Below are positions 1 through 58,516 of a DNA stretch of 58,516 bases, piece by piece; position 1 is the stretch's first letter, and every line of letters begins with the position of its first letter. Position numbers and translations under genes: made by a program. The notes beneath the pieces were generated by a model that was not told the DNA's origin, did not search any database, and worked only from the letters and a program-made list of their open reading frames with translations. Source of the DNA: a virus; the IMG/VR virus record IMGVR_UViG_3300031963_000166, positions 1-58,516 of that record; one strand, 5' to 3'.

Positions 1-53
1 GCGCTCTCCATGATCTGCGGCAGCCATGCTTTTTCCCCTCCAAAACCGAACAT
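1..53 (-). CDS. possible start of a truncated gene at the window edge
   Basis: On the minus strand an ATG at 51-53 opens a frame that stays open to the window edge for 17 codons, beginning MFGFGGEKAW. The frame is too short to recognise. No TAnnTTTG promoter is visible just upstream. It may be the start of a gene lying outside the window, or a chance open frame. Confidence 0.2.
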   Translation of the reverse strand, partial: MFGFGGEKAWLPQIMES

Positions 54-670
54 AATTTGGATTCCTAACGTAAATCGCATCAATTGTAACTGATTGATTC
101 TCAATAAAAGCATGACAGATTCTCCCGAGCGGAGACCATTTTATGGTTGGATTCCTGTTTGAGCATGATTTGCGTGCCTGTTGCCGAAGTGATGCCCGCC
201 CGAGCCTCCAAGAACCTGACGGCTTTATTGCAGGCCGCAGGATGGACGATGCATCTGCCTGCTTGGTTTATCCTGTGCGCAGATGAACGATCGGTTTATT
301 GTGCCCGCAGATGCCTGATCAGGGTTATTCCATTGGTCTGAGGTGTGCGGGCAATCTACATCAGCGCAAGGTGCAGGATCTCTCCTCGGCACGGGTGCAT
401 TCTATGCACGCACAGCATTACGACACTATGCACGCATAGCTTTATCTGCTATCCTCAATGAACTGACAGCTAGCTACTTATATCTACATGATTATCAGGG
501 CTTTATGTGTTTCCATTCACATCGGTACTGTCTCTCCCCGACAGCTATCTGGCTGCAAATCAATTGGTTGGCAATATATTGATCGTCAGCACGTTGGCCT
601 GACCCACCCCCTTTGCCAAGTCGACTTCGGAAGTTGCGGCGCCAGTGACGGTGTGGGGTAGACCCCCCGA
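54..670. other. non-coding stretch with degenerate short repeats
   Basis: I see no gene with support here. The open frames are short, overlap each other on both strands and lack recognisable protein character. The stretch is more GC-rich than the following genes. It holds degenerate direct repeats: a unit resembling GGTTTATnnTGTGCnCGCAGATG occurs twice around 264-325, and CTATGCACGCA occurs twice around 400-440. It could be flanking or decayed DNA, or a non-coding terminal region of the phage. Confidence 0.5.
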
Positions 671-800
671 CCACAGACAGAAAGTAATTTTTCCAACCAG
701 GGACAGAAAGTAATTTTTCCAACCACAGACAGGAGGTGTTTTTTCGAGCCAGGGGCAGAAAGTAATTTTTCGAACCAGGAACAGAGCGGTGATTTTTGTA
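671..800. repeat. five tandem 26-bp repeats
   Basis: Five head-to-tail units of exactly 26 bp start at 671, 697, 723, 749 and 775. Copies 1, 2 and 4 are close to CCAGGGACAGAAAGTAATTT followed by TTCCAA; copies 3 and 5 are more diverged. The array ends about 80 bp before a strong promoter. Iteron-like arrays of this kind occur at replication origins or as binding arrays, but this one could also be a neutral minisatellite. The repeat itself is certain; its role is not. Confidence 0.9.
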
Positions 801-880
801 CCGGTATTCACGGTGTATGTTTTTCGGCGGTTGATTCGTTGACCCGTATTGGGTCGCTGGCCAAAAAAAATCAATTTTTT

Positions 881-912
881 TTTGCAAACAATGGCATTTT
901 GTGCTATGTTTG
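881..912 (+). promoter_or_regulatory. Bacteroidetes-type promoter
   Basis: TTTG at 881-884 and TATGTTTG at 905-912 are separated by 20 nt. This matches the Bacteroidetes consensus (-33 TTTG, -7 TAnnTTTG). The predicted start of transcription lies just before the ATG at 927, giving a very short leader. It would drive the two small basic proteins. Confidence 0.75.
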
Positions 913-926
913 TCGAAAATAATTTT

Positions 927-1187
927 ATGAACGGTAAGCCAAAGAAAAAGACTACCGAGGGAGCTAACCAGGGCATGTCTTGTAGCAAGGATGGTTGTGG
1001 CGCGGTAAAAACTAACTCAAGCGTTGGTACCAACCGTCAGAACGCTGCTGGGGCAAAAGGTTTATCTTCCCGCCCTCAGTACGGCTCGAAGGTAGTTACC
1101 CCTCGGCAGGCTGAGAAGAGGGCTCAGAAAATGGCAAAAATTAGGTCTTCGGCTCCGTCTGGCAAGTCAAACAGGGATAAATTTTAA
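927..1187 (+). CDS. small basic hypothetical protein
   Basis: An 86-residue lysine- and serine-rich protein of unknown function. It is strongly basic at both ends (PKKK near the N-terminus, a run of Arg/Lys after residue 55) and has a pair of cysteines in CSKDGC. I chose the ATG at 927 because the promoter -7 box lies at 905-912; the in-frame codons further upstream would fall before the transcript begins. It is followed after 3 nt by a second basic protein in the same operon. Composition suggests nucleic-acid binding, for instance DNA compaction or a very early host-directed role, but no family is recognised. Confidence 0.65.
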   Translation: MNGKPKKKTTEGANQGMSCSKDGCGAVKTNSSVGTNRQNAAGAKGLSSRPQYGSKVVTPRQAEKRAQKMAKIRSSAPSGKSNRDKF

Positions 1188-1190
1188 AAC

Positions 1191-1460
1191 ATGAAGAAAG
1201 GAAACCCACAAAAGAAAGCGGAGAGGATCGACTCTCGGGCGTCAAAGAAAATGGACAAGGCCAAGTCTACATGGAATAAGGCAGAGGCCATGAGAAAGTC
1301 CCCCGTTGGATCCAACCGAACGTTTGCTCAGGAGGATTTCGGGAAAATGGCTCACCAGGTCAAGACCGAGAGGCTGTACGCAAAATCTGCAAGGCAGGCC
1401 GACAAGGCAAAAGAGTTGAAGACCCGGGCGGGGATCGTCAGAGCCGGGTCAAAGAAGTAA
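1191..1460 (+). CDS. small basic hypothetical protein
   Basis: An 89-residue protein, about one third Lys, Arg or His and largely predicted helical, with repeated AxKAK-like segments (MDKAKSTWNKAEAMRK, ARQADKAKELKTRAG). It starts 3 nt after the previous basic gene and shares its promoter at 881-912; an intrinsic terminator follows at 1506-1534. No family is recognised. The charge pattern fits a DNA- or RNA-binding accessory protein made from a short early plus-strand operon that faces the minus-strand early block. Confidence 0.65.
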   Translation: MKKGNPQKKAERIDSRASKKMDKAKSTWNKAEAMRKSPVGSNRTFAQEDFGKMAHQVKTERLYAKSARQADKAKELKTRAGIVRAGSKK

Positions 1461-1505
1461 AGGCTTTTTTCATAGTTGAATTAAGGATAGGTTTTGGTAG
1501 CAATG

Positions 1506-1534
1506 AAAAGCCCCTCAAACGTGAGGGGTTTTTT
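1506..1534. terminator. intrinsic terminator, possibly bidirectional
   Basis: The stem CCCCTCA (1511-1517) and TGAGGGG (1522-1528) with loop AACG is followed by six T on the plus strand (1529-1534). On the minus strand the hairpin is followed by CTTTT. It ends the plus-strand pair 927-1460 and lies between convergent genes, so it may also end the minus-strand run that finishes at 1610. Confidence 0.85.
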
Positions 1535-1609
1535 CATCCATATCCACCCCAATCGGGCGTACTTGTGCAGGTTTGTCATCCATAGCCAATAGTTATCGGC
1601 AAATAAATT

Positions 1610-1810
1610 TTACTTCCTATCCCTCTCCGAAATGAACCTTGCATCGCCTTGTAAATACTTTACTGCATCCCAAAGGTCATCTAATACTATTGTCCCAAGT
1701 GGTAGCAAATTACCTTTACCATCTTTTACACCTGACAAGTAAATTGCAAGGTCACTTAGCGATTTTGTGTTAATCATTTTTCTTTCTTGAACTGGTTGTT
1801 TGTCTTCCAT
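1610..1810 (-). CDS. hypothetical protein, last gene of the cassette-like array
   Basis: A 66-residue protein of unknown function with a hydrophobic centre (LSDLAIYLSG and LLPLGTIVLDDLWDAVKYL). It is the last gene of the minus-strand accessory block and lies downstream, in the reading direction, of the inverted repeat at 1841-1948. The spacing between ORF and attC-like repeat is the same as for the next two ORFs, so it is best read as a member of the same cassette-like series. No Shine-Dalgarno sequence is visible. Confidence 0.5.
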   Translation of the reverse strand: MEDKQPVQERKMINTKSLSDLAIYLSGVKDGKGNLLPLGTIVLDDLWDAVKYLQGDARFISERDRK

Positions 1811-1840
1811 AATCCGTAAAATTTATCAGCCTATAACATA

Positions 1841-1948
1841 CGCTATACAAAAGTGGGGCTGTGTGCCAAATCTGTATAGTTGTGCATCTAATTTGCTTTT
1901 GTGCGGTAAGCAAGGGTTATGCATCTTATTCCCCACCTTCGTATAGCG
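1841..1948. repeat. attC-like imperfect inverted repeat (site A)
   Basis: CGCTATACAAAAGTGGGG (1841-1858) and CCCCACCTTCGTATAGCG (1931-1948) are complementary at 16 of 18 positions with a 72-nt centre. The outer flanks (CTATAAC on the left, CCGTTAGC on the right) extend the symmetry loosely. On the minus strand the site begins 14 nt after the stop of the ORF at 1963-2352, the position of an attC site in an integron cassette. The R'' and R' boxes are only partly canonical. Confidence 0.6.
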
Positions 1949-1962
1949 TTTTGCCGTTAGCT

Positions 1963-2352
1963 TCAATTGCCTGCCAACGCACGTTTATCCGTTAAAAATT
2001 TCATTAATAAATAAACACCATCATTTACGCCTGACCAATAGAAATCTTTATCTAAAGTCGGGTTTGCTTTGTGCCATTCATTTATAAAATCGTCAACAAG
2101 TTTTTTAGCTTCTTCATGGTTAGGTAACTTATTATGTTCTTCAATAATTGCTGCCGTTAATTCACGAGCTTTACCAAGTGAAATATTTTCATTGTGAACG
2201 TGTCCCCAAACATCTTGAATAATCCAACAAGCAGGTAAATGTTTGTGATAAATCGGATTTAAAACTTGTCCCGATTTTTGGCGTTCCATTAATTCTTCTA
2301 CGGTAATTTCTTTATCAAACCCGTATTTTTCGTGTAATTCTTCTACTGTCAT
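1963..2352 (-). CDS. hypothetical protein in a cassette-like unit
   Basis: A 129-residue protein of unknown function. It begins MTVEELHEKYGF and has aromatic clusters (ACWIIQDVWGHVH, DFYWSGVNDGVYLLMKF) but no signal peptide or membrane segment. It is flanked on both sides by imperfect inverted repeats (2415-2472 before its start, 1841-1948 after its stop), so ORF plus downstream repeat has the layout of an integron gene cassette. The ATG is preceded by an A-rich leader without a Shine-Dalgarno sequence. Confidence 0.65.
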   Translation of the reverse strand: MTVEELHEKYGFDKEITVEELMERQKSGQVLNPIYHKHLPACWIIQDVWGHVHNENISLGKARELTAAIIEEHNKLPNHEEAKKLVDDFINEWHKANPTLDKDFYWSGVNDGVYLLMKFLTDKRALAGN

Positions 2353-2414
2353 TTGTTTATTTATTAATTGTTAATATTCATTCTAAAGCCAACGCAATGC
2401 AACTAAAGCTAACA

Positions 2415-2472
2415 GCACCTAAACCGCAACTCCGCTACGCTCCGCAGCGTTTAGCTGCAAACCGTTAGGTGC
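2415..2472. repeat. attC-like inverted repeat (site B)
   Basis: A 58-nt site bounded by perfect 8-bp arms GCACCTAA (2415-2422) and TTAGGTGC (2465-2472). An inner hairpin CGCTACG-CTC-CGCAGCG lies at 2433-2449 and pairs at 6 of 7 positions. On the minus strand it starts with ACCTAAC, matching the RYYYAAC R'' box of attC sites, and ends with GTTTAGGT, one base longer than a GTTRRRY R' box. It lies 4 nt after the stop of the ORF at 2477-2863. GCAATGC occurs just outside both ends. Confidence 0.65.
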
Positions 2473-2476
2473 AATG

Positions 2477-2863
2477 CTATCCGACTGACAACTCAAAATA
2501 ATAATGACCTCCAGTTCGCCACATGACATATCTCATTTGAAAGTGAGTAAGCCACATATTAGATGTGATGGCTGCAATAGTTTCTTCGTTGCCACTCCAT
2601 CCACCTGTATGTAATTCAAGTTTGTGTATGCCTTTGTATTTTCTGTGCAAAACAAATCCCCAATCTGACATATACCACCCATCAACAAGAACCTTTTTTA
2701 CAAAAGTGAGCAAAGGCAAACTTTCATCTGGCTTGTAAGTTTTAATAAATTGCAGCCATTCCTCCGTTGGATAACCTTCATCATCCAAAAGCACGGCAGG
2801 TAACACAGTGTTGCCGTCATTGCTGGCTTCTGTGCTATTTTGAAAGTTTTGTTCTGTATTCAT
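2477..2863 (-). CDS. hypothetical protein in a cassette-like unit
   Basis: A 128-residue protein of unknown function. After a polar N-terminus it contains LLDDEGYPTEEWLQFIKTY, then an aromatic-rich C-terminal half (DGWYMSDWGFVLHRKYKG, HTGGWSGNEET) ending in alternating aromatic residues. It looks soluble. It is flanked by the inverted repeats at 2890-2931 (upstream) and 2415-2472 (downstream), giving an ORF-plus-repeat unit. Its character resembles hypothetical proteins commonly carried in Bacteroidetes integron cassettes, which is an impression rather than a database match. Confidence 0.65.
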   Translation of the reverse strand: MNTEQNFQNSTEASNDGNTVLPAVLLDDEGYPTEEWLQFIKTYKPDESLPLLTFVKKVLVDGWYMSDWGFVLHRKYKGIHKLELHTGGWSGNEETIAAITSNMWLTHFQMRYVMWRTGGHYYFELSVG

Positions 2864-2889
2864 CTTTCGTTTTTCAATTAAACATTTGT

Positions 2890-2931
2890 GCTAATAAACC
2901 GCCACTGCAGCAATGCCTTAACGTTAGTAGC
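2890..2931. repeat. attC-like inverted repeat (site C)
   Basis: A 42-nt site with outer arms GCTAATAA (2890-2897) and TTAGTAGC (2924-2931), pairing at 7 of 8 positions, and an inner hairpin CACTGC-A-GCAATG at 2903-2915 (5 of 6). It lies 16 nt after the stop of the ORF at 2948-3169 on the minus strand. It is the third spacer with CGTTAG at the same end and the same position relative to a stop codon. Confidence 0.5.
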
Positions 2932-2947
2932 AAGCGGGCGGACACTC

Positions 2948-3169
2948 TTAATCATTTGCTTTACTCGCTTCGTTAATTCTTTGGTTAATCATCTGGTAGA
3001 TTTCATCTACAAGAGTATACTCTTTTTTGTTGAGTTCTCTGTACTTCCAGATTTGTCTAATATCCTCTCTGATATTATGCAAAGCAATGTAGTACTCCTG
3101 TCCATTAATAGCATAGCGGAAGTCATCTCCATCTTCAGGAAGATTAAACTCTAGTATTGCTTTACTCAT
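2948..3169 (-). CDS. small phage protein of the AILEF-LPED family
   Basis: A 73-residue protein beginning MSKAILEFNLPEDGDDFRYA. This N-terminal signature is shared with the protein at 9948-10151 and is common among small uncharacterised phage proteins. I chose the ATG at 3167-3169 because it gives this family start; a longer frame adds nine residues and would start inside the preceding small ORF. It overlaps that ORF (3162-3290) by 8 nt, so the two are probably coupled. Function unknown; the fold is probably mostly helical. Confidence 0.75.
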   Translation of the reverse strand: MSKAILEFNLPEDGDDFRYAINGQEYYIALHNIREDIRQIWKYRELNKKEYTLVDEIYQMINQRINEASKAND

Positions 3170-3290
3170 TTTTTTTTGAAATATAAAACTTGTCAAACAG
3201 ATATGCTATTATTCTAATAAGAATTTGTAGAATTAAAAATATACCAAACGGTAAACCGAACATAATAACTACTAATTCTTCTATTGTCAT
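3162..3290 (-). CDS. 42-residue single-pass membrane peptide
   Basis: A short ORF of 42 residues starting MTIEELVVIMFG, with a hydrophobic stretch from about residue 7 to 32 (LVVIMFGLPFGIFLILQILI) and a positively charged C-terminus. It has the best ribosome binding site in the block: GGAGGTGACAA lies directly before its ATG, inside the last codons of the upstream gene, whose stop overlaps its start as ATGA. The stop lies 8 nt inside the next gene. Phages often encode single-pass peptides of this size for membrane-directed or host-takeover roles; the specific job is unknown. Confidence 0.65.
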   Translation of the reverse strand: MTIEELVVIMFGLPFGIFLILQILIRIIAYLFDKFYISKKNE

Positions 3291-3559
3291 TTGTCACCTC
3301 CTTCATTTTTTGTAGTTAAAGTACATCTACTACCTGGTAAACTTGTTGTGTTAAGCATCTCAAGGTGATCCACAGAAGCAGTAAGTGTCACAGACTTGTG
3401 CTGGTCATCATGTGGAATACTCTTGTTGTCTCTAATCCTTTCAAGATTACCCAGTTGTTTTTTAAAGGCATCAAGTTCCGCACTTAGAATCATCTTTTCG
3501 TTTTGCAGGTTCTTGATATGCTCTTCACAATCTCTAATTGCAAATTCTATCTTGTTCAT
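3287..3559 (-). CDS. small coiled-coil hypothetical protein
   Basis: A 90-residue protein whose first half is a predicted coiled coil (EFAIRDCEEHIKNLQNEKMI then ELDAFKKQLGNLERIRD), followed by a polar tail ending in GGDK. The final codons GGA GGT GAC AAA supply the Shine-Dalgarno sequence of the next gene and its TGA overlaps that start. Its own start overlaps the stop of the gene at 3556-4173. Function unknown. Confidence 0.7.
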   Translation of the reverse strand: MNKIEFAIRDCEEHIKNLQNEKMILSAELDAFKKQLGNLERIRDNKSIPHDDQHKSVTLTASVDHLEMLNTTSLPGSRCTLTTKNEGGDK

Positions 3560-4173
3560 TGTTTAGATTGTTTAAGTGATTGAATAACTCTTTCTTTTGC
3601 TTTAGCTGATAAAACAGTACAATTCATAGCTTCCCTAACTTGTTCCTCTGTATATAGAGTTTCTTTGGCTTTGTTGTAACCTGCTTTGAATGCTTTTCTT
3701 ATTAAAGAAGAATTTGGATATAAATCATCATTTAATGGATAAAATTCCTCAGCCAACTTCTCTACATCTTCCACCATCTTCCCGACATCAGGAACATGGT
3801 TGACCATTTCGTTGACCTCACCAATATGGTTTATCATCTTGTTGCTGTCACCAAGTTGATCAATGACTTCATCCCATGCATCATAATTATTAACCGCATA
3901 TACCTCGCTGGTGTCAACAGGATGATGAATTAGTTTGGCATAGGTTAATCCATTTACGCCTACTTCACCATTTTCCCATTCTGTAACCATATCAAAATTT
4001 ATTTCTTTACCATCCCAATCAACTGAGTAATCACCATAGTCAATGCAGGTTTTCACATCAGCGGGATGCAATGGAAATGTTCCCCACCAAGACTTGTAAC
4101 CTATTGGTGTTTTTTCTGCTACTTTATGTTCCACCACCCACCCTTGGTCTGTTTTCACTAATGTTCCTTTCAT
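3556..4173 (-). CDS. hypothetical early phage protein with decapeptide repeats
   Basis: A 205-residue protein. Residues 1 to about 110 look like a beta-rich domain with many aromatics (GYKSWWGTFPLHPADV). The centre holds three successive near-decapeptide units (NKMINHIGEV, NEMVNHVPDV, GKMVEDVEKL) that suggest a short helical or coiled repeat. The C-terminus (LIRKAFKAGYNKAKETLYTEEQVREAM) matches a tail common in small Bacteroidetes phage proteins, as I recall. Its start is coupled to the upstream gene: GAGGAGGT lies 6 nt before the ATG. Function unknown. Confidence 0.75.
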   Translation of the reverse strand: MKGTLVKTDQGWVVEHKVAEKTPIGYKSWWGTFPLHPADVKTCIDYGDYSVDWDGKEINFDMVTEWENGEVGVNGLTYAKLIHHPVDTSEVYAVNNYDAWDEVIDQLGDSNKMINHIGEVNEMVNHVPDVGKMVEDVEKLAEEFYPLNDDLYPNSSLIRKAFKAGYNKAKETLYTEEQVREAMNCTVLSAKAKERVIQSLKQSKQ

Positions 4174-4409
4174 AGTTTTACCTCCTCATAAGTTGCTTCA
4201 AATATTTCCTTGTCAACTAACCACCTTTCCCCCTTGATCCCGACACACAAGTAGTGCTTGCCAAACTCGCCAATGTGATAAGGGTTTTCTAGTGTTTTGA
4301 TGTATGGCAGGTCACCACCAAACTCTTCGGTGTGAAGGATAAACCCATCCTCGTCCCCCTGTTCAAATAACTTAGCTTGTACTGTTGCTGTTTTTCTATA
4401 CGTTTTCAT
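4170..4409 (-). CDS. hypothetical small phage protein
   Basis: A 79-residue protein beginning MKTYRKTATVQAKLFEQGDE, predicted beta-rich, with GEFGKHYLCVGIKGERWLVDKEIF near the C-terminus. It resembles a small phage family in which a short beta protein ends with a segment that must be supplied or held (ERW-LVD-F). It overlaps both neighbours by 4 nt (ATGA), and its last codons carry the Shine-Dalgarno sequence of the following gene. Function unknown. Confidence 0.75.
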   Translation of the reverse strand: MKTYRKTATVQAKLFEQGDEDGFILHTEEFGGDLPYIKTLENPYHIGEFGKHYLCVGIKGERWLVDKEIFEATYEEVKL

Positions 4410-4720
4410 AGCTTTTGTATTTCTTGTTCTACTTGTTCTAAATACTCCAACATATCATACCCCGTCATGTGGTCTGGGTGTTCACCTTCAAAGGTAAATT
4501 TGCGTTCTCCAATGGCATCAAAGGCAAAATATTCAGGTTTGTGGAGTCCATCAAAGATGCCTTTCATGTGCTTTACTGCTATCAAAGCACATTGCTTGGC
4601 TTGATATAAACTCATTTCTGTGCAATCACAATATCTTTTATTTGGAAAATGCTCAATACCACAATGCTCTGTATTGTACATCTTATCTACTAATTCTTCT
4701 GCATATTGTTTTGGATTCAT
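4406..4720 (-). CDS. hypothetical early phage protein
   Basis: A 104-residue protein beginning MNPKQYAEELVDKMYN. It contains a cysteine/histidine-bearing segment (HCGIEHFPNKRYCDC) and a helix AKQCALIAVKHMKGIFDGL of a kind I recall in many small Bacteroidetes phage proteins. The Cys/His spacing could bind a metal but does not form a standard finger. It is preceded by GGAGGTGACAA from the upstream gene and overlaps both neighbours by 4 nt. Function unknown. Confidence 0.75.
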   Translation of the reverse strand: MNPKQYAEELVDKMYNTEHCGIEHFPNKRYCDCTEMSLYQAKQCALIAVKHMKGIFDGLHKPEYFAFDAIGERKFTFEGEHPDHMTGYDMLEYLEQVEQEIQKL

Positions 4721-4941
4721 TTGTCACCTCCGTATGTTTCGTTGTAAAAATCTTCAATTGTCATTTCACCAACTTCATATATCTGCCTAAGATAGTTGTT
4801 AGTAAATTGAATCATCTGCTCCTTGTCCATTTCTTTGGCTTCTGCTAAACACTTTCTAAAATGCTCTCTTTCTTTTGGGTCAGAGAACTCAAGGAATGGT
4901 AATAAATGTGCAAATAACCACTCTACTGCTGTTTGTTTCAT
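4717..4941 (-). CDS. hypothetical early phage protein (MKQTAVEWL family)
   Basis: A 74-residue protein starting MKQTAVEWLFAHLLPFL, with a helical centre (RKCLAEAKEMDKEQMIQF) and the ending MTIEDFYNETYGGDK. The N-terminal MKQTAVEWL and the AKEMDKEQ helix are features I recognise from small proteins widely found in Bacteroidetes phages; their function is unknown. Its last codons GGA GGT GAC AAA form the Shine-Dalgarno sequence for the next gene, the same junction as at 3287. It starts 2 nt after the stop of 4944-5213. Confidence 0.8.
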   Translation of the reverse strand: MKQTAVEWLFAHLLPFLEFSDPKEREHFRKCLAEAKEMDKEQMIQFTNNYLRQIYEVGEMTIEDFYNETYGGDK

Positions 4942-4943
4942 AA

Positions 4944-5213
4944 TTATTTGTATTTTCTTATTAGTTCAAACGTCTTTTTTATATCCGTCCAATTGAGATG
5001 TATCTCCTCGCCACGCCTAACAGGATACCACGCTATGGTGTATCCGTGGTTAGCGTTGTAGAAGTCTTCCCTCTTTATAACATTGCCGTTAACCTTGTTA
5101 AGATATATCCAAGGTATGTTTCCTACAAGCTCAATGTTGACTCCTATCTTCTGAAGTCTCCTTACGAAAACACTCAGTTCATTTTCATCCTCCTGTTTAA
5201 GAAAATTTTTCAT
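4944..5213 (-). CDS. hypothetical early phage protein
   Basis: An 89-residue protein. Its core GVNIELVGNIPWIYLNKVNG followed by HGYTIAWYPVRRGE is a signature of a small phage family of unknown function. I chose the ATG at 5211-5213 (MKNFLKQED). The frame stays open further upstream, but that part would overlap the previous gene by 76 nt and does not resemble the family. The protein looks beta-rich and soluble. Confidence 0.75.
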   Translation of the reverse strand: MKNFLKQEDENELSVFVRRLQKIGVNIELVGNIPWIYLNKVNGNVIKREDFYNANHGYTIAWYPVRRGEEIHLNWTDIKKTFELIRKYK

Positions 5214-5263
5214 TTTTCGGTGCAAGGGTACTGCATATATATATCTATCCGTTAGCGGCAACC

Positions 5264-5551
5264 TCACAGAAACTCCTCCACCTTGTGAGTGTCTAACCCA
5301 GTATAAGTGTGTATTAGTTTCCGTAAAGCCAAACCGCAACTTTCTGCCATTTTCATTCTATCCTCAACTGACATACCATCGTAATCTTGGTTGTCATACA
5401 TTTTGTCCATCAATGCAGTTTGGAAAATAATAGTAGCGTTCATGAAATCCCTGTTGGAATAATTAGGCTTGTTTTCATTCCCTTTTGCTTCTGCATTTTG
5501 CGTTAGCAAGTCGTTTGCTATTGCTTCAAGTGTTGTTTTATAACTTCTCAT
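5264..5551 (-). CDS. hypothetical early phage protein
   Basis: A 95-residue helical protein. The segment FQTALMDKMYDNQDYDGMSV and the C-terminal SCGLALRKLIHTYTGLDTHK resemble a small family I recall from Bacteroidetes phages (function unknown). It is the first gene of the dense minus-strand early block. Its ATG lies only 19 nt downstream of the terminator hairpin at 5571-5610, with no visible promoter between, so its transcription must start within or beyond that hairpin or pass through it. Confidence 0.75.
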   Translation of the reverse strand: MRSYKTTLEAIANDLLTQNAEAKGNENKPNYSNRDFMNATIIFQTALMDKMYDNQDYDGMSVEDRMKMAESCGLALRKLIHTYTGLDTHKVEEFL

Positions 5552-5570
5552 TGTGTATTAATTTGTGAAA

Positions 5571-5610
5571 AAGGGCAGCCGCCAACAAGTGCTATGCAAT
5601 ATGGCGGCTG
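5571..5610 (-). terminator. intrinsic terminator
   Basis: CAGCCGCC (5576-5583) and GGCGGCTG (5603-5610) form a perfect 8-bp stem with a 19-nt loop; on the minus strand the stem is followed by CCCTTTTT. It follows the gene at 5673-6701 and lies directly ahead of the gene starting at 5551. Confidence 0.7.
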
Positions 5611-5672
5611 ACGTGCTTCGGTTAAACATTTTACTTAATTCAACTGTGGTGCACGGATTGCTGTTTGCTGAC

Positions 5673-6701
5673 TCACCAAATGTCTTCCATTCCGGTTTCG
5701 ACGAAGTAGCTCCTTCCTGCGTTTTCGTTTTTACCCTGAGCTGGCAGGAATTCGGCGTAAGCGACGATCATCGGATCGTTTTCAAGCTGGGAGTTGTAGG
5801 TGATGACTTTTGTTTCTGGGTTATACGAGTCAACAGTTCCGGGAACCAACGTAATGGTGTTGTCCTGGGATGCGTTGAATCCGGCTGTTGCTGAAGCTCC
5901 GTAGGCGTTTGTGCCCGGTTGGTTGTACAGGTTCCACCTGAACGCAAACGATGGGCAAATTTTACCGTAAGAAGCAATTTTGTTTGGGGATCCCGTTGCC
6001 GGCTCGCCATTAATGTGGAAAATACCCTTGATCTGATTATCGGACACCTTTTCAATGTCCATGGCGATACTTGTAACGTGAGTTTGCGGATCTACGACAA
6101 CGCTATTGAACGTCATCCTTGTGTTGAACGCGATCTGCTCTTCCGTCATCCCGGTTATGGCCTTAAGCTGCTCAAGGCTCCATCTCACGAACTGGCGCTT
6201 GCTCGTCCATGTCCGAATGGTGCCTGATGAAGACCTTGTGATGGTCTTCTGAATTCGAAAAAACACACCTGGTCTTACAGGAGGGCTTGCCGGATCGCTC
6301 GGAAGCTTTGTCAGCGGATCCACATTGAGGCCAACGTCAGAAATGACGTCAAACGAATGCCCCGTCTCGTTGCTGTACAGCTCCACTTTTTGCCACGGAA
6401 ACCAGTGACCGCCCGTGCCGGTCTCCCTCGGCTTGGTGGTGACAATCATGTTCTCGTCAATCGAAACTATGTCGTGACCATATGCATGCAAGTAGTTGGA
6501 CAAAAGATTCAGCGTGTACGCCCCAAACAGCTCGGATGTGGTGGACACATACGTTTTTACCGATACGCTTTTGGGGGACACGGTAAAGTCGTGTGTCTCT
6601 TCGACAATCAGCGCCCGGTTGGTGCGGGTTTGGATTTGACCCTCGTACCTTGCGCATTCGTCGGGGAGCTGAAGAAGCTCTAACGCTTTTTGAATACTCA
6701 T
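5673..6701 (-). CDS. hypothetical protein, possibly virion-associated
   Basis: A 342-residue protein of unknown function. It starts MSIQKALELLQLP and is predicted beta-rich with many Ser/Thr, Gly and Asn residues (KVELYSNETGHSFDV, YNQPGTNAYGASATAGFNAS). A central helical segment VRWSLEQLKAITGMTEEQI interrupts the beta regions. This composition is more like a head or surface protein than an enzyme. It is the last gene of a run containing two Ig-like proteins, which supports a virion role, but no family is recognised. The start has the typical A-rich leader (AAAACAAAATAAAATG). Confidence 0.75.
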   Translation of the reverse strand: MSIQKALELLQLPDECARYEGQIQTRTNRALIVEETHDFTVSPKSVSVKTYVSTTSELFGAYTLNLLSNYLHAYGHDIVSIDENMIVTTKPRETGTGGHWFPWQKVELYSNETGHSFDVISDVGLNVDPLTKLPSDPASPPVRPGVFFRIQKTITRSSSGTIRTWTSKRQFVRWSLEQLKAITGMTEEQIAFNTRMTFNSVVVDPQTHVTSIAMDIEKVSDNQIKGIFHINGEPATGSPNKIASYGKICPSFAFRWNLYNQPGTNAYGASATAGFNASQDNTITLVPGTVDSYNPETKVITYNSQLENDPMIVAYAEFLPAQGKNENAGRSYFVETGMEDIW

Positions 6702-6720
6702 TTTATTTTGTTTTTATGGA

Positions 6721-6912
6721 TTAACGCTGTTTTTTCGACTCTACGATATCCCACCTGTAGGAATACCAGTCTCTGTTCATGCCAAGCATTTTATCAAGCT
6801 TCCAGCAGTCGTTGAGACACTTGCTTTTCGCCTGCTCTGGGTTTTTCGCTCTTGTTTTCGCGTAGTGCACCCTATTGGCGCCGTCCCACACGGTTATTTC
6901 GTAATTAATCAT
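6721..6912 (-). CDS. small hypothetical protein
   Basis: A 63-residue protein starting MINYEITVWDGANRVHYAKTRAKNPEQAKSK: an N-terminal beta segment, then a helix, like the very small adaptor-type proteins seen in phage early regions. Aromatic residues cluster in the second half (DWYSYRWDI). The start overlaps the stop of the upstream gene as ATGA, so translation is coupled. Function unknown. Confidence 0.7.
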   Translation of the reverse strand: MINYEITVWDGANRVHYAKTRAKNPEQAKSKCLNDCWKLDKMLGMNRDWYSYRWDIVESKKQR

Positions 6913-7304
6913 TCTTCGCCCTCCCCTGATATCAATACGTCCGTACCGTCAGGAATAGGCGTTCCATTCGCTTCGGCCTCTGCGATCGCTTTTTTGACGT
7001 TTCGAATCGCCATTGTTATGGCGTACCAAAACTCCAGCGGCAGCCCCGACAGCTCCGCAAGCGTCTCGTCCATTGTGGCCAAGGCTCTTACATACTCGTC
7101 CCCGCCGTTTACCTGGCCAAGAGTGGTGTATAGGTGTTTGAACTTAGTTTCGAGCTTCGAAACCAGATTGTTTGATGACATTTTCAGGTCGTGAGTAAAA
7201 ATGCCCTTGGAAACGCCCTCATCATGGCAGTGGGTGTATATTTGCTGTGCAGCAAGACCTGTTACGACAACCCGATAGGATCTGATAGCTTGTTCTTTTG
7301 TCAT
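6909..7304 (-). CDS. hypothetical helical protein
   Basis: A 131-residue mainly helical protein of unknown function, beginning MTKEQAIRSYRVVVTGLAAQ. I chose the ATG at 7302-7304 because it follows an A-rich leader (TTTCAAAACAAATG); an in-frame ATG seven codons earlier is possible. The C-terminus is acidic and glycine-bearing. It lies 3' of a TAAATTTG -7 box at 7352-7359 and is coupled to the next gene by a 4-nt overlap. Confidence 0.7.
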   Translation of the reverse strand: MTKEQAIRSYRVVVTGLAAQQIYTHCHDEGVSKGIFTHDLKMSSNNLVSKLETKFKHLYTTLGQVNGGDEYVRALATMDETLAELSGLPLEFWYAITMAIRNVKKAIAEAEANGTPIPDGTDVLISGEGEE

Positions 7305-7351
7305 TTGTTTTGAAATATGTTGCAATCATACAACATAGTGATGCTTTTTTG

Positions 7352-7359
7352 CAAATTTA
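7352..7359 (-). promoter_or_regulatory. probable promoter -7 box
   Basis: The minus strand reads TAAATTTG, a full match to TAnnTTTG. A TTG lies only 14 nt upstream, closer than the usual 19-20 nt, so the -33 element is uncertain. It would serve the genes running from 7304 to 5673. Confidence 0.5.
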
Positions 7360-7377
7360 TATGCAAAATTTAACAAT

Positions 7378-7635
7378 TTAATTCCTCAGAATCATAATGC
7401 TCTCTCTTGTCCGCCTGTCTATCTCTCTTTCCACCAGTGTTTGTGGTTTTCCAACGACAAATTGCGCGCCACCGGATCCTATTACGCAGAGATTTTCAAA
7501 GTCGTGATACGGACCTATGAAGTCCACAGAATAAAATACAAAGTCCTCAGTGTGAAATACTTCCGGTGTGCCGTACCCCTGCTCGTATTTATCTATTTCT
7601 TCGTCATTAACGACCGGGAGGCGGAGCTTAAGCAT
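7378..7635 (-). CDS. small hypothetical protein
   Basis: An 85-residue protein of unknown function, starting MLKLRLPVVNDEEIDKYEQG. It has a beta-rich centre (DFVFYSVDFIGPYHDFENLCVIGSGG, partly glycine-rich) and a charged C-terminal helix (VEREIDRRTRESIMIL). It is flanked by its own TAAATTTG -7 box at 7655-7662 and by a second one beyond its stop, so it may be a one-gene unit. The terminator at 7697-7727 separates it from the Ig-like genes upstream. Confidence 0.65.
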   Translation of the reverse strand: MLKLRLPVVNDEEIDKYEQGYGTPEVFHTEDFVFYSVDFIGPYHDFENLCVIGSGGAQFVVGKPQTLVEREIDRRTRESIMILRN

Positions 7636-7654
7636 TGTGTGGTATTTTGTAAAG

Positions 7655-7662
7655 CAAATTTA
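7655..7662 (-). promoter_or_regulatory. probable promoter -7 box
   Basis: TAAATTTGC on the minus strand matches TAnnTTTG, 20 nt before the ATG at 7635. A TTG stands 14 nt upstream, the same short spacing as at 7352-7359. It lies between the terminator at 7697-7727 and the gene at 7378-7635, where a new promoter would be needed. Confidence 0.5.
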
Positions 7663-7696
7663 ATGAAAAGCATCCGCAAGGGAGCTGTTTTGGTAG

Positions 7697-7727
7697 AAAA
7701 ATAAAGCCCGCGCTGGCGGCGGGCTTT
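7697..7727 (-). terminator. intrinsic terminator
   Basis: AAAGCCCGC (7703-7711) and GCGGGCTTT (7719-7727) form a perfect 9-bp stem with a 7-nt loop, followed on the minus strand by TTTATTTTT. It begins 4 nt after the stop of the Ig-like gene at 7731-8045 and ends that two-gene unit. Confidence 0.9.
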
Positions 7728-7730
7728 AAA

Positions 7731-8045
7731 TTACGCGTTAACAACCTCTGCCTGACCGTTCAGGGCAATTGGCGGAGGAATTACGTTAATCTCAAATCGG
7801 TATGCGGTTGCGTTGCTTTTTGAGTTGATCAATCTTACAACGCTTTTGCCTACATTTACGGCTTTCACGGACAGTTCCTGGCCGTTTTCAGTGACATCAA
7901 GGCACTTGTCGTTGGTGAGGCTCCACTCCAAATCTGGGGCAAATCCCTCGCTTACAACAACATCAAACGCTTGACCCTGAATGGCGTCTACAGACCCATT
8001 AAAGTCTCGTATGATGTTTCCTGAGATTAGAAAGTCAAGTTTCAT
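7731..8045 (-). CDS. Ig-like domain protein, probable virion decoration
   Basis: A 104-residue beta-sandwich protein. Residues about 20-90 fit a bacterial Ig-like (Big_2) domain: WSLTNDKCLDVTENGQELSV, then VGKSVVRLINSKSNATAYRF, with the alternating hydrophobic pattern and the V-G-x-S-V turn. There is no signal peptide or membrane segment. Phage Ig-like proteins usually sit on capsid or tail surfaces and bind carbohydrate or host surfaces. It is paired with a second beta protein (8057-8422) and followed by a strong terminator, so the two form a transcription unit of their own. The virion role is inferred. Confidence 0.65.
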   Translation of the reverse strand: MKLDFLISGNIIRDFNGSVDAIQGQAFDVVVSEGFAPDLEWSLTNDKCLDVTENGQELSVKAVNVGKSVVRLINSKSNATAYRFEINVIPPPIALNGQAEVVNA

Positions 8046-8056
8046 GGTGCCGGATA

Positions 8057-8422
8057 TTAATTGATGTCGCTTTCAATTGTTACTGCGGCTCCAATGTTGT
8101 CGGCCTGTACGCCAACCATCAGTCCGGCAAACTCCTCTGAAAGCTCAATAACGCCATCTCCGCGATCGGCGTCAACCTTTACTTTCACAGAGTACGCACC
8201 CTCGTTGCCCGTGTTCAGGGATCGAACCCGGCATGTAAAAAAGCCTTCTGTGTTTTCGTCAACCTCCAGGAACACAATGTCTGACCCGGACGTCAGTTCC
8301 CATGTGGCGTTTCCGTCAACTTTTGCCGGAACAGGAGCCCCGGAAATAGGGTCGGTACCCGTGGGTGAAATGGAGAGTACCACTAATTGTCCTTGTGGTA
8401 AAATGTTTGGAATTGCAATCAT
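8057..8422 (-). CDS. Ig-like or beta-sandwich protein, probable virion decoration
   Basis: A 121-residue protein with beta-sandwich character: ATWELTSGSDIVFLEVDENT, then FFTCRVRSLNTGNEGAYSVKV, resembling Ig-like folds with a conserved Trp and a G-x-Y-x-V strand near the end. The N-terminus reads LPQGQLVVLSISPTGTD and the C-terminal third is acidic. It is coexpressed with the Ig-like protein at 7731-8045, 11 nt downstream. A -7 box (TATTTTTG) at 8457-8464 lies upstream of its start. Likely a head-decoration or surface protein; no exact family recognised. Confidence 0.6.
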   Translation of the reverse strand: MIAIPNILPQGQLVVLSISPTGTDPISGAPVPAKVDGNATWELTSGSDIVFLEVDENTEGFFTCRVRSLNTGNEGAYSVKVKVDADRGDGVIELSEEFAGLMVGVQADNIGAAVTIESDIN

Positions 8423-8456
8423 TGTGATAATTTTTTAATTGGGTGAATTTAGATCG

Positions 8457-8464
8457 CAAAAATA
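8457..8464 (-). promoter_or_regulatory. probable promoter -7 box
   Basis: TATTTTTG on the minus strand, within the 11-mer TATTTTTGCGA that is repeated exactly at the candidate site near 9825. No clear TTTG is seen at the -33 position. It would drive the two Ig-like genes. Confidence 0.5.
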
Positions 8465-8507
8465 GATAGAACTTAAGTCGGTTGTGTGAATTCGGAAATA
8501 ATTTATG

Positions 8508-9494
8508 TCAGACAATTTTACCCCTGTGTATTCTGAAATTCTTCACATGAAATTCAGAGCCGTTTCTTGTGATAAAAGCAAAGCCGTGATTCCACTTGTT
8601 GTATGGTGAATAGTCGGGCGAAAGTTCACACAAACAACCAACGCTCCATGTGGTTATCATCTTGTCATTAACGTCACGTTCGGTATGCTCCGATGTCTGA
8701 TGGCTGTGTCCGCAAATGGCGTTGGCCTTTGCCCTCATATAAAGTCCTCGCGCCACGTTTACGGGACTGAATACCGTACTTCCGAACTCATGGCCGTGAA
8801 AGACTGACAGCTTCCCTATGTTGGCCTTTGTTCGGCCTCCAATGTATTCGATGTTGAACTCTGACAGCTTGAGTAATGCAGCCAAAGTGAACGCCTCGAT
8901 GTCGAGCAGTTCAGGTGCTTTGATCCGCATAAACCGCCAGTATCTTTCTTCGTGATTTCCCTCTTTGAAATAGATTTTGGCCTTCGGAAATTCACGCCTG
9001 AGTATCTCGAAGAACTTGTGAGCCTGTTTCAACTCATGGCTGAATCTGCGTTTCTTCGGGTCTTTCTCAAATGATGATAACTGATAACAGTCTATCACAT
9101 CACCGTTCAGATAGATGCAGTCTGCATCGTGTTCTTTCCCGTATTTCAGTGCCACTGTAATGCTTTCCTCGTCGTGATAAGGGAAGTGGACGTCGGATAA
9201 AAAAAGTATTCGAGTACCATCGACCTCAACGCTTTTACGAGGTTTTGAACTTGATTTAGGTATGTCGTCGAATGGGTTTGGCGATCGTGGTGGAACGTAC
9301 CGATCTTTATACTTAACCTTTGAATCCTTGGTGCCACCCTTACCTTCTATTCGCCTCAGTGCGCCCCTGCAACTCTCGACGCTAACATATAACGCCGGAT
9401 GTTCTTTGCAGATTTTCTTTGCGAGCGTCAGGTTTGGCGTGTTGGGAAACCTGTTTCGGTATTCAATCAGGACGTCGGTTCTTGTCATTGCCAT
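8508..9494 (-). CDS. calcineurin-like metallophosphoesterase
   Basis: A 328-residue protein with an N-terminal helical domain (about residues 1-60, ending RGALRRIEGKGG), a proline/serine linker, then a calcineurin-like phosphoesterase core. All metal motifs are present in order: SDVHFP, GDVID, GNHE, FHGHEFG and GHSHQ. Such enzymes hydrolyse phosphodiester or phosphomonoester bonds with two metal ions; in phages they accompany replication or nucleotide metabolism genes, but the substrate cannot be read from sequence. The N-terminal part is predicted helical and could bind DNA. The ATG at 9494 or the one at 9488, which overlaps the upstream TGA as ATGA, are both possible; a longer frame overlaps the upstream gene too far. 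Confidence 0.9.
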   Translation of the reverse strand: MAMTRTDVLIEYRNRFPNTPNLTLAKKICKEHPALYVSVESCRGALRRIEGKGGTKDSKVKYKDRYVPPRSPNPFDDIPKSSSKPRKSVEVDGTRILFLSDVHFPYHDEESITVALKYGKEHDADCIYLNGDVIDCYQLSSFEKDPKKRRFSHELKQAHKFFEILRREFPKAKIYFKEGNHEERYWRFMRIKAPELLDIEAFTLAALLKLSEFNIEYIGGRTKANIGKLSVFHGHEFGSTVFSPVNVARGLYMRAKANAICGHSHQTSEHTERDVNDKMITTWSVGCLCELSPDYSPYNKWNHGFAFITRNGSEFHVKNFRIHRGKIV

Positions 9495-9778
9495 AGTTTT
9501 ATTTGGTTTGAATAAGTATTTGCCCTTGCCTCGTTCCAAAGCAGGTATAAATCGTTTACATGAACATTCACAATTAACGGGGCTTCCGCATCCTCTCCCG
9601 ACACCCAAACACAACTCATGTTGCGGTACTCAATACTTTCCGCAATTCTGTAAATGTGATCTGCCCTGACGTAATGAATTAAGAACTCAGGCTTATCTTT
9701 TCCATGAGCCAAAACTTCTAAACATAAATCTTCTGAAAGTAGCTCAATCTCGTTTTTGGGTCTTCTCGGTGATGCCAT
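9485..9778 (-). CDS. hypothetical protein
   Basis: A 97-residue protein of unknown function starting MASPRRPKNEIELLSEDL. A predicted beta region holds LIHYVRADHIYRIAESIEYR and WVSGEDAEAPLIVNVHVNDL, then a C-terminal helix. Its stop overlaps the start of the metallophosphoesterase, indicating coupled translation. A TATTTTTG -7 box lies about 47 nt upstream of its ATG. Confidence 0.65.
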   Translation of the reverse strand: MASPRRPKNEIELLSEDLCLEVLAHGKDKPEFLIHYVRADHIYRIAESIEYRNMSCVWVSGEDAEAPLIVNVHVNDLYLLWNEARANTYSNQIKLWQ

Positions 9779-9824
9779 TGATTAATTTTTTATTTAAGAT
9801 ATTGATTACATACAAATAGATTCG

Positions 9825-9832
9825 CAAAAATA
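9825..9832 (-). promoter_or_regulatory. probable promoter -7 box
   Basis: TATTTTTG on the minus strand, in the 11-mer TATTTTTGCGA shared with the site near 8457. A -33 TTTG at the expected distance is not seen. It would drive 9485-9778 and the phosphoesterase. Confidence 0.45.
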
Positions 9833-9947
9833 ACGACTTGTTGCAATTGGTAGAATTTACAGCGAAATGAATTAATTCTAAAAAAATATACCCAGTTGGG
9901 TACAAAGCAGGGCATTAACCCGTTTTTAACACCTAATAGGGTATGAC

Positions 9948-10151
9948 TTAGTCAATCCCGACCTCGGAAACAAGGGAGCAAACAAATTCATAAGCCCCCA
10001 ACAACTCCTTATTGCGCCTCGGACAGTCCTTAACCCGCCTCCTTAAATTCTCCCTAATAGCAAGCAACGCCGAATGATACATCGAACCACCACTCGCCCA
10101 CTTAAACAAGTCCTGATCCTCAGGCAAATCAAATTCTAAAATTGCTTTCAT
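9948..10151 (-). CDS. small phage protein of the AILEF-LPED family, second copy
   Basis: A 67-residue protein beginning MKAILEFDLPEDQDLFKWA, sharing with 2948-3169 the AILEF-LPED N-terminus, the central ALxxIRExxRx helix and a similar length. This family of unknown function is common in phage genomes. The two copies have diverged (acidic and polar against Arg-rich centres), so they are old paralogs or separately acquired relatives. It lies near the replication genes, downstream of the gene at 10177-10494. Confidence 0.75.
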   Translation of the reverse strand: MKAILEFDLPEDQDLFKWASGGSMYHSALLAIRENLRRRVKDCPRRNKELLGAYEFVCSLVSEVGID

Positions 10152-10176
10152 TTGAATTAATTTATCCGTTTACAAA

Positions 10177-10494
10177 CTATCTATCCCGTCCTCCGGCCAG
10201 TAAATTCTCTTTCTTCTTCAATCCGGCATCAGTGCTCGCGTTTTTTATTTTCTCAATCCTGTCCAATGAACCGCATAGCCACAGGTACATGTCGTTCCCG
10301 GTAAGCTCGTACAGCACTTCGTTTATCTTTCGCATAAGAACCCTCTCATGCCATTTTATAAGCATGCTTGGCTTGTGAGACGGATCTGACTGGATTGTGA
10401 GAAGGTGTCTTCTTAGCTCTCGATAAAAAACAACGTCTGGCTTTCCAGTTTTGTTTGCCGGAATTTCTGGATGCTTTTTTTCTAACCGGCTCAT
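10177..10494 (-). CDS. hypothetical protein next to the DnaA-like gene
   Basis: A 105-residue basic helical protein of unknown function, with an Arg-rich segment (VVFYRELRRHLLTIQ) and NEVLYELTGNDMYLWLCGSLDRIEKI. It overlaps the upstream DnaA-like gene by 4 nt (ATGA), so the two are coexpressed and may act together in replication initiation or in regulating it. No motif is recognised. Confidence 0.65.
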   Translation of the reverse strand: MSRLEKKHPEIPANKTGKPDVVFYRELRRHLLTIQSDPSHKPSMLIKWHERVLMRKINEVLYELTGNDMYLWLCGSLDRIEKIKNASTDAGLKKKENLLAGGRDR

Positions 10495-10910
10495 TGTCCA
10501 AGGTATTTGGAAATTGCCACCATTTCCGATGTTGGGAACGTTGATATCAGCCCCCTGATCATTTTTCTTCTTGCGGGGACGCAGAGATAATCGTTTTGAA
10601 CAGCCCGCTTTGCGTAAATAACGGTCGAGTGATCCCTGCCAACAATTGTCCCAATAGACTTCAAACTATCTCCGTAGCACACTTTTGAAAACGCCATAAA
10701 AACCTGCCTCGGGAACACCACTTCCTCGTTTTTCTTTTTGCTTTTTATTTGGTCTTGCGAGACGCCAAAATGAGAGCAAATTCGATCAAGCATCCATTCC
10801 TTTGTTCCGCCGTTTTCAAGATCGTGTATTTGATCGTACGCTAATTTAAATTCCTCAACGCACTCTTCTTTTACCATTGACAAAAGGTCTTCGTATTTGT
10901 ATCGCTTCAT
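10491..10910 (-). CDS. stand-alone DnaA domain IV-like DNA-binding protein
   Basis: A 139-residue protein. The C-terminal half matches the DNA-binding domain IV of the bacterial initiator DnaA: FPRQVFMAFSKVCYGDSLKS, then IGTIVGRDHSTVIYAKRAV, where GRDHSTV is the DnaA signature loop that contacts the DnaA box. There is no AAA+ ATPase (no Walker A or B). Residues 1-60 form a helical extension. It could recruit or block host DnaA, bind phage origin repeats, or act as a repressor. I chose the ATG at 10908-10910; the frame is open for 72 more codons upstream, but those cover the SSB terminator. It is coupled to the next gene. Confidence 0.8.
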   Translation of the reverse strand: MKRYKYEDLLSMVKEECVEEFKLAYDQIHDLENGGTKEWMLDRICSHFGVSQDQIKSKKKNEEVVFPRQVFMAFSKVCYGDSLKSIGTIVGRDHSTVIYAKRAVQNDYLCVPARRKMIRGLISTFPTSEMVAISKYLGQ

Positions 10911-10928
10911 TTTTATTATTGATTTGTT

Positions 10929-10961
10929 AAAAAAAAAGGAATGGGGCGGTTTTTCCGCCCC
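10929..10961 (-). terminator. intrinsic terminator between SSB and the DnaA-like gene
   Basis: GGGGCGG (10943-10949) and CCGCCCC (10955-10961) form a 7-bp GC-rich stem with a five-base loop, followed on the minus strand by ATTCC and nine T. It lies 7 nt after the SSB stop. The DnaA-like ATG comes 18 nt further on with no visible promoter between, so this terminator may limit read-through into it. Confidence 0.85.
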
Positions 10962-10968
10962 AAAATGA

Positions 10969-11598
10969 TCAGAACGGGAGGTCATCCTCGTGTTGAGAAT
11001 CCGTCGCAGGCTCTGCTTGTTTTTCTGTTTTTCCAATGACTGTCGCTTCCATCTTGGGAATGAAAACTTTCGAAAGATAGTCTTCAAAAAATTGCTGGCG
11101 ATCAGTGTCGTCCCAAACAATTTCACCCTTCACCTTTACCTGAACCATTTGCGGCATTCCCTTTGGATCGTCTTTTGTCCAATACCAATCAACGTTGTTT
11201 TCTCCTTGACGGATGTACAGCATTGTTTTTTTCTGCCCATCAATCTCTTTCATCCACGGAGCAAGAGTAATGCTTTTTGACAGATCAATGTTTGGCATGC
11301 AGAGAAAGAATCCGGAAGAGTACCGGGAAGACCACGGCATCTGAACTTGAAACTTTTCTCCAATATCTTCAAGGACAATGCACAGTTGCGGGCCGTATCC
11401 CTTATCTGAGCTTCTCTTGAACACGTCTACAATTCTGCCCGTAACCGAAGGGTACCTTTTTTCGTACCAGATTCTCGATCCGTCTTTTGACCGGCACTCA
11501 ACGGCGCCTTCTGTTCCTTTTTCAACTCGTTTTGCAATACGTCCTTCAGATATGCTGAGGTACGTTTTGTCTGAACCACTGTTTGTGTCTAATCCCAT
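10969..11598 (-). CDS. ssb: single-stranded DNA-binding protein
   Basis: A 209-residue protein. The acidic C-terminus ends in HEDDLPF, the canonical SSB tip that docks partner proteins, and the body is beta-rich with aromatics (RIWYEKRYPSVTGRIVDVF, VDWYWTKDD) as expected for an OB fold. It would coat unwound phage DNA and recruit replication enzymes. It has its own Bacteroidetes promoter (11631-11662) and its own terminator (10929-10961), so it can be expressed more strongly than the flanking genes. The N-terminal part is less like bacterial SSB, so the family assignment rests mainly on the tip and context. Confidence 0.75.
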   Translation of the reverse strand: MGLDTNSGSDKTYLSISEGRIAKRVEKGTEGAVECRSKDGSRIWYEKRYPSVTGRIVDVFKRSSDKGYGPQLCIVLEDIGEKFQVQMPWSSRYSSGFFLCMPNIDLSKSITLAPWMKEIDGQKKTMLYIRQGENNVDWYWTKDDPKGMPQMVQVKVKGEIVWDDTDRQQFFEDYLSKVFIPKMEATVIGKTEKQAEPATDSQHEDDLPF

Positions 11599-11630
11599 TT
11601 TTTTTATGATTAATTATTAATTGTGAAATG

Positions 11631-11662
11631 CAAACATATAACACGCAAGGCTTGTGACCAAA
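11631..11662 (-). promoter_or_regulatory. Bacteroidetes-type promoter for SSB
   Basis: On the minus strand TTTG (11662-11659) and TATGTTTG (11638-11631) are separated by exactly 20 nt, a full match to the Bacteroidetes consensus. It lies between the helicase stop and the SSB start. Confidence 0.8.
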
Positions 11663-11678
11663 TATTTTTTGTTAATTT

Positions 11679-13619
11679 TTATTCCCACGACTCTTTGTGC
11701 CCGTTTGGGTGGGTCTCCTCTTCCCATTCTTTGATGTCTTTAGAGTCTGTCCAGCTTCTGTTTGGCCTTATTGCCGACGGCTTTGGCTGCTCTATTGGGT
11801 ACTGAACATTTTTTCCATCAATTGCTTGCTGCAGGTAGTCTACGCCGTTAAATGTAAATCTCCTGATTCTTCTGTTAAGCTGAAAAATGCAAAATCCTTT
11901 TTGACCCACTATTTTTTGCTTCTTGATTTTTTTGCTGTGGAATTCGCACGTCGGATCATCCGGAGCCGTTTGGGCAAATGGCCTGTGATAAATCAGTATG
12001 TTGTCAACCTTGTTGTTCCACATCGCTCCGTCAGCCAAATCAAAAACGTCAGGGCACGGATAGTTTCCGTCATCGCCCTTCCTCATCTTGTGAGGGTGAA
12101 TAACAATGTCAAAGCAAACGTTGTTTTTTCTTGCGAAACGCGTGCAGTCCGACAAAAACGTTTCAAGGTACTTATCCGTTCTTCCCGAGCTCTTAGCATA
12201 ATCGTTGGCCATTTGGTTGAACGGATCTATGACGACCCTGTCTACGTTGAATTTTATTATCAAGCTGAGGAATATCTCCTTGACATAATCAGGGGTAGGG
12301 GCTACGTCTTTTGGGTAAACCATAAAAATGTGCTCGCCGATCATTTTGTACACCTTCATGTACGATTCGTATGGCGGTCTCCCTGGGTTGTTAGGAGTGC
12401 AGTCGCACCCAAAATATATCTCTACAAGATCGTGGTAAAACTGCTCCGCAGGAAGTTCTTCCGGCGTGAATATGGCCACCTTTTCGCCAAAAACAACCAT
12501 TCTGAAGATCATTTCCCACTTCATAAATGCCGATTTCCCGTAGTTTCCTATTCCTGATATCGCGGTAAGCTCCCCTTTTGCTCTTTTGAAATGTTTGTCA
12601 ATCTCCGGGACACCAAGCGGTTGGGCTGTCTTGTACCCATTAAGGTATATGCTTGCCGCCCGATCAGAAACCTCTTCCGCATAAATAACATCTTCTTTCG
12701 ACATTTCTGCGGCGTCTTCTTCCGTAATGATTATGTCGATCTCTCTCTTGGTTGTTCTTGTCACAAGTTTCTCGTTGGTAAACTCAGCGGTGTTCCATTG
12801 TGACTTATTCGCCCTGTAGGCGCTTCTTACGGCGTTTCTGCATTCTTTTTGACTAAAGCTTGCGTCTGGCACAACATATGTCATCATCATGTTGTAACAC
12901 GTTTCCTCAAGCATTCCAAACCTACAGCAACTCGCGGCGAGTTTGAACACAAAATGATTTCTCTCGCCTTCCCGAAAAGCATCTCCTCTTGATGCCATCC
13001 ATGTTAAAAGGTTGTTGAATATTTTGTCATCGTCGGTAACTGTAATTTGCTCCGTGTGTTGCCTCCTGTTTTCTACACGATCGGAGACCGGCAGCTTATC
13101 GAACGCCAGAGCCTGATGATTCATCAAAATATTCGGGTCAAACGACTCAAAACATAGTCTTGAAACGTTTCTGCCGGTCTTATCGGCATCTGGAAACTCC
13201 TGCATAAGCGCGTCAAAGTGCTCGGCATGCTTTGACTCCCATTCTATTTCAACCAAGGCTTTTACTCCGTTTCCAGAAGGAGAAATCCACGCGGCTAAAA
13301 CATACTTGGAAAGCGCCAACTCTTTCTTTTTTTGTTCAGCATCTGGCACCTTGTCAAAATCAAGCACAACATACCCGGAATGCTCCATCAGGCTTCCGTC
13401 TGCCCTTTTTGAAAACCTACCGCTAAAACACACTCCAGGTAGCGTTTTTTTGATTTCGTCAGCTTCTTCTTTTGTCTTGGCCGATCTGATCTTTTCGACA
13501 GTTTCACGAGACTTACCGTCTTTAATCCTGTCAAGAGCCTTGGAAATAGTGATCACGTCACCGGTAATGTCTCTTGAGTTTCTGTATATGGAAACCTTAC
13601 CATTTATTGTTTTCGTCAT
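11679..13619 (-). CDS. primase-helicase fusion (VirE_N-like plus DnaB-like)
   Basis: A 646-residue protein. Residues 1 to about 180 resemble the VirE N-terminal (BT4734-type) primase-related domain: GYVVLDFDK with D87 and D89, then SPSGNGVK at 113-120. Residues about 195-280 look like a PriCT-type helical domain. From about 325 a RecA-like DnaB or Twinkle helicase follows: Walker A GIGNYGKS (356-363), the EE pair at 387-388, Walker B VVIDP (462-466), then an IHPHK segment. It would unwind the fork and prime or load at it. The start at 13619 overlaps the upstream initiator gene by 23 nt. Primase activity is inferred; helicase is secure. Confidence 0.85.
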   Translation of the reverse strand: MTKTINGKVSIYRNSRDITGDVITISKALDRIKDGKSRETVEKIRSAKTKEEADEIKKTLPGVCFSGRFSKRADGSLMEHSGYVVLDFDKVPDAEQKKKELALSKYVLAAWISPSGNGVKALVEIEWESKHAEHFDALMQEFPDADKTGRNVSRLCFESFDPNILMNHQALAFDKLPVSDRVENRRQHTEQITVTDDDKIFNNLLTWMASRGDAFREGERNHFVFKLAASCCRFGMLEETCYNMMMTYVVPDASFSQKECRNAVRSAYRANKSQWNTAEFTNEKLVTRTTKREIDIIITEEDAAEMSKEDVIYAEEVSDRAASIYLNGYKTAQPLGVPEIDKHFKRAKGELTAISGIGNYGKSAFMKWEMIFRMVVFGEKVAIFTPEELPAEQFYHDLVEIYFGCDCTPNNPGRPPYESYMKVYKMIGEHIFMVYPKDVAPTPDYVKEIFLSLIIKFNVDRVVIDPFNQMANDYAKSSGRTDKYLETFLSDCTRFARKNNVCFDIVIHPHKMRKGDDGNYPCPDVFDLADGAMWNNKVDNILIYHRPFAQTAPDDPTCEFHSKKIKKQKIVGQKGFCIFQLNRRIRRFTFNGVDYLQQAIDGKNVQYPIEQPKPSAIRPNRSWTDSKDIKEWEEETHPNGHKESWE

Positions 13620-14409
13620 AAGTAGGGGCTTGTTTTTTCATGTTGACTATATCTGTTTCGGTGGAAAATTCTTGTTCCCAGCATCTTTGGTTTAACCATG
13701 TCTGTAGGTTTTTCCATTGTGGGAAAAATTCTTTTTTAGACCTTGCGGCCTCTCGCGCTGCCAACTCCTTATCAAGAGCCGGCATGAGTAGCGGGAGCGC
13801 TTCTTTCCAGTCCTTGTGCTTTTTGAACGTTCTGAACTCTGTCATAGACCCCTTCTTGGTTCCGCCATACTTTTTACGGAAATCCTCAAAGGATGCCGGC
13901 ACCTGATTTTTGACTTCCTCGCACAGCAGCGGTTTGGGGGCTGAATTTGAAAACTTCAAGCGATCAAACACATCTCTTTTGTATGTATTTTTATTTCTTT
14001 GTAAAGTTGTTTCTTTGTATATACCCGGTTCTACCGATTGTCGGTTTTCACCGATAACGGGAAAACCTGATATCGGTGAAAGCTCATCTTGGTTGAGCTC
14101 GTGCTGTGGGGAATCATAGATGACGTGATCCCAGCCAATTAGTTTACCGGTAGATTTGTCCGACGTCCTTTTGCTGAAGATGTACCCCTTGTCTTGAAGG
14201 GACTTAAAAACCCTGTCTATTGCATGCTTCCCATCAGGAAGGCGCTCATAAAGATTTTTTTTGTAAATCACCCAGTCGTCAGGAAGAGACAAAAGGAACG
14301 ACAACATCCCCTTCTCTTCAAGCGTTAGGCCAACGGACTGAGTCAGTTCGTTTGGCAAGACGGAGAACCCGTGTTTGCGCTTGGCTTTAATTATTTGTCC
14401 TGTATTCAT
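13597..14409 (-). CDS. winged-helix replication initiation protein
   Basis: A 270-residue protein. The N-terminal 100 residues form a helix-turn-helix domain typical of phage replisome organisers: HGFSVLPNELTQSVGLTLEE, then DWVIYKKNLYERLPDGKHAI and DRVFKSLQDKGYIFSKR. After a variable linker comes a basic C-terminal helical region (FRKKYGGTKKGSMTEFRTFK, ending near WLNQRCWEQEF). It probably binds the origin and loads the adjacent helicase. The ATG at 14407-14409 is chosen because upstream sequence forms a terminator hairpin. Expression appears strongly leader-controlled: hairpins at 14485-14508 and 14415-14450 and a leader ORF precede it. Confidence 0.8.
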   Translation of the reverse strand: MNTGQIIKAKRKHGFSVLPNELTQSVGLTLEEKGMLSFLLSLPDDWVIYKKNLYERLPDGKHAIDRVFKSLQDKGYIFSKRTSDKSTGKLIGWDHVIYDSPQHELNQDELSPISGFPVIGENRQSVEPGIYKETTLQRNKNTYKRDVFDRLKFSNSAPKPLLCEEVKNQVPASFEDFRKKYGGTKKGSMTEFRTFKKHKDWKEALPLLMPALDKELAAREAARSKKEFFPQWKNLQTWLNQRCWEQEFSTETDIVNMKKQAPTYDENNKW

Positions 14410-14488
14410 AGAAGAAAAAAAACAAGCCCCGTGTGGAGTACCGGGGCTTGGGTTGGTCAAACTTGCGTTCAACTTGCCAAACCCTCAT
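14387..14488 (-). CDS. leader peptide ORF ahead of the replication initiator
   Basis: A 33-codon ORF beginning MRVWQVERKF. Its ATG (14486-14488) follows GGAG by five bases, a good Shine-Dalgarno spacing. The SD lies in the loop, and the ATG in the 3' arm, of the perfect hairpin at 14485-14508. The frame runs through the terminator hairpin, where the T-run encodes Phe codons, and ends 23 nt inside the initiator gene in another frame. This is the layout of a leader peptide for translational coupling or attenuation. Translation is not proven and the ORF could be fortuitous. Confidence 0.45.
   Translation of the reverse strand: MRVWQVERKFDQPKPRYSTRGLFFFFYEYRTNN
14415..14450 (-). terminator. terminator-like hairpin in the replication operon leader
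   Basis: CAAGCCCCG (14423-14431) and CGGGGCTTG (14442-14450) form a perfect 9-bp stem with a 10-nt loop, followed on the minus strand by eight T, CTTC and then the initiator ATG. Its loop holds CTCCAC (minus strand), complementary to the GTGGAG loop of the hairpin at 14485-14508. As a terminator directly before a start codon it most likely acts as an attenuator. Confidence 0.85.
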
Positions 14489-14508
14489 TTTGACTCCACT
14501 CAAAATGA
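14485..14508 (-). promoter_or_regulatory. leader hairpin sequestering an SD and ATG
   Basis: TCATTTTGA and TCAAAATGA form a perfect 9-bp stem around the loop GTGGAG (minus strand). The loop contains the GGAG Shine-Dalgarno sequence and the 3' arm contains the ATG of the leader ORF. The loop is perfectly complementary to CTCCAC in the terminator loop downstream, allowing a six- or seven-base-pair kissing interaction. Confidence 0.75.
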
Positions 14509-14529
14509 CGGCCTGGCTGTAAGACTTTG

Positions 14530-14560
14530 CAAACATAGCAAAACAAAATCATCTTGTCAA
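14530..14560 (-). promoter_or_regulatory. Bacteroidetes-type promoter for the replication operon
   Basis: On the minus strand TTG (14560-14558, in TTGACAAG) and TATGTTTG (14537-14530) are separated by 20 nt. Transcription would start near 14523 and give a leader of about 110 nt carrying both hairpins. It is divergent from the plus-strand promoter at 14589-14618. Confidence 0.8.
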
Positions 14561-14588
14561 CATTTAATCGAAAATATTTTATCAACTA

Positions 14589-14618
14589 TTGACACGTCGT
14601 TAATTGTATGTATATTTG
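14589..14618 (+). promoter_or_regulatory. Bacteroidetes-type promoter for the plus-strand operon
   Basis: TTG (14589-14591, in TTGACACG) and TATATTTG (14611-14618) are separated by 19 nt. The start codon at 14634 follows about 15 nt later. The palindrome AAAATATTTT (14571-14580) lies between the two divergent promoters and could be an operator. Confidence 0.8.
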
Positions 14619-14633
14619 CAAATAAAAAACGCA

Positions 14634-14846
14634 ATGCTTACACCGCCGGACGGAACTGTTTTTGTAGAGTCAGTAAACAACAAGGGCAAACACATTGAGG
14701 CCGTTATTGAGTCAATTGGGGCTGACGTTGATTATGAAGTAGGAACAAAGGTTGGCATTATTGGGCACATCGAAAAGCTTGAGATACAAGGGGAAACTAA
14801 GTTCTCAGTAAACGAAAAATACATAGCATTTATAATTGAACAATGA
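14634..14846 (+). CDS. small GroES-like barrel protein
   Basis: A 70-residue beta-rich protein. The order GTVFVESVNN, then VIESIGADVDYEVGTKVGI, then a loop and KYIAFII at the end recalls the chaperonin-10 (GroES) barrel, where a G-x-V strand, a VGxxV turn and a terminal hydrophobic strand recur. It is shorter than GroES (about 95 residues). I start it at 14634 because the promoter -7 box ends at 14618; the in-frame upstream codons lie inside the promoter. Its stop overlaps the next start as ATGA. It could also be an unrelated small beta-barrel. Confidence 0.55.
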   Translation: MLTPPDGTVFVESVNNKGKHIEAVIESIGADVDYEVGTKVGIIGHIEKLEIQGETKFSVNEKYIAFIIEQ

Positions 14847-15181
14847 GACATGTTAGCAACGCCCTTCGAATAATGAAGGAAAAAACAGGAACGGATTATT
14901 CACAATTTATCCGTATTCAAAACGAAGAAGACACGACCGGCGTTCCGCCGGTGGTAAGCTTTCAGGTACAGAGCGATCCAATATCGATTATTGGAATCAA
15001 TGGTATTCAGGCTGTCGACATAATCCGATACGCCGCGTGTCTTATCGAAAGTCTGAATACCGCATTTCCTTGTGATGAAAATTCGTCAACCATTTTTATG
15101 CTTGAAGAGGCTATTCACTGGCAAAACAAAAGAACTCAAAACAGGACAGAAAGGGGCGTTGAAGGAAAAAACGAAGCTTAA
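14843..15181 (+). CDS. hypothetical phage protein
   Basis: A 112-residue protein whose C-terminus reads FMLEEAIHWQNKRTQNRTERGVEG. A closely similar ending (LEEAL-W---RT--R--RGVEG) marks a small protein family that I recall from many phages and prophages; its function is unknown to me. The N-terminal half is mixed alpha/beta (VSFQVQSDPISIIGINGIQA). It overlaps both neighbours by 1-4 nt in the operon that starts at 14589. Confidence 0.7.
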   Translation: MRHVSNALRIMKEKTGTDYSQFIRIQNEEDTTGVPPVVSFQVQSDPISIIGINGIQAVDIIRYAACLIESLNTAFPCDENSSTIFMLEEAIHWQNKRTQNRTERGVEGKNEA

Positions 15182-15489
15182 TGAATACTGCTTGCATAAT
15201 AATAATTTTTTGCGCTTTAGCGCTTATTCTGTCAATGTTTTGGCAGGAACTCAAGATGTTTACCTTGAGTGCTTTTGATTTTAGATCGAAAAACCAGTAC
15301 AGGATATGTAGGTTTAAAAATGTTTTTACGGTGCAATACAGGTCTCGCCAGCACGGGTTGTGGGAGGTTTATTACTCGCATTTGTTCAATACATGGATGT
15401 TTGACACGCAGGAAGACGCCGAAATAGCACTCCGAGAATGCATGGATTATTTTAAAGCCAAGCAAGCACACGATAACAGAAAGAATTAA
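15181..15489 (+). CDS. small membrane-anchored hypothetical protein
   Basis: A 102-residue protein with an N-terminal hydrophobic segment (residues about 3-20, TACIIIIFCALALILSMFW) and a polar, aromatic-rich C-terminal domain (YRSRQHGLWEVYYSHLFNTW, then DAEIALRECMDYFKAKQAH). One transmembrane helix with the rest probably cytoplasmic, judging by the Lys/Arg that follow it. The start overlaps the preceding TAA by one base. Function unknown. Confidence 0.65.
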   Translation: MNTACIIIIFCALALILSMFWQELKMFTLSAFDFRSKNQYRICRFKNVFTVQYRSRQHGLWEVYYSHLFNTWMFDTQEDAEIALRECMDYFKAKQAHDNRKN

Positions 15490-15492
15490 AAG

Positions 15493-15813
15493 ATGAGCAA
15501 TAAAAAGGTTTGGTCAAGAGCAAAGCAATTACTTCAGACAATGATTGACGACAGGATTGAGATATACGAGGTGACTCGCATACTCAACCCAATGTCTAAC
15601 GAGTCAAGAAAGAAGCTGTCTTTGTGCAGGACGGACATAACAGACGAAGATCTCGATCAAATTGAAGAAACGATAAAAAGGTATAAGGAGACCCTTATCG
15701 ACATGTCTTCTACGGTTGTCACGCAAAGAGTGAAGAGGTCTGAGTTTTTCAAAAAACTTGAACAACATTATGATAAGAACAAAAACAAAAAGTCAGTACG
15801 AAAAAGGAATTAG
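15493..15813 (+). CDS. hypothetical basic helical protein
   Basis: A 106-residue charged helical protein starting MSNKKVWSRAKQLLQTMIDD; the C-terminus is strongly basic (YDKNKNKKSVRKRN). No motif is recognised. It overlaps the next gene by 44 nt and belongs to the early plus-strand operon upstream of the terminase. It could bind nucleic acid. Confidence 0.65.
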   Translation: MSNKKVWSRAKQLLQTMIDDRIEIYEVTRILNPMSNESRKKLSLCRTDITDEDLDQIEETIKRYKETLIDMSSTVVTQRVKRSEFFKKLEQHYDKNKNKKSVRKRN

Positions 15814-16027
15814 CGTCTACGATTACTACATCCGCAGAGAGGTAGTTGAAAAAAGCAAGCTTGATTCTCTCGTGACGAATCCTGAAGTCGTGGCTATTTT
15901 TGACGGATCTTACGCATCCATAAGAAGGGCTATCGTAAAGATGAGGGACAAGAAAAGTGTCGGGAAAAAATTCTTTGAAAAGCAAATGGCTTTTCTTGAG
16001 GTGTATGAAAAAAACTTTGTAAAATGA
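15770..16027 (+). CDS. hypothetical basic helical protein
   Basis: An 85-residue protein starting MIRTKTKSQYEKGISV, rich in Lys, Val and Tyr and predicted mainly helical. I chose the ATG at 15770; a TTG four codons earlier is also open. It overlaps the upstream gene and ends by overlapping the start of 16024-16836 as ATGA. Similar charge and helical pattern to its upstream neighbour, with which it may interact. Function unknown. Confidence 0.65.
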   Translation: MIRTKTKSQYEKGISVYDYYIRREVVEKSKLDSLVTNPEVVAIFDGSYASIRRAIVKMRDKKSVGKKFFEKQMAFLEVYEKNFVK

Positions 16028-16836
16028 ATTTTACAGGAATTGACATAGACAAGCTTAAGTTGCTCAATGGCTGCTGCCTTGTTCAGCTTCACTCTTATAC
16101 AGAGGATGAGATTTCATTTAATGGCGGAACACTGAAGCTTGTTCACAAGGTAAAAACATACGCCTCAGAGGCCGACCCAAGGGATATCGTAAGCGCCGTG
16201 AAGGGGATGAAAAAGTTTCGGTATAAGGACAAGGAGGCAATGAAGGAATATCAGTCGATGGCGGCTGAGTTGAATAAAAAGGTTGACGAAAACAAGGAGA
16301 GCCAGCAGGACAAGCAGGCCGTAAGAAGAGGAGTAATCGTGAAACTCCCGCATGCATGCCTTGGTGATTCCGGGTGGGACTATGAATGCGAGTTTGATGG
16401 AAACGTGGGGGACGAAGTATGGTTTGACGCCACCTACACCAGGGAAATGATAACCGAAGGAGAGGGAGGGTTCGAAATTGACGGAAAAATATTCCTGATG
16501 ATTCCCGTTAAGTCAATTTATGCGGTTAAAAAAGATGACGAAATATTGGGGCTGAACGGTTTTGTGATAGGGAAAAGGCTGCCGAACGACAGGAAGCAGG
16601 GGTCGCTATATCTGCCTGACACGAAAACAGCAAGGGTCGAGGTTGTTGTGCCAAACGCAAGAACGCCGATATACAAAGAAAACTCTCCGTGGACAAACAC
16701 CGTTGTGAAAAAGGGAGACATTGTTTTGATGAGAGACATCTTTGCTATACCTCTTGACGCAACACTTGCAAAAAGCACTGACTTGGTCAGATTTCAAACA
16801 AGGGTAATAAGAGCTTACGAGCATGATCAAGCTTGA
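16024..16836 (+). CDS. putative tandem GroES-like protein
   Basis: A 270-residue protein that looks like two chaperonin-10 barrels in tandem. Half one: LNGCCLVQLHSYTE, a long insertion, RRGVIVKLP, GNVGDEVWF and DGKIFLMIPVKSIYAV. Half two: GFVIGKRLPNDRKQGSLYLP, ARVEVVVPNARTP, VKKGDIVLMRD and a final strand VRFQTRVIRAYE. The recurring order (strand, mobile loop, G-x-V strand, VGD or KGD turn, terminal strand) is that of GroES, which caps GroEL. Phage cochaperonins such as T4 gp31 help fold capsid protein, so the position upstream of the head genes fits. Sequence similarity is weak. Confidence 0.55.
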   Translation: MNFTGIDIDKLKLLNGCCLVQLHSYTEDEISFNGGTLKLVHKVKTYASEADPRDIVSAVKGMKKFRYKDKEAMKEYQSMAAELNKKVDENKESQQDKQAVRRGVIVKLPHACLGDSGWDYECEFDGNVGDEVWFDATYTREMITEGEGGFEIDGKIFLMIPVKSIYAVKKDDEILGLNGFVIGKRLPNDRKQGSLYLPDTKTARVEVVVPNARTPIYKENSPWTNTVVKKGDIVLMRDIFAIPLDATLAKSTDLVRFQTRVIRAYEHDQA

Positions 16837-17476
16837 TTTCAGTAAAATAGCGTATAACATTGAGGCTATCCCGGAGGGTCAGGCGGTTATATACGGCTTT
16901 TCCGACCTCGCAAGCCAGTCCCATGTGTTTGATCGCAGTGACGATCTACCGCATGGGGTTGACGCAGACAAGGTGTTGAGGTACCTGATATACATGTTTG
17001 CTCCCGGTACGCCGGTGAGGGACGCATACCCGGACATTAATCAGCGGAAGAGGTATACCCTTAACAAGTTAAATATTGTTATCGATGAAAACGATACAGA
17101 CGAAGGGTACGCTCAGCTTTGCTTGATGAATGCCACGTGGGCGGTAGAAAGGTACATAGCCTTCACGAGACTTCAGTGTTCCGAGGACTACTCGATCATG
17201 AGCACTGCCGATATTCGAATAGCAGCTCTTCAGAGAGCGCTATTGACACAACCGGTTGACAAGTCTGGGGATGACAAAAATTTCCAAGAAGGTCTTGAAA
17301 GATGGAGGCAAACGCTTGTTGATGCGCGGGGTCGCATAATGAATGACGAGACGAGCATAACTCTTCAGAAGGCGATCACGTTTTCTGTTAGGGCTGAAAA
17401 CCTCGGGATACAACCCGAGTATTATGCCAGGGTGTGGAGGGAGAAGAAAGAAATATTTCCAGACGTTATACCATAG
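16823..17476 (+). CDS. hypothetical protein directly before the terminase
   Basis: A 217-residue protein of unknown family. It has a helical centre (DADKVLRYLIYMFAPGTPVR, YAQLCLMNATWAVERYIAFT) and a charged C-terminal third (GLERWRQTLVDARGRIM). It overlaps the GroES-like gene by 14 nt, and its TAG is immediately followed by the terminase ATG. The position is that of a small terminase subunit in many phages, but no DNA-binding motif is visible, so that role remains a guess. Confidence 0.65.
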   Translation: MIKLDFSKIAYNIEAIPEGQAVIYGFSDLASQSHVFDRSDDLPHGVDADKVLRYLIYMFAPGTPVRDAYPDINQRKRYTLNKLNIVIDENDTDEGYAQLCLMNATWAVERYIAFTRLQCSEDYSIMSTADIRIAALQRALLTQPVDKSGDDKNFQEGLERWRQTLVDARGRIMNDETSITLQKAITFSVRAENLGIQPEYYARVWREKKEIFPDVIP

Positions 17477-19939
17477 ATGGAGCACGAATACCAACAGGAG
17501 GACGAGTACGTTATTTTTCATGAAAATGACCCGGATCTTGATACAATCAAGATTAAACTACCAAGGCTTGAGGAGTGGTATAGTGACGTTTTGAAAAGAC
17601 CGGTCTCAAGGGAAGAGGCGCTAACATTTGTTGATGGGTACGGGCTGCCTCCTGAAAAACAAAAGTTTACCCACCAAGAGATGCCCGAAAAACTCAAGCT
17701 CATCTATGAGGTTGTTTTTAATAAAAAGCACGCCACCAACAGAACCAGGTACAAGGAGGCCACAGACGTGAGGCTTGAGGATCTCTACGAAGAGATAGAG
17801 ACAAATCAAAAATACTACGCTTCTGAAATCGTATGGATTAAGACGCAGATAAAAAGAAGGTATATTGGATACTGGTGTTTTATCAAGGGGAAGCCAACGT
17901 ATCTTAATGGCGCCAATTATTTTTTTCTAAACTTTTGGCCGGTAAAAAACTTTGGGAAAAACAACAACAGGGCTGATTACAGGGATTATCAACGGCAGAT
18001 ATTTCACTTTTTGATGTACTGCTACACTACCCATGAAGCGTTTTACAAACACAGGATCACATACAGGGAAAACGGCGCTGTAAAGGTTCGGTATTCAAAC
18101 CGAGATGTAAGGGACGTAGTGGAGGAGATGAAGGAAATGGATGTTGAATATTATGTGGAGCCCAACATTGCAATATCCATTGACATGGGCAGGAGGACTG
18201 TGCACGGCGCGAACTTTGTGTCCGGAAGACGAATAGCGAAGACGGCTATTTCTTGCTGCTTCTGCACATGGGGGACGCTCAATATGCCTGATCAGACATT
18301 CATCATCCAGGCAATGAATGAAGATCAGGCCATAAACAAAATATTTGTTAAACAAATCCAAACGCCGGTTAGCAAGCTGCCGTTTTTCTTCAGGCCGCAC
18401 TATCGCGGGAAGCTTGAGGCAAAGCAGGGGTTAAGATTTCAGTACGAGGGGTCTGTGGCCGCCGCAGCAAGAGCCGGGATGATTCCCGAGCAGATGGAGT
18501 GTTTTATAACGCCGTTGACATCAAATGAAAAAGCGGCGGACGGCGAGGCTGAAATTGCTTTTGTCTACCGGGATGAACCGGCAAAAAAGACAGATGCAAA
18601 GGCCGCTGACCAAAACATACCGACGTGGTGGTACAACACCATGAAGCCGGCCATAGAGCGAGGAAGAAATATTCGTGGTTTTTGCGTCATGCCCTCGACT
18701 GTTGGCGACATGGAGAGTGGCGGTGGATCTCAGTTTTTCGAAATAGCAAATGAGTCTCATTTTTCGGACAGGAACGAAAACGGCACGACAGCGTCTGGCC
18801 TTATCAATTTTTTCCTGCCCGGATATTATGCTCTTGAGGGCTATATTGACGAGTACGGAGCAAGCGTTGTCGAGGATCCGCCGGAACCGGTAATGTCCAA
18901 TGATGGCAAGTGGATAAAAGAGGGTGCAAAAACGCATCTTTTAAATCAGGCTGAGTATTTTGAAAAAAAGAAACAGTGGGGTAACCTGATTAAATTGCAG
19001 CAAAACTTTCCGATGTCGTGGAAGCAGGCTTTTGCTGTCATACCCAAAGACATGGGCATGCCGATTGAAAAAATGAGAGACAGGATATCTGAACTCAAAT
19101 TTTCAAAGACTCCTCTTTCGACAAAAATCAACTTAAAGTGGGTAGGAAACAAGTTTGGTGGGGATGTGTTTATTGAAAATGATCCAAAGGGAAAATGGAC
19201 AATGACATTCCTTCCTCCAATTGAGCAAAGAAACCTTCGGGTCGTTGTTTCTGCAGAAGAGGGTTATGTGCCACCAAAGGAGAAGGGTCTTATTTACGCC
19301 CCCGACCCGTCAGTTATGAATAAGTTTTTCCTGGCGTGTGACCCTGTGAAATTCCATAGAAGAAACACGGTTGGGAAAAAAAAGTCCAATGCCGCCGCCG
19401 CAATATTTTATAAGCGGGATTCCCAGGTAGACCCAGACACGAAGCCTCGCAACGAATGGGTGTCAAACGATTGGGTGATGATATATAATCACCCGGTTGA
19501 CGACAAGGAGGAGTACCACGAGGAATGGCTGAAGGCGGCCATATTGTTTGGCGCCTACGTTTACCCAGAATGGCCTGACGGAGAGTCTATCGTTGAGTAT
19601 TTTAGAGAAAATGGATTTGACGGATACCTATTGAAGGATGTCGGCGCCGACGGCAAGCAAGATTCAAGACCCGGGGTTTGGGCTGGCGTTGCTGAGCAAA
19701 ATGAAATGGCCGGTGATATAATGACGTTTTTCTACAACAATGCAAGGTATGTAAAGATATGGGAAATACTTGACGAATGGACTCAAATGAGAGGCATTGA
19801 CGATCTTACCAATCATGACTTGTGCGCTGCGACTGGCTGGTGCATGAGGGCGATAAAAAGCAGGATGCCTGATATTTACAAAGATGTTTATCGTCCAATT
19901 GAGGTTACGGGTGGATTTGACACATACAGTATAGACTGA
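17477..19939 (+). CDS. terL: terminase large subunit
   Basis: An 820-residue DNA-packaging motor protein. ATPase: a Walker A-like loop SGRRIAKT (249-256), with Ala where Gly usually precedes the Lys; Walker B AFVYRDE ending D366-E367; coupling motif VMPSTVG (405-411). Nuclease (RNase H-like): FLACDP with D622, YPEW with E698 and NHDLCAA with D781. It translocates DNA into proheads through the portal and cuts it. Its 240-residue N-terminal extension is longer than in most terminases. The ATG directly follows the upstream TAG. A promoter for the portal operon lies after its stop. Confidence 0.95.
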   Translation: MEHEYQQEDEYVIFHENDPDLDTIKIKLPRLEEWYSDVLKRPVSREEALTFVDGYGLPPEKQKFTHQEMPEKLKLIYEVVFNKKHATNRTRYKEATDVRLEDLYEEIETNQKYYASEIVWIKTQIKRRYIGYWCFIKGKPTYLNGANYFFLNFWPVKNFGKNNNRADYRDYQRQIFHFLMYCYTTHEAFYKHRITYRENGAVKVRYSNRDVRDVVEEMKEMDVEYYVEPNIAISIDMGRRTVHGANFVSGRRIAKTAISCCFCTWGTLNMPDQTFIIQAMNEDQAINKIFVKQIQTPVSKLPFFFRPHYRGKLEAKQGLRFQYEGSVAAAARAGMIPEQMECFITPLTSNEKAADGEAEIAFVYRDEPAKKTDAKAADQNIPTWWYNTMKPAIERGRNIRGFCVMPSTVGDMESGGGSQFFEIANESHFSDRNENGTTASGLINFFLPGYYALEGYIDEYGASVVEDPPEPVMSNDGKWIKEGAKTHLLNQAEYFEKKKQWGNLIKLQQNFPMSWKQAFAVIPKDMGMPIEKMRDRISELKFSKTPLSTKINLKWVGNKFGGDVFIENDPKGKWTMTFLPPIEQRNLRVVVSAEEGYVPPKEKGLIYAPDPSVMNKFFLACDPVKFHRRNTVGKKKSNAAAAIFYKRDSQVDPDTKPRNEWVSNDWVMIYNHPVDDKEEYHEEWLKAAILFGAYVYPEWPDGESIVEYFRENGFDGYLLKDVGADGKQDSRPGVWAGVAEQNEMAGDIMTFFYNNARYVKIWEILDEWTQMRGIDDLTNHDLCAATGWCMRAIKSRMPDIYKDVYRPIEVTGGFDTYSID

Positions 19940-19943
19940 TTAT

Positions 19944-19977
19944 TTTGAACATTTTATGAAAAAATGTTATAAATTTG
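19944..19977 (+). promoter_or_regulatory. promoter of the portal-capsid operon with an embedded inverted repeat
   Basis: TTTG (19944-19947) and TAAATTTG (19970-19977) are separated by 22 nt. Between the two elements lies a perfect 8-bp inverted repeat, AACATTTT-ATGAA-AAAATGTT (19948-19968), which is well placed to act as an operator. The portal ATG follows at 20006. Confidence 0.7.
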
Positions 19978-20005
19978 CCGTTATCAAAATAACTTCGCAC
20001 AAAGT

Positions 20006-22402
20006 ATGCTTTTACCACAATTAGCTGGAGGGATCTTATTCCCTGATGACAATATCCCCGAAAAGGATAAGCTTGATCCGAGTTTCGGTTTGAAGTGCGG
20101 AAGGGCGCTTTATTCAAGATTTTGCGCTGGAGGGACATATTTTTCGATGCCCCAACTACCAGAGATGCAGGACACACGAAACTACGGAGCCGGGATGCAG
20201 TCTACCGAAAGATATAAAAGTCGTTTTTTCAACGGGTCTCCAGTCGGCAGCAAGGGAAGCAAGCAAGCTCCGTCCGGCGCTCCTATCGGCGATATGACAA
20301 AGGCTCAAAGAAAAGCACTTGTTAACATTAGTTATGATATTTTTTCTCCGATGAGAAAAATGACCAATGTTCTTTTGTCTGTACTTGCCGACAATGACTA
20401 CAAGGTAGACTGTCTGTCGCTTGACAGAAGTGTGATAGAAACAAAAAGGCGATCCAAGGCCACGATACTTGCAAGAAGCAAGGTGGTGAATCCCTTTCTT
20501 GAATCTATCGGATTAAAAAAGCTGCATGTTCCGTTTGTTGCAAGAGATCAGTCAACGGTTGATATGGCCGACAGGCTTGGGTTTTTTAAGGCCAGATATG
20601 AAGTCGCCCTTGAGAAGCTTGCCGAGTCTGGTTTCCGCGCTGGGAAATACAAAGATCAGCGAATGGCTTACAATCGCGATGCGATTGATTACCACATTCG
20701 CATAGGAAAGATTTACAACGACGAAAAAACGGGACAGGTAAAGCCGCAGTATATTGATCCCGCAAGAACCGTTATGTTGTGGAACGAAGACAACGAGAGC
20801 GACCCCGTGGCGATAGGCCACATTGAGGTTGAGATGATACAATCGATTTACCCCAAGCTAAAGGAAGCTGGTTTTTCTGATAAAGAAATCCAGTCTATGG
20901 CAAAATCGTATGTTCCGTATCAAACAGACGTCTCATCAATCCCTGCGTGGGCATTTGAAAGAAAAGACCCGACAACAAACAAGTGGGTATGGATGGACTT
21001 TAAGGTGTATGTTTTAAAGTTTGAGTATTTGTCAACTGATTATTCTCAGTACGTTGAGAGAACGAACAAAAAAGGAGTTAAAACGTTCTTGAAAAACAAC
21101 GTTCCTGTCGAGGATAAAAAGAAGAATCCAAACGAAAATTACCACGAGGTGTCTTGCAATTACTGGTATGAGGGAAGTTACATAATATCTGGCACCGGAC
21201 AGGATCGGATATACGGGTGGAGAAAAAAACCCAACCAAATGCAGGGCGGCCTCACGCCAAAATGCTCGTATGTGGTTGACAGGATTTACGGGCAAAGCCC
21301 AACGAGAAGCGTAAAGGGTCTTCTTGATGACCTGATGATCGCCGTCCTTAAGCTCAGGGCTGCCGTTTTTGTTGCTGCCCCGAAAGGATACAGAATAGAC
21401 ATTGGCGAGGCCGCAAACATCAAGATCGGGGGCGTGGAATACGACTTGTTCGACCTGGTGCACGTTCACCGGCAAAACGGCATTCTTGTCGCCGCAACCA
21501 AATTCAATGCGGCAACAGGCAAGTACGTTTCCCAACCGTTGGTAGAGATGGACAATGGTCTTGGTCCTCAGGGTCAAGAGTGGCTTGCTCAGATAGCCAA
21601 TATTCAATTAATGATTAAGGATATTCTCGGCATTCCGGATGCTATGGCTGCGAGCCCCGATCAAAGCGCAGAAAGGCTCGTCGGAGTCATGGAGGCCGAC
21701 TACAACGCTGGCAACCATGCCAACTGGCCGTTAAAAGAGTCCGAAAGAAGGTTTAAGGAAAAGATGGCGGAAAGAATGATTCATCAAGCCAGGATAGATA
21801 TTCAGTTTGATCCGGATATTGAAGAGTTTTACAGAGCAATCATTGGAGACAACTTGGTAAACGCCCTCCATGAAATAGAGGATCTGTCTCTTGACGATTT
21901 GGCAATAACCTGTAGATCTTTGCCAAACGAAAAGGAAAAAGATGCTATTCTGCAAAGGGCAATTCAGATGTCTCAAATACCGACAAAGGACGGCTCCGTT
22001 TTGCTTTCCCCTTCAAGCGTTGAGCGGGTTGCTCAAATGCTTAAAAACGGAGATGTGGACGAGGCCCTGTGGTTCATGGCGAAGTCTGAGATGGAGGCAA
22101 GGGATCGCGAGGAAACGCACGCTAAAGAAATGCTTCAGCAAACCATTCAGGGTCAGCAACAAACGGCGATCATGACGGAGCAGGAGAAGCTCAAGTCGGC
22201 AATGAAGCTTGCGGAAGTGGAGGTTAAGAAGTATGCGGCTATGGCAAACGTGGATCTTCAAAAAGAAAAAGAGCTATCAAGCCTCAAGGCCGACCAGGAT
22301 TATGACATCCAATTGCTAAAGGGTGAGCAAGTTCTTGAACAAATAAACCTTGAGGCTACCCTTGAGTCTCAGTACGGAAACGAAATAACAGGAAGAGTAT
22401 AA
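20006..22402 (+). CDS. portal protein
   Basis: A 798-residue protein forming the dodecameric portal through which DNA is packaged and ejected. The identification rests on position (after terminase, before scaffold and capsid), on size (like the long portals of crAss-like and related podoviruses), and on segments such as ALEKLAESGFRAGKYKDQRM, a stem/wing region around DPARTVMLWNEDNE and a C-terminal long helical, Gln-rich barrel (LQQTIQGQQQTAIMTEQEKL). It starts the operon driven by the promoter at 19944-19977 and is followed after one base by the scaffold gene. Confidence 0.85.
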   Translation: MLLPQLAGGILFPDDNIPEKDKLDPSFGLKCGRALYSRFCAGGTYFSMPQLPEMQDTRNYGAGMQSTERYKSRFFNGSPVGSKGSKQAPSGAPIGDMTKAQRKALVNISYDIFSPMRKMTNVLLSVLADNDYKVDCLSLDRSVIETKRRSKATILARSKVVNPFLESIGLKKLHVPFVARDQSTVDMADRLGFFKARYEVALEKLAESGFRAGKYKDQRMAYNRDAIDYHIRIGKIYNDEKTGQVKPQYIDPARTVMLWNEDNESDPVAIGHIEVEMIQSIYPKLKEAGFSDKEIQSMAKSYVPYQTDVSSIPAWAFERKDPTTNKWVWMDFKVYVLKFEYLSTDYSQYVERTNKKGVKTFLKNNVPVEDKKKNPNENYHEVSCNYWYEGSYIISGTGQDRIYGWRKKPNQMQGGLTPKCSYVVDRIYGQSPTRSVKGLLDDLMIAVLKLRAAVFVAAPKGYRIDIGEAANIKIGGVEYDLFDLVHVHRQNGILVAATKFNAATGKYVSQPLVEMDNGLGPQGQEWLAQIANIQLMIKDILGIPDAMAASPDQSAERLVGVMEADYNAGNHANWPLKESERRFKEKMAERMIHQARIDIQFDPDIEEFYRAIIGDNLVNALHEIEDLSLDDLAITCRSLPNEKEKDAILQRAIQMSQIPTKDGSVLLSPSSVERVAQMLKNGDVDEALWFMAKSEMEARDREETHAKEMLQQTIQGQQQTAIMTEQEKLKSAMKLAEVEVKKYAAMANVDLQKEKELSSLKADQDYDIQLLKGEQVLEQINLEATLESQYGNEITGRV

Positions 22403-22403
22403 C

Positions 22404-23441
22404 ATGGAAGACAACACAAACGCTGGTCAGCAGAATGATCCAGCAAACACAGCGGCACAATCGGCGCAACCCCAGGAATGGTACAGTGCTTTTGGATTTG
22501 AAAGCGAAGACGCGTTCAAGCAAGAGTTCGAGCAGCTAAAAGGCTACAAGACGCTCGCCTCAGAGTTGGACGAAAGAGCAAAAGATGTTGAGGAGGGATT
22601 CGCTATCCTTCAGGCGGCCGAAGACCCGTACGCGGGGAATGAAGAGGCAAGGATGCTCGTAGAATTTTCTAAAAAAGGCATCCCATCATCTGTGGCAAAC
22701 AAGCTGATGAAGATGGACGTTGACTTGGTAATGAGCGACCCGCTTTCTGCCATCGTCGCTGCCGAGGCTATTAAAAATGCCGAGAAATTCAAAAAGCTCG
22801 GAGAAGAGGTCATCGAAGAGGCTGTGCGGGAAAAGTATGGCATCGGCCCGGGCGATTATGATCCGACGGCACTAATGAAGTCTGATGCTCTTGATGCTGC
22901 CGAGCTGATTGTAAAATTGAAAAAAGATGTTGCAGAAAGCAAAAATCCGTTTATATTTGCAAAAGAATTGAAAACCCAGAACGAAAAGACGTTCGCGGAA
23001 AGGCAGACCTTAGCATTTTCAGAGGCCGAAAACTTCTCAAAACAGCTCAAGGAAGTGCCGTACAAGTTTGGTGAAAATCAAGTGTCGCTGAAAGTTTCGA
23101 GCGAAGAGACTGAGTCAATCTTGAAATCGCAATACGCATCGTATCTGGGAAGGGCTTTTGACCCTACGACTCAGGAAGGCAAAAAACAAATCCAGGATTG
23201 GGTGTCCAATCAAATCCTCGTTCATAAGGTTCAGACCGGGGAGCTTGGGATTCAAATCCAGGAAGCTATTCAGAGCGGAGCGTTGAAAGCGGCTGTTCAA
23301 ACCGTCTACAATGGTCAGCCAAAAATGGTTAACAGAGTAGGCAAAGTCATAACGGACGCAAAGAATCTCACGCCGGCACAGAAAGATTTGCTTGCACGAG
23401 GAGTTCCTTTGCCGTCTCAACAAATTCAGTCTAACCCCTAA
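22404..23441 (+). CDS. probable scaffold protein
   Basis: A 345-residue, highly charged, largely alpha-helical protein with an Ala/Gln-rich disordered N-terminus (NTAAQSAQPQEWYSAFGF), long helices (LAFSEAENFSKQLKEV) and a flexible Gln/Pro C-terminus (PLPSQQIQSNP). Acidic helical proteins of this type placed directly between portal and major capsid genes are scaffolds that guide prohead assembly and are then removed. No protease motif is visible, so capsid maturation cleavage is not suggested here. Confidence 0.75.
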   Translation: MEDNTNAGQQNDPANTAAQSAQPQEWYSAFGFESEDAFKQEFEQLKGYKTLASELDERAKDVEEGFAILQAAEDPYAGNEEARMLVEFSKKGIPSSVANKLMKMDVDLVMSDPLSAIVAAEAIKNAEKFKKLGEEVIEEAVREKYGIGPGDYDPTALMKSDALDAAELIVKLKKDVAESKNPFIFAKELKTQNEKTFAERQTLAFSEAENFSKQLKEVPYKFGENQVSLKVSSEETESILKSQYASYLGRAFDPTTQEGKKQIQDWVSNQILVHKVQTGELGIQIQEAIQSGALKAAVQTVYNGQPKMVNRVGKVITDAKNLTPAQKDLLARGVPLPSQQIQSNP

Positions 23442-23453
23442 AAAAATTGAAAA

Positions 23454-24869
23454 ATGGGATTTACACCTAATGGAAATATAGCGCCTATTGCAGCCCCCGG
23501 CGGGATGACATATGGCGGCATCCAGAATAACTGGGATGCACTCATGGAGGACTTCGACGCGGTAGCGTACCTCCCTTTTGGCGACGAGTATTGGGACGCC
23601 ATGAACCAAATTATGAACGCGATTGGAAACCGGGAGATTGCAAAGCAGCCAACTGTACGTTGGTTTGAGTTGACTCGCCAGGAGGTTCCGCTCACGATCA
23701 ACGATACAGCAACTATTACTGATGCGGGCGTAGCTGTAGACGTTGCGGCCTCAGATGTTGTTACAGTTGGCGGCACCAGATATCTTTGGGCTGCGAAAAA
23801 CGAGATTTACCGACATGCAAAAACAGGTAAGCTTGTTCAGGTTATTGCAAAAGATGCGAGCACCACTCCAGCTACTGTAACGCTCAAGACCCTGAAGGCG
23901 TCACCAGGCGGCAACATTAGTGTTGTGCCGAATGACAAGTTCTTCTATATTGGCGTGAGTGTTCCGGAGAACTCTTCTGCTCAGGAAGCGAAGTTCACCT
24001 TCGATACCTTGCATTCTGCGAAGATCCAAACAATGCGCCATGATGGCTTGACAAGCTCCGAGGCGCTGTACAATCAGCTTTGGTATAGCCAAATTGAAAA
24101 CGGCATGCAAACGCCGTATTCGAACTCTCGTGACGTCCTGTATTTGCAGCGCGAGCACCAGGTGTCTATTGTGAACTCGTTCCTTGGAATGGACACGGAC
24201 AACACCTTGACTGCATCGGAATCGTTCCAAACAACAACCGGTTTGATTCCTTCCATCATCGCCTCTGGTCAGGTTCATGACGCTGCGGGATTTGTCGATC
24301 AGACAGACTTTTACACTCTTGAAGCAATGCTGACCTCTCAGGATGCATCGATCAAGAATTACATGGTCTGGACTACCGGCAAAACATCAGCCAACATCGA
24401 GCAGGCAATGTTTGAATACAACAAGAACGCAAACATCACTTTGAATAAGGTTCAAATGGAGAAGACGTTCTGGGGCGAGGGTGCTTATGCCGACCTCATG
24501 CGCTCGACTTACTCGTTCAACAATCTTGTCTTCAACAACAAGAACTTTGGACTTGTTCGTATGGGTATTTTCGACAACCCTCAGACGTTTGCGACGACTG
24601 ACTCTAACTGGTTGGACTACGCTGTGTTCCTCCCATTGAGTTCAGGCAACATCGATGATGGTCTCGGAAACATGGGTAAGTATGTTCGCTTGTGCCACAA
24701 GCCGGGCGCGTTCATGAACATGTGGCAGACCGGCGGTCGTGCTGCGGCAAACAAGACCGAAAAGTGGGAACTTGGAATTCACATTGTTTCCGAAATCGGA
24801 TTTAAGTTTGTGAATGCAAACAAGTACGGAATGTTCATCAATGCTTCAGCCCCTGGTCCTGAAGTATAA
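23454..24869 (+). CDS. major capsid protein
   Basis: A 471-residue protein, assigned as the HK97-fold major capsid protein by position between scaffold and a strong terminator. Features: a flexible N-arm (GNIAPIAAPGGMTYGGIQNN), a beta-rich insertion around residues 80-175 (SDVVTVGGTRYLWAAKNEIY), a spine-like helical part (SSEALYNQLWYSQIENGM) and a C-terminal beta strand ELGIHIVSEIGFKFVNANKY typical of capsid proteins. Codon use is more GC-rich and even than in its neighbours, as in highly expressed genes. The operon's first terminator follows 13 nt after its stop. Confidence 0.9.
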   Translation: MGFTPNGNIAPIAAPGGMTYGGIQNNWDALMEDFDAVAYLPFGDEYWDAMNQIMNAIGNREIAKQPTVRWFELTRQEVPLTINDTATITDAGVAVDVAASDVVTVGGTRYLWAAKNEIYRHAKTGKLVQVIAKDASTTPATVTLKTLKASPGGNISVVPNDKFFYIGVSVPENSSAQEAKFTFDTLHSAKIQTMRHDGLTSSEALYNQLWYSQIENGMQTPYSNSRDVLYLQREHQVSIVNSFLGMDTDNTLTASESFQTTTGLIPSIIASGQVHDAAGFVDQTDFYTLEAMLTSQDASIKNYMVWTTGKTSANIEQAMFEYNKNANITLNKVQMEKTFWGEGAYADLMRSTYSFNNLVFNNKNFGLVRMGIFDNPQTFATTDSNWLDYAVFLPLSSGNIDDGLGNMGKYVRLCHKPGAFMNMWQTGGRAAANKTEKWELGIHIVSEIGFKFVNANKYGMFINASAPGPEV

Positions 24870-24882
24870 TCAGAATCAAGAT

Positions 24883-24912
24883 AAAAAGGGGGCAATGTCG
24901 CCCCCTTTTTTT
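24883..24912 (+). terminator. intrinsic terminator after the capsid gene
   Basis: GGGGGC (24888-24893) and GCCCCC (24900-24905) with loop AATGTC, flanked by AAAAA and TTTTTTT. It lies just after the capsid stop and would keep portal-scaffold-capsid transcripts abundant relative to the downstream connector and tail genes. Confidence 0.95.
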
Positions 24913-24928
24913 AAAACCAATATACGTT

Positions 24929-25861
24929 ATGCTTTTCGATATAAGCACCATGCAACCGGTCTCTATCCCGCAGTGGGCTGAAGACCAAATGAAAGAGGAT
25001 TTTCCCGAGTTTTACAAAGGCAAGTCCGTACAAATTATAATAGGCGAAGACAAAAGGGTTAAAACCCTGAAGGTTCCGTCCAACTCTCACGACAACGAGC
25101 CGAGGCCGTACTACGAGGTACGAAGCAATTCAAGGAAAGCGAGAGGTGTACTTATTGACCCGGAAACCGGAGAGCAGTACCACATTCAATACACGTCTGC
25201 CGCTCCTCGGCCAGGTGCGAGCGGGATTCAATTCGCCTACCCGCACTGCAACGTGACTGTAAGTGATGGCATGCGCATTCAGCCAGGGCAAAAAGACTTG
25301 CTGTTTTACCTGCATTACCTGTGTCCTGTCATTAAGAACAACAGGTGTGCTTTCCGTTCCGCTGACCCCTGGTACGAGTATTACAAGCCAGAGATTGAAG
25401 CTGCTGACCGGATCAACCAGGCCAAGGAACGTGTGGATCTCGAAAAACTCGTGTACTTCGACACGCCTTACGAAACAGTTCTTAAGGCAATTGACGGGCT
25501 CGCAATGAAGAGAACCGGCAACGAGGAGCGAGACAGGGTTGCGCTGAGAGACGCCATAGCTAAGGGCTCCGACACGTTTAAAAGAAACGCGTTTGGCATC
25601 CTCGGGTCTTTCCAAAAGAAGGCAGCCGCACAGGAACCAGAGGCAGAGACTGTCAGCGAGATGCTCAATCGTCTTTTGAATGAAAAAATTATCAAAAATG
25701 ACGAAGGAAAGTGGTATCTTCGCGACAAAAGAGGGGATGGTGATAAATGGTTAAAGGCGCCGTTTTATGAGACTCAAGGAGACTTGAAAGAGGCGTTTTT
25801 CGAACTGTCTGATCACCTTTCCGCGAACAATGAATTGCTTGTTAAACTCAGAAAACAATAA
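24929..25861 (+). CDS. structural or connector protein, unknown
   Basis: A 310-residue protein of unknown family following the capsid terminator. The N-terminal half is beta-rich (VQIIIGEDKRVKTLKV, GVLIDPETGEQYHIQY) and contains a cysteine-bearing stretch (LHYLCPVIKNNRCAFRS); the rest is helical and charged. The C-terminal segment carries a short repeated-helix region (EMLNRLLNEKIIKNDEGKWY). It starts the connector/tail run. A head-completion role is suggested by position only. Confidence 0.7.
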   Translation: MLFDISTMQPVSIPQWAEDQMKEDFPEFYKGKSVQIIIGEDKRVKTLKVPSNSHDNEPRPYYEVRSNSRKARGVLIDPETGEQYHIQYTSAAPRPGASGIQFAYPHCNVTVSDGMRIQPGQKDLLFYLHYLCPVIKNNRCAFRSADPWYEYYKPEIEAADRINQAKERVDLEKLVYFDTPYETVLKAIDGLAMKRTGNEERDRVALRDAIAKGSDTFKRNAFGILGSFQKKAAAQEPEAETVSEMLNRLLNEKIIKNDEGKWYLRDKRGDGDKWLKAPFYETQGDLKEAFFELSDHLSANNELLVKLRKQ

Positions 25862-25864
25862 AAG

Positions 25865-27595
25865 ATGTTAAGTACCGTCACTCTTACGCTCGACTTGTCG
25901 TATAAAAATCCGCTAACGGGAGCCCCAGAACCTCGAGGAATCGTCAAAGACTCCACAGATTATGCGGGTCTTGGTGTTGATTTGGCAACATTTAAAGCGA
26001 AGGGTCTCGGGACAATTTCTTTTAATGGGGATATTATTGAAGACCAAAATACGGTCGGTAGCCCCATGATTGATCTTGAAAACTGGGAGTCTCTTCACCC
26101 TGGAGAGACTCCTGTTTTCTATTTCCCGATCGTTGTTGACGCTAACGGGAATCCGGCACATGGCGTTTACGCCTTGCAGTACTCGTTAAGGCTGTTGTCC
26201 AATCCTCTCGATGGTGGAGTTTCTATTTTTGCGGAAACACCACCGAACCAAGTCGAGACAGATGGTGACGAGTGGCTTTCCCAATTCCTTGTCTCAGGGA
26301 ATCAAATGACTCTTGTAACCGGGTCTCCGAACCTCAGCGTAACAGTCTCTTCTGTTTCTGAAGGCGACAACGGGGCGATAATTGTGGTTAACGAAGCCCT
26401 TGATCCGGAAGCTCCGCATGACGACATTGCTTTTGACATTACAAATGTTCAGTTACAGGCTTCTTATTTGTTCTCTGGATGTGAACTAACTCCTGCGGAC
26501 GTCTCTTTTGTATACGATTGCGAATATGGAGACCACGGAACATGGGCGGCGGCAAATACCACAGATTTGGCAACTGGCGAGTCCGTGAAAAGCCTTTCGT
26601 GCACAATTACTTATCCCGGTTGGACTTTCAGCACGCCTGGATTTACTCCGTCGATAACAACGACTTCACTCCCTTATCCATCAATTGAGACAGACAACCC
26701 TCTTGCTACGGGTACCTATACAGTAGCCCTTTCTGAGGTGATTGAAAAAACCCAACAGGACGGACTGATTATTCAGTACACGTCTTCAGTTAAAAAGGAG
26801 TTTCAGGTTTCTTGCTCTGGGTCTTTGTGCGGTCTCGCGCCGTGCATTGAGAATCTCAGGAAGGCTCACGAGGCTGAGTTGAGGGCTAACGGCGTTTCGA
26901 AATACCAGGTGTATGTAGACAACATCCTTTTCTATTACATGGAGGCGCAGAACTATAAGATATGCGGCGACCTCGATAAATACAAAGAGGCTGTGTCTCT
27001 GATTAAATCATCCCTCGACGCTTCCGGATGCGAATGTGCGTGCTGCGATGACGAGACGTACTATTGGGTTTCAAATAATTCCGGCCAGTCAATAATCGAT
27101 CAGCTTATCGCCACGATTCAGTACAAGCTTTACGATGGGGTTCCTGGAGCAACTCAGGACGAGACAGCTGGTGTCCTGGTCGGAGCGATCTGGCAAGACT
27201 TCAACACGGGTATTGAGTACAGGTGCACCGACAACACCCCGGGCGCGGCAGTGTGGGTGATGTATTACAATCCTGCTGAGCCGTATCTTGTCTACGAAGC
27301 TCTTCTGACACAGTCAAGCGCAGATTCTCCAACGGCAATCGTAATGAAGAACACCTACGGTTCAGACCCGATTTTATCGAGAGCTGCTTCAGGGGTGTAC
27401 ACCGTGTCGCTCACTGGTGCTTTCACTTCTGGTGGAACAGCCGTTTTGATAGCGAACAATAGCTTCAACCCTCAGGTAACAATACAGGCGCTCTGGAATG
27501 ATGTTGACAGCATTGCTGTACTGACGTCAGACGGCGGGGTGAGCAATGACGGCTTGTTGGGTAGAACATACCTTATGATTAAGACATTGGTTTAA
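25865..27595 (+). CDS. large beta-rich virion protein with a Cys cluster
   Basis: A 576-residue protein. The first 320 residues are beta-rich with Ser/Thr/Asp repeats like phage tail or head-fibre domains (VTVSSVSEGDNGAIIVVNEA, PGWTFSTPGFTPSITTTSLP). The centre holds a helical stretch ending in a cysteine cluster, SGCECACCDDETYYWVSNN, and the last 170 residues look like a compact beta domain. The cysteine cluster resembles one at the N-terminal third of the tail fibre (49921-53400). It is coupled to the next gene by a shared base (TAATG). Probably a fibre or spike component; unproven. Confidence 0.7.
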   Translation: MLSTVTLTLDLSYKNPLTGAPEPRGIVKDSTDYAGLGVDLATFKAKGLGTISFNGDIIEDQNTVGSPMIDLENWESLHPGETPVFYFPIVVDANGNPAHGVYALQYSLRLLSNPLDGGVSIFAETPPNQVETDGDEWLSQFLVSGNQMTLVTGSPNLSVTVSSVSEGDNGAIIVVNEALDPEAPHDDIAFDITNVQLQASYLFSGCELTPADVSFVYDCEYGDHGTWAAANTTDLATGESVKSLSCTITYPGWTFSTPGFTPSITTTSLPYPSIETDNPLATGTYTVALSEVIEKTQQDGLIIQYTSSVKKEFQVSCSGSLCGLAPCIENLRKAHEAELRANGVSKYQVYVDNILFYYMEAQNYKICGDLDKYKEAVSLIKSSLDASGCECACCDDETYYWVSNNSGQSIIDQLIATIQYKLYDGVPGATQDETAGVLVGAIWQDFNTGIEYRCTDNTPGAAVWVMYYNPAEPYLVYEALLTQSSADSPTAIVMKNTYGSDPILSRAASGVYTVSLTGAFTSGGTAVLIANNSFNPQVTIQALWNDVDSIAVLTSDGGVSNDGLLGRTYLMIKTLV

Positions 27596-28350
27596 TGGAC
27601 ACTACACTCGGAAAAATATATGACGAGCTTTTGTTCCGTGCTGGGAAAGATCTCCGGGGCGGGTTTGTCACCCCGAGCGATTTTAACAGGGCGATAGGAA
27701 TCGTTAATCAGCGATACCTCAACACCCTTGTGAGTAACTTTGAAAAAAACAGAAAGGTTACCAGTGACTTGCAACCGTTCATAAAAACACTCGGCTCCCC
27801 GCAGTACGCTCCTTTAAAGTTCACCCCGGTTTTGCCGGGCAACCCTAAGAAAGGAGGGTACGCAGACATACCGGAAGACATTTGGTACGAGGCGGAATCG
27901 AGCTATCTTGAGCTTTTAAACGACGGTTGCTCCACGGATTCCAATTATCGGTCGGTCGATTTTGTGAGTCAGCACCAGTTCAATGCCGTGATGCGCAGTT
28001 CTGTTTTGAGTCCGGTTGACAATCCGCAAGAAAACGACCCGGTGCTTGTCACAAGAAACGACAAGTATTTCATATACCCGTTTCTTGACCGGATATCATT
28101 TACATACATCAGAAGACCGAAGGTTCCGTACTTCGATTATGATTTGGTGAATAGGGTCGCTGTTTACCTTCCGCCTGGAAGCGTGCACACAAACAACTCG
28201 GTAGCGCCAGCGGGCAGCCCGAGTCAAAGCGTCGAATTTGAGTACCCGGAAAGCACTGTCGATCACATTACCGACATGATTAAGACTTACATCGGAATAG
28301 GAAACGAAAATCAGTGGAACATTCAAACTCAAATGCCAGATAGAGTATGA
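27595..28350 (+). CDS. probable head-tail connector protein
   Basis: A 251-residue protein of mixed alpha/beta character (FDRISFTYIRRPKVPYFDYD region, then CSTDSNYRSVDFVSQHQFNA). It starts at the stop of the previous gene and overlaps the next by 4 nt. Position after the capsid gene and size suggest a ring or connector subunit, as found in crAss-like and related podoviruses, but no diagnostic motif is visible. Confidence 0.7.
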   Translation: MDTTLGKIYDELLFRAGKDLRGGFVTPSDFNRAIGIVNQRYLNTLVSNFEKNRKVTSDLQPFIKTLGSPQYAPLKFTPVLPGNPKKGGYADIPEDIWYEAESSYLELLNDGCSTDSNYRSVDFVSQHQFNAVMRSSVLSPVDNPQENDPVLVTRNDKYFIYPFLDRISFTYIRRPKVPYFDYDLVNRVAVYLPPGSVHTNNSVAPAGSPSQSVEFEYPESTVDHITDMIKTYIGIGNENQWNIQTQMPDRV

Positions 28351-28940
28351 TAACCAAGAGACAGGCCATAGAGTTTATTCAGCACAGGCTTAGCGGCGGA
28401 GATACTCCGGAGGACTTGCGCCGTCTTTACCCCAGGTCGATTATTGCCCGGGTAATAAATTACGCCTTGTCGGATGCGGTCACAAGAGACCCGTACCTAT
28501 TGGAAGACGTTGCCGTTCCGTATGACTTTGCCGTGTCTTCTGATTCAAAGGGTTACTATGTGTCGCTTTCCCCGCAGCCGATTTCTGGATCTCTCGCAAT
28601 CTACTCCGTAACAGATGAGTCGGATAGCGATAACCGGTATTTTGTTCAGTCAAAGATCGACGCGTCTACAATGGAGGTTTTAAGGGGGAAAAATAAAAAC
28701 GGCGCAGTATTTTATAAGAACGCGCTCAGGTTTAATAAAAAGCCCGTCGGCACGGTCACGGTCACTATGATTCCGAATGTTTATCAAATGGAAGATGACG
28801 ACCCTTTGATTATCCCGATGCAAGACGGCTTTGGTGAAATGGCATTTTTCCAGTTGTGTCTACAGGCTCTTTCAACTCAGGGCTATCAAGACGATCTGAA
28901 TGACAGCTCTGTGGACGCTCAAAATATTCAAAGAGGATGA
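28347..28940 (+). CDS. probable head-tail connector protein
   Basis: A 197-residue protein with an N-terminal helical part (KRQAIEFIQHRLSGGDTPED) and a beta-rich core (FAVSSDSKGYYVSLSPQPIS, GTVTVTMIPNVYQMEDDDPL). Genes of this size and fold class directly after the capsid often encode ring proteins that join portal and tail. It overlaps both neighbours by 4 nt (ATGA), indicating translational coupling within the connector run. Assignment by position. Confidence 0.7.
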   Translation: MITKRQAIEFIQHRLSGGDTPEDLRRLYPRSIIARVINYALSDAVTRDPYLLEDVAVPYDFAVSSDSKGYYVSLSPQPISGSLAIYSVTDESDSDNRYFVQSKIDASTMEVLRGKNKNGAVFYKNALRFNKKPVGTVTVTMIPNVYQMEDDDPLIIPMQDGFGEMAFFQLCLQALSTQGYQDDLNDSSVDAQNIQRG

Positions 28941-29668
28941 TCATAAAAGATATTCGATATATTGCTACATCCGCGTTGTACAGGCTCGGCAAATCACCCA
29001 GCGGCAGAGAGCTTAACTGGATGGTTCAGGTGGCTATTGACTATATGAGCGAAAAAGCGCCGCTTGACGGGTTAGTTAGTCTCAAGACGATTCATACCAA
29101 GCTGGATACCGGCGCAAGGGTATTCACGCTCCCGCCCGACTGCATGCGGATTGTGAAAATCGGAATGAAGTCAGGAAAGAGGATATGGACTCTTACTCCA
29201 GACACGTCTCTTGTTTTTCCCGATTCGGCCTTTTCTTGTGAAAGCGACTCTACGGATCCGGTTATTACCGACGGGTATTATCCGTCGGGTTATTTTGGGT
29301 ATTTTTACGGGTATCAAAACTACACCAGAGGCAGCGGAAGAAATGAGAATTATTACCGAATAGACGGCAGAAATATTTTGTTTGACCACAACATGGATGG
29401 CGGACAGGTGGTTATTGAATATCTGTCCAATGGGTCAAACATTAGCGACAAGACATTGATCGATATGGCTTATGCCGAGCCTTTCAGGCTTTACTTGATG
29501 AGCGAATATTGCTTTCACAAGGGCAACGCCATGGATCGACCAAAATATAAAGAGCTTCAAATGCAATACGAGGCCGCCCAGTGGAGCGCAAATCTCCTTG
29601 TGAAGGCTCCGAGGCTTTACGAAACAATAGACGCGCTTGCTCAAAGCTCGGCTCTAAATCTTGGGTAA
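28937..29668 (+). CDS. head-tail adaptor-like protein
   Basis: A 243-residue protein. An N-terminal helical bundle (ATSALYRLGKSPSGRELNWM) leads into a beta domain starting FTLPPDCMRIVKIGMKSGKR, a pattern (LPxDxxxIxxV) shared by phage adaptor and gp4-like ring proteins. It has a Gly/Tyr-rich loop (YPSGYFGYFYGYQNYTRGSG) and a C-terminal helical part with a possible portal-contacting segment. Its TAA overlaps the ATG of the tail hub gene. Likely a connector ring between portal and tail. Confidence 0.7.
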   Translation: MIIKDIRYIATSALYRLGKSPSGRELNWMVQVAIDYMSEKAPLDGLVSLKTIHTKLDTGARVFTLPPDCMRIVKIGMKSGKRIWTLTPDTSLVFPDSAFSCESDSTDPVITDGYYPSGYFGYFYGYQNYTRGSGRNENYYRIDGRNILFDHNMDGGQVVIEYLSNGSNISDKTLIDMAYAEPFRLYLMSEYCFHKGNAMDRPKYKELQMQYEAAQWSANLLVKAPRLYETIDALAQSSALNLG

Positions 29669-32600
29669 TGGATTTTAATGAGCAAATAATATTTACCGGT
29701 GGGATCAACACCGACGATGACACAAGGTCAATACCGCAAGGTGACTACAGGGACTTCAATTATTGTAGGCTCGGGCAGGCGGCGGGGCAGGGCGCTTCCG
29801 TTATTACTTCTTGGGGCACTGTCGATATTTCGAACCCAGAAGTAGACCCTCGCGATCAAGTGATAGGAGCCACAATATGGGATAGGGCGCAAGGAGCGTC
29901 GAGATCGATCGTTTACTTTGTTTGGGCGTATGACAATGATCATGAAATATGGGTTTTTGACATCAACACAGAAACGCACCAACTTGCTGTCAGATCTCAG
30001 CACCTAAATTTTTCGAAAGACTTCCCGATTATTCACGCCAACACGTTTGACGACATATTAAAGTTCACAGACGGAAGATGGAACGACCAAATGTACATTG
30101 ATGGCAACAGGGTTTTCAATCCTCCGTACCAGATCAATCTCGAAAAGGCAATCAGCGGCTTTTACACGAATATCAGCCTGCAAACAATCGATGCAATTAA
30201 GTGGCCACCTATACCTCCATACGTTCAATATATCACTGATATCTCAAGGAACGACAACAAGATTTCAAAGAAGCTTTTTAAGTTCTGCGTTCAGTACATT
30301 TATGAGAACAACGAGTTGAGCTCGTGGTCGATGTATAGCAATCTTCCTCTTCCGGATCAGTCGGAATTTGTCACCGGCTCGAACTGGCTCAGAACGAATT
30401 ATGACAACGGAATATCGATCACGTTTCCAACAGGGCCGAAGGAAGTTATTGGATTTAATATTGCCGTGCAGCAATTCGACGAAAGCACGGGTGGAGCGGA
30501 AGGCCCGTTTTCTGTTTTTGCCGAAAAAAACAAAGAAAGAGACAGCATCTCTGATGACGTTAATTACACGCTGAATTTTTATGGCAATGTTTCGTCAAAG
30601 GTCGCTGTTGATTTCCAAAAAAATTACGACAGGTTACCTATCGCCGCCAGGTGTCAGGAGTATTTGCCTACCAGCCAAGTCGCTTACATTAACTTCAGGG
30701 AAGGCTACAACAAAATAGAAATTGCCGCAGAAGCGGATTACGTCATAAAAGGCGTGAAGTGGTCCGCGTTTTCCGGCCTGATATTCACGGCTGTTTGGGA
30801 CGGAGTCGGCGGGGGGACGCTAAAGACTGGTGTGGATTTATGGGATGTAAATACAGAGTTCCCGTACAGCGCAGGTATGGTCATAACCATAAATGGCCCA
30901 ACGACCATACCTACTCTTCTCGGGTATATTGTGACCCAAGAAGACGTTGATGCCGCGTTGGCTCTACCTACCGTTCTTGATCAGAACGAATACATGTTTC
31001 AGTTGATAGGGGACTTTTTTATGTCCGCTCTTGGTCAACCGGCCGGGACGATAGCCGTTGTTGGCAGTATTTTGGAATATTACTTCACCGACATCCCGAG
31101 CGACATCAACATAACAAAGAGCAAATTTACAAGGCTCAACGACGCGAGGCCGACGTTGAAAACGGGCGCAACGCATGAGTTCGGGATAGTTTATGGAGAC
31201 AGGGCTTTCAGGGACGGTACTGTTCAAACTTCTGATCAAATGAGCGTTTTTGTGCCGTTCTTTTTTGACATAGACAGAACGTCCCTTGACAATAGTTACG
31301 ATCCATTCACTGTTTCCCCAAAGATTTCGATAAACCACACCCCGCCGGTTTGGGCTGATCGGTACTGGATTGTCGCAAAGCCAGCCACTGAGATATTGAG
31401 TTTTGGGCACTACATGGTTTCTGTTGAAAACATCTACGCCGAGCCCGCTGTCATATTGGATTCTGCAAGTCAAGAGACAAGGTACAAGATAATTTTAGAC
31501 AACAAGTACACCAATGTTTACAACATAGGCGCAACTATAAATCACGTTCCTCAAAAAGGAGACAAGCTCCGATTCGTAAGGAGACGATCTCCCGAGGTGT
31601 GGGATAATTTTAGCAGCGTGCTTGGCGGATATGCTCAGTACGTTGAGGTGGATGTTCTTGACTACTTCCCGGCTGATGGTCCAGGCGGACGCCCGGTTGT
31701 CTACACAACCCTTTTCGACATTGGTCTCATTGAGAACTTTGACAATATTGAAAACCCGGGCGGATACATTGTTGAGATATACACCCCGCGCCCGTTTGTT
31801 GATGATGACGGGGGCTTGTTTATTTCCGGGTGGAAGGACATAACCCCGTCGATCCCAATTATTGATCCTCACACCCCTGACAGGAGACATGGTGCCCCGT
31901 TTGACTACACGGCTCAATGCATTGAGATCGCTCCTGATAGCTACGTTTTCTCAATGACAAGCGACAGAACCGATTTGATTGGGCAATCTTTTAACCTTGT
32001 TATTTATTACAACGACGGATCAACCGAGACCGTGAATTCTGAGCAGATAGTCTCGGCCGAATATCGCGTTGACAACAATACGACTTATATCACGTTTTTG
32101 AATCAGGACGCATTTGACCAGATATCGTATATTACGATGTCTTACAGCTCTCCCCAACAAATAGCTCCGCAGCCGGTGCTTCCGGCATACATTTACCCTT
32201 CGTATGGAGACGTGTACCTTAGAATGAGGAATTTCGGAACCGGTTACGCCGGCGTTTCGTCTCAGTATTATTATTACATTGAAGATCCTCACTATTCGGA
32301 CTATTGGCTTAGCGACGTGCACAATACGGGCAGAACCAGGATTGAGTCTCCCACGTTTCAAATGGTGCACCGTAAGGCTGACGCCATTCATTCCAATCCC
32401 TATGGAGGCTTAAACAGGTCTGTAAACGGAACCTCTACCTTTGTCCTTGACAACTCAAATATTATTGAGATGAACCCTCTTTTTGGAGAGGTGGTTAGGG
32501 CTATCATGGCCGGCAGAGAGGGTAAAACGCTTAAATGCATTCAGCCGTTTAAGGAAAACTCTATTTACATACAGTTCTACCCCAACGAGGTCGGATCGGA

Positions 32601-33990
32601 CTCTTCGGTAAGGGTTAGTAAGGCCACGTTCGCGTCATGGTTTGACTACAAGTCTCGATTTGGAACAACCGATCCCGGTTCTGTAGCTCTTTTGCCAAAC
32701 GGCGAAATTGCTTATTTTGACGCAAATTCCGGCGTATTTGTTTTGTCTCAAACCAACGGTCAAACAATCATCAGCGAGATTGATCCGTCAAGCAGGGTTG
32801 ATTTTAAGTTCAGGACTGAAACAAAAAGAATTGCGGGCTTGTTTTCAAAAGGCAGCGGCTCGAAATGCAGGGCATACGTCAACGAGCTTTTGGGCGAGGT
32901 CGGTTTTGCCTTCGATCTCGTAGAGAGTTCGGAGTCTGCTACAGGTCTCATTTCTTTTGCGGACGCCGGGACAAATTACTTTATTGCCGCAGGATCAGAA
33001 GAGGACATACTTCCTCTTTTAGGCAATGAGATTACGATTTACCTCCCTCTCCCGGATTCTCCGTACAATCTCGCTCCGCAAACAACAATTGTTGATTATG
33101 TGGCGTCTTTTGGTTCGAGTGTCGTGATTTTTATTCGAGATCCGCTGCTTTACACTTATTCCGGCGAGCCAAGGCCAGTCGGAGAAGATCCGTATTACTA
33201 CATATCGCCCAAAAAAGAACGAAAGCATGTTGTTTTCGATTATTTGTCAATGAGGTGGAGATCGACTTACGATTATCCGTTCACAAATTTTGTTAACTAC
33301 GGACAACTATTGTTCGGGTGGGATGAGCAGGCGAGATTTTACAAGCACAACGAAAAGTCCTCTTATCAATTTCACGGAAAGGACTTCGTTCAAAAGATAA
33401 CGTTTGTTTCGAACGAGCGCCCTCTTGATGTCAAAAGGTATCAGAATTTTTCTCAAATGGGATCTCAGCCGTTTACGGTTGAGGCTTCATCTGAGCCAAA
33501 TTTGAGCTACACGTCAGGCATGTACACAATAATAGCTCCTCAGGAGATGAGCCAATACGAGGGCTACACGAGGTGTTATTACAAGAAAAATTTGTACGAC
33601 CCAGTATTTTTAAATTCCGCTATTCAGTCGACATCTTTTGTTGGTATAGATCCTGATATCGACGACTTTGTTGCTGGCTGGGAGCTTGCCGGAAATCAAA
33701 CTGGGCTACTTGGTGTCGAGGTGGTTATTATTCAGCCGAACGGAAACTTCATAGGGGTCGTTACCTCCGCCGATTACGACTCCGTCTCTGACATTACTTT
33801 TATTGAAACGACATATGGGAACCCTGTTGATACCGGGATTCCTGGCCTTCTTTATTCTGCCGATTTAGCAATATCCGCAGGCGAAGACATGAGGTCTTAT
33901 TCGTTAACACATACGCTGAGTTATCCTGTTTCGGAAAATGAATTGCCGGCACAGCTATTTGGTGTTGCAATTAAGGGCGTACTTTCATAA
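29668..33990 (+). CDS. tail hub or stabilisation protein
   Basis: A 1440-residue beta-rich virion protein. The N-terminal part reads FTGGINTDDDTRSIPQGDYR, as in tail hub/stabilisation proteins of podoviruses. It contains DAIKWPPIPPYVQYITDISR, then KLFKFCVQYIYENNELSSWS, matching the family pattern in which a proline-rich strand is followed by YVYxDGExSxxS. Long loops and few charged helices fit a tail tube or hub. I chose the ATG at 29668, overlapping the upstream TAA; an open frame upstream lies inside the previous gene. It would form the tail tip, with fibres attached. Confidence 0.75.
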   Translation: MDFNEQIIFTGGINTDDDTRSIPQGDYRDFNYCRLGQAAGQGASVITSWGTVDISNPEVDPRDQVIGATIWDRAQGASRSIVYFVWAYDNDHEIWVFDINTETHQLAVRSQHLNFSKDFPIIHANTFDDILKFTDGRWNDQMYIDGNRVFNPPYQINLEKAISGFYTNISLQTIDAIKWPPIPPYVQYITDISRNDNKISKKLFKFCVQYIYENNELSSWSMYSNLPLPDQSEFVTGSNWLRTNYDNGISITFPTGPKEVIGFNIAVQQFDESTGGAEGPFSVFAEKNKERDSISDDVNYTLNFYGNVSSKVAVDFQKNYDRLPIAARCQEYLPTSQVAYINFREGYNKIEIAAEADYVIKGVKWSAFSGLIFTAVWDGVGGGTLKTGVDLWDVNTEFPYSAGMVITINGPTTIPTLLGYIVTQEDVDAALALPTVLDQNEYMFQLIGDFFMSALGQPAGTIAVVGSILEYYFTDIPSDINITKSKFTRLNDARPTLKTGATHEFGIVYGDRAFRDGTVQTSDQMSVFVPFFFDIDRTSLDNSYDPFTVSPKISINHTPPVWADRYWIVAKPATEILSFGHYMVSVENIYAEPAVILDSASQETRYKIILDNKYTNVYNIGATINHVPQKGDKLRFVRRRSPEVWDNFSSVLGGYAQYVEVDVLDYFPADGPGGRPVVYTTLFDIGLIENFDNIENPGGYIVEIYTPRPFVDDDGGLFISGWKDITPSIPIIDPHTPDRRHGAPFDYTAQCIEIAPDSYVFSMTSDRTDLIGQSFNLVIYYNDGSTETVNSEQIVSAEYRVDNNTTYITFLNQDAFDQISYITMSYSSPQQIAPQPVLPAYIYPSYGDVYLRMRNFGTGYAGVSSQYYYYIEDPHYSDYWLSDVHNTGRTRIESPTFQMVHRKADAIHSNPYGGLNRSVNGTSTFVLDNSNIIEMNPLFGEVVRAIMAGREGKTLKCIQPFKENSIYIQFYPNEVGSDSSVRVSKATFASWFDYKSRFGTTDPGSVALLPNGEIAYFDANSGVFVLSQTNGQTIISEIDPSSRVDFKFRTETKRIAGLFSKGSGSKCRAYVNELLGEVGFAFDLVESSESATGLISFADAGTNYFIAAGSEEDILPLLGNEITIYLPLPDSPYNLAPQTTIVDYVASFGSSVVIFIRDPLLYTYSGEPRPVGEDPYYYISPKKERKHVVFDYLSMRWRSTYDYPFTNFVNYGQLLFGWDEQARFYKHNEKSSYQFHGKDFVQKITFVSNERPLDVKRYQNFSQMGSQPFTVEASSEPNLSYTSGMYTIIAPQEMSQYEGYTRCYYKKNLYDPVFLNSAIQSTSFVGIDPDIDDFVAGWELAGNQTGLLGVEVVIIQPNGNFIGVVTSADYDSVSDITFIETTYGNPVDTGIPGLLYSADLAISAGEDMRSYSLTHTLSYPVSENELPAQLFGVAIKGVLS

Positions 33991-34001
33991 ATTTGCCACT
34001 T

Positions 34002-34436
34002 GTGAGCAGCAAGATTAAGATAAAGCCGATTTTGTCCGCTTTTTCGGGTGATCGAGAAATAGAAAATTTTTGCGATCCAAACAGCCACGACAAAACGGGC
34101 AGCGGCGTTGCTGTTGACACGTTTAATAAACTCAGGGCTTGGGACGAGCTTAGTGATGATGGGGTTTTTACCGAGGTTTTTAACGGGGGCAACGTTGTTG
34201 GGTTTATTTACACCGTCCCGGGCAGGCTTGTTAGTTTCGGGGTATCCCCAAACCACAGGGTAAAACCGGTTTTAAAAAAGGTGTTTGAAGATATTGTTGA
34301 GATGGCGGGAGATGAGTTTTTGTGCGCTATGTGGACGAGAAATTCAAGAGGAATTCAGTGGTTGCAGCGGTGCGGGATGGAGATTTTAACTTGTGATGAC
34401 GTTGTCACAGAATTAATTTATAAAAAATGCCAGTAA
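34002..34436 (+). CDS. GNAT-like internal virion protein (T7 gp13-like)
   Basis: A 144-residue protein resembling the GNAT-like internal virion protein A of T7-type phages: VVGFIYTVPGRLVSFGVSPN, then RVKPVLKKVFEDI and FLCAMWTRNSRGIQWLQRCG, the N-RGIxWLxRxGM ending seen in those proteins. The acetyl-CoA pocket is not convincing, so a structural role is likely. No ATG is available: GTG at 34002 is preferred, with TTG at 33993 as the alternative. It overlaps the next gene by 10 nt and begins the ejection-protein run. Confidence 0.65.
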   Translation: MSSKIKIKPILSAFSGDREIENFCDPNSHDKTGSGVAVDTFNKLRAWDELSDDGVFTEVFNGGNVVGFIYTVPGRLVSFGVSPNHRVKPVLKKVFEDIVEMAGDEFLCAMWTRNSRGIQWLQRCGMEILTCDDVVTELIYKKCQ

Positions 34437-35161
34437 CAGCAGCAATAGTAGCAGGGACGATCGCAGCGGGCAAGGGGGTTCAGTCTCTTGTTCGTGCGAA
34501 TCGCGCAAAAAAAGAAATGGAAAGACTCGGAAAGGGCTTGAAAGACCCTTCTTTTTCCATGCCAGCCGAGCTGATGCAAGCATACGATGCCGCGAAGGCT
34601 ATGCCGGTTTCCAGAAATATGCCCGGATACGGAGCTATTCAAAACATGGCAAGCATGCAGCAGCAAGGGGCTCTTGGCGATATCTCAAAGTATGGCACCG
34701 GGCTTGACGCCGTCGCTGCCATGACGAACCTCGGAACGCAGTCCATGGCTCAGCAGCAGGAGATCGGTATTCAAAACAGCCAAAACTATCAGTCTCAACT
34801 CGAGAACAGACAGCAAAACATGGCCGGTATCGCAAATCAGCTCGCCGGCTTTAGGCAATACGAGTATGAGCAAAATGTCTTGAATCCATTCCTTAGAACA
34901 AGCGCCGCTATTTCTGCGTTAAGAAGAAAAAGATACCAGGAGTCAAATCTTGCATTTGACTCTTTTGCCAACGTTTTGCAGGCTGGCGCAGGGGCTATTA
35001 ACCCAGCTTCGATAACCGACACCGGCGGTGGTATGGCCGGCAATATTGCAGCTGGCGGCGGAACGTCTGGCGGCGGAACGTCTGGCGGCGCCAACACCGG
35101 GGCAAGAGGGTGGTCGAGCGCTCAAAATATGGTTGATGAATTTGGAAACGTTATTTTTTAA
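34427..35161 (+). CDS. internal virion protein (T7 gp14-like)
   Basis: A 244-residue protein with an N-terminal hydrophobic/glycine segment (AAIVAGTIAAGKGVQSLVRA), Gln/Asn-rich helices (MAQQQEIGIQNSQNYQSQL) and a flexible Gly/Thr tail with the repeat GGGTSGGGTSGG. Short proteins of this kind between the GNAT-like gene and giant ejection genes correspond to T7 internal virion protein B (gp14), which inserts into the host envelope on infection. It overlaps the upstream gene. The family assignment rests on features and order, not on close sequence identity. Confidence 0.65.
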   Translation: MPVTAAIVAGTIAAGKGVQSLVRANRAKKEMERLGKGLKDPSFSMPAELMQAYDAAKAMPVSRNMPGYGAIQNMASMQQQGALGDISKYGTGLDAVAAMTNLGTQSMAQQQEIGIQNSQNYQSQLENRQQNMAGIANQLAGFRQYEYEQNVLNPFLRTSAAISALRRKRYQESNLAFDSFANVLQAGAGAINPASITDTGGGMAGNIAAGGGTSGGGTSGGANTGARGWSSAQNMVDEFGNVIF

Positions 35162-35167
35162 TTTAAA

Positions 35168-36379
35168 ATGGCAGTAAGCGCATCAGTTGTATACACAGGC
35201 GAGTCGGGCAATATGTCTGGCGACAACACCGGTGCCGCGTTTTTTGAGCGCGGAGACGCCCTTGATATCTCACAACAGGAGATAGCCCGATCAAGGGAGC
35301 TTGCAAGGGAAAAAAGAGACAGAGAAAAAGAAGTGAGAGAGCAGTGGCGAAACGCCATAATGCCCACAGAGGATCTATGGCTCGACGAGGAAGAAGAGGA
35401 GCTCAACGCTGTGATCAATGAGTACGACAATATGATTTCCGGTTTCGCTCAACGCGGGGCGGAATTTGCCGACCTTAGCTCGGACGAGATCAAGCAGAAG
35501 AAGCAATTGGAGGCAAGAATCAAGCTTTTAAGAACTCAGTCCGATCAGAACAAGGCGTATTACGACCAGATCATGTCAGAGTTTCAAAAAGATCCGGACG
35601 GCCTTATTTATGATCCTGAAAAATCGACAAAAATGCTCGAGGAGTTTCGTGGATCAGGCAAAAGCATCGAGGCGAGGAATGAGGTCGCGAGAAAAAATGG
35701 CGTCTTGCCTAAAAGATATGACTTCTCTGGGGTGACCACGAACCTTGCCAAGGTTCTGCCAGATACCGATTTGCCTGGAAATAAAACAGGGAAAAATCCA
35801 AAGGCTTTTGAGCTTGTTCTTGATGATTTTCTCGCAAGCCCCGAGGGAGATCTTATGATCAGAGAGACCAATGAAGCAGAAGGGGATATAAAGAAAAGAC
35901 TTCTTGATGAGTTCAATGTTATTTACAGACCGAAAAGCAAGCCTGTCGTTAAGACGTCTACCAAGGCGCCGACCGCTCCAAAAAGTGACTTTTCTCTCAC
36001 TCCGACCGCAACAGGTACTGGGGTCGGGAAGTATAAAAACCTTGAGTTCAACGTTATGACCACCCCTAATTCGCCAGGGCAATCTGATTTATTTTGGGAT
36101 TCAGGGTACAACACTATTAACATTCCGCACAAGGCGCTATCCCTTTATGACAACTCCGGGAATCCCCAGCAAGTTACGGTTCAGTCGGTATACCAAGGTC
36201 CGAACGGCACCGTATTAAGAACGACAGACAGTCATAATGAAGAGATATGGATTGATTATTCGAATCCAAGAAATAAATCAACAGTAGACGGCGCTTATCA
36301 GGTTGACTTTAATGATGTCTTTGAAAAGGTCAGATCAACAGCTCCTTCAGACGGCGGATCTGGTGTGCCTTGGCTATAA
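35168..36379 (+). CDS. virion-associated helical protein, unknown
   Basis: A 403-residue protein. The first 250 residues are charged coiled-coil-like helices (ISQQEIARSRELAREKRDRE; then an acidic DEEEEELNAVINEYDNM). A linker rich in Lys/Thr/Pro follows (VVKTSTKAPTAPKSDFSLTP), then a C-terminal beta domain (NLEFNVMTTPNSPGQSDLFW). It lies between gp14-like and giant ejection-protein genes, so it is probably packed in the head or ejected, but no family is recognised. Confidence 0.65.
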   Translation: MAVSASVVYTGESGNMSGDNTGAAFFERGDALDISQQEIARSRELAREKRDREKEVREQWRNAIMPTEDLWLDEEEEELNAVINEYDNMISGFAQRGAEFADLSSDEIKQKKQLEARIKLLRTQSDQNKAYYDQIMSEFQKDPDGLIYDPEKSTKMLEEFRGSGKSIEARNEVARKNGVLPKRYDFSGVTTNLAKVLPDTDLPGNKTGKNPKAFELVLDDFLASPEGDLMIRETNEAEGDIKKRLLDEFNVIYRPKSKPVVKTSTKAPTAPKSDFSLTPTATGTGVGKYKNLEFNVMTTPNSPGQSDLFWDSGYNTINIPHKALSLYDNSGNPQQVTVQSVYQGPNGTVLRTTDSHNEEIWIDYSNPRNKSTVDGAYQVDFNDVFEKVRSTAPSDGGSGVPWL

Positions 36380-36403
36380 CAACACGAAATAAAAAAAACA
36401 AAT

Positions 36404-39400
36404 ATGGCTGTCCCAGCAAATGTAAAATATTACGAGTATCTCAAGTCAAAAAAGCTCGATGTGCCACCGACGTACGATTCGTTTCAAAAAACCCTCTCGG
36501 ACAAAGAGAAGGCGATGAAGTACTATTCCTATCTTTCATCCAAAAAGTCCCAGGGCATGGACGTCGACATCCCTGCTTCTTTTGACTCTTTTTACAACAC
36601 GTTAAACCCAAAGGGGGCATCATCAGAGGTTGGCGCGGCTTCTGGAGAAGATTTAAACGCGCCGCAGCAGCCTTCCGCTCCGAGTTTTACGGGGGCGAAA
36701 GGAATGAAGCCAAGGGGAATTCAGCCCGCCTTAAAACAAGAAGCTGAAAAGCCACGGCCAACCAAACCGTATCAAGATATCATGCCAAAGATGGAGGAAG
36801 CTCCATCCGAAACAACGCAGGCCGCAGTTCCCGCTCCTATATCGTTTGCCGAGCAGGAGCAAGAAAAGGCAAACGAAAGCATAAGGAGAGGATATCTACC
36901 ATCGAATCCAGCGATAGTTAACGACCGTGTAATTAGCGAGGTAGAGAAGGTCAGAGAAGAGGAGGGGATGGAGCCTATAGAGGACGTTTTGTCGAGAAGG
37001 GTTGCCCTCAATCAGATAGACGACGTAATGGAGACTTTCGGTCTATCAAGCGAACAGGTTGACGACTATATGGAAAATTCGGCAAGAGACATTGACTCGA
37101 TGGCTCTTGACCAGATAACCCAGGCGGCGGGCATGGACAGTGAATTTCTTGAATACAAGAAATCATTAAAGACGGGAGACGCCATAAGCCCCATCTATCA
37201 AGGAAGGATGAGGGAGAGTCAAAAAAAGGTTTTTGACGCAGCTATGGGCGACTATTGGAATTTCTTGGCGAGAAGCAATTACGGGGCATACAAGGACAAC
37301 AAGGACAAGTATGATGCGCTGAAGGCAAAGACTGCCGAGGAGAGAACGACTGAAGACGAAAGATGGTTAAAGCTCACGGAAGACAGAGCCACGGCTCTCT
37401 ATTCCGCTGCGGCAAAGAAGGAGGCTATTGGTTTGAAGGATAATATTTCCCAAAAACTAAAATCTGTTGCCGGCGTTGATTACGGAAAGTATCTTTCTGC
37501 GACAAAAGACTTCAATGCCAAGGCTTCTGCTCTTGAAAAAGAGCACGCCGCCGGGAAGATAAACGACCAACAGTACGAGGAAAAATACAATGCTGCGTAC
37601 GATGAATTAGAGGCCATCAAGAGAGACTCGGGCGTGAATGATAGCACAATGGCTACACTCAATGAGATTGACGACCTGACGTCAAAATACGGGCGGACAC
37701 TCCTGAAAGACGTAGCGGTAAAAACTTCAGGTTTTTCCGAGACTCGTAGCTACGATAAGTGGCTCGAGGAACTGGAAGAGAAGAAAAGGAATTCGGAAGA
37801 CTATGAGAGGTTGTGGAAGGAGTCTGGGGCGTTCGGTAAAGCGGTGCTTGGAGGTTATGAGTTTACCAGGAAATTGGGTGGCAGCGTATTTAATTCCGCT
37901 ATGGACGTGGCTGGGGGTCTCGTGAGAGTTCTTGATGCTGCGGACGCCAAGGGGCTTTACCAAGGTGTTGGCTATGATTTTTCGGATCAGATGTACGACA
38001 AAATCATGAACATGAAGGCCGTAACAGAATCCAAAAGGTTTGATGCGGACGCCGATTCTGTTCTTTATAATTTGGCCGACATGACCGGAAACGGATTTGG
38101 TTCTGTTGTTGCTTTTGGTCTTGGCGGATCTGCGGCACTTGCTTTAAAGGCGCCGGCAGCCGCTGGCACGTTCGTCACAGGATACCTCATGGCCGAGTCA
38201 TCTACTTATCAAGAGTTGATGGATAGCGGCGTCGTGTCAAGCCAGGAGGCCACCTTGATCTCAAATGCCGTAGCGCCAGTGGTAGCCTCCATAGAACTTC
38301 TTGTCCCTGACTCAAAAGTTATCCAGGGGTATGTTCGACCGGCCATAAGAGCTGCCGTTGTTCAGGGAAAGCCTCTTTTGAAGGCTGTTGACGAATCCTT
38401 GCAAACATACGCAAAGTCATTTGGCAAAGAGGCGTTCGAAGAGGGACTTGGATATGTGGGTGAGGTGTCGGCAAAAAACATTGTTGACGCGGTTGGCGGC
38501 TACGATTATTTCAATCAAGAGTTTTCACTGAAGGACTTGGTGATCAATTCTCTTGGCGGCGGGCTTACCGGCGGCTTGATGAATTTCTTCAGCTACTCAT
38601 CAACTCCATCTCCCGTTAAAGAGAGGGCGGTTCTTGAGATGGCTGAAAACGGGCAGCAGATTATAGATTCACACAAAAACGAAAGAACCATATCGGATCT
38701 CAGGACCACGCTGAGCAAGCCGATGGAAGATTTGCGCGGGCTTAAAGCCCATCCAAATTGGAACAATCTCGACAGAAGCAAGCAAGCCCGGGTTTTTTCC
38801 ATTAGTCAGCAAATAAGATCCCTCGAAGAGTCATCCGTACAAGACCCGATCGTTAAGGCTCAGGTCGGCAGATTGAAGGCTGAGCAGCAAGAAATATTGT
38901 CTCTTGGCGCGAACGGAATGGACGCAAAGGCTGTTGGTGTTTCGACTGACAAGCAGAGGGTTTTTATTGGTGATCAGCAGGCGTTTTTTTACATAAACGA
39001 GGACGGCGATTACGAGATAGAGTACAATGACGGCAGAAGCGTTGTTGTGTCTAAGGGCGAAGGCGCAGCCGAAAAGGTTCGTGCCATGGGGATAAGGGCC
39101 GACGACGGAGAGGTCGCGGCAATGAATAAAGAGAATCAAAACACACTCATTACCCCAAGGCTCGAAAGAGGTGCTACTGTTGACTACAACGGAAAGAACG
39201 CAACGGTAAATAGCTACAAAGAAAAAGACGGCAAGGTGGTGTATGTAAATTTGACCACCGAAGACGGAAGGACTCTGCAGATCAGGGAAGGTCAGGCAGG
39301 GGTGGGACAAGAATTATTAAATAATTTAAATAATCTACCTTATGATCAAAAAGACCAAACAAGGATATCAGGTGAAGTCGGAAAAGGGCAAGAACCTGTC

Positions 39401-42400
39401 ACAACCCAACCTGTCGAAAGCACAAGCGAAGAAGCGCCTGCAACAGGTGGAGTTCTTCAAGCACAAGAAGAAATAGACTCTGTAAGACAGCGGATAAATG
39501 CAATTGAAGCCGCAAGAAGAGAGGGCAGAATCCTTGAAGATGAAAAGCCTAATGAATTAAAGGGACTTAAGGCAAGGGAAAAAGAATTATTGTCCCAAGA
39601 GACCAAACCGTCTGGACAAAAATTAACCGTTGGAAGCAAAATTCAATGGGACGTATTCGGCAATGAATCAATGAATGAATGGACTGTTGCTGAAGAAACT
39701 ACAACTAAAGGCGGACAACCAGCGGTAAGGCTTACTCGGTTTATAGAACAGGGCGTTGCCGAAGGCGGCGGAGTTGCGGGGTACACTCAAGAACATATTG
39801 TGCCAATCGCTGACTTGCAAGGCAAGCCGGCCGCCGAAGCCGCCCCCCAAACACAAGGGCAAGAAGAAGTAATAGCTCCACAAGCAACAGAAGAAGCCGC
39901 TCCAAAGACCGAAGAAAAACCAACCCGTAAGACTCGACTCGCCAAATTATTTGAGGTATCCGAAGGAGAGGAGGCCGTGCCAGCAATTGAGCAGGCCCTT
40001 TCTGAAACCGGCATAAAGGTAGAAGTTATGGACGATGCCGAATACAACGAGGACAATCGCATAAAAGACAGTCAAGGTCGCGGTTCAGAAGGTATGTTTG
40101 TGGCTGATGACGGAACGATTATCTTAAACCGAGATAAGATTAAGGGCGAATGGGGTAAAACTATCGTGTTCCACGAAGGTATTCACCCCGTGGTAAACAT
40201 CATTCGCAACACTGATCCGAAACGATACAAGGCAATCGTGGAAGGACTAAAGGCAGAAGCTGCGAGGAACAACGATGTTGCCAGAGTTGCTGCCGACATT
40301 GCTGCTTCTGAAGAGTATCAAAGAAGAGGTCCTGAGAGTATTGAAGACGAGACCGTTGTTGAAACCATGGCTCGCGTGGCTACAGGGGATGTCAATATCG
40401 ATAAGTTTGAACCTACCTTCCGCGAGAAGTTCATTGAATTCATGAACGACATAGCTAAGGCACTTGGATTGAGACCTATCCTCACAAATTCTCCACGAGT
40501 TGAGGTGAAGCGTTTGGCTGATCAGATCAACAAAATGTTGAATGAGGGCGGTAAAATTAGCGATGTTGTAGGGAAGAAAAATGTAGGTGAATTTCAGAAC
40601 AAGATAACTTTAACCGATACAAACTCTGTTTTTTCAAATACAAGCTCTCAAGCCAGATTTGAAATGAAGTTTTTGGAAGACTCTGAAGACTTTACCAAAT
40701 TAATAGAAGAAGGGCGCGTAGTTCATAACGCAAGTTTAGATGACATAAACGGAGAAACTGTTGTTATTCATAATCCGGATAACTTTTCAACTGGAGAAAT
40801 AAAGTTCAGAGGAAAGGATCTTGTGAAGGGCGAAGGTGGTGTTTACTTTGTTTTGCTGTACGATGATGTATGGGCCTCTGGTAAAAAATCAAGTGCTTCG
40901 CAATTAGCTTCTTTGATAAATGAGTCATTACAAAAATCAACTGATGGTAAAGGTCGATTAGTTCTGGTAAAAGGAGACGCAAGCAAGAATTTAACAAGTG
41001 TAAAGGGAGCCAAGGCTCTTATGGGTGTTATGGAGATATTGGCGGATGATGGATTGATTCCGCTAAGTGCTTTTAGAAAAGCATTGAACATTGCCGGAAA
41101 GAAGTACGGTATCAATTTCGACGGAAGAAACGATGCTAAATCTATCCACAAGGATATTCAGGATAAATTTATGAATGTATCCAATTCATCTTTCGAAAGA
41201 AGAGGTGATTTCGTTCGTGATGTAATTGATGCCATAGCCAATCAAAATGTATTGTCCAAGGAGGCTATAGCGGAAATCGCTGAATCTATTGGAGCTAAAA
41301 GGAAAATGACCACGTTCTCTAAGGCGAGCATCCTTGATTCTGTTGCGTATGCGACCAGCGAAAGGATGCTCAGAGATATTCCTAATTCTCATGTATACGC
41401 TGTAATAGAAACGTCTTCAAAAGTAAAGCCTGAATTTGTAGGCAAGCATGAGTCTTACCCATGGCATATAGTTACTGAGGACGGAAGCAAACCTATTCTT
41501 TATATACTTAAGGACAGACCATTCTATAACGATGCATTTGTAGCCGCTAAAAGCACTGAGAAAGTAAAAGAAGGGGAAAGATTTGGTGACGTAAGCCGTG
41601 CTGGATTGGCTCAAAGAGGCATGGGGCTTGCTAAAGTGGAAACGAAACCGACTGGCCAACCGTCCAAGGGCATCAAACGCGGCAGAAACTTAGTCAAGGA
41701 CACCTACTACGAAGCCGGCCTGACCGAAGACAAGAATGACTATGTATTCTTCCATGTATCGTCAGCTCCCAAGGCTTCGATTATGAAGGGTATTGATAGT
41801 ACCAAGTATACCTCGCTTAGAACGGCAAGAGAAGAGAAGGGCCTACAATATGGTGTTGCCTCTTATTACACTCGTCCGGAAGATGGAGAAAGAATGGTGG
41901 GTGGTGAAAAGTATGCGGTTCGCGTACCTAAGGGCAAGGTTTATCCTATCGATTCCGATCCAATGGGATACGGAGAAAAGGCTGAGGAAAATGTACCACA
42001 AGGTACACCATTCCGTGGAGAGGCCGTGAAGCGTGAGATCGCAGACATGGCTAAGAAGGATGGATACCAAATGATTGTTGGCGAGTGGTCTTACAGCCGC
42101 ACTGGAAAGCCAGCAGGAGAGATTCCTGAGTTCCGCGCAGACGCACTTGTGCCACTCAAGCCTACTGCCGAGAAGCCAACGTCGTTCACATCAAACGCCG
42201 AGAAGGGCATGGAGAGAATTCCGTTCCCAAGTCAGCAGAGCGAACAGGCTAAGCAGGAACTTGAGAACATCGCCTCTGAGGTGCGTGATATTATGTCGAG
42301 CAAGAAGAAGTTCTCAAGCAAGGAATACCAGCTTGCCGACAGCGTTTACATGAGCGGTCAGGTTACGGAAAATAAGTACGAAGACAACGAATTCAAGCGC

Positions 42401-44185
42401 GACATCACTCCAGAAGAGTACGACATGATGACCAAAGTTCTTCCTAAGAATATGCAGGAAGACGCAGCCCGTGTGCGTGGACTGTTGTTCGGTGGTAAGA
42501 AAAAAGGACAGGCTTCTAAGGGTATTCCAAGAACATCTAAAGAGTTCGCAGGGAATGTGGGAGAGACGATCGACCGCATCAAGGCTGCAACATCGGAGGA
42601 CGGGGCAACGCTCAACCTCGATGGTACAACTTACGAAGACGGAGGTCTTGTGGTTCCTGCCGGTTCATTGAACGTGGCCCAGGATGAGGTTACTGCCGAG
42701 GGCTTGTTTGACTTCTTGAAGGACAACGAGGAGAATATTTCCAGCGACATATTCAAGATTGGACTTTACAAGTTCCCAGACCGTCCAGAGGTTTCTTATG
42801 ACTTGAACATCGTGATTCCAAGGGAGTACCGTGATGTGGCCTTGAAGTTTGGTGAGTTATCTGGACAGGAATCACTGTTTGACCTTGACACATTCGAGAA
42901 CATCAAGACCGGATCGGACGGTAAGAATCCACGCAAATTCACGGCCCAAGAGCTTGCTGAGATTGCTAAGGATTTGTCTGAGGGCAGACTTCCAAAGATT
43001 GTTGGAGGCAAGGGACAGCCATCAATGATGAAGCGTACTCCAGCCTTGGCATCCGTAGAGAGTACGGCTAAGGCGTTGGGAGGGATGAAGGATGACGCTG
43101 AAAATATATTTAGTAAATACAAAATACAAGGGTATGGTAGTAGATTTACATATCCAAACAAGATAAATATAAGCAGAATATCTGATTTAGAGTATCTAAA
43201 AGAATGGGTAAAGGGCGTTAACCCTAATTTGGATATTGATTTTGAAAAAAATGACCCCGAATATAGGAGTATCGCAGACAAGCAGATTGATTGGAATATA
43301 AAAGAGCTTTCAAGCATACTTAGTAATGCAAAAAATAAGGGTTATATTATTGGCAAGAGGGTAATAAATACGGATGGTACTCCAATAGATATAAAAAACA
43401 TAGGTCATTCTTTTTCGGTAGATGATTCTAATTTGCCGTCTTTTGGTAATTCCGATAAGTTAAAAACAAAAACAACTGTAAAAATACCATTTGAGGCTAT
43501 AAATTTAGAGGCTACCACTGATAGGTTTGCGTATTATGGTAACTCGGAGTATGAGATTGTTGTTAAGCCTAATGAAAAACTTGAACTATTAAAGTACGAA
43601 GAAGTGGACAGAAGTAATAGATATGCTTCTAAGCCAATAACAGAAAAAGAAATCTCAAGTGGTTTCTATAGAATAGAAAAACAAGTCTCCGAAGCCTACC
43701 ACAAAGCCAAAGCAGACGGCAGCAATCCTGAACTTGTAAAAGCAGTAGAAGATTTAATCGGCAAGCCAAAACAAGGACAGCCATCAAGACTAAAGCGCAC
43801 CCCAGCCCAAATCAGACAAGCTGTAGAAGATGGGGTAGATGCAGTTGAAGCAGCGATCGCTGAGAGCATGGATCCACAGCAGGCCGTTGACGAGAACATC
43901 TCAAACCAGGAATGGTACGGTGATTTGAGTGCTGCCCAGAAGGAACAGTTGAATGAAATCCTTCAAGATGAGTTCGGCGCATCAGTTAGGGAGAAAAATG
44001 CCGTCAACGACAAGGCCAGGGCGGTGTCTGATTTGTGGGCGGAAGGAAGCCGCGAATCTAAGAAGAGAATAACTGATATTTTGGAAGATGAGCCTGAGCT
44101 TTCGTACATTTACGCCAATTATCCAAAAATACTAAAACAGCTTGAGTCGGCTGGGTTGATAACAAAAACAGACGGATGTCCATGA
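36404..44185 (+). CDS. giant polyvalent virion protein (2593 residues)
   Basis: A multidomain protein presumably ejected with the DNA. Order: N-terminal repeats of a YYxYLxSKK type; coiled helices; hydrophobic segments at about 559-600 (VVAFGLGGSAALALKAPAA) and 620-645; a KOW-like region; a metallopeptidase-like domain with HEGIH at 1257-1261; a domain around 1440-1730 unlike any I know; an ADP-ribosyltransferase-like domain from about 1767 (DYVFFHVSS then a Y-x-R-P-E-D loop); further toxin-like or polyvalent domains; a C-terminal helical end. Several boundaries carry GQPS- or GQAS-type linkers. AT-richer blocks at about 40.6-41.6 and 43.1-43.8 kb indicate domain exchange. Domain activities are inferred. 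Confidence 0.75.
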   Translation: MAVPANVKYYEYLKSKKLDVPPTYDSFQKTLSDKEKAMKYYSYLSSKKSQGMDVDIPASFDSFYNTLNPKGASSEVGAASGEDLNAPQQPSAPSFTGAKGMKPRGIQPALKQEAEKPRPTKPYQDIMPKMEEAPSETTQAAVPAPISFAEQEQEKANESIRRGYLPSNPAIVNDRVISEVEKVREEEGMEPIEDVLSRRVALNQIDDVMETFGLSSEQVDDYMENSARDIDSMALDQITQAAGMDSEFLEYKKSLKTGDAISPIYQGRMRESQKKVFDAAMGDYWNFLARSNYGAYKDNKDKYDALKAKTAEERTTEDERWLKLTEDRATALYSAAAKKEAIGLKDNISQKLKSVAGVDYGKYLSATKDFNAKASALEKEHAAGKINDQQYEEKYNAAYDELEAIKRDSGVNDSTMATLNEIDDLTSKYGRTLLKDVAVKTSGFSETRSYDKWLEELEEKKRNSEDYERLWKESGAFGKAVLGGYEFTRKLGGSVFNSAMDVAGGLVRVLDAADAKGLYQGVGYDFSDQMYDKIMNMKAVTESKRFDADADSVLYNLADMTGNGFGSVVAFGLGGSAALALKAPAAAGTFVTGYLMAESSTYQELMDSGVVSSQEATLISNAVAPVVASIELLVPDSKVIQGYVRPAIRAAVVQGKPLLKAVDESLQTYAKSFGKEAFEEGLGYVGEVSAKNIVDAVGGYDYFNQEFSLKDLVINSLGGGLTGGLMNFFSYSSTPSPVKERAVLEMAENGQQIIDSHKNERTISDLRTTLSKPMEDLRGLKAHPNWNNLDRSKQARVFSISQQIRSLEESSVQDPIVKAQVGRLKAEQQEILSLGANGMDAKAVGVSTDKQRVFIGDQQAFFYINEDGDYEIEYNDGRSVVVSKGEGAAEKVRAMGIRADDGEVAAMNKENQNTLITPRLERGATVDYNGKNATVNSYKEKDGKVVYVNLTTEDGRTLQIREGQAGVGQELLNNLNNLPYDQKDQTRISGEVGKGQEPVTTQPVESTSEEAPATGGVLQAQEEIDSVRQRINAIEAARREGRILEDEKPNELKGLKAREKELLSQETKPSGQKLTVGSKIQWDVFGNESMNEWTVAEETTTKGGQPAVRLTRFIEQGVAEGGGVAGYTQEHIVPIADLQGKPAAEAAPQTQGQEEVIAPQATEEAAPKTEEKPTRKTRLAKLFEVSEGEEAVPAIEQALSETGIKVEVMDDAEYNEDNRIKDSQGRGSEGMFVADDGTIILNRDKIKGEWGKTIVFHEGIHPVVNIIRNTDPKRYKAIVEGLKAEAARNNDVARVAADIAASEEYQRRGPESIEDETVVETMARVATGDVNIDKFEPTFREKFIEFMNDIAKALGLRPILTNSPRVEVKRLADQINKMLNEGGKISDVVGKKNVGEFQNKITLTDTNSVFSNTSSQARFEMKFLEDSEDFTKLIEEGRVVHNASLDDINGETVVIHNPDNFSTGEIKFRGKDLVKGEGGVYFVLLYDDVWASGKKSSASQLASLINESLQKSTDGKGRLVLVKGDASKNLTSVKGAKALMGVMEILADDGLIPLSAFRKALNIAGKKYGINFDGRNDAKSIHKDIQDKFMNVSNSSFERRGDFVRDVIDAIANQNVLSKEAIAEIAESIGAKRKMTTFSKASILDSVAYATSERMLRDIPNSHVYAVIETSSKVKPEFVGKHESYPWHIVTEDGSKPILYILKDRPFYNDAFVAAKSTEKVKEGERFGDVSRAGLAQRGMGLAKVETKPTGQPSKGIKRGRNLVKDTYYEAGLTEDKNDYVFFHVSSAPKASIMKGIDSTKYTSLRTAREEKGLQYGVASYYTRPEDGERMVGGEKYAVRVPKGKVYPIDSDPMGYGEKAEENVPQGTPFRGEAVKREIADMAKKDGYQMIVGEWSYSRTGKPAGEIPEFRADALVPLKPTAEKPTSFTSNAEKGMERIPFPSQQSEQAKQELENIASEVRDIMSSKKKFSSKEYQLADSVYMSGQVTENKYEDNEFKRDITPEEYDMMTKVLPKNMQEDAARVRGLLFGGKKKGQASKGIPRTSKEFAGNVGETIDRIKAATSEDGATLNLDGTTYEDGGLVVPAGSLNVAQDEVTAEGLFDFLKDNEENISSDIFKIGLYKFPDRPEVSYDLNIVIPREYRDVALKFGELSGQESLFDLDTFENIKTGSDGKNPRKFTAQELAEIAKDLSEGRLPKIVGGKGQPSMMKRTPALASVESTAKALGGMKDDAENIFSKYKIQGYGSRFTYPNKINISRISDLEYLKEWVKGVNPNLDIDFEKNDPEYRSIADKQIDWNIKELSSILSNAKNKGYIIGKRVINTDGTPIDIKNIGHSFSVDDSNLPSFGNSDKLKTKTTVKIPFEAINLEATTDRFAYYGNSEYEIVVKPNEKLELLKYEEVDRSNRYASKPITEKEISSGFYRIEKQVSEAYHKAKADGSNPELVKAVEDLIGKPKQGQPSRLKRTPAQIRQAVEDGVDAVEAAIAESMDPQQAVDENISNQEWYGDLSAAQKEQLNEILQDEFGASVREKNAVNDKARAVSDLWAEGSRESKKRITDILEDEPELSYIYANYPKILKQLESAGLITKTDGCP

Positions 44186-44682
44186 TTAAAAAACTTGACA
44201 AAAAGGTTGTAGATCTTCTTCTCCCTCGGATGAAAGATGAATACAGCGCATTTTACTTTTATCGCGCCGCCAGCAATTGGTGCCAAGGGGTTGGCTTTTT
44301 TCAAGCCGCCAAGTTTTTTGCCGCTGAGTCGCAGGACGAGCTTGAGCATGCAAAGAAAATTGAAAAATACATCACCGATTGGAACGTAATCCCGGAACTG
44401 CCGACTGTAAATCGCCCGCAGATTGAGTTTTCGGGCATCATGGAGGTGTTGGAAGAGGCTTACAAGCTTGAATACGACCTGTACGAGGCTTACGAAGAAA
44501 CGTCTAAGAAGCTTTTTGAGATTGATCTGTGCGCGTTTGATTTTCTCCAACCGTTGCGATTGATCCAGAACGATTCCGTATCCGAGTATAGCGACAAGCT
44601 GAACCTGCTCGAAGGAGTAGACGTTGCCGATAAGTTCAAAGTTTTATTGTTGGAAGAAAAGTTGTTTTCCGTAAATGGCTAA
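44182..44682 (+). CDS. ferritin-like iron-binding protein
   Basis: A 166-residue four-helix protein resembling bacterial non-haem ferritin (FtnA, about 165 residues). Ferroxidase-type residues are in place: E20 in DEYSAFYFYRAA; E53 and H56 in the ExxH motif of SQDELEHA; E92 in EEAYKLE; Q129 in LIQND. By ungapped comparison the position of FtnA E130 is Ser here, so site B may be altered. Ferritins oxidise Fe(II) and store it in a 24-mer. The ATG at 44182 overlaps the upstream stop as ATGA (an ATG two codons earlier is possible), and it overlaps the next ejection gene by 8 nt, so it is a true member of the virion operon. Confidence 0.85.
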   Translation: MIKKLDKKVVDLLLPRMKDEYSAFYFYRAASNWCQGVGFFQAAKFFAAESQDELEHAKKIEKYITDWNVIPELPTVNRPQIEFSGIMEVLEEAYKLEYDLYEAYEETSKKLFEIDLCAFDFLQPLRLIQNDSVSEYSDKLNLLEGVDVADKFKVLLLEEKLFSVNG

Positions 44683-47600
44683 TCCTTGCAAAATAACATA
44701 CACACCCAAGGGAGGGAATCCGCGAGAATATGACTATGCCGAATTCATGACCGCCCTTAAGGACGGTCTTTTTGCTGAATTAACAAGGTCAGGCGCGATA
44801 AACCCAAATGCAATGAAGGGCGAAAACCCATTTGTTGCCACCAAACAAAAGCCAAGCCCAAAACAAACGGCTCAGGATCGAGCCGTGCAGAGCATGCATG
44901 AGTTCATGAAGGACGGGATAAGTGCGGCCTACGGGGATGTCAAAGGAGGCGCTTACGCGTCAAGAGCAAGGGAGCAGCGCGGGATGAAGGATAAGGATTA
45001 CGTCTCTTATAATCAGGACTCGTTAAACCTTCTTGGTCAGCAAAAGTTTCAAGAGCTTCTTGACAGATATAATTCGGGAGAAAAGGACGTGTTCGATACG
45101 GTTCTCGAGGCCATGGACAACATGACCGATAGAGAGAGAAAGAATTCTCCGGTGCTGAGTCCGCTTTATAGTGTGGTGCTGACTAAAGCTGCCCACCATT
45201 TCTTTATGACTGGCAACATGGCTGCGGCTAATAAGATATACAGCGAACTATCGGCATCCCTTTCAGCAAAGGGTCAGGACATATCAACCGCCAGCGCACT
45301 ATCTGCGCCCGAGCAATTGGCAAATAGATTGATGTTTGAGGATACAGGCCGCCAATCATTTTTGAATCGGGTAATATCCGGGGAAATGACCATTGGAGAA
45401 GCCATATCGGAAATAATTGCCATTGCAAGACTTGACCGAGATCAGGTAACCAGCATCGTTGCAAGGGTGGTCCCGAAGGTTGGTAAAAAAATCGTCGTCC
45501 CAACAAAAAGCAAGCAGTCCGATAAAAGAAGGGCAGAGGTTCAGGCGATTAAGGACATTCTTGATAAAATGAAGTCCGGACAGCCTTCCGCAATGAGAAG
45601 AGGAGGGCAACCATCCCCTTCTCGTCAAAACAGGATCCCCGCAGAGATAATTCCTCACATTGAGGAGCTCGCGAGGTCTTATGCGGAAGACGGTGCTGTA
45701 TCGGTTAATCAAATAAAGTCAAGAGTGTGGGCGAACCTGAAGGGGCTGATACCTGGGTACAAGACAGATGTTGATGAGCTTATCGACCAGGCTGCCCAAT
45801 CGCTTGAGTCAACCATAAAGTCAAACAAGAAGGCTTCCTCCGAGGCTCGACTCATTAGTGCGCTCGAGGGGGTCATTGACGATATGGATGCTTCTCGAAA
45901 AAAGGCGGTAAAAATACTTTCGGACATGATTCTGGAGAATGATCCGGGATATGTTGCCGCCAGAAGCAGGGGCGAAAAGGTAAAGGCAAGAGAAAGGCTT
46001 CAAAAAATTCTTGCCAACAAAACAGAGGCTGTTGGCATTTTATCATCCGCAAGAGCGATAGCAGAGGCTCAGATCATGGGTAATGAAAATATCGATCCCG
46101 CAACAAAACAGGCTATCATAAACGGGATTGATGACATGGTTTCCGATATTCTTGATATGCCCGTTGGCAAATCTGAACTCAGAGCCGCGAGCTCGGCTCT
46201 TTCCGACGAATCTGTTAAGGACGCCATAATCGATATCGCCATAAAGCATTACGGAGACCCGCAGCCGGGTATAGAAAATCTTGCCGCCCAACTCGTGTCA
46301 GACCTTGGTGTGGATCCCGCTTATGCAAATGAATTGCAGCAGCTTCTTCAATCAGAGATTGCTGACGCGGTTTCCAAGAAAATGGACAAGGAGGCCGCGA
46401 GGATTGATCGGATTGTCGGCAACGTTCTCGCGGGGAAAGAAGTGAGAAAAGCGGTTGTTAACGCCATTACTAAAGGGGAGCTCACCGACACCATGCTTGG
46501 AGATGCCTTGATGAACGCCCTTGATTATAGGGGTTTTTCAGCAAAGGATATTGAAACTCTCAGAAACTATTTCACAAGACTTCAGCAACTAACCCCTGGA
46601 GAAGAGCTTTATCAGCAGATAAATCGATATATTAACGACGTTCTTTCCGATTACGACGAAACCACTGCGGCAATGATCGGCAGGTGGCTTACGGAGCAGA
46701 TGTATATTTCCGCCCTCTCAAGCGTTATGAATACAGCCGTGATGGCATCTGGTGTTGGAGCCGTTGTGTCAACTATCCAACACGGGATTTTTACAGCCAT
46801 AATGAATCCATCGAGAATGGCAAGAGCACTAAAGCATGCGCGGAGTATGAGGAAGGCTAAGGCAACAATGGGATGGGAGACTGTTGCTGCAAAATGGAGC
46901 AAGCCAGAGTCTCAATTTGGCGAAACCACCCTACTGGAGAGACCGGAAGAAAAGTCTCACGGGGCGGTTGTCAGGGTTACCCAGAAGACGTTTGCTCAAA
47001 TATTCGAAGACATCGCAAAGGCCAAGGGGAATAGAAAAGGGTATTTTATCGCTCAGGCAGTATTGAAGGCGATCAATCATTCTGTTACCATGTCGGGTGC
47101 AAGAAAAAGAAAGTGGATGCCGTCTTTTTCTCAAATATCTATGACTATGATGTCCGCCCAGGATATTTTAATGGGGGGCTTCTTGCAAGACATGTACTCC
47201 TACATCGAGGCTGATCGTTATGTCCATAATTTGAATCGCTTATCAGGAGTTCCTATGAAGAAGGGCACGGAGGCGTGGAGCCAGTATAAGAAGGCTAAAT
47301 TGGACGAGATCCTGTCTGCCGGTTCGGGCGCTATTGAAAAAATGCAACTTGAGGTGGAAGAAGAAGCTATGGATTTAATTCGAAAGGGAGAGGAATTACC
47401 GAAGGGGTGGAGAAGGCGTCGTCTCAGGGACAAGATTCATAAAGCCATGCCAGCGGAGGTTGTAAACGAGATGGCTCATCAGGCTAAAAAAGCGCTTTTG
47501 CTTCAGAAACCGGAGACATCTCTCGGGGCATGGATTTTTGACGGGGTCTCTCGGGCGCAGGGCATCAAGGACTCGGACAACGCAGGAAGAGTGTTTGGCA

Positions 47601-48904
47601 AGACTATACTGAACATGACCCTTGGCTTCATGCGTCTAAACATCATAACCGCCGAGTACGCATGGAAGTCTGTGCCGGTAATCCCTGCTGCGGCTAAAAT
47701 TGCCAAAGGAACCAATATCCGGTATGTGGACGGCAAACAGACAGAGGTGCCGATGACCACGGAAGACAAGGTAAACGTGATTTTGAAAAACGCTGCGGCA
47801 ACAATGGTGTGGGCGGGGCTGATGGCGTCCATGTTTGATTACGATGAAGAAGAGGAGAAAATTGTTCTTGACCCAGACTCCCCAATCAAGTTCTATGGAT
47901 CAGCAGAAGATTCTAAACAGCGTGCCGAAATAGAGGCTGAAGGTGGCAAGGAGAATTCTATTAACGTTTTTGGAGTCAACATACCATTGCTTACACTTGG
48001 TTTTGCAATCGGTTCCGTTGGGAAGGTTCTTGGCGAAGTCTCTAACGACATCAGGTTCTCCAAAGACGGATCGTCTGAATTGACCTTCGACAAAATGCTC
48101 GCGCTTGTTGTAGGCCAGATGACAGGCAGTGAGATGTCTGCTCCAAAAAGAGCCCTGGATAAGGTTTACCGAGGGTATGGTGAGCCAAAGGCCGGCGAAG
48201 CTCTCGAAATTTTGATGCTCGACGGAATCGAGACAGCGCTGTCTCCGTCTCAGATCGAGCAAATCAAAAATGACTACGAAGCGTGGAAAGGGTATCAAAA
48301 AGAAAAGAGGTCAGGAGTTGTTGACAATATTGTGGAAGACATATACTTCCTTGATGCCTTCATGGATACCAAGGGTGGCAAAATGTACGACCATTTTGGG
48401 CAGCCGGTGTATGTGACACCGAAGACCGACATTGTTACGTTTTTAATGCCCGAAAAAGTGTGGAAGGACGGGACAAGTCACGTTGAAAATAGTCCGTACT
48501 ACAATCTCACAGAGCAAAAGTGGTTTCCAAAAAATTATTCGTCATGGAACGCTAAGGCATGGAATGAAGTTCGTATCTTTGGCAAGACATACGAGGTGCC
48601 TATCGAGGATGAATTCAAGCAGTCGATCGGACTTGTGATTGACAAGGAGACATCTGCGGTTATCGATAGTCACCTTGATGTTATCAAGGGCTTGAATACC
48701 GACGACAGAAAGGTCGAAATGCTTAAGGACTACAGGCAACGTGCAGTGGACACTGTTCGAAGCGAGTTTGAGAGATTGACCGCCCGCGAAATATCCAAGT
48801 CTGTATCTCCAGGCATGCCCGAAGATCAGATCAGGGTCGCCGTAAGCAATGCCCGAGAAAAAGTGATTCTTGAAATGAGGACAAAATACAAAATAGATCA
48901 ATGA
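44675..48904 (+). CDS. internal virion / ejection protein (1409 residues)
   Basis: A large helical protein. The N-terminal 300 residues are followed by a linker with two GQPS motifs (GQPSAMRRGGQPSPSR), a long charged helical region (residues about 330-700), then hydrophobic stretches (ALSSVMNTAVMASGVGAVVS, VILKNAAATMVWAGLMASMF, FGVNIPLLTLGFAIGSVGK). The C-terminal third fits the large polyvalent-protein-associated type (LPD38-like) with TMTTEDKVNVILK and FLMPEKVWKDG. It corresponds by order and composition to T7 gp16-type ejection proteins that form a channel across the cell envelope. Coupled to the ferritin gene. Confidence 0.75.
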   Translation: MANPCKITYTPKGGNPREYDYAEFMTALKDGLFAELTRSGAINPNAMKGENPFVATKQKPSPKQTAQDRAVQSMHEFMKDGISAAYGDVKGGAYASRAREQRGMKDKDYVSYNQDSLNLLGQQKFQELLDRYNSGEKDVFDTVLEAMDNMTDRERKNSPVLSPLYSVVLTKAAHHFFMTGNMAAANKIYSELSASLSAKGQDISTASALSAPEQLANRLMFEDTGRQSFLNRVISGEMTIGEAISEIIAIARLDRDQVTSIVARVVPKVGKKIVVPTKSKQSDKRRAEVQAIKDILDKMKSGQPSAMRRGGQPSPSRQNRIPAEIIPHIEELARSYAEDGAVSVNQIKSRVWANLKGLIPGYKTDVDELIDQAAQSLESTIKSNKKASSEARLISALEGVIDDMDASRKKAVKILSDMILENDPGYVAARSRGEKVKARERLQKILANKTEAVGILSSARAIAEAQIMGNENIDPATKQAIINGIDDMVSDILDMPVGKSELRAASSALSDESVKDAIIDIAIKHYGDPQPGIENLAAQLVSDLGVDPAYANELQQLLQSEIADAVSKKMDKEAARIDRIVGNVLAGKEVRKAVVNAITKGELTDTMLGDALMNALDYRGFSAKDIETLRNYFTRLQQLTPGEELYQQINRYINDVLSDYDETTAAMIGRWLTEQMYISALSSVMNTAVMASGVGAVVSTIQHGIFTAIMNPSRMARALKHARSMRKAKATMGWETVAAKWSKPESQFGETTLLERPEEKSHGAVVRVTQKTFAQIFEDIAKAKGNRKGYFIAQAVLKAINHSVTMSGARKRKWMPSFSQISMTMMSAQDILMGGFLQDMYSYIEADRYVHNLNRLSGVPMKKGTEAWSQYKKAKLDEILSAGSGAIEKMQLEVEEEAMDLIRKGEELPKGWRRRRLRDKIHKAMPAEVVNEMAHQAKKALLLQKPETSLGAWIFDGVSRAQGIKDSDNAGRVFGKTILNMTLGFMRLNIITAEYAWKSVPVIPAAAKIAKGTNIRYVDGKQTEVPMTTEDKVNVILKNAAATMVWAGLMASMFDYDEEEEKIVLDPDSPIKFYGSAEDSKQRAEIEAEGGKENSINVFGVNIPLLTLGFAIGSVGKVLGEVSNDIRFSKDGSSELTFDKMLALVVGQMTGSEMSAPKRALDKVYRGYGEPKAGEALEILMLDGIETALSPSQIEQIKNDYEAWKGYQKEKRSGVVDNIVEDIYFLDAFMDTKGGKMYDHFGQPVYVTPKTDIVTFLMPEKVWKDGTSHVENSPYYNLTEQKWFPKNYSSWNAKAWNEVRIFGKTYEVPIEDEFKQSIGLVIDKETSAVIDSHLDVIKGLNTDDRKVEMLKDYRQRAVDTVRSEFERLTAREISKSVSPGMPEDQIRVAVSNAREKVILEMRTKYKIDQ

Positions 48905-48905
48905 T

Positions 48906-49130
48906 ATGCACATAATAGATCAAGCGACACATCCTTCTGACAACCCTGGAGAGCAGGCTTTCGCAATTATCGTGACAGCTATTGCTGCCGTTGTCTCTTG
49001 GCAAGAGCAGTCCGAGTGGTTTTTTAGAATATTGTCACTATTGCTGGCTTCAGTGGTCTCTGCGATCGTCTTGATTAAGCACTACAATGAGCTTTCTAAG
49101 AAAAACGGGCGCAGGCGTAGAACAAAATAA
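48906..49130 (+). CDS. small membrane protein, possible holin
   Basis: A 74-residue protein with two possible hydrophobic segments (residues about 17-31, EQAFAIIVTAIAAVVSW, and 39-57, FFRILSLLLASVVSAIVLIK) and a strongly basic C-terminus (KKNGRRRRTK). This is the shape of a small class II holin with cytoplasmic ends. It is not adjacent to the endolysin, which has its own candidate holin, so a membrane role in ejection is also possible. It begins just after the ejection gene's stop. Confidence 0.6.
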   Translation: MHIIDQATHPSDNPGEQAFAIIVTAIAAVVSWQEQSEWFFRILSLLLASVVSAIVLIKHYNELSKKNGRRRRTK

Positions 49131-49131
49131 A

Positions 49132-49158
49132 TGCCGCGAACATGCTGGTTCAGCGGCA
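49132..49158 (+). terminator. hairpin after the small membrane protein, weak terminator
   Basis: TGCCGC (49132-49137) pairs with GCGGCA (49153-49158), extended by GAAC with GTTC across a single unpaired A. The bases after it are AAATATTAGTTTCG with no clear T-run, so it may be a processing or stability element rather than a strong terminator. Confidence 0.4.
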
Positions 49159-49246
49159 AATATTAGTTTCGTCTCCCGACGTGTTGTTAAACTTTTGCAA
49201 AAATATCAAAAAACACACTAAAAATCCAAATTAAATTAATTAGTGT

Positions 49247-49254
49247 TAATTTTG
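49247..49254 (+). promoter_or_regulatory. probable promoter -7 box for the tail fibre operon
   Basis: TAATTTTG matches TAnnTTTG and lies 17 nt before the ATG at 49271. No TTTG is found at the expected -33 position, so this promoter is probably weak or needs an activator. It fits the break in gene overlap between 49130 and 49271. Confidence 0.5.
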
Positions 49255-49270
49255 CAGCAGTAAGTCTGAT

Positions 49271-49924
49271 ATGATAAAAATTAACATTGCCAACCCTGAG
49301 TTCCCTGAGTTGTCCGAATACAACCGAATCATGGGGTATCTCAAGGGGCAGTACCCTGAGCTATCCGTGTCTGTGGTTCGATCTGGCGACAATTATGCTA
49401 TGAGCAAGGTGTCTGTATCGAGAGTTCGAGAGACTCATGTTCTTGCGGAGGGGTTCGCTATATATCCGCACTCACCAAACGCGGCTATCGGGCAATTAAA
49501 AGCCGATATTATCGCGATCACTCGATGCATGAAAGAGCTCGGTATTGAGTTTGAGTACATAGACTTTCACGTTTCTCGCCCCGAGCAAGTGCACGTTACG
49601 CGCTCAAAAATGAACTCTTGCGTATCTGTAAGACAGCTTGTCTCTGTTTTAGAGGATGCCAATCACGAAAAACTACCAGAGGTATTAGCGTTTGTTGAGT
49701 CAAAGAGAGCCAAAGGTGGCCGCCCGAGTAAGAAGTCTATTATCGACATGGTTTTCTCTTCTCAAGAGGTAGACAAGAGGTCTTCGCCGTTGAGAACTGG
49801 AATTGAATGGGCAAACGTAAAGAGGTTGTGGGCAGATAAATTTCAGTCTTCAAAGTTTGTCAAACAATACAAAAGTCTTGATGAATTTTGTACATTTGCA
49901 ACCGAAGAAGAGGTTAGCCAATGA
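49271..49924 (+). CDS. hypothetical protein upstream of the tail fibre
   Basis: A 217-residue protein of unknown function. An N-terminal alpha/beta part ([39 protein letters not shown]) is followed by a helical C-terminal part with a GGRPSKKS segment reminiscent of AT-hook-like basic loops. The TGA overlaps the tail fibre start (ATGA), so the two are coexpressed. It could be a fibre chaperone or attachment protein, as such genes commonly adjoin fibre genes, but nothing in the sequence proves this. Confidence 0.6.
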
Positions 49925-52900
49925 ATTTAGATTCGGTGGTAAAAATACAAGTTGAAGGAAACGACATGGTGTCGTTTCTTGACTCGTCGAACGACTATGT
50001 GCATTCGGTTAACCAAGTCATTCCTACCAATACTCCTACATACCTATCTTACAGGTACGATAGGATTACTATATCTCAAGACCCGGGTAGTTCTATTTCT
50101 TTTTCCGTTTATGCGATCCAAGAGGTTGGGGGAAACTCATTCACTCCGCTTTCGTTTCAGAGTCCTGCGGAAGATGTCTTAAAGAGAACAAAGGATATTT
50201 ACAAACTACTCGTCTCTTCTGTTTTCAAGGGGTGTTGCGACTGCGGTGACTCTTCCCAAGAGTGTTCCATACATTATACGCATGGAGACGCCACTGTAGA
50301 TGGCCATTTTTTGTACGATCCCGGCAATGCTATTAAATTTTCGTATGTTACTGGCGGCAACCAGGATTTCTCAGGGTTTTTCCCGATTGTTCAGGATGGA
50401 TCTTGGGTTTTTGTCTTTAGCAAAACTGACCCAACGGTGTATGCCGTTCTTCAATTGTCTTCTTTTGTTGATGCCGGCACCTACTGTGTTTTTAGCGCCA
50501 CTGAGCTTAATGCTAACGGGGTGCCGTTTGTTGATGGAACTGAGTTTTGCATTCAGTTTACCAGCGTAGGCGGAAGCTTGGTTCAGGGTCTTCAGGATGT
50601 CATCACTCACGACCCGGTTTTAACAACAGACAATTCGGTAGACGGCAACAGCACGGACATGAACTGGATCGATTTTGATACGTTCACTGTAACCGGAACC
50701 TCTGCTGTAGAGCTTGAGGTGCATAACGGAACAGGGAGAGCTTCTGTTCTTGCGGGGACAGGGGAGGCCGAGGTTTTGTACTACACGTCTGGAGTCCCCA
50801 TTGGCTTCATTGCTACGTCTACAGAGACGAAGGTTGTAACACCCGCCGTAAGCACAGGCGCGGCAACGCCAGGACAGGTATTGACCCTTGTGTCGATCGA
50901 TGGGTCTGCGGAATGGCAAACACCCGCGTCAGGATCTGGAACGGTTACGTCAGTAGACATAACTGTGCCGTCTGCCTTCTCCGCTTCCGGCGGCCCGATC
51001 ACATCCGCAGGAACGATTGCTATATCCGCCGTTGGTACGTCGGGTCAATACATTAAGGGGGACGGAACGCTTGGTAATTTTCCTGATCTTGGCGGTGGCG
51101 CCTCTGTGAATTATTACCTTAACGGCTCTGTTAACCAGGGCGTTTTTGGCGGAGATACTTATTACGAAATGAACAGGGTGCCTGTCGTTGGATCGGGTAC
51201 TAACTTTACAATAGCAACCAACGGATATATAGCTCAATTTATAACAGATGCAAACGACCCGTCTCAACTTAATATACCAGCGGGCAATTGGAATTTTGAG
51301 ATGTATTTCCAAGCGTCAAGCGCAGGCGGGAGCCCTTCATTTTATGTAGAGCTATACAAATGGGATGGAGCGGCTTTTACTTTAATAGCATCAAGTTCTG
51401 CTAGCCCTGAAGGAATAACTAATGGCACAACACTAGATTTATATCTTACCGCATTGGCTGTACCCGCCACCACTTTGGCTCTCACAGATAGATTAGCGGT
51501 AAGGGTGTATGTAAATAATAGCGGTAGGACAATTACCCTGCATACGGAAGACAACAATCTGTGTCAAGTTATAACCACTTTTACAACGGGTTTAACCGCA
51601 TTGAATGGACTTACTGCACAAGTACAGAATTTAGCAGTAGGAACATCGGGAACTGACTTTAATATTAGTTCTGTTACAGCAACACACACGTTTAATTTAC
51701 CAACGGCCTCAGCTACGAACAGAGGTGCCTTATCTTCTTCCGACTGGACAACATTTAATTCGAAGGAGCCCGCGATAGCTGCCGGCACTACGGCTCAGTA
51801 TTGGAGGGGTGACAAGACGTGGCAAACTCTCGACACTCTTGTTGTTCCTGAAAACACCAATCTTTACTTCACCAACTCAAGGGCAAGGCTTTCTATCAGC
51901 CTGACAACTACGGGAACAAGCGGTGCGGCCACTTACGATAACACTACCGGGGTGTTAAATATCCCGCAATATTCGTCTGGTGGGGGAGGTGGTATATCGT
52001 CTCTTAATGGCCTTACCGCAGCGACACAGACGTTTGCTGTTGGCACATCAGGCACAGATTTTGGCATATCTTCCACTTCTTCGACTCACACATTTAATTT
52101 GCCGACAGCCTCAGCCACAAACAGAGGTGCGCTTTCTTCTACCGACTGGACTACATTTAACGACAAGGCTCCAACAAGTTCCCCTGCGTTCACAGGCGTC
52201 CCAACAGCGCCTACCGCAGCGTCTGGAACGAGTACCACCCAAATAGCCACTACGGCATTTGTTCAGAACGCAGTAGCGCAGTCGGCCTCTCCTGAGTCAA
52301 CATTTGGTGATGGATCTGACGGAAACGTCACGGTAACCGGACCTATCAGCCTGACGTCCGACATGTACTACAACGACCTGACCATCTCTGGTGCGGGGTC
52401 AATCAATATGGCTGGGTACAGGGTGTTTGTGACCGGCAATCTTGACTTATCGAACGCAGGCGCAAGTGCTCTCCATGCTAATGGTACAAGCGGGATAAAC
52501 AACGCTACATCAGCAGCCGCTGCCGGGCAGCGCGGAGGAGTCGGGGTGACCTCCCCAGGATGGGGAACCGCCGAGTCGGGCGTCGCGCTTGGAGGCACGA
52601 GCGGGGCTGGTGGTACGTCACCTACAGGAAACGGAGCAAACGGCTCTGCCCCTACAAGTATAGGGGCCAACACGAGACATACAAGCGGTGGACCCGGTGG
52701 AGCCGGTGGAGCCGGTGGAGCTGCGACAGGAACCGGGGGAACCGGAGGCGCAGCACAGTCAACCTCAACATCTCCTGTGGCAAACGTGATAAGAACATTT
52801 ATACACGCGGCAAGAAATCTTGACTTCACAAGGTATACAATTAATTCTTCGAGCGGCGGTGCTTATGTTGCTGTCAATACTTGCGGCGGTAGACATGGCG

Positions 52901-53400
52901 GAGGCGGTGCCGGTGGCGGTGCCTCGACCGGTAACGGCAAGTCTGGCGGATCTGGTGGAGGAGGAGGCGGTATAGCTGTGATATACGCAAGGCAAATTAC
53001 AGTCGGAGCCTCCACTAATTCGGCGGCGATTTCTGCCCTTGGTGGGAATGGCGGTGCTGGCGGAACATCTGCGTTCAATAGCGGTGGCGGCGGCGGCGGT
53101 GGTGCCGGCGGCGGCGGTTATGTGTACCTTGTTTTTGGATCTGTCACCGGTGGTTCGTATACGTTTGTATCAGCGGCCGGAGGAACAGGCGGAACGGGTA
53201 GTGACGGGACCGGACCGGGGGCTATTGGCGGAACAGGCGGAACAGGCGGGTCGGGGGGAAGAATAACGGCTATAAACCTGTCAACAGGAGATATGACGCA
53301 CGTCGATGGGACAGGAAATGCGGCTTCAGCCCCGGTGACCGCAACAACATCTACAGGAACCGCAGGGACCGTCGGAGGCACCTGCACATTCTCTTCTTGA
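49921..53400 (+). CDS. tail fibre with glycine-rich tip
   Basis: A 1159-residue host-recognition fibre. N-terminal 300 residues: mixed beta with a cysteine cluster ([14 protein letters not shown]). Middle: fibre shaft with a 53-residue repeat (LNGLTA...[16 protein letters not shown]) present twice, and an [11 protein letters not shown] motif common in phage fibres. C-terminal third: extremely Gly/Ala/Thr-rich ([32 protein letters not shown]), able to form polyglycine-II-like packing as in T-even adhesins. The tip would bind host surface polysaccharide or protein. It ends directly before the zinc-ribbon gene. Overlaps the upstream gene by 4 nt. Confidence 0.85.
51601..52161 (+). repeat. duplicated 159-bp fibre shaft segment
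   Basis: Two segments of exactly 159 nt, 51601-51759 and 52003-52161, encode near-identical 53-residue units ([40 protein letters not shown]). Differences are mostly at third positions and in a few exchanged residues. The copies frame an unrelated 243-nt insert. Internal duplication in fibre shafts is a common route to length change. Confidence 0.85.
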
Positions 53401-53402
53401 TA

Positions 53403-53612
53403 ATGGAAAGGATAATAATGATATGCAGTAATTGCTCGACAGAACTCGGATATGTTGAAGTATCCGAGGTGAGCCAAGGATTTTATCGTAAGTATATTTG
53501 CGGGGTGTGTATGGCTAACCTTGTGCCAGACAGCAATAGCCCGATAGAGGATATTCCTGAGGAACCCCCTATTGATGAAGAGCCAATAAATGAAGAGCCA
53601 ATAAACGAATAA
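53403..53612 (+). CDS. small zinc-ribbon protein
   Basis: A 69-residue protein. Two CxxC knuckles (MICSNC and YICGVC) separated by about 23 residues form a zinc ribbon; the C-terminus is acidic and repetitive (PPIDEEPINEEPINE). It could be a partner of the fibre or protease genes, or an unrelated transcription-type zinc ribbon. The start at 53403 is chosen; the ATG at 53418 would remove only five residues and keep the CxxC. It lies between fibre and protease. Confidence 0.65.
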   Translation: MERIIMICSNCSTELGYVEVSEVSQGFYRKYICGVCMANLVPDSNSPIEDIPEEPPIDEEPINEEPINE

Positions 53613-53623
53613 GGGCAATAAAG

Positions 53624-55708
53624 ATGAAAATTAACTCAGTAAAATTTAAGGATAAAAATTCCTTTAATAAAAACAAGTCTAAAAGGAATGTTATTGAATT
53701 CCATGAGCCTTTTGGTATAATTGTATTTGCAGACGAGCAGCCAGTTGAGCCAGATGTGCAAAAGGTTTCATGTGTCACCGAAGTTACTTCTGATCTTGAG
53801 GAAATACCGTCAGGACTTGCTGTAGTAAGGGCTAATGATTACGCCAAGGCTATTGAATTAGTAAAATCTTTAGGATATAATATAGTTGAAGAGTTTAAAG
53901 CACTGTCTCAATTTGTAGTAGACATGCCTGAGTTTACTGAATTTAAAGATTTCAAAAATACTCTTATTTCTGACTCTATATCAGAAGTAATAGAGGACAT
54001 GATTGTAAAAGTAGTAGAACAAGGTGATACTACCCCGTATTCTGGTCACTGGCACTTTGCTAATTTAAAGGCTCAGCAGGCTTGGGATCAATTGCCCGCC
54101 GGTGTTGTAAAAGATATCGCTGTTCTTGATATTGCCTGCGATGTTAATCATGAAGACCTTATTGGAAGAACTAATTTAAACTGGAATTGTGTTACTGACA
54201 CTCCTGACGTAGCCCCGGTTTCGGTAAACGAAAAACATGGAACTTGCTGTGCTGGAATTATAGCTGCAGCCACTAATAATAATGTTGGCGTAGCTTCACT
54301 TGGTAATAATCAACTTAGAGTACAATTTTTACATATAGGGTATAATTCAACTTCTTCTGGCTCATTTAGTACATCAGATAGTATTTTAACAAGAGCTGTA
54401 AATAAAGCAATGGCAAATCCTGATTGTGTAGGAATTTCTATGTCTTTTGGTGGTGGTGGATACCGCACCGCTTTTGCTCAAGCTTTACTATTAGCCTCTA
54501 CAACAGGGAGAGAAGGTAAGGGTATTCCTTGTATGGCTTCTTCAGGAAATAGTAATTCAAATGAATTTACTCAATATCCTGCTTGCTATCCAGGGGTAAT
54601 GGCAATTGGGGCATCCACTTCAGCAAACACAAGAGCTTCTTTTAGTAATTACGGAACAAAACTCTTTGCTTCTGCCCCAGGAACCTCTGTAATAACAACA
54701 GACAGAACTGGAGCTGATGGATATCACCCAACTAATTATCATTATTTTTCTGGAACATCAGCAGCTTGCCCTGTTTTTGCTGCTGTTGTTGGGGCTTGTT
54801 TGATTAAAAACCCAAACTTGACAGATTCTCAATTGAAGGTAGTTCTTGCAAATTCATGTAGAAAAATTGGCGGATATGTTTATGATACAAATGGAAAATC
54901 CTTAGAGTTAGGATACGGTATTATAGATATGGATCTTGCTGTTAGAAACGCTGGCCAAGCAGTGGTTACACCTCCGCCACCCCCACCTCCAGCACCTATT
55001 AATGTAGATATTACTTCATCAATAACAGCAAATAGTATTGCTACAATAGGAACACCATTGAGTGTATTTTTGTCGATTAGCATGAATCAGGAACCTGGAT
55101 TTGCATTAACAAATATTCCTTTTAGGTTTTTTGTTAACCAAGGAACAAGTTCTGAATTTAGTTCCGCGTCTTATGCCATTACCAGTGCTTTTCTTCAGCT
55201 TGGAAATGGGTTGTATTCTGCAAATACAACGATTAACTTTATTATCCCTACAAATTTTACTACTGGTCAATACACCTTGGTTTGTCAAGTAGATCATACT
55301 AATGTTGTTAACGAAACCAATGAAAGCAACAATACATTTTCAAGAGCTATTACTTTGGTGTCCCCAATACCAGAACCCCCTGTTGGTACTGTTGATTTAG
55401 GGATTGTGCTAAAAGACTTCTCTTGGTCAAGTGGTAGATTAAGAATCGGCTATGACTTAAAAAACAATGGTTCAGCCACAATTAACTCTTTCACATTGGT
55501 TAGAGGATTTGAAGGCAATACTCAATTGACATCGAACAGTAATCAGACCCTTAGACCCGGGCAGTCTGTTTACATTAACACTAATTGGCCGACAACCCTC
55601 ACCCCTCAATTACCTGCGGTTTTTAGAGCTACATTAACTAAGGTTAACGGGCAAAATGCGGATAGTAATGCAGCTAACAATGTGTCAACATTATTAATTA
55701 CTACATGA
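53624..55708 (+). CDS. subtilisin-like serine protease with CARDB repeats
   Basis: A 694-residue S8-type peptidase. Residues about 55-105 resemble an I9-type propeptide (PSGLAVVRANDYAKAIELVK); the catalytic domain runs from about 140 to 440 with triad D169 (AVLDIACD), H205 (EKHGT) and S379 (SGTSAACP) and the oxyanion Asn N309. A proline linker (PPPPPPPAP) leads to two CARDB-like beta repeats (residues about 465-694). No signal peptide is seen. It is clearly AT-richer than its neighbours, suggesting recent acquisition. It may act in the virion on host surface proteins, or in tail maturation; both are inferred. It follows the fibre and zinc-ribbon genes. Confidence 0.9.
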   Translation: MKINSVKFKDKNSFNKNKSKRNVIEFHEPFGIIVFADEQPVEPDVQKVSCVTEVTSDLEEIPSGLAVVRANDYAKAIELVKSLGYNIVEEFKALSQFVVDMPEFTEFKDFKNTLISDSISEVIEDMIVKVVEQGDTTPYSGHWHFANLKAQQAWDQLPAGVVKDIAVLDIACDVNHEDLIGRTNLNWNCVTDTPDVAPVSVNEKHGTCCAGIIAAATNNNVGVASLGNNQLRVQFLHIGYNSTSSGSFSTSDSILTRAVNKAMANPDCVGISMSFGGGGYRTAFAQALLLASTTGREGKGIPCMASSGNSNSNEFTQYPACYPGVMAIGASTSANTRASFSNYGTKLFASAPGTSVITTDRTGADGYHPTNYHYFSGTSAACPVFAAVVGACLIKNPNLTDSQLKVVLANSCRKIGGYVYDTNGKSLELGYGIIDMDLAVRNAGQAVVTPPPPPPPAPINVDITSSITANSIATIGTPLSVFLSISMNQEPGFALTNIPFRFFVNQGTSSEFSSASYAITSAFLQLGNGLYSANTTINFIIPTNFTTGQYTLVCQVDHTNVVNETNESNNTFSRAITLVSPIPEPPVGTVDLGIVLKDFSWSSGRLRIGYDLKNNGSATINSFTLVRGFEGNTQLTSNSNQTLRPGQSVYINTNWPTTLTPQLPAVFRATLTKVNGQNADSNAANNVSTLLITT

Positions 55709-55709
55709 A

Positions 55710-56105
55710 ATGAAGAAAATCTTAAAATATTTACAACTATTTGACGGTATATGGTCAATACCGCTGTCGTTTTTTTTATTCTTTCTTATTGGGAGATTGG
55801 GGTATGAGTATTTTGGAGACGCATTAATATCTACAGAATACATTCAAATTGTTGCTATGGCAGCCCTTGTATTGATTCTTGGTAATTTCGTAGTATTCTT
55901 AGGGATTAACTTTAATTTTAGAAGGCTGCAAAAATATATTTACGGGGATAGTATTAAGACTGATTTAACGTATATTGAACCATGGAAAAAAATAAAGTTG
56001 TATTTTATTGTCTATTTTTCCTATTTGCTATTATTCCTGTTTATCCTGTGGTTGCTAATGACGGCTACTGCGTCCGCGCTACCTCTGAATATTATGTCGG
56101 AGTAA
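55710..56105 (+). CDS. membrane protein, candidate holin
   Basis: A 131-residue protein with three hydrophobic segments (about residues 15-30, 45-66 and 95-120) separated by short charged loops, with a class I holin-like topology. It overlaps the next gene, the exported endolysin, by 124 nt in another frame. Such overlap with a lysis enzyme supports a holin or antiholin role. Like the protease, it begins in AT-rich sequence. No holin family is recognised. Confidence 0.65.
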   Translation: MKKILKYLQLFDGIWSIPLSFFLFFLIGRLGYEYFGDALISTEYIQIVAMAALVLILGNFVVFLGINFNFRRLQKYIYGDSIKTDLTYIEPWKKIKLYFIVYFSYLLLFLFILWLLMTATASALPLNIMSE

Positions 56106-56551
56106 GGGAAAAGGGAGGGAACAACAACGGTTTTACCAGCAGGGAATTACAGCGTGAAATGACAAAGGCCGGATGGCGCCCAGGCTATGCGTGGTGCTCT
56201 TTCTTTGTGAAGGCTGTCCTCGATGCATGCGGTGTCCAAAACTCCATCACCGGATGGTCGCCTTCTGCTTACAACAGAAAGGATGTTATTTATACAGACG
56301 GCAGGTTTAAAAAGTCTTTCTCTAACGGCGACGTTTTGATATTCACCTTGAGCTATCAAAAGTTCTTGGGTAAAAGATACAAGGGGATAGGCCACACCGG
56401 GGTCGTTGACTGGGTCGGGAAATATTCCGTTAGGACTATAGAAGGGAACACGAATGATCAGGGGATGCGTGACAGCAGGACTGGAGACGGGGTATACATA
56501 AAGATTCGCCCGTTAAACTCCAGCCTCCATATCACAAGGTGGGGAAAGTAA
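55982..56551 (+). CDS. exported CHAP-type endolysin
   Basis: A 189-residue lysis enzyme. Residues 1-26 form a signal peptide or SAR-type segment (VVFYCLFFLFAIIPVYPVVA). The catalytic part contains RPGYAWCSFFVKAVLDACG with the nucleophile Cys of CHAP/amidase-like domains, GIGHTGVVDWVG with the catalytic His, and EGNTNDQG with the third polar residue. It should cleave peptidoglycan bridges or amide bonds after export by the Sec pathway. It overlaps the holin candidate by 124 nt and ends 3 nt from the convergent gene. Confidence 0.85.
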   Translation: MEKNKVVFYCLFFLFAIIPVYPVVANDGYCVRATSEYYVGVREKGGNNNGFTSRELQREMTKAGWRPGYAWCSFFVKAVLDACGVQNSITGWSPSAYNRKDVIYTDGRFKKSFSNGDVLIFTLSYQKFLGKRYKGIGHTGVVDWVGKYSVRTIEGNTNDQGMRDSRTGDGVYIKIRPLNSSLHITRWGK

Positions 56552-56554
56552 TCA

Positions 56555-56971
56555 TCAGAACACAGCAAGGTATATGACCCCGGCCGTAGCGATTACGCCA
56601 TAGCACTTCCAAAAGATCTTCTTTCTCTTTTCTGACTTGAATTTCGACTTCTCTTCAAGGTACTGGGTCTTGAGGAACCGGATTTCAGCGTTAGCGTTAT
56701 CAAGAGATTCCTTGCATAAATCTCCATTTTCGATCGCTAAATCAAGCGCTTTTTGGGCTGCGTCGAGCTGATCCTTGTACATTCGGATTCTTTCTGACCT
56801 GGCGTCCAGGCTGATTTTGTCAACCCGAATCGTTTCGGCAGCAGCCGATATTACCTCCTGAGCTTCCCGGGGCACTTTTGGCGCATTATTCGCTTGGCAT
56901 AAGCCTTCCTGAGCGATACTCGTTAAGAAGATAATTCCAAGAATTGTTGTAAGTTTTTTGAAGTGAGTCAT
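56555..56971 (-). CDS. envelope protein with signal peptide, coiled coil and TM segment (spanin-like)
   Basis: A 138-residue protein. An N-terminal signal peptide or anchor (FKKLTTILGIIFLTSIAQEG) with Cys shortly after, a long charged coiled coil (residues about 45-110, RIRMYKDQLDAAQKALDLAI) and a C-terminal hydrophobic segment (FWKCYGVIATAGVIYLAVF). It overlaps the upstream gene at 56886-57284 by 86 nt in another frame, the architecture of Rz/Rz1 spanins. The lipobox is not canonical, and the C-terminal membrane segment is unlike Rz1. I chose the ATG at 56971; an ATG nine codons earlier is possible. Confidence 0.6.
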   Translation of the reverse strand: MTHFKKLTTILGIIFLTSIAQEGLCQANNAPKVPREAQEVISAAAETIRVDKISLDARSERIRMYKDQLDAAQKALDLAIENGDLCKESLDNANAEIRFLKTQYLEEKSKFKSEKRKKIFWKCYGVIATAGVIYLAVF

Positions 56972-57284
56972 TTGATAAATGTGGTATTTGTGATACATAG
57001 TTTCTTGATGTTTTAATCATAGCGGCCTCTTGCTCTCTCATGATTTGGTCGTAGGCCATAAACGAATCTATGGCTGCCTTGGTTTCGATAATGATCTGGG
57101 TATTGTTATTCATGCTTTCGAGGTTCTCCTGATTAATTTCCCTAAGCCTTTCTATGGCCTCAGACTCTTGGCTGCCAGTATTTCTTAGCACCCCCATATT
57201 GAATACGACGATAAATGTCCCCACAAGAATAGCGACCGATATTGAGAGCGTCAGCAGAACGTATATGTTTCTCGTTTTGTCCAT
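56886..57284 (-). CDS. membrane-anchored coiled-coil protein (i-spanin-like)
   Basis: A 132-residue protein with one N-terminal transmembrane helix (residues about 7-30, VLLTLSISVAILVGTFIVVF), then a coiled-coil periplasmic region (SEAIERLREINQENLESMNN). This is the shape of an inner-membrane spanin, which with an outer-membrane partner disrupts the envelope at lysis. It overlaps its downstream neighbour by 86 nt. It lies 9 nt downstream of the small frame-disrupted gene. Spanin identity is inferred from architecture and from the convergent endolysin. Confidence 0.6.
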   Translation of the reverse strand: MDKTRNIYVLLTLSISVAILVGTFIVVFNMGVLRNTGSQESEAIERLREINQENLESMNNNTQIIIETKAAIDSFMAYDQIMREQEAAMIKTSRNYVSQIPHLSNDSLQKTYNNSWNYLLNEYRSGRLMPSE

Positions 57285-57293
57285 GTTGCAAAT

Positions 57294-57475
57294 TTACTCA
57301 AAGTTTGAATAGCCTAAGTCTTCCCATTTCGGCCTCTGTTTTGCTGCCTCTTTTAGCTCTTGCTTCATAATCAACCAAGACAGCGGAAGCTCGTTAGGGG
57401 AGATGTGCTTGTTCGGTTTGACACTTGGTATTTTTTTCTTTTTTTTTTTTGCCTTCCATTTGATTGCGTTAACAT
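57294..57475 (-). pseudogene. small gene split by a 12-A run: frameshift or slippage
   Basis: A coding-like frame of about 45 codons (PSVKPNKHISPNELPLSWLI, KQELKEAAKQRPKWEDLGYS) ends in TAA at 57294-57296 but has no start codon in frame; its 5' part runs into a lysine stretch. An ATG at 57473-57475 opens another frame (MLTQSNGRQKKK) that enters the same 12-A run (57439-57450). One base of change in the run would join the two into a 60-residue protein. Either a sequencing or assembly error in the homopolymer, a true frameshift, or slippage. Function unknown. Confidence 0.55.
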
Positions 57476-57478
57476 TTG

Positions 57479-57835
57479 TTAATAAAAAATAAAACGAAGA
57501 GTTTGTATCTGCCTGTTCAGCACAGCGATGCCAGTTTCTTCCCGGTATTCTTTTTTTGCTTGAATTGAGTCAGTTTTATTCATGGCCTTCAGCCATTCTT
57601 TGTAACCACCATTAATCTGCTCAATTCTTCGGGAGAGGCGTTCGATTTCTTCCTTAACAAACTCTTCTCTGGGGGCGGTCTCGAGATATAGCTTCACCTC
57701 TTTGAGCCTCTTGACTTCCTTTTTTATCCGCGCCAATTGTTTTTTTGATTTGACGTCATTCTTGAGTAGTCTCAACTCATTTGCCCCTTGATAGGCAATG
57801 GTCATCATTTCGTTAATTTCTGATTTTGTTTTCAT
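57479..57835 (-). CDS. coiled-coil hypothetical protein
   Basis: A 118-residue highly charged helical protein, mostly coiled coil (RLLKNDVKSKKQLARIKKEV, then FVKEEIERLSRRIEQINGG), lacking cysteine and membrane segments. It lies between NinG and the small disrupted gene in a minus-strand run near the right end. No family is recognised; possibly nucleic-acid binding because of its Lys/Arg content. Confidence 0.65.
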   Translation of the reverse strand: MKTKSEINEMMTIAYQGANELRLLKNDVKSKKQLARIKKEVKRLKEVKLYLETAPREEFVKEEIERLSRRIEQINGGYKEWLKAMNKTDSIQAKKEYREETGIAVLNRQIQTLRFIFY

Positions 57836-57838
57836 GTT

Positions 57839-58378
57839 CTACCTTGATAAGTTTTTGATTTTGTCTTTGTATTCCTGGATTTTCTCTTTGATTTGATCAA
57901 GAGGCAGGCTCAGTCTTTCGTTTCTAATTGCCATAAGTTCTTCGATCCTCTTTTTGCCTATCCTCGCCTCAAGACCGTTCCTGTACTCAATAAGATTGCC
58001 GTGCTTGTGCTGGTTGCACTCGACGCACTGACCGTGCACGTTATCTTCGTGAAACCGCAGGTTCGGGTACGATCCAACGGAAAAGTAGTGGCCAGCATCA
58101 TATTTGCCGGTTAATTTTTTACCGCAAGAAATACATGGCCTTCCTTCATCCCTTAGCCTAATGTATTTATTGAACCACTGTTGAAGTTCTCTTCTCCATT
58201 GAGATATAGACTTCATTCTTTCCTTGGCCAGCGCCAGTTCGAGTTTTGTTTTCTTTTTCTTTTTAGCCTCAGAAAATGATATGATGCAATCTGTTTTTTC
58301 GCACGTCTGCTGCATGGTGGAGTACTTCGGAAAAAACAACTCCTTGCACACCTTGCATTTTTTTTCTCTAATCTTCAT
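57839..58378 (-). CDS. ninG: NinG/Rap recombination protein
   Basis: A 179-residue protein of the lambda NinG (Rap) family, a structure-specific endonuclease that processes recombination junctions. Features in order: N-terminal zinc knuckle (CKVCKELFFPKYSTMQQTC and CIISFSEA), a basic helix (AKKKKKTKLELALAKERM), then the core YIRLRDEGRPCISCGKKLTG, DAGHYFSVGSYPNLRFHEDN and QCVECNQHKHGNLIEYRNGL with paired CxxC and the DAGHY motif. It normally works beside the RecF/Red-type pathways; here it stands away from the replication block. Its start has an A-rich leader (CAAAACAAATG). Confidence 0.9.
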   Translation of the reverse strand: MKIREKKCKVCKELFFPKYSTMQQTCEKTDCIISFSEAKKKKKTKLELALAKERMKSISQWRRELQQWFNKYIRLRDEGRPCISCGKKLTGKYDAGHYFSVGSYPNLRFHEDNVHGQCVECNQHKHGNLIEYRNGLEARIGKKRIEELMAIRNERLSLPLDQIKEKIQEYKDKIKNLSR

Positions 58379-58516
58379 TTGTTTTGATTGTGCGCTAATT
58401 TAATCACGATCTGCGTCCATCAATCGGCTTTTGTCGTATTTAATTTATTCATTTTCTATATGTCAATTTTTTGTATGTCTTTACAAAATACCACTGTGTT
58501 GATAATCTTTATTGAA
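58379..58516. other. AT-rich right-end intergenic stretch
   Basis: No gene is seen. On the minus strand TTGACATATAG lies about 85 nt upstream of the NinG ATG, but no matching TAnnTTTG box follows at the right distance. The sequence is very AT-rich. Confidence 0.5.

Follow-up and report, generated by a model that had tools for sequence, protein, structure and literature searches.

Where two operons diverge in the window (the whole stretch of 58,516 nucleotides that was analysed, from IMG/VR virus record IMGVR_UViG_3300031963_000166), a structured leader lies on the minus strand beside the gene for a replication initiator. The leader, its promoter and the two genes that follow comprise:

14530-14560, minus strand: promoter, recognised by sequence match, with the -33 element TTGACA at 14555-14560 and the -7 box TATGTTTG at 14530-14537
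14476-14517, minus strand: P1, the 5' hairpin, 17 bp in the MFE fold, with an inner perfect 9 bp at 14485-14508
14494-14499, minus strand: L1, kissing loop GUGGAG, exact complement of L3
14456-14473, minus strand: P2, a small middle hairpin of 7 bp with a GCAA loop (MFE fold)
14423-14450, minus strand: P3, putative terminator hairpin, 9 bp, G+C-rich, about -17 kcal/mol (fold, and covariation in relatives)
14433-14438, minus strand: L3, kissing loop CUCCAC, inside the P3 loop GUACUCCACA
14415-14422, minus strand: U8 tract of the putative terminator, directly after P3
14387-14488, minus strand: 33-codon leader ORF (ATG at 14488, stop at 14387), not conserved and probably non-functional
13597-14409, minus strand: replication initiator with a winged-helix N-terminus (PHROG replication initiation families, E 5.7e-12), the first gene presumed to be under control
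11679-13619, minus strand: VirE/DnaB-like primase-helicase (PHROG DNA primase/helicase, E 6e-57), the second operon gene

Two 9-bp hairpins, complementary loops, a T-run and a promoter had been described here by a sequence-only reading, and all of them lie where it placed them. Its first hairpin, 14485-14508, which reads TCATTTTGA-GTGGAG-TCAAAATGA, is indeed a perfect 9-bp stem but forms only the inner half of the 17-bp P1, and its count of two hairpins has to be corrected for P2. P3 reads CAAGCCCCG-GTACTCCACA-CGGGGCTTG and is followed by T8 (14422-14415), CTTCT and the initiator ATG at 14409, such that the whole is a promoter-to-terminator unit with a gene start just behind the terminator. 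The complementarity between L1 and L3 in the window extends over 6 nt, or 7 with one flanking base, and the 127-nt leader folds with -50.8 kcal/mol (z = -5.5 against dinucleotide shuffles). TAnnTTTG is the -7 consensus of Bacteroidota (PMC7366714), and a box of this kind precedes P1 in 49 of 51 distinct leaders. Transcription would start near 14523-14525, giving a transcribed leader from about 14524 to 14410, about 115 nt in length. Back to back with this promoter, on the plus strand at 14589-14616, is a divergent one (TTGACA-16-TATATT, also TATATTTG) that serves the plus-strand late block, at whose start (16024-16836, plus strand) a 270-aa protein with a weak match to a co-chaperonin GroES-like phage family (E 2.1e-4) is encoded.

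A detector for the two-hairpin architecture was run on both strands of the window and on 40 dinucleotide shuffles of it (4.7 Mb). It gave two matches on the two window strands, the sole strong one being the replication leader, while the shuffled sequence yielded 50 weak matches, none with both stems of at least 8 bp and at least 5 G-C pairs in P3. The background of the MFE-based detector was high (50 matches in 1.59 Mb of shuffled sequence), and lone weak matches were for this reason left unused.

Dozens of IMG/VR contigs, collected via homologues of the initiator and the primase-helicase, share this leader plan, with the leader in the same position ahead of the replication operon, and so do cultured Flavobacterium, Cellulophaga and Tenacibaculum phages. 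These named carriers came to light through inspection of the gaps ahead of their replication genes; when the window leader and two leaders from relatives were compared with the named phages by blastn, nothing relevant emerged. The leader is always placed immediately ahead of the replication operon's first gene, also where that gene encodes a different protein. P1 is present in all clades; P2 occurs in the close clades and is absent in others. No clear element was apparent in Maribacter phage Panino or in ctfjg026, and four relatives (L018, L024, L025 and L030) with the initiator inside the operon had no leader and possibly follow another mode of replication control. At one contig start (L181, positions 1-90), the inner P3 motif GGGTGCGG...CCAATCCC with a T-tail lies before a different gene of 463 aa. 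In main-clade leaders (L152 and L154, for example), the promoter spacer that separates the -33 box from the -7 box holds a perfect inverted repeat, ACAACC-TCGCGT-GGTTGT, which recurs exactly in 28 stretches and, judged by its sequence, looks like a repressor operator on the leader promoter. A search of 84,980 species genomes with the P3 pattern revealed no host or prophage decoys: the pattern was absent from bacterial genomes and had one chance match, in an archaeon. No relatives of the helicase were found in genome contigs.

While the plan is shared, the loop letters are not. The window carries GTGGAG/CTCCAC, and among its relatives we find GTAAGGC/GCCTTAC, GAGCAAC/GTTGCTC, GAACCAC/GTGGTTC, ATGCAG/CTGCAT, AGGCAG/CTGCCT, GTGGCTT/AAGCCAC, GGGCAAT/ATTGCCC, GTTCAG/CTGAAC, GTACGAG/CTCGTAC and others. 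Phages isolated on one and the same host strain carry different alleles: on LMO9, lillamy9-1 has GTGAGACG/CGTCTCAC, morran9-1 has GTGAGAAG/CTTCTCAC, and mumin9-1 and snusmum9-1 have GTGGAACG/CGTTCCAC; on BAL314, elemoA, B and D have TGAGAGC/GCTCTCA, and elemoE and F have GTGGAGG/CCTCCAC. Further named carriers are FCL-2 (CATCCAC/GTGGATG), FCV-1 (GTAGAGAG/CTCTCTAC), FL-1 (CGTCTCAC/GTGAGACG), Tenacibaculum phage JQ (AGCATCCTAC/GTAGGATGCT), Nekkels (ATTGGAA/TTCCAAT), and phi19:1 and phi10:1 (both GTACGAC/GTCGTAC). Since the letters vary between phages always as matched pairs, the pairing must matter, probably as a switch by which replication is turned on.

The loop-loop pairing is conserved. Across 34 distinct loop pairs, cognate partners can pair over 6-10 bp (7.1 on average), as compared to 2.8 for non-cognate combinations. 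The summed cognate match is 242, a value that contrasts with a maximum of 134 among 100,000 permutations, and loops with shuffled letters attain 6 bp in 1.5% of trials. The loops in these tables were marked by hand, being located by eye with the aid of MFE folds, and an independent scan was therefore run with a pattern that specifies P3 alone and allows four loop variants. It returned 60 leaders in viral contigs, and in 60 of 60 the cognate L1 lay at most 110 nt upstream, the other allele in none; two further matches, from a viral contig and an archaeal genome, respectively, are non-leaders. The sequence-only reading had named a lack of covariation in relatives as evidence against the element, and both stems as well as the loop pair were found to covary strongly. 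In the main-clade alignment of 20 sequences, every kissing pair is preserved, two of the seven have both partners replaced in eight sequences, and the stems of P1 (here with G-U changes) and P3 covary as well. When the 3' partner was slid by 1-3 columns in this alignment, the paired cells fell from 98% to 39-49%. Covariation counts from a MAFFT alignment (A1), whose 3' loops were out of register, were discarded.

Close comparisons reveal how specifically the loops change. Of the 14 kissing bases, 6 differ between L148 and L149, all in a compensatory manner and with the rest of the transcribed leader unchanged, although these two contigs show 98-99% identity along most of 5.5 kb. In the same two contigs, a 400-base patch with 65-84% identity lies in a helicase-like gene, about 1850-1400 bases ahead of the leader. 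For the leaders L049 and L051, the only differences in the transcribed part are 3+3 matching loop bases, and the window shares 44 identical bases with L071 (linker, P2 and P3 arm) even though the P1 stem differs and the loops are different yet matched. When placed on a tree built from the primase-helicase of 50 phages, the loop alleles require 21 changes, as against 21.8 with shuffled labels, whereas P2, which lies between the loops, is more clustered (12 changes against 21.3). Recombination contributes to this scatter, because other leader features scatter too, and the scatter of alleles may owe much to it. The loop allele is also independent of the initiator type, since the same leader stands before different N-terminal domains (L237 and L244). 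In these initiators the N-terminal domain is swapped (MNTGQ.., MTDLN.. or MAKDPA..) with C-terminal half and leader unchanged, which by its sequence pattern points to a modular exchange of the DNA-binding part. The initiator protein as sole regulator was rejected on account of this independence. We infer that loop specificity is under diversifying selection, as a specificity code.

As to the nature of the element, the stem pairs contain 39 G-U and no A-C combinations when read on the sense strand, which indicates an RNA of the minus strand. Positions 1-7 after P3 are T in 86-100% of the 51 distinct leaders, unlike the sequence upstream of other gene starts in the window (22% T, 53% A), and a G+C-rich stem followed by a U-tract, the layout by which intrinsic terminators are recognised, is what the second hairpin displays, as had been suggested for it. 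P3 thus looks like a real terminator on sequence grounds; its calculated stability is -10 to -34 kcal/mol across leaders, with loop duplexes of -6 to -11 kcal/mol, and by these models it looks strong enough on its own to stop most transcripts. A DNA element such as a replication origin or a cruciform could be imagined at a divergence point of two operons beside an initiator gene, but the strand asymmetry of the stems, a U-tract on one strand only and a promoter just before P1 contradict it and make it the least probable explanation. We instead consider it probable that the leader acts on the phage replication operon as a transcription attenuator based on kissing loops. The same anatomy might also serve translational control, with the U-tract as an open ribosome site and kissing locking P3 beside the AUG and thereby limiting initiator translation. 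In each of the 51 distinct leaders, the AUG follows the end of P3 after 11-20 nt, which places the hairpin inside the ribosome footprint, and IncI-alpha plasmids, according to a paper cited in PMC10724649, use a loop pseudoknot beside the rep start; however, the tail that directly follows the stem consists of T almost throughout, as a terminator needs, and other starts in the window are A-rich, such that we regard this explanation as rather unlikely.

Proteins offer another route to the same end. Paired loops of 6-7 nt lend themselves to protein binding, as exemplified by ColE1 Rop, and P1 and P3 are always kept together, so the kissing complex might be the binding site of a protein (Rop-like and operon-encoded, or a phage antiterminator) that decides about read-through. 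However, the loop letters vary freely and initiators with exchanged N-terminal domains follow one and the same leader, so that such binding would have to recognise shape only, and no shared small regulator was identified; this explanation appears unlikely too, if anything slightly more so. A free small RNA that pairs with itself or a partner (like phi29 pRNA multimers), or a superinfection RNA, with the operon receiving read-through only, would account for the full anatomy of promoter, about 110 nt and terminator, the two self-complementary loops and their fast matched change. Against this stand the invariable position directly before the replication operon, the lack of a packaging context and the absence of an Rfam pRNA match, and it is hence very improbable.

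Other modes of control were considered and set aside. The leader ORF exists, but its translation or its Shine-Dalgarno sequence, which had been proposed as a possible control, cannot be a general feature, as an ATG in P1 is present in 0 of 20 main-clade leaders and most of these have no ATG before P3. Ligand-controlled folding fares no better: only the pairing and the U-tract are common across clades, and Rfam gave no match at gathering score in the window or 15 relatives (tRNA only) and nothing relevant at E up to 10, which also led to the rejection of a riboswitch or other known RNA. From the RNA switch envisaged by the sequence-only reading, loop pairing and terminator are retained, whereas leader-ORF translation and ligand sensing find no support. 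Antisense RNA control was rejected as well, with an antisense promoter of the -33/-7 type in 0 of 51 leaders.

With regard to how the proposed attenuator might work, RNA polymerase would start just before P1, and P1 would fold first and P3 afterwards, so that the P3 loop could pair with the waiting P1 loop, and this pairing would decide on termination just before the initiator AUG. Our more detailed model is tentative. In it, P3 is the default stop, and without kissing most transcripts would end there; L1 pairing in cis would hinder P3 and allow read-through; and the terminated leader RNA of about 110 nt would build up as phage genomes multiply, its loops competing in trans and shutting read-through. 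Many carriers of the leader are described as virulent (PMC7077304), which makes lysogenic immunity unlikely as the main use, and a virulent phage must express its replication genes early, which favours cis kissing as the read-through state. We infer the effect of kissing on termination, the direction of this effect and any action in trans, and the reverse direction is a possible alternative to the favoured model. Two structural considerations bear on this: the two loops of a free leader RNA could already be engaged with each other in cis, which counts against trans action, and a long P1 together with a folded P2 may leave little steric room for P1, P3 and cis kissing at once.

Known systems share parts of this design. 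Rho-dependent termination operates in satellite phage P4, whose leader resembles the present one as a phage replication-operon leader with complementary segments, here directly followed by initiator and primase-helicase. In P4 CI RNA immunity, pairing of seqB with seqA and seqC in the leader leads to premature transcription termination of the replication genes (PMC4825925). P4 lysogens contain a processed CI RNA, whereas in the present leader the loop of a putative intrinsic terminator at the AUG takes the part of the second segment, and the Rfam models of P4 CI RNA and C4 RNA gave no match. The C4 RNA of P1 and P7, a phage RNA with complementary loops, sets heteroimmunity (PMC12197685), but it controls ant translation rather than a replication operon. 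The rep leaders of IncL/M and of IncI-alpha/IncB/IncK plasmids have an SLI loop and a pseudoknot, and kissing by RNAI sets compatibility, which one loop base can change, IncK1 and IncK2 being compatible through a single RNAI base (PMC10724649). A precedent is given by IncI-alpha, where copy number reflects competition of the cis pseudoknot with antisense RNA, according to Asano and Mizobuchi (1998) as cited in PMC10724649. The likeness lies in an initiator-gene leader whose 5' loop pairs beside the start (L1 with L3, P3 next to the AUG); unlike these plasmids, the phage leaders have no antisense promoter, no conserved leader ORF, and a terminator instead of translational control.

In pT181 and pIP501, the rep gene is under premature termination combined with an RNA loop contact; here, no separate antisense RNA or alternative antiterminator stem was found, and the terminator's own loop is the target. 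The L5-L13 contact of the cobalamin riboswitch consists of an expression-hairpin loop that kisses an upstream loop, but the present leader has no ligand core. The phi29 pRNA, with its trans-complementary loops, has a packaging role, as opposed to the linkage to a replication operon seen here. The sequence-only reading knew of no such element in a Bacteroidetes phage, which agrees with the lack of a fitting Rfam family and with our literature search, which found no paper describing one among the sources it reached (most subscription journals lay outside).

In this context, it is conceivable, though somewhat doubtful, that the leader RNA serves as an identity code between co-infecting phages: a terminated leader would silence operons with the same letters, phages with other loop letters would not cross-inhibit, and selection would then favour new, rare matched pairs. 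This raises the question whether phages sharing a host recognise each other via their leader RNA. The leaders would also provide a natural set of more than 30 mostly orthogonal loop pairs. If the proposed attenuator holds true, virulent phages would possess a plasmid-style RNA control of replication, and if the code does, incompatibility between virulent phages would be mediated by RNA and comprise dozens of alleles in the flavobacterial phages.
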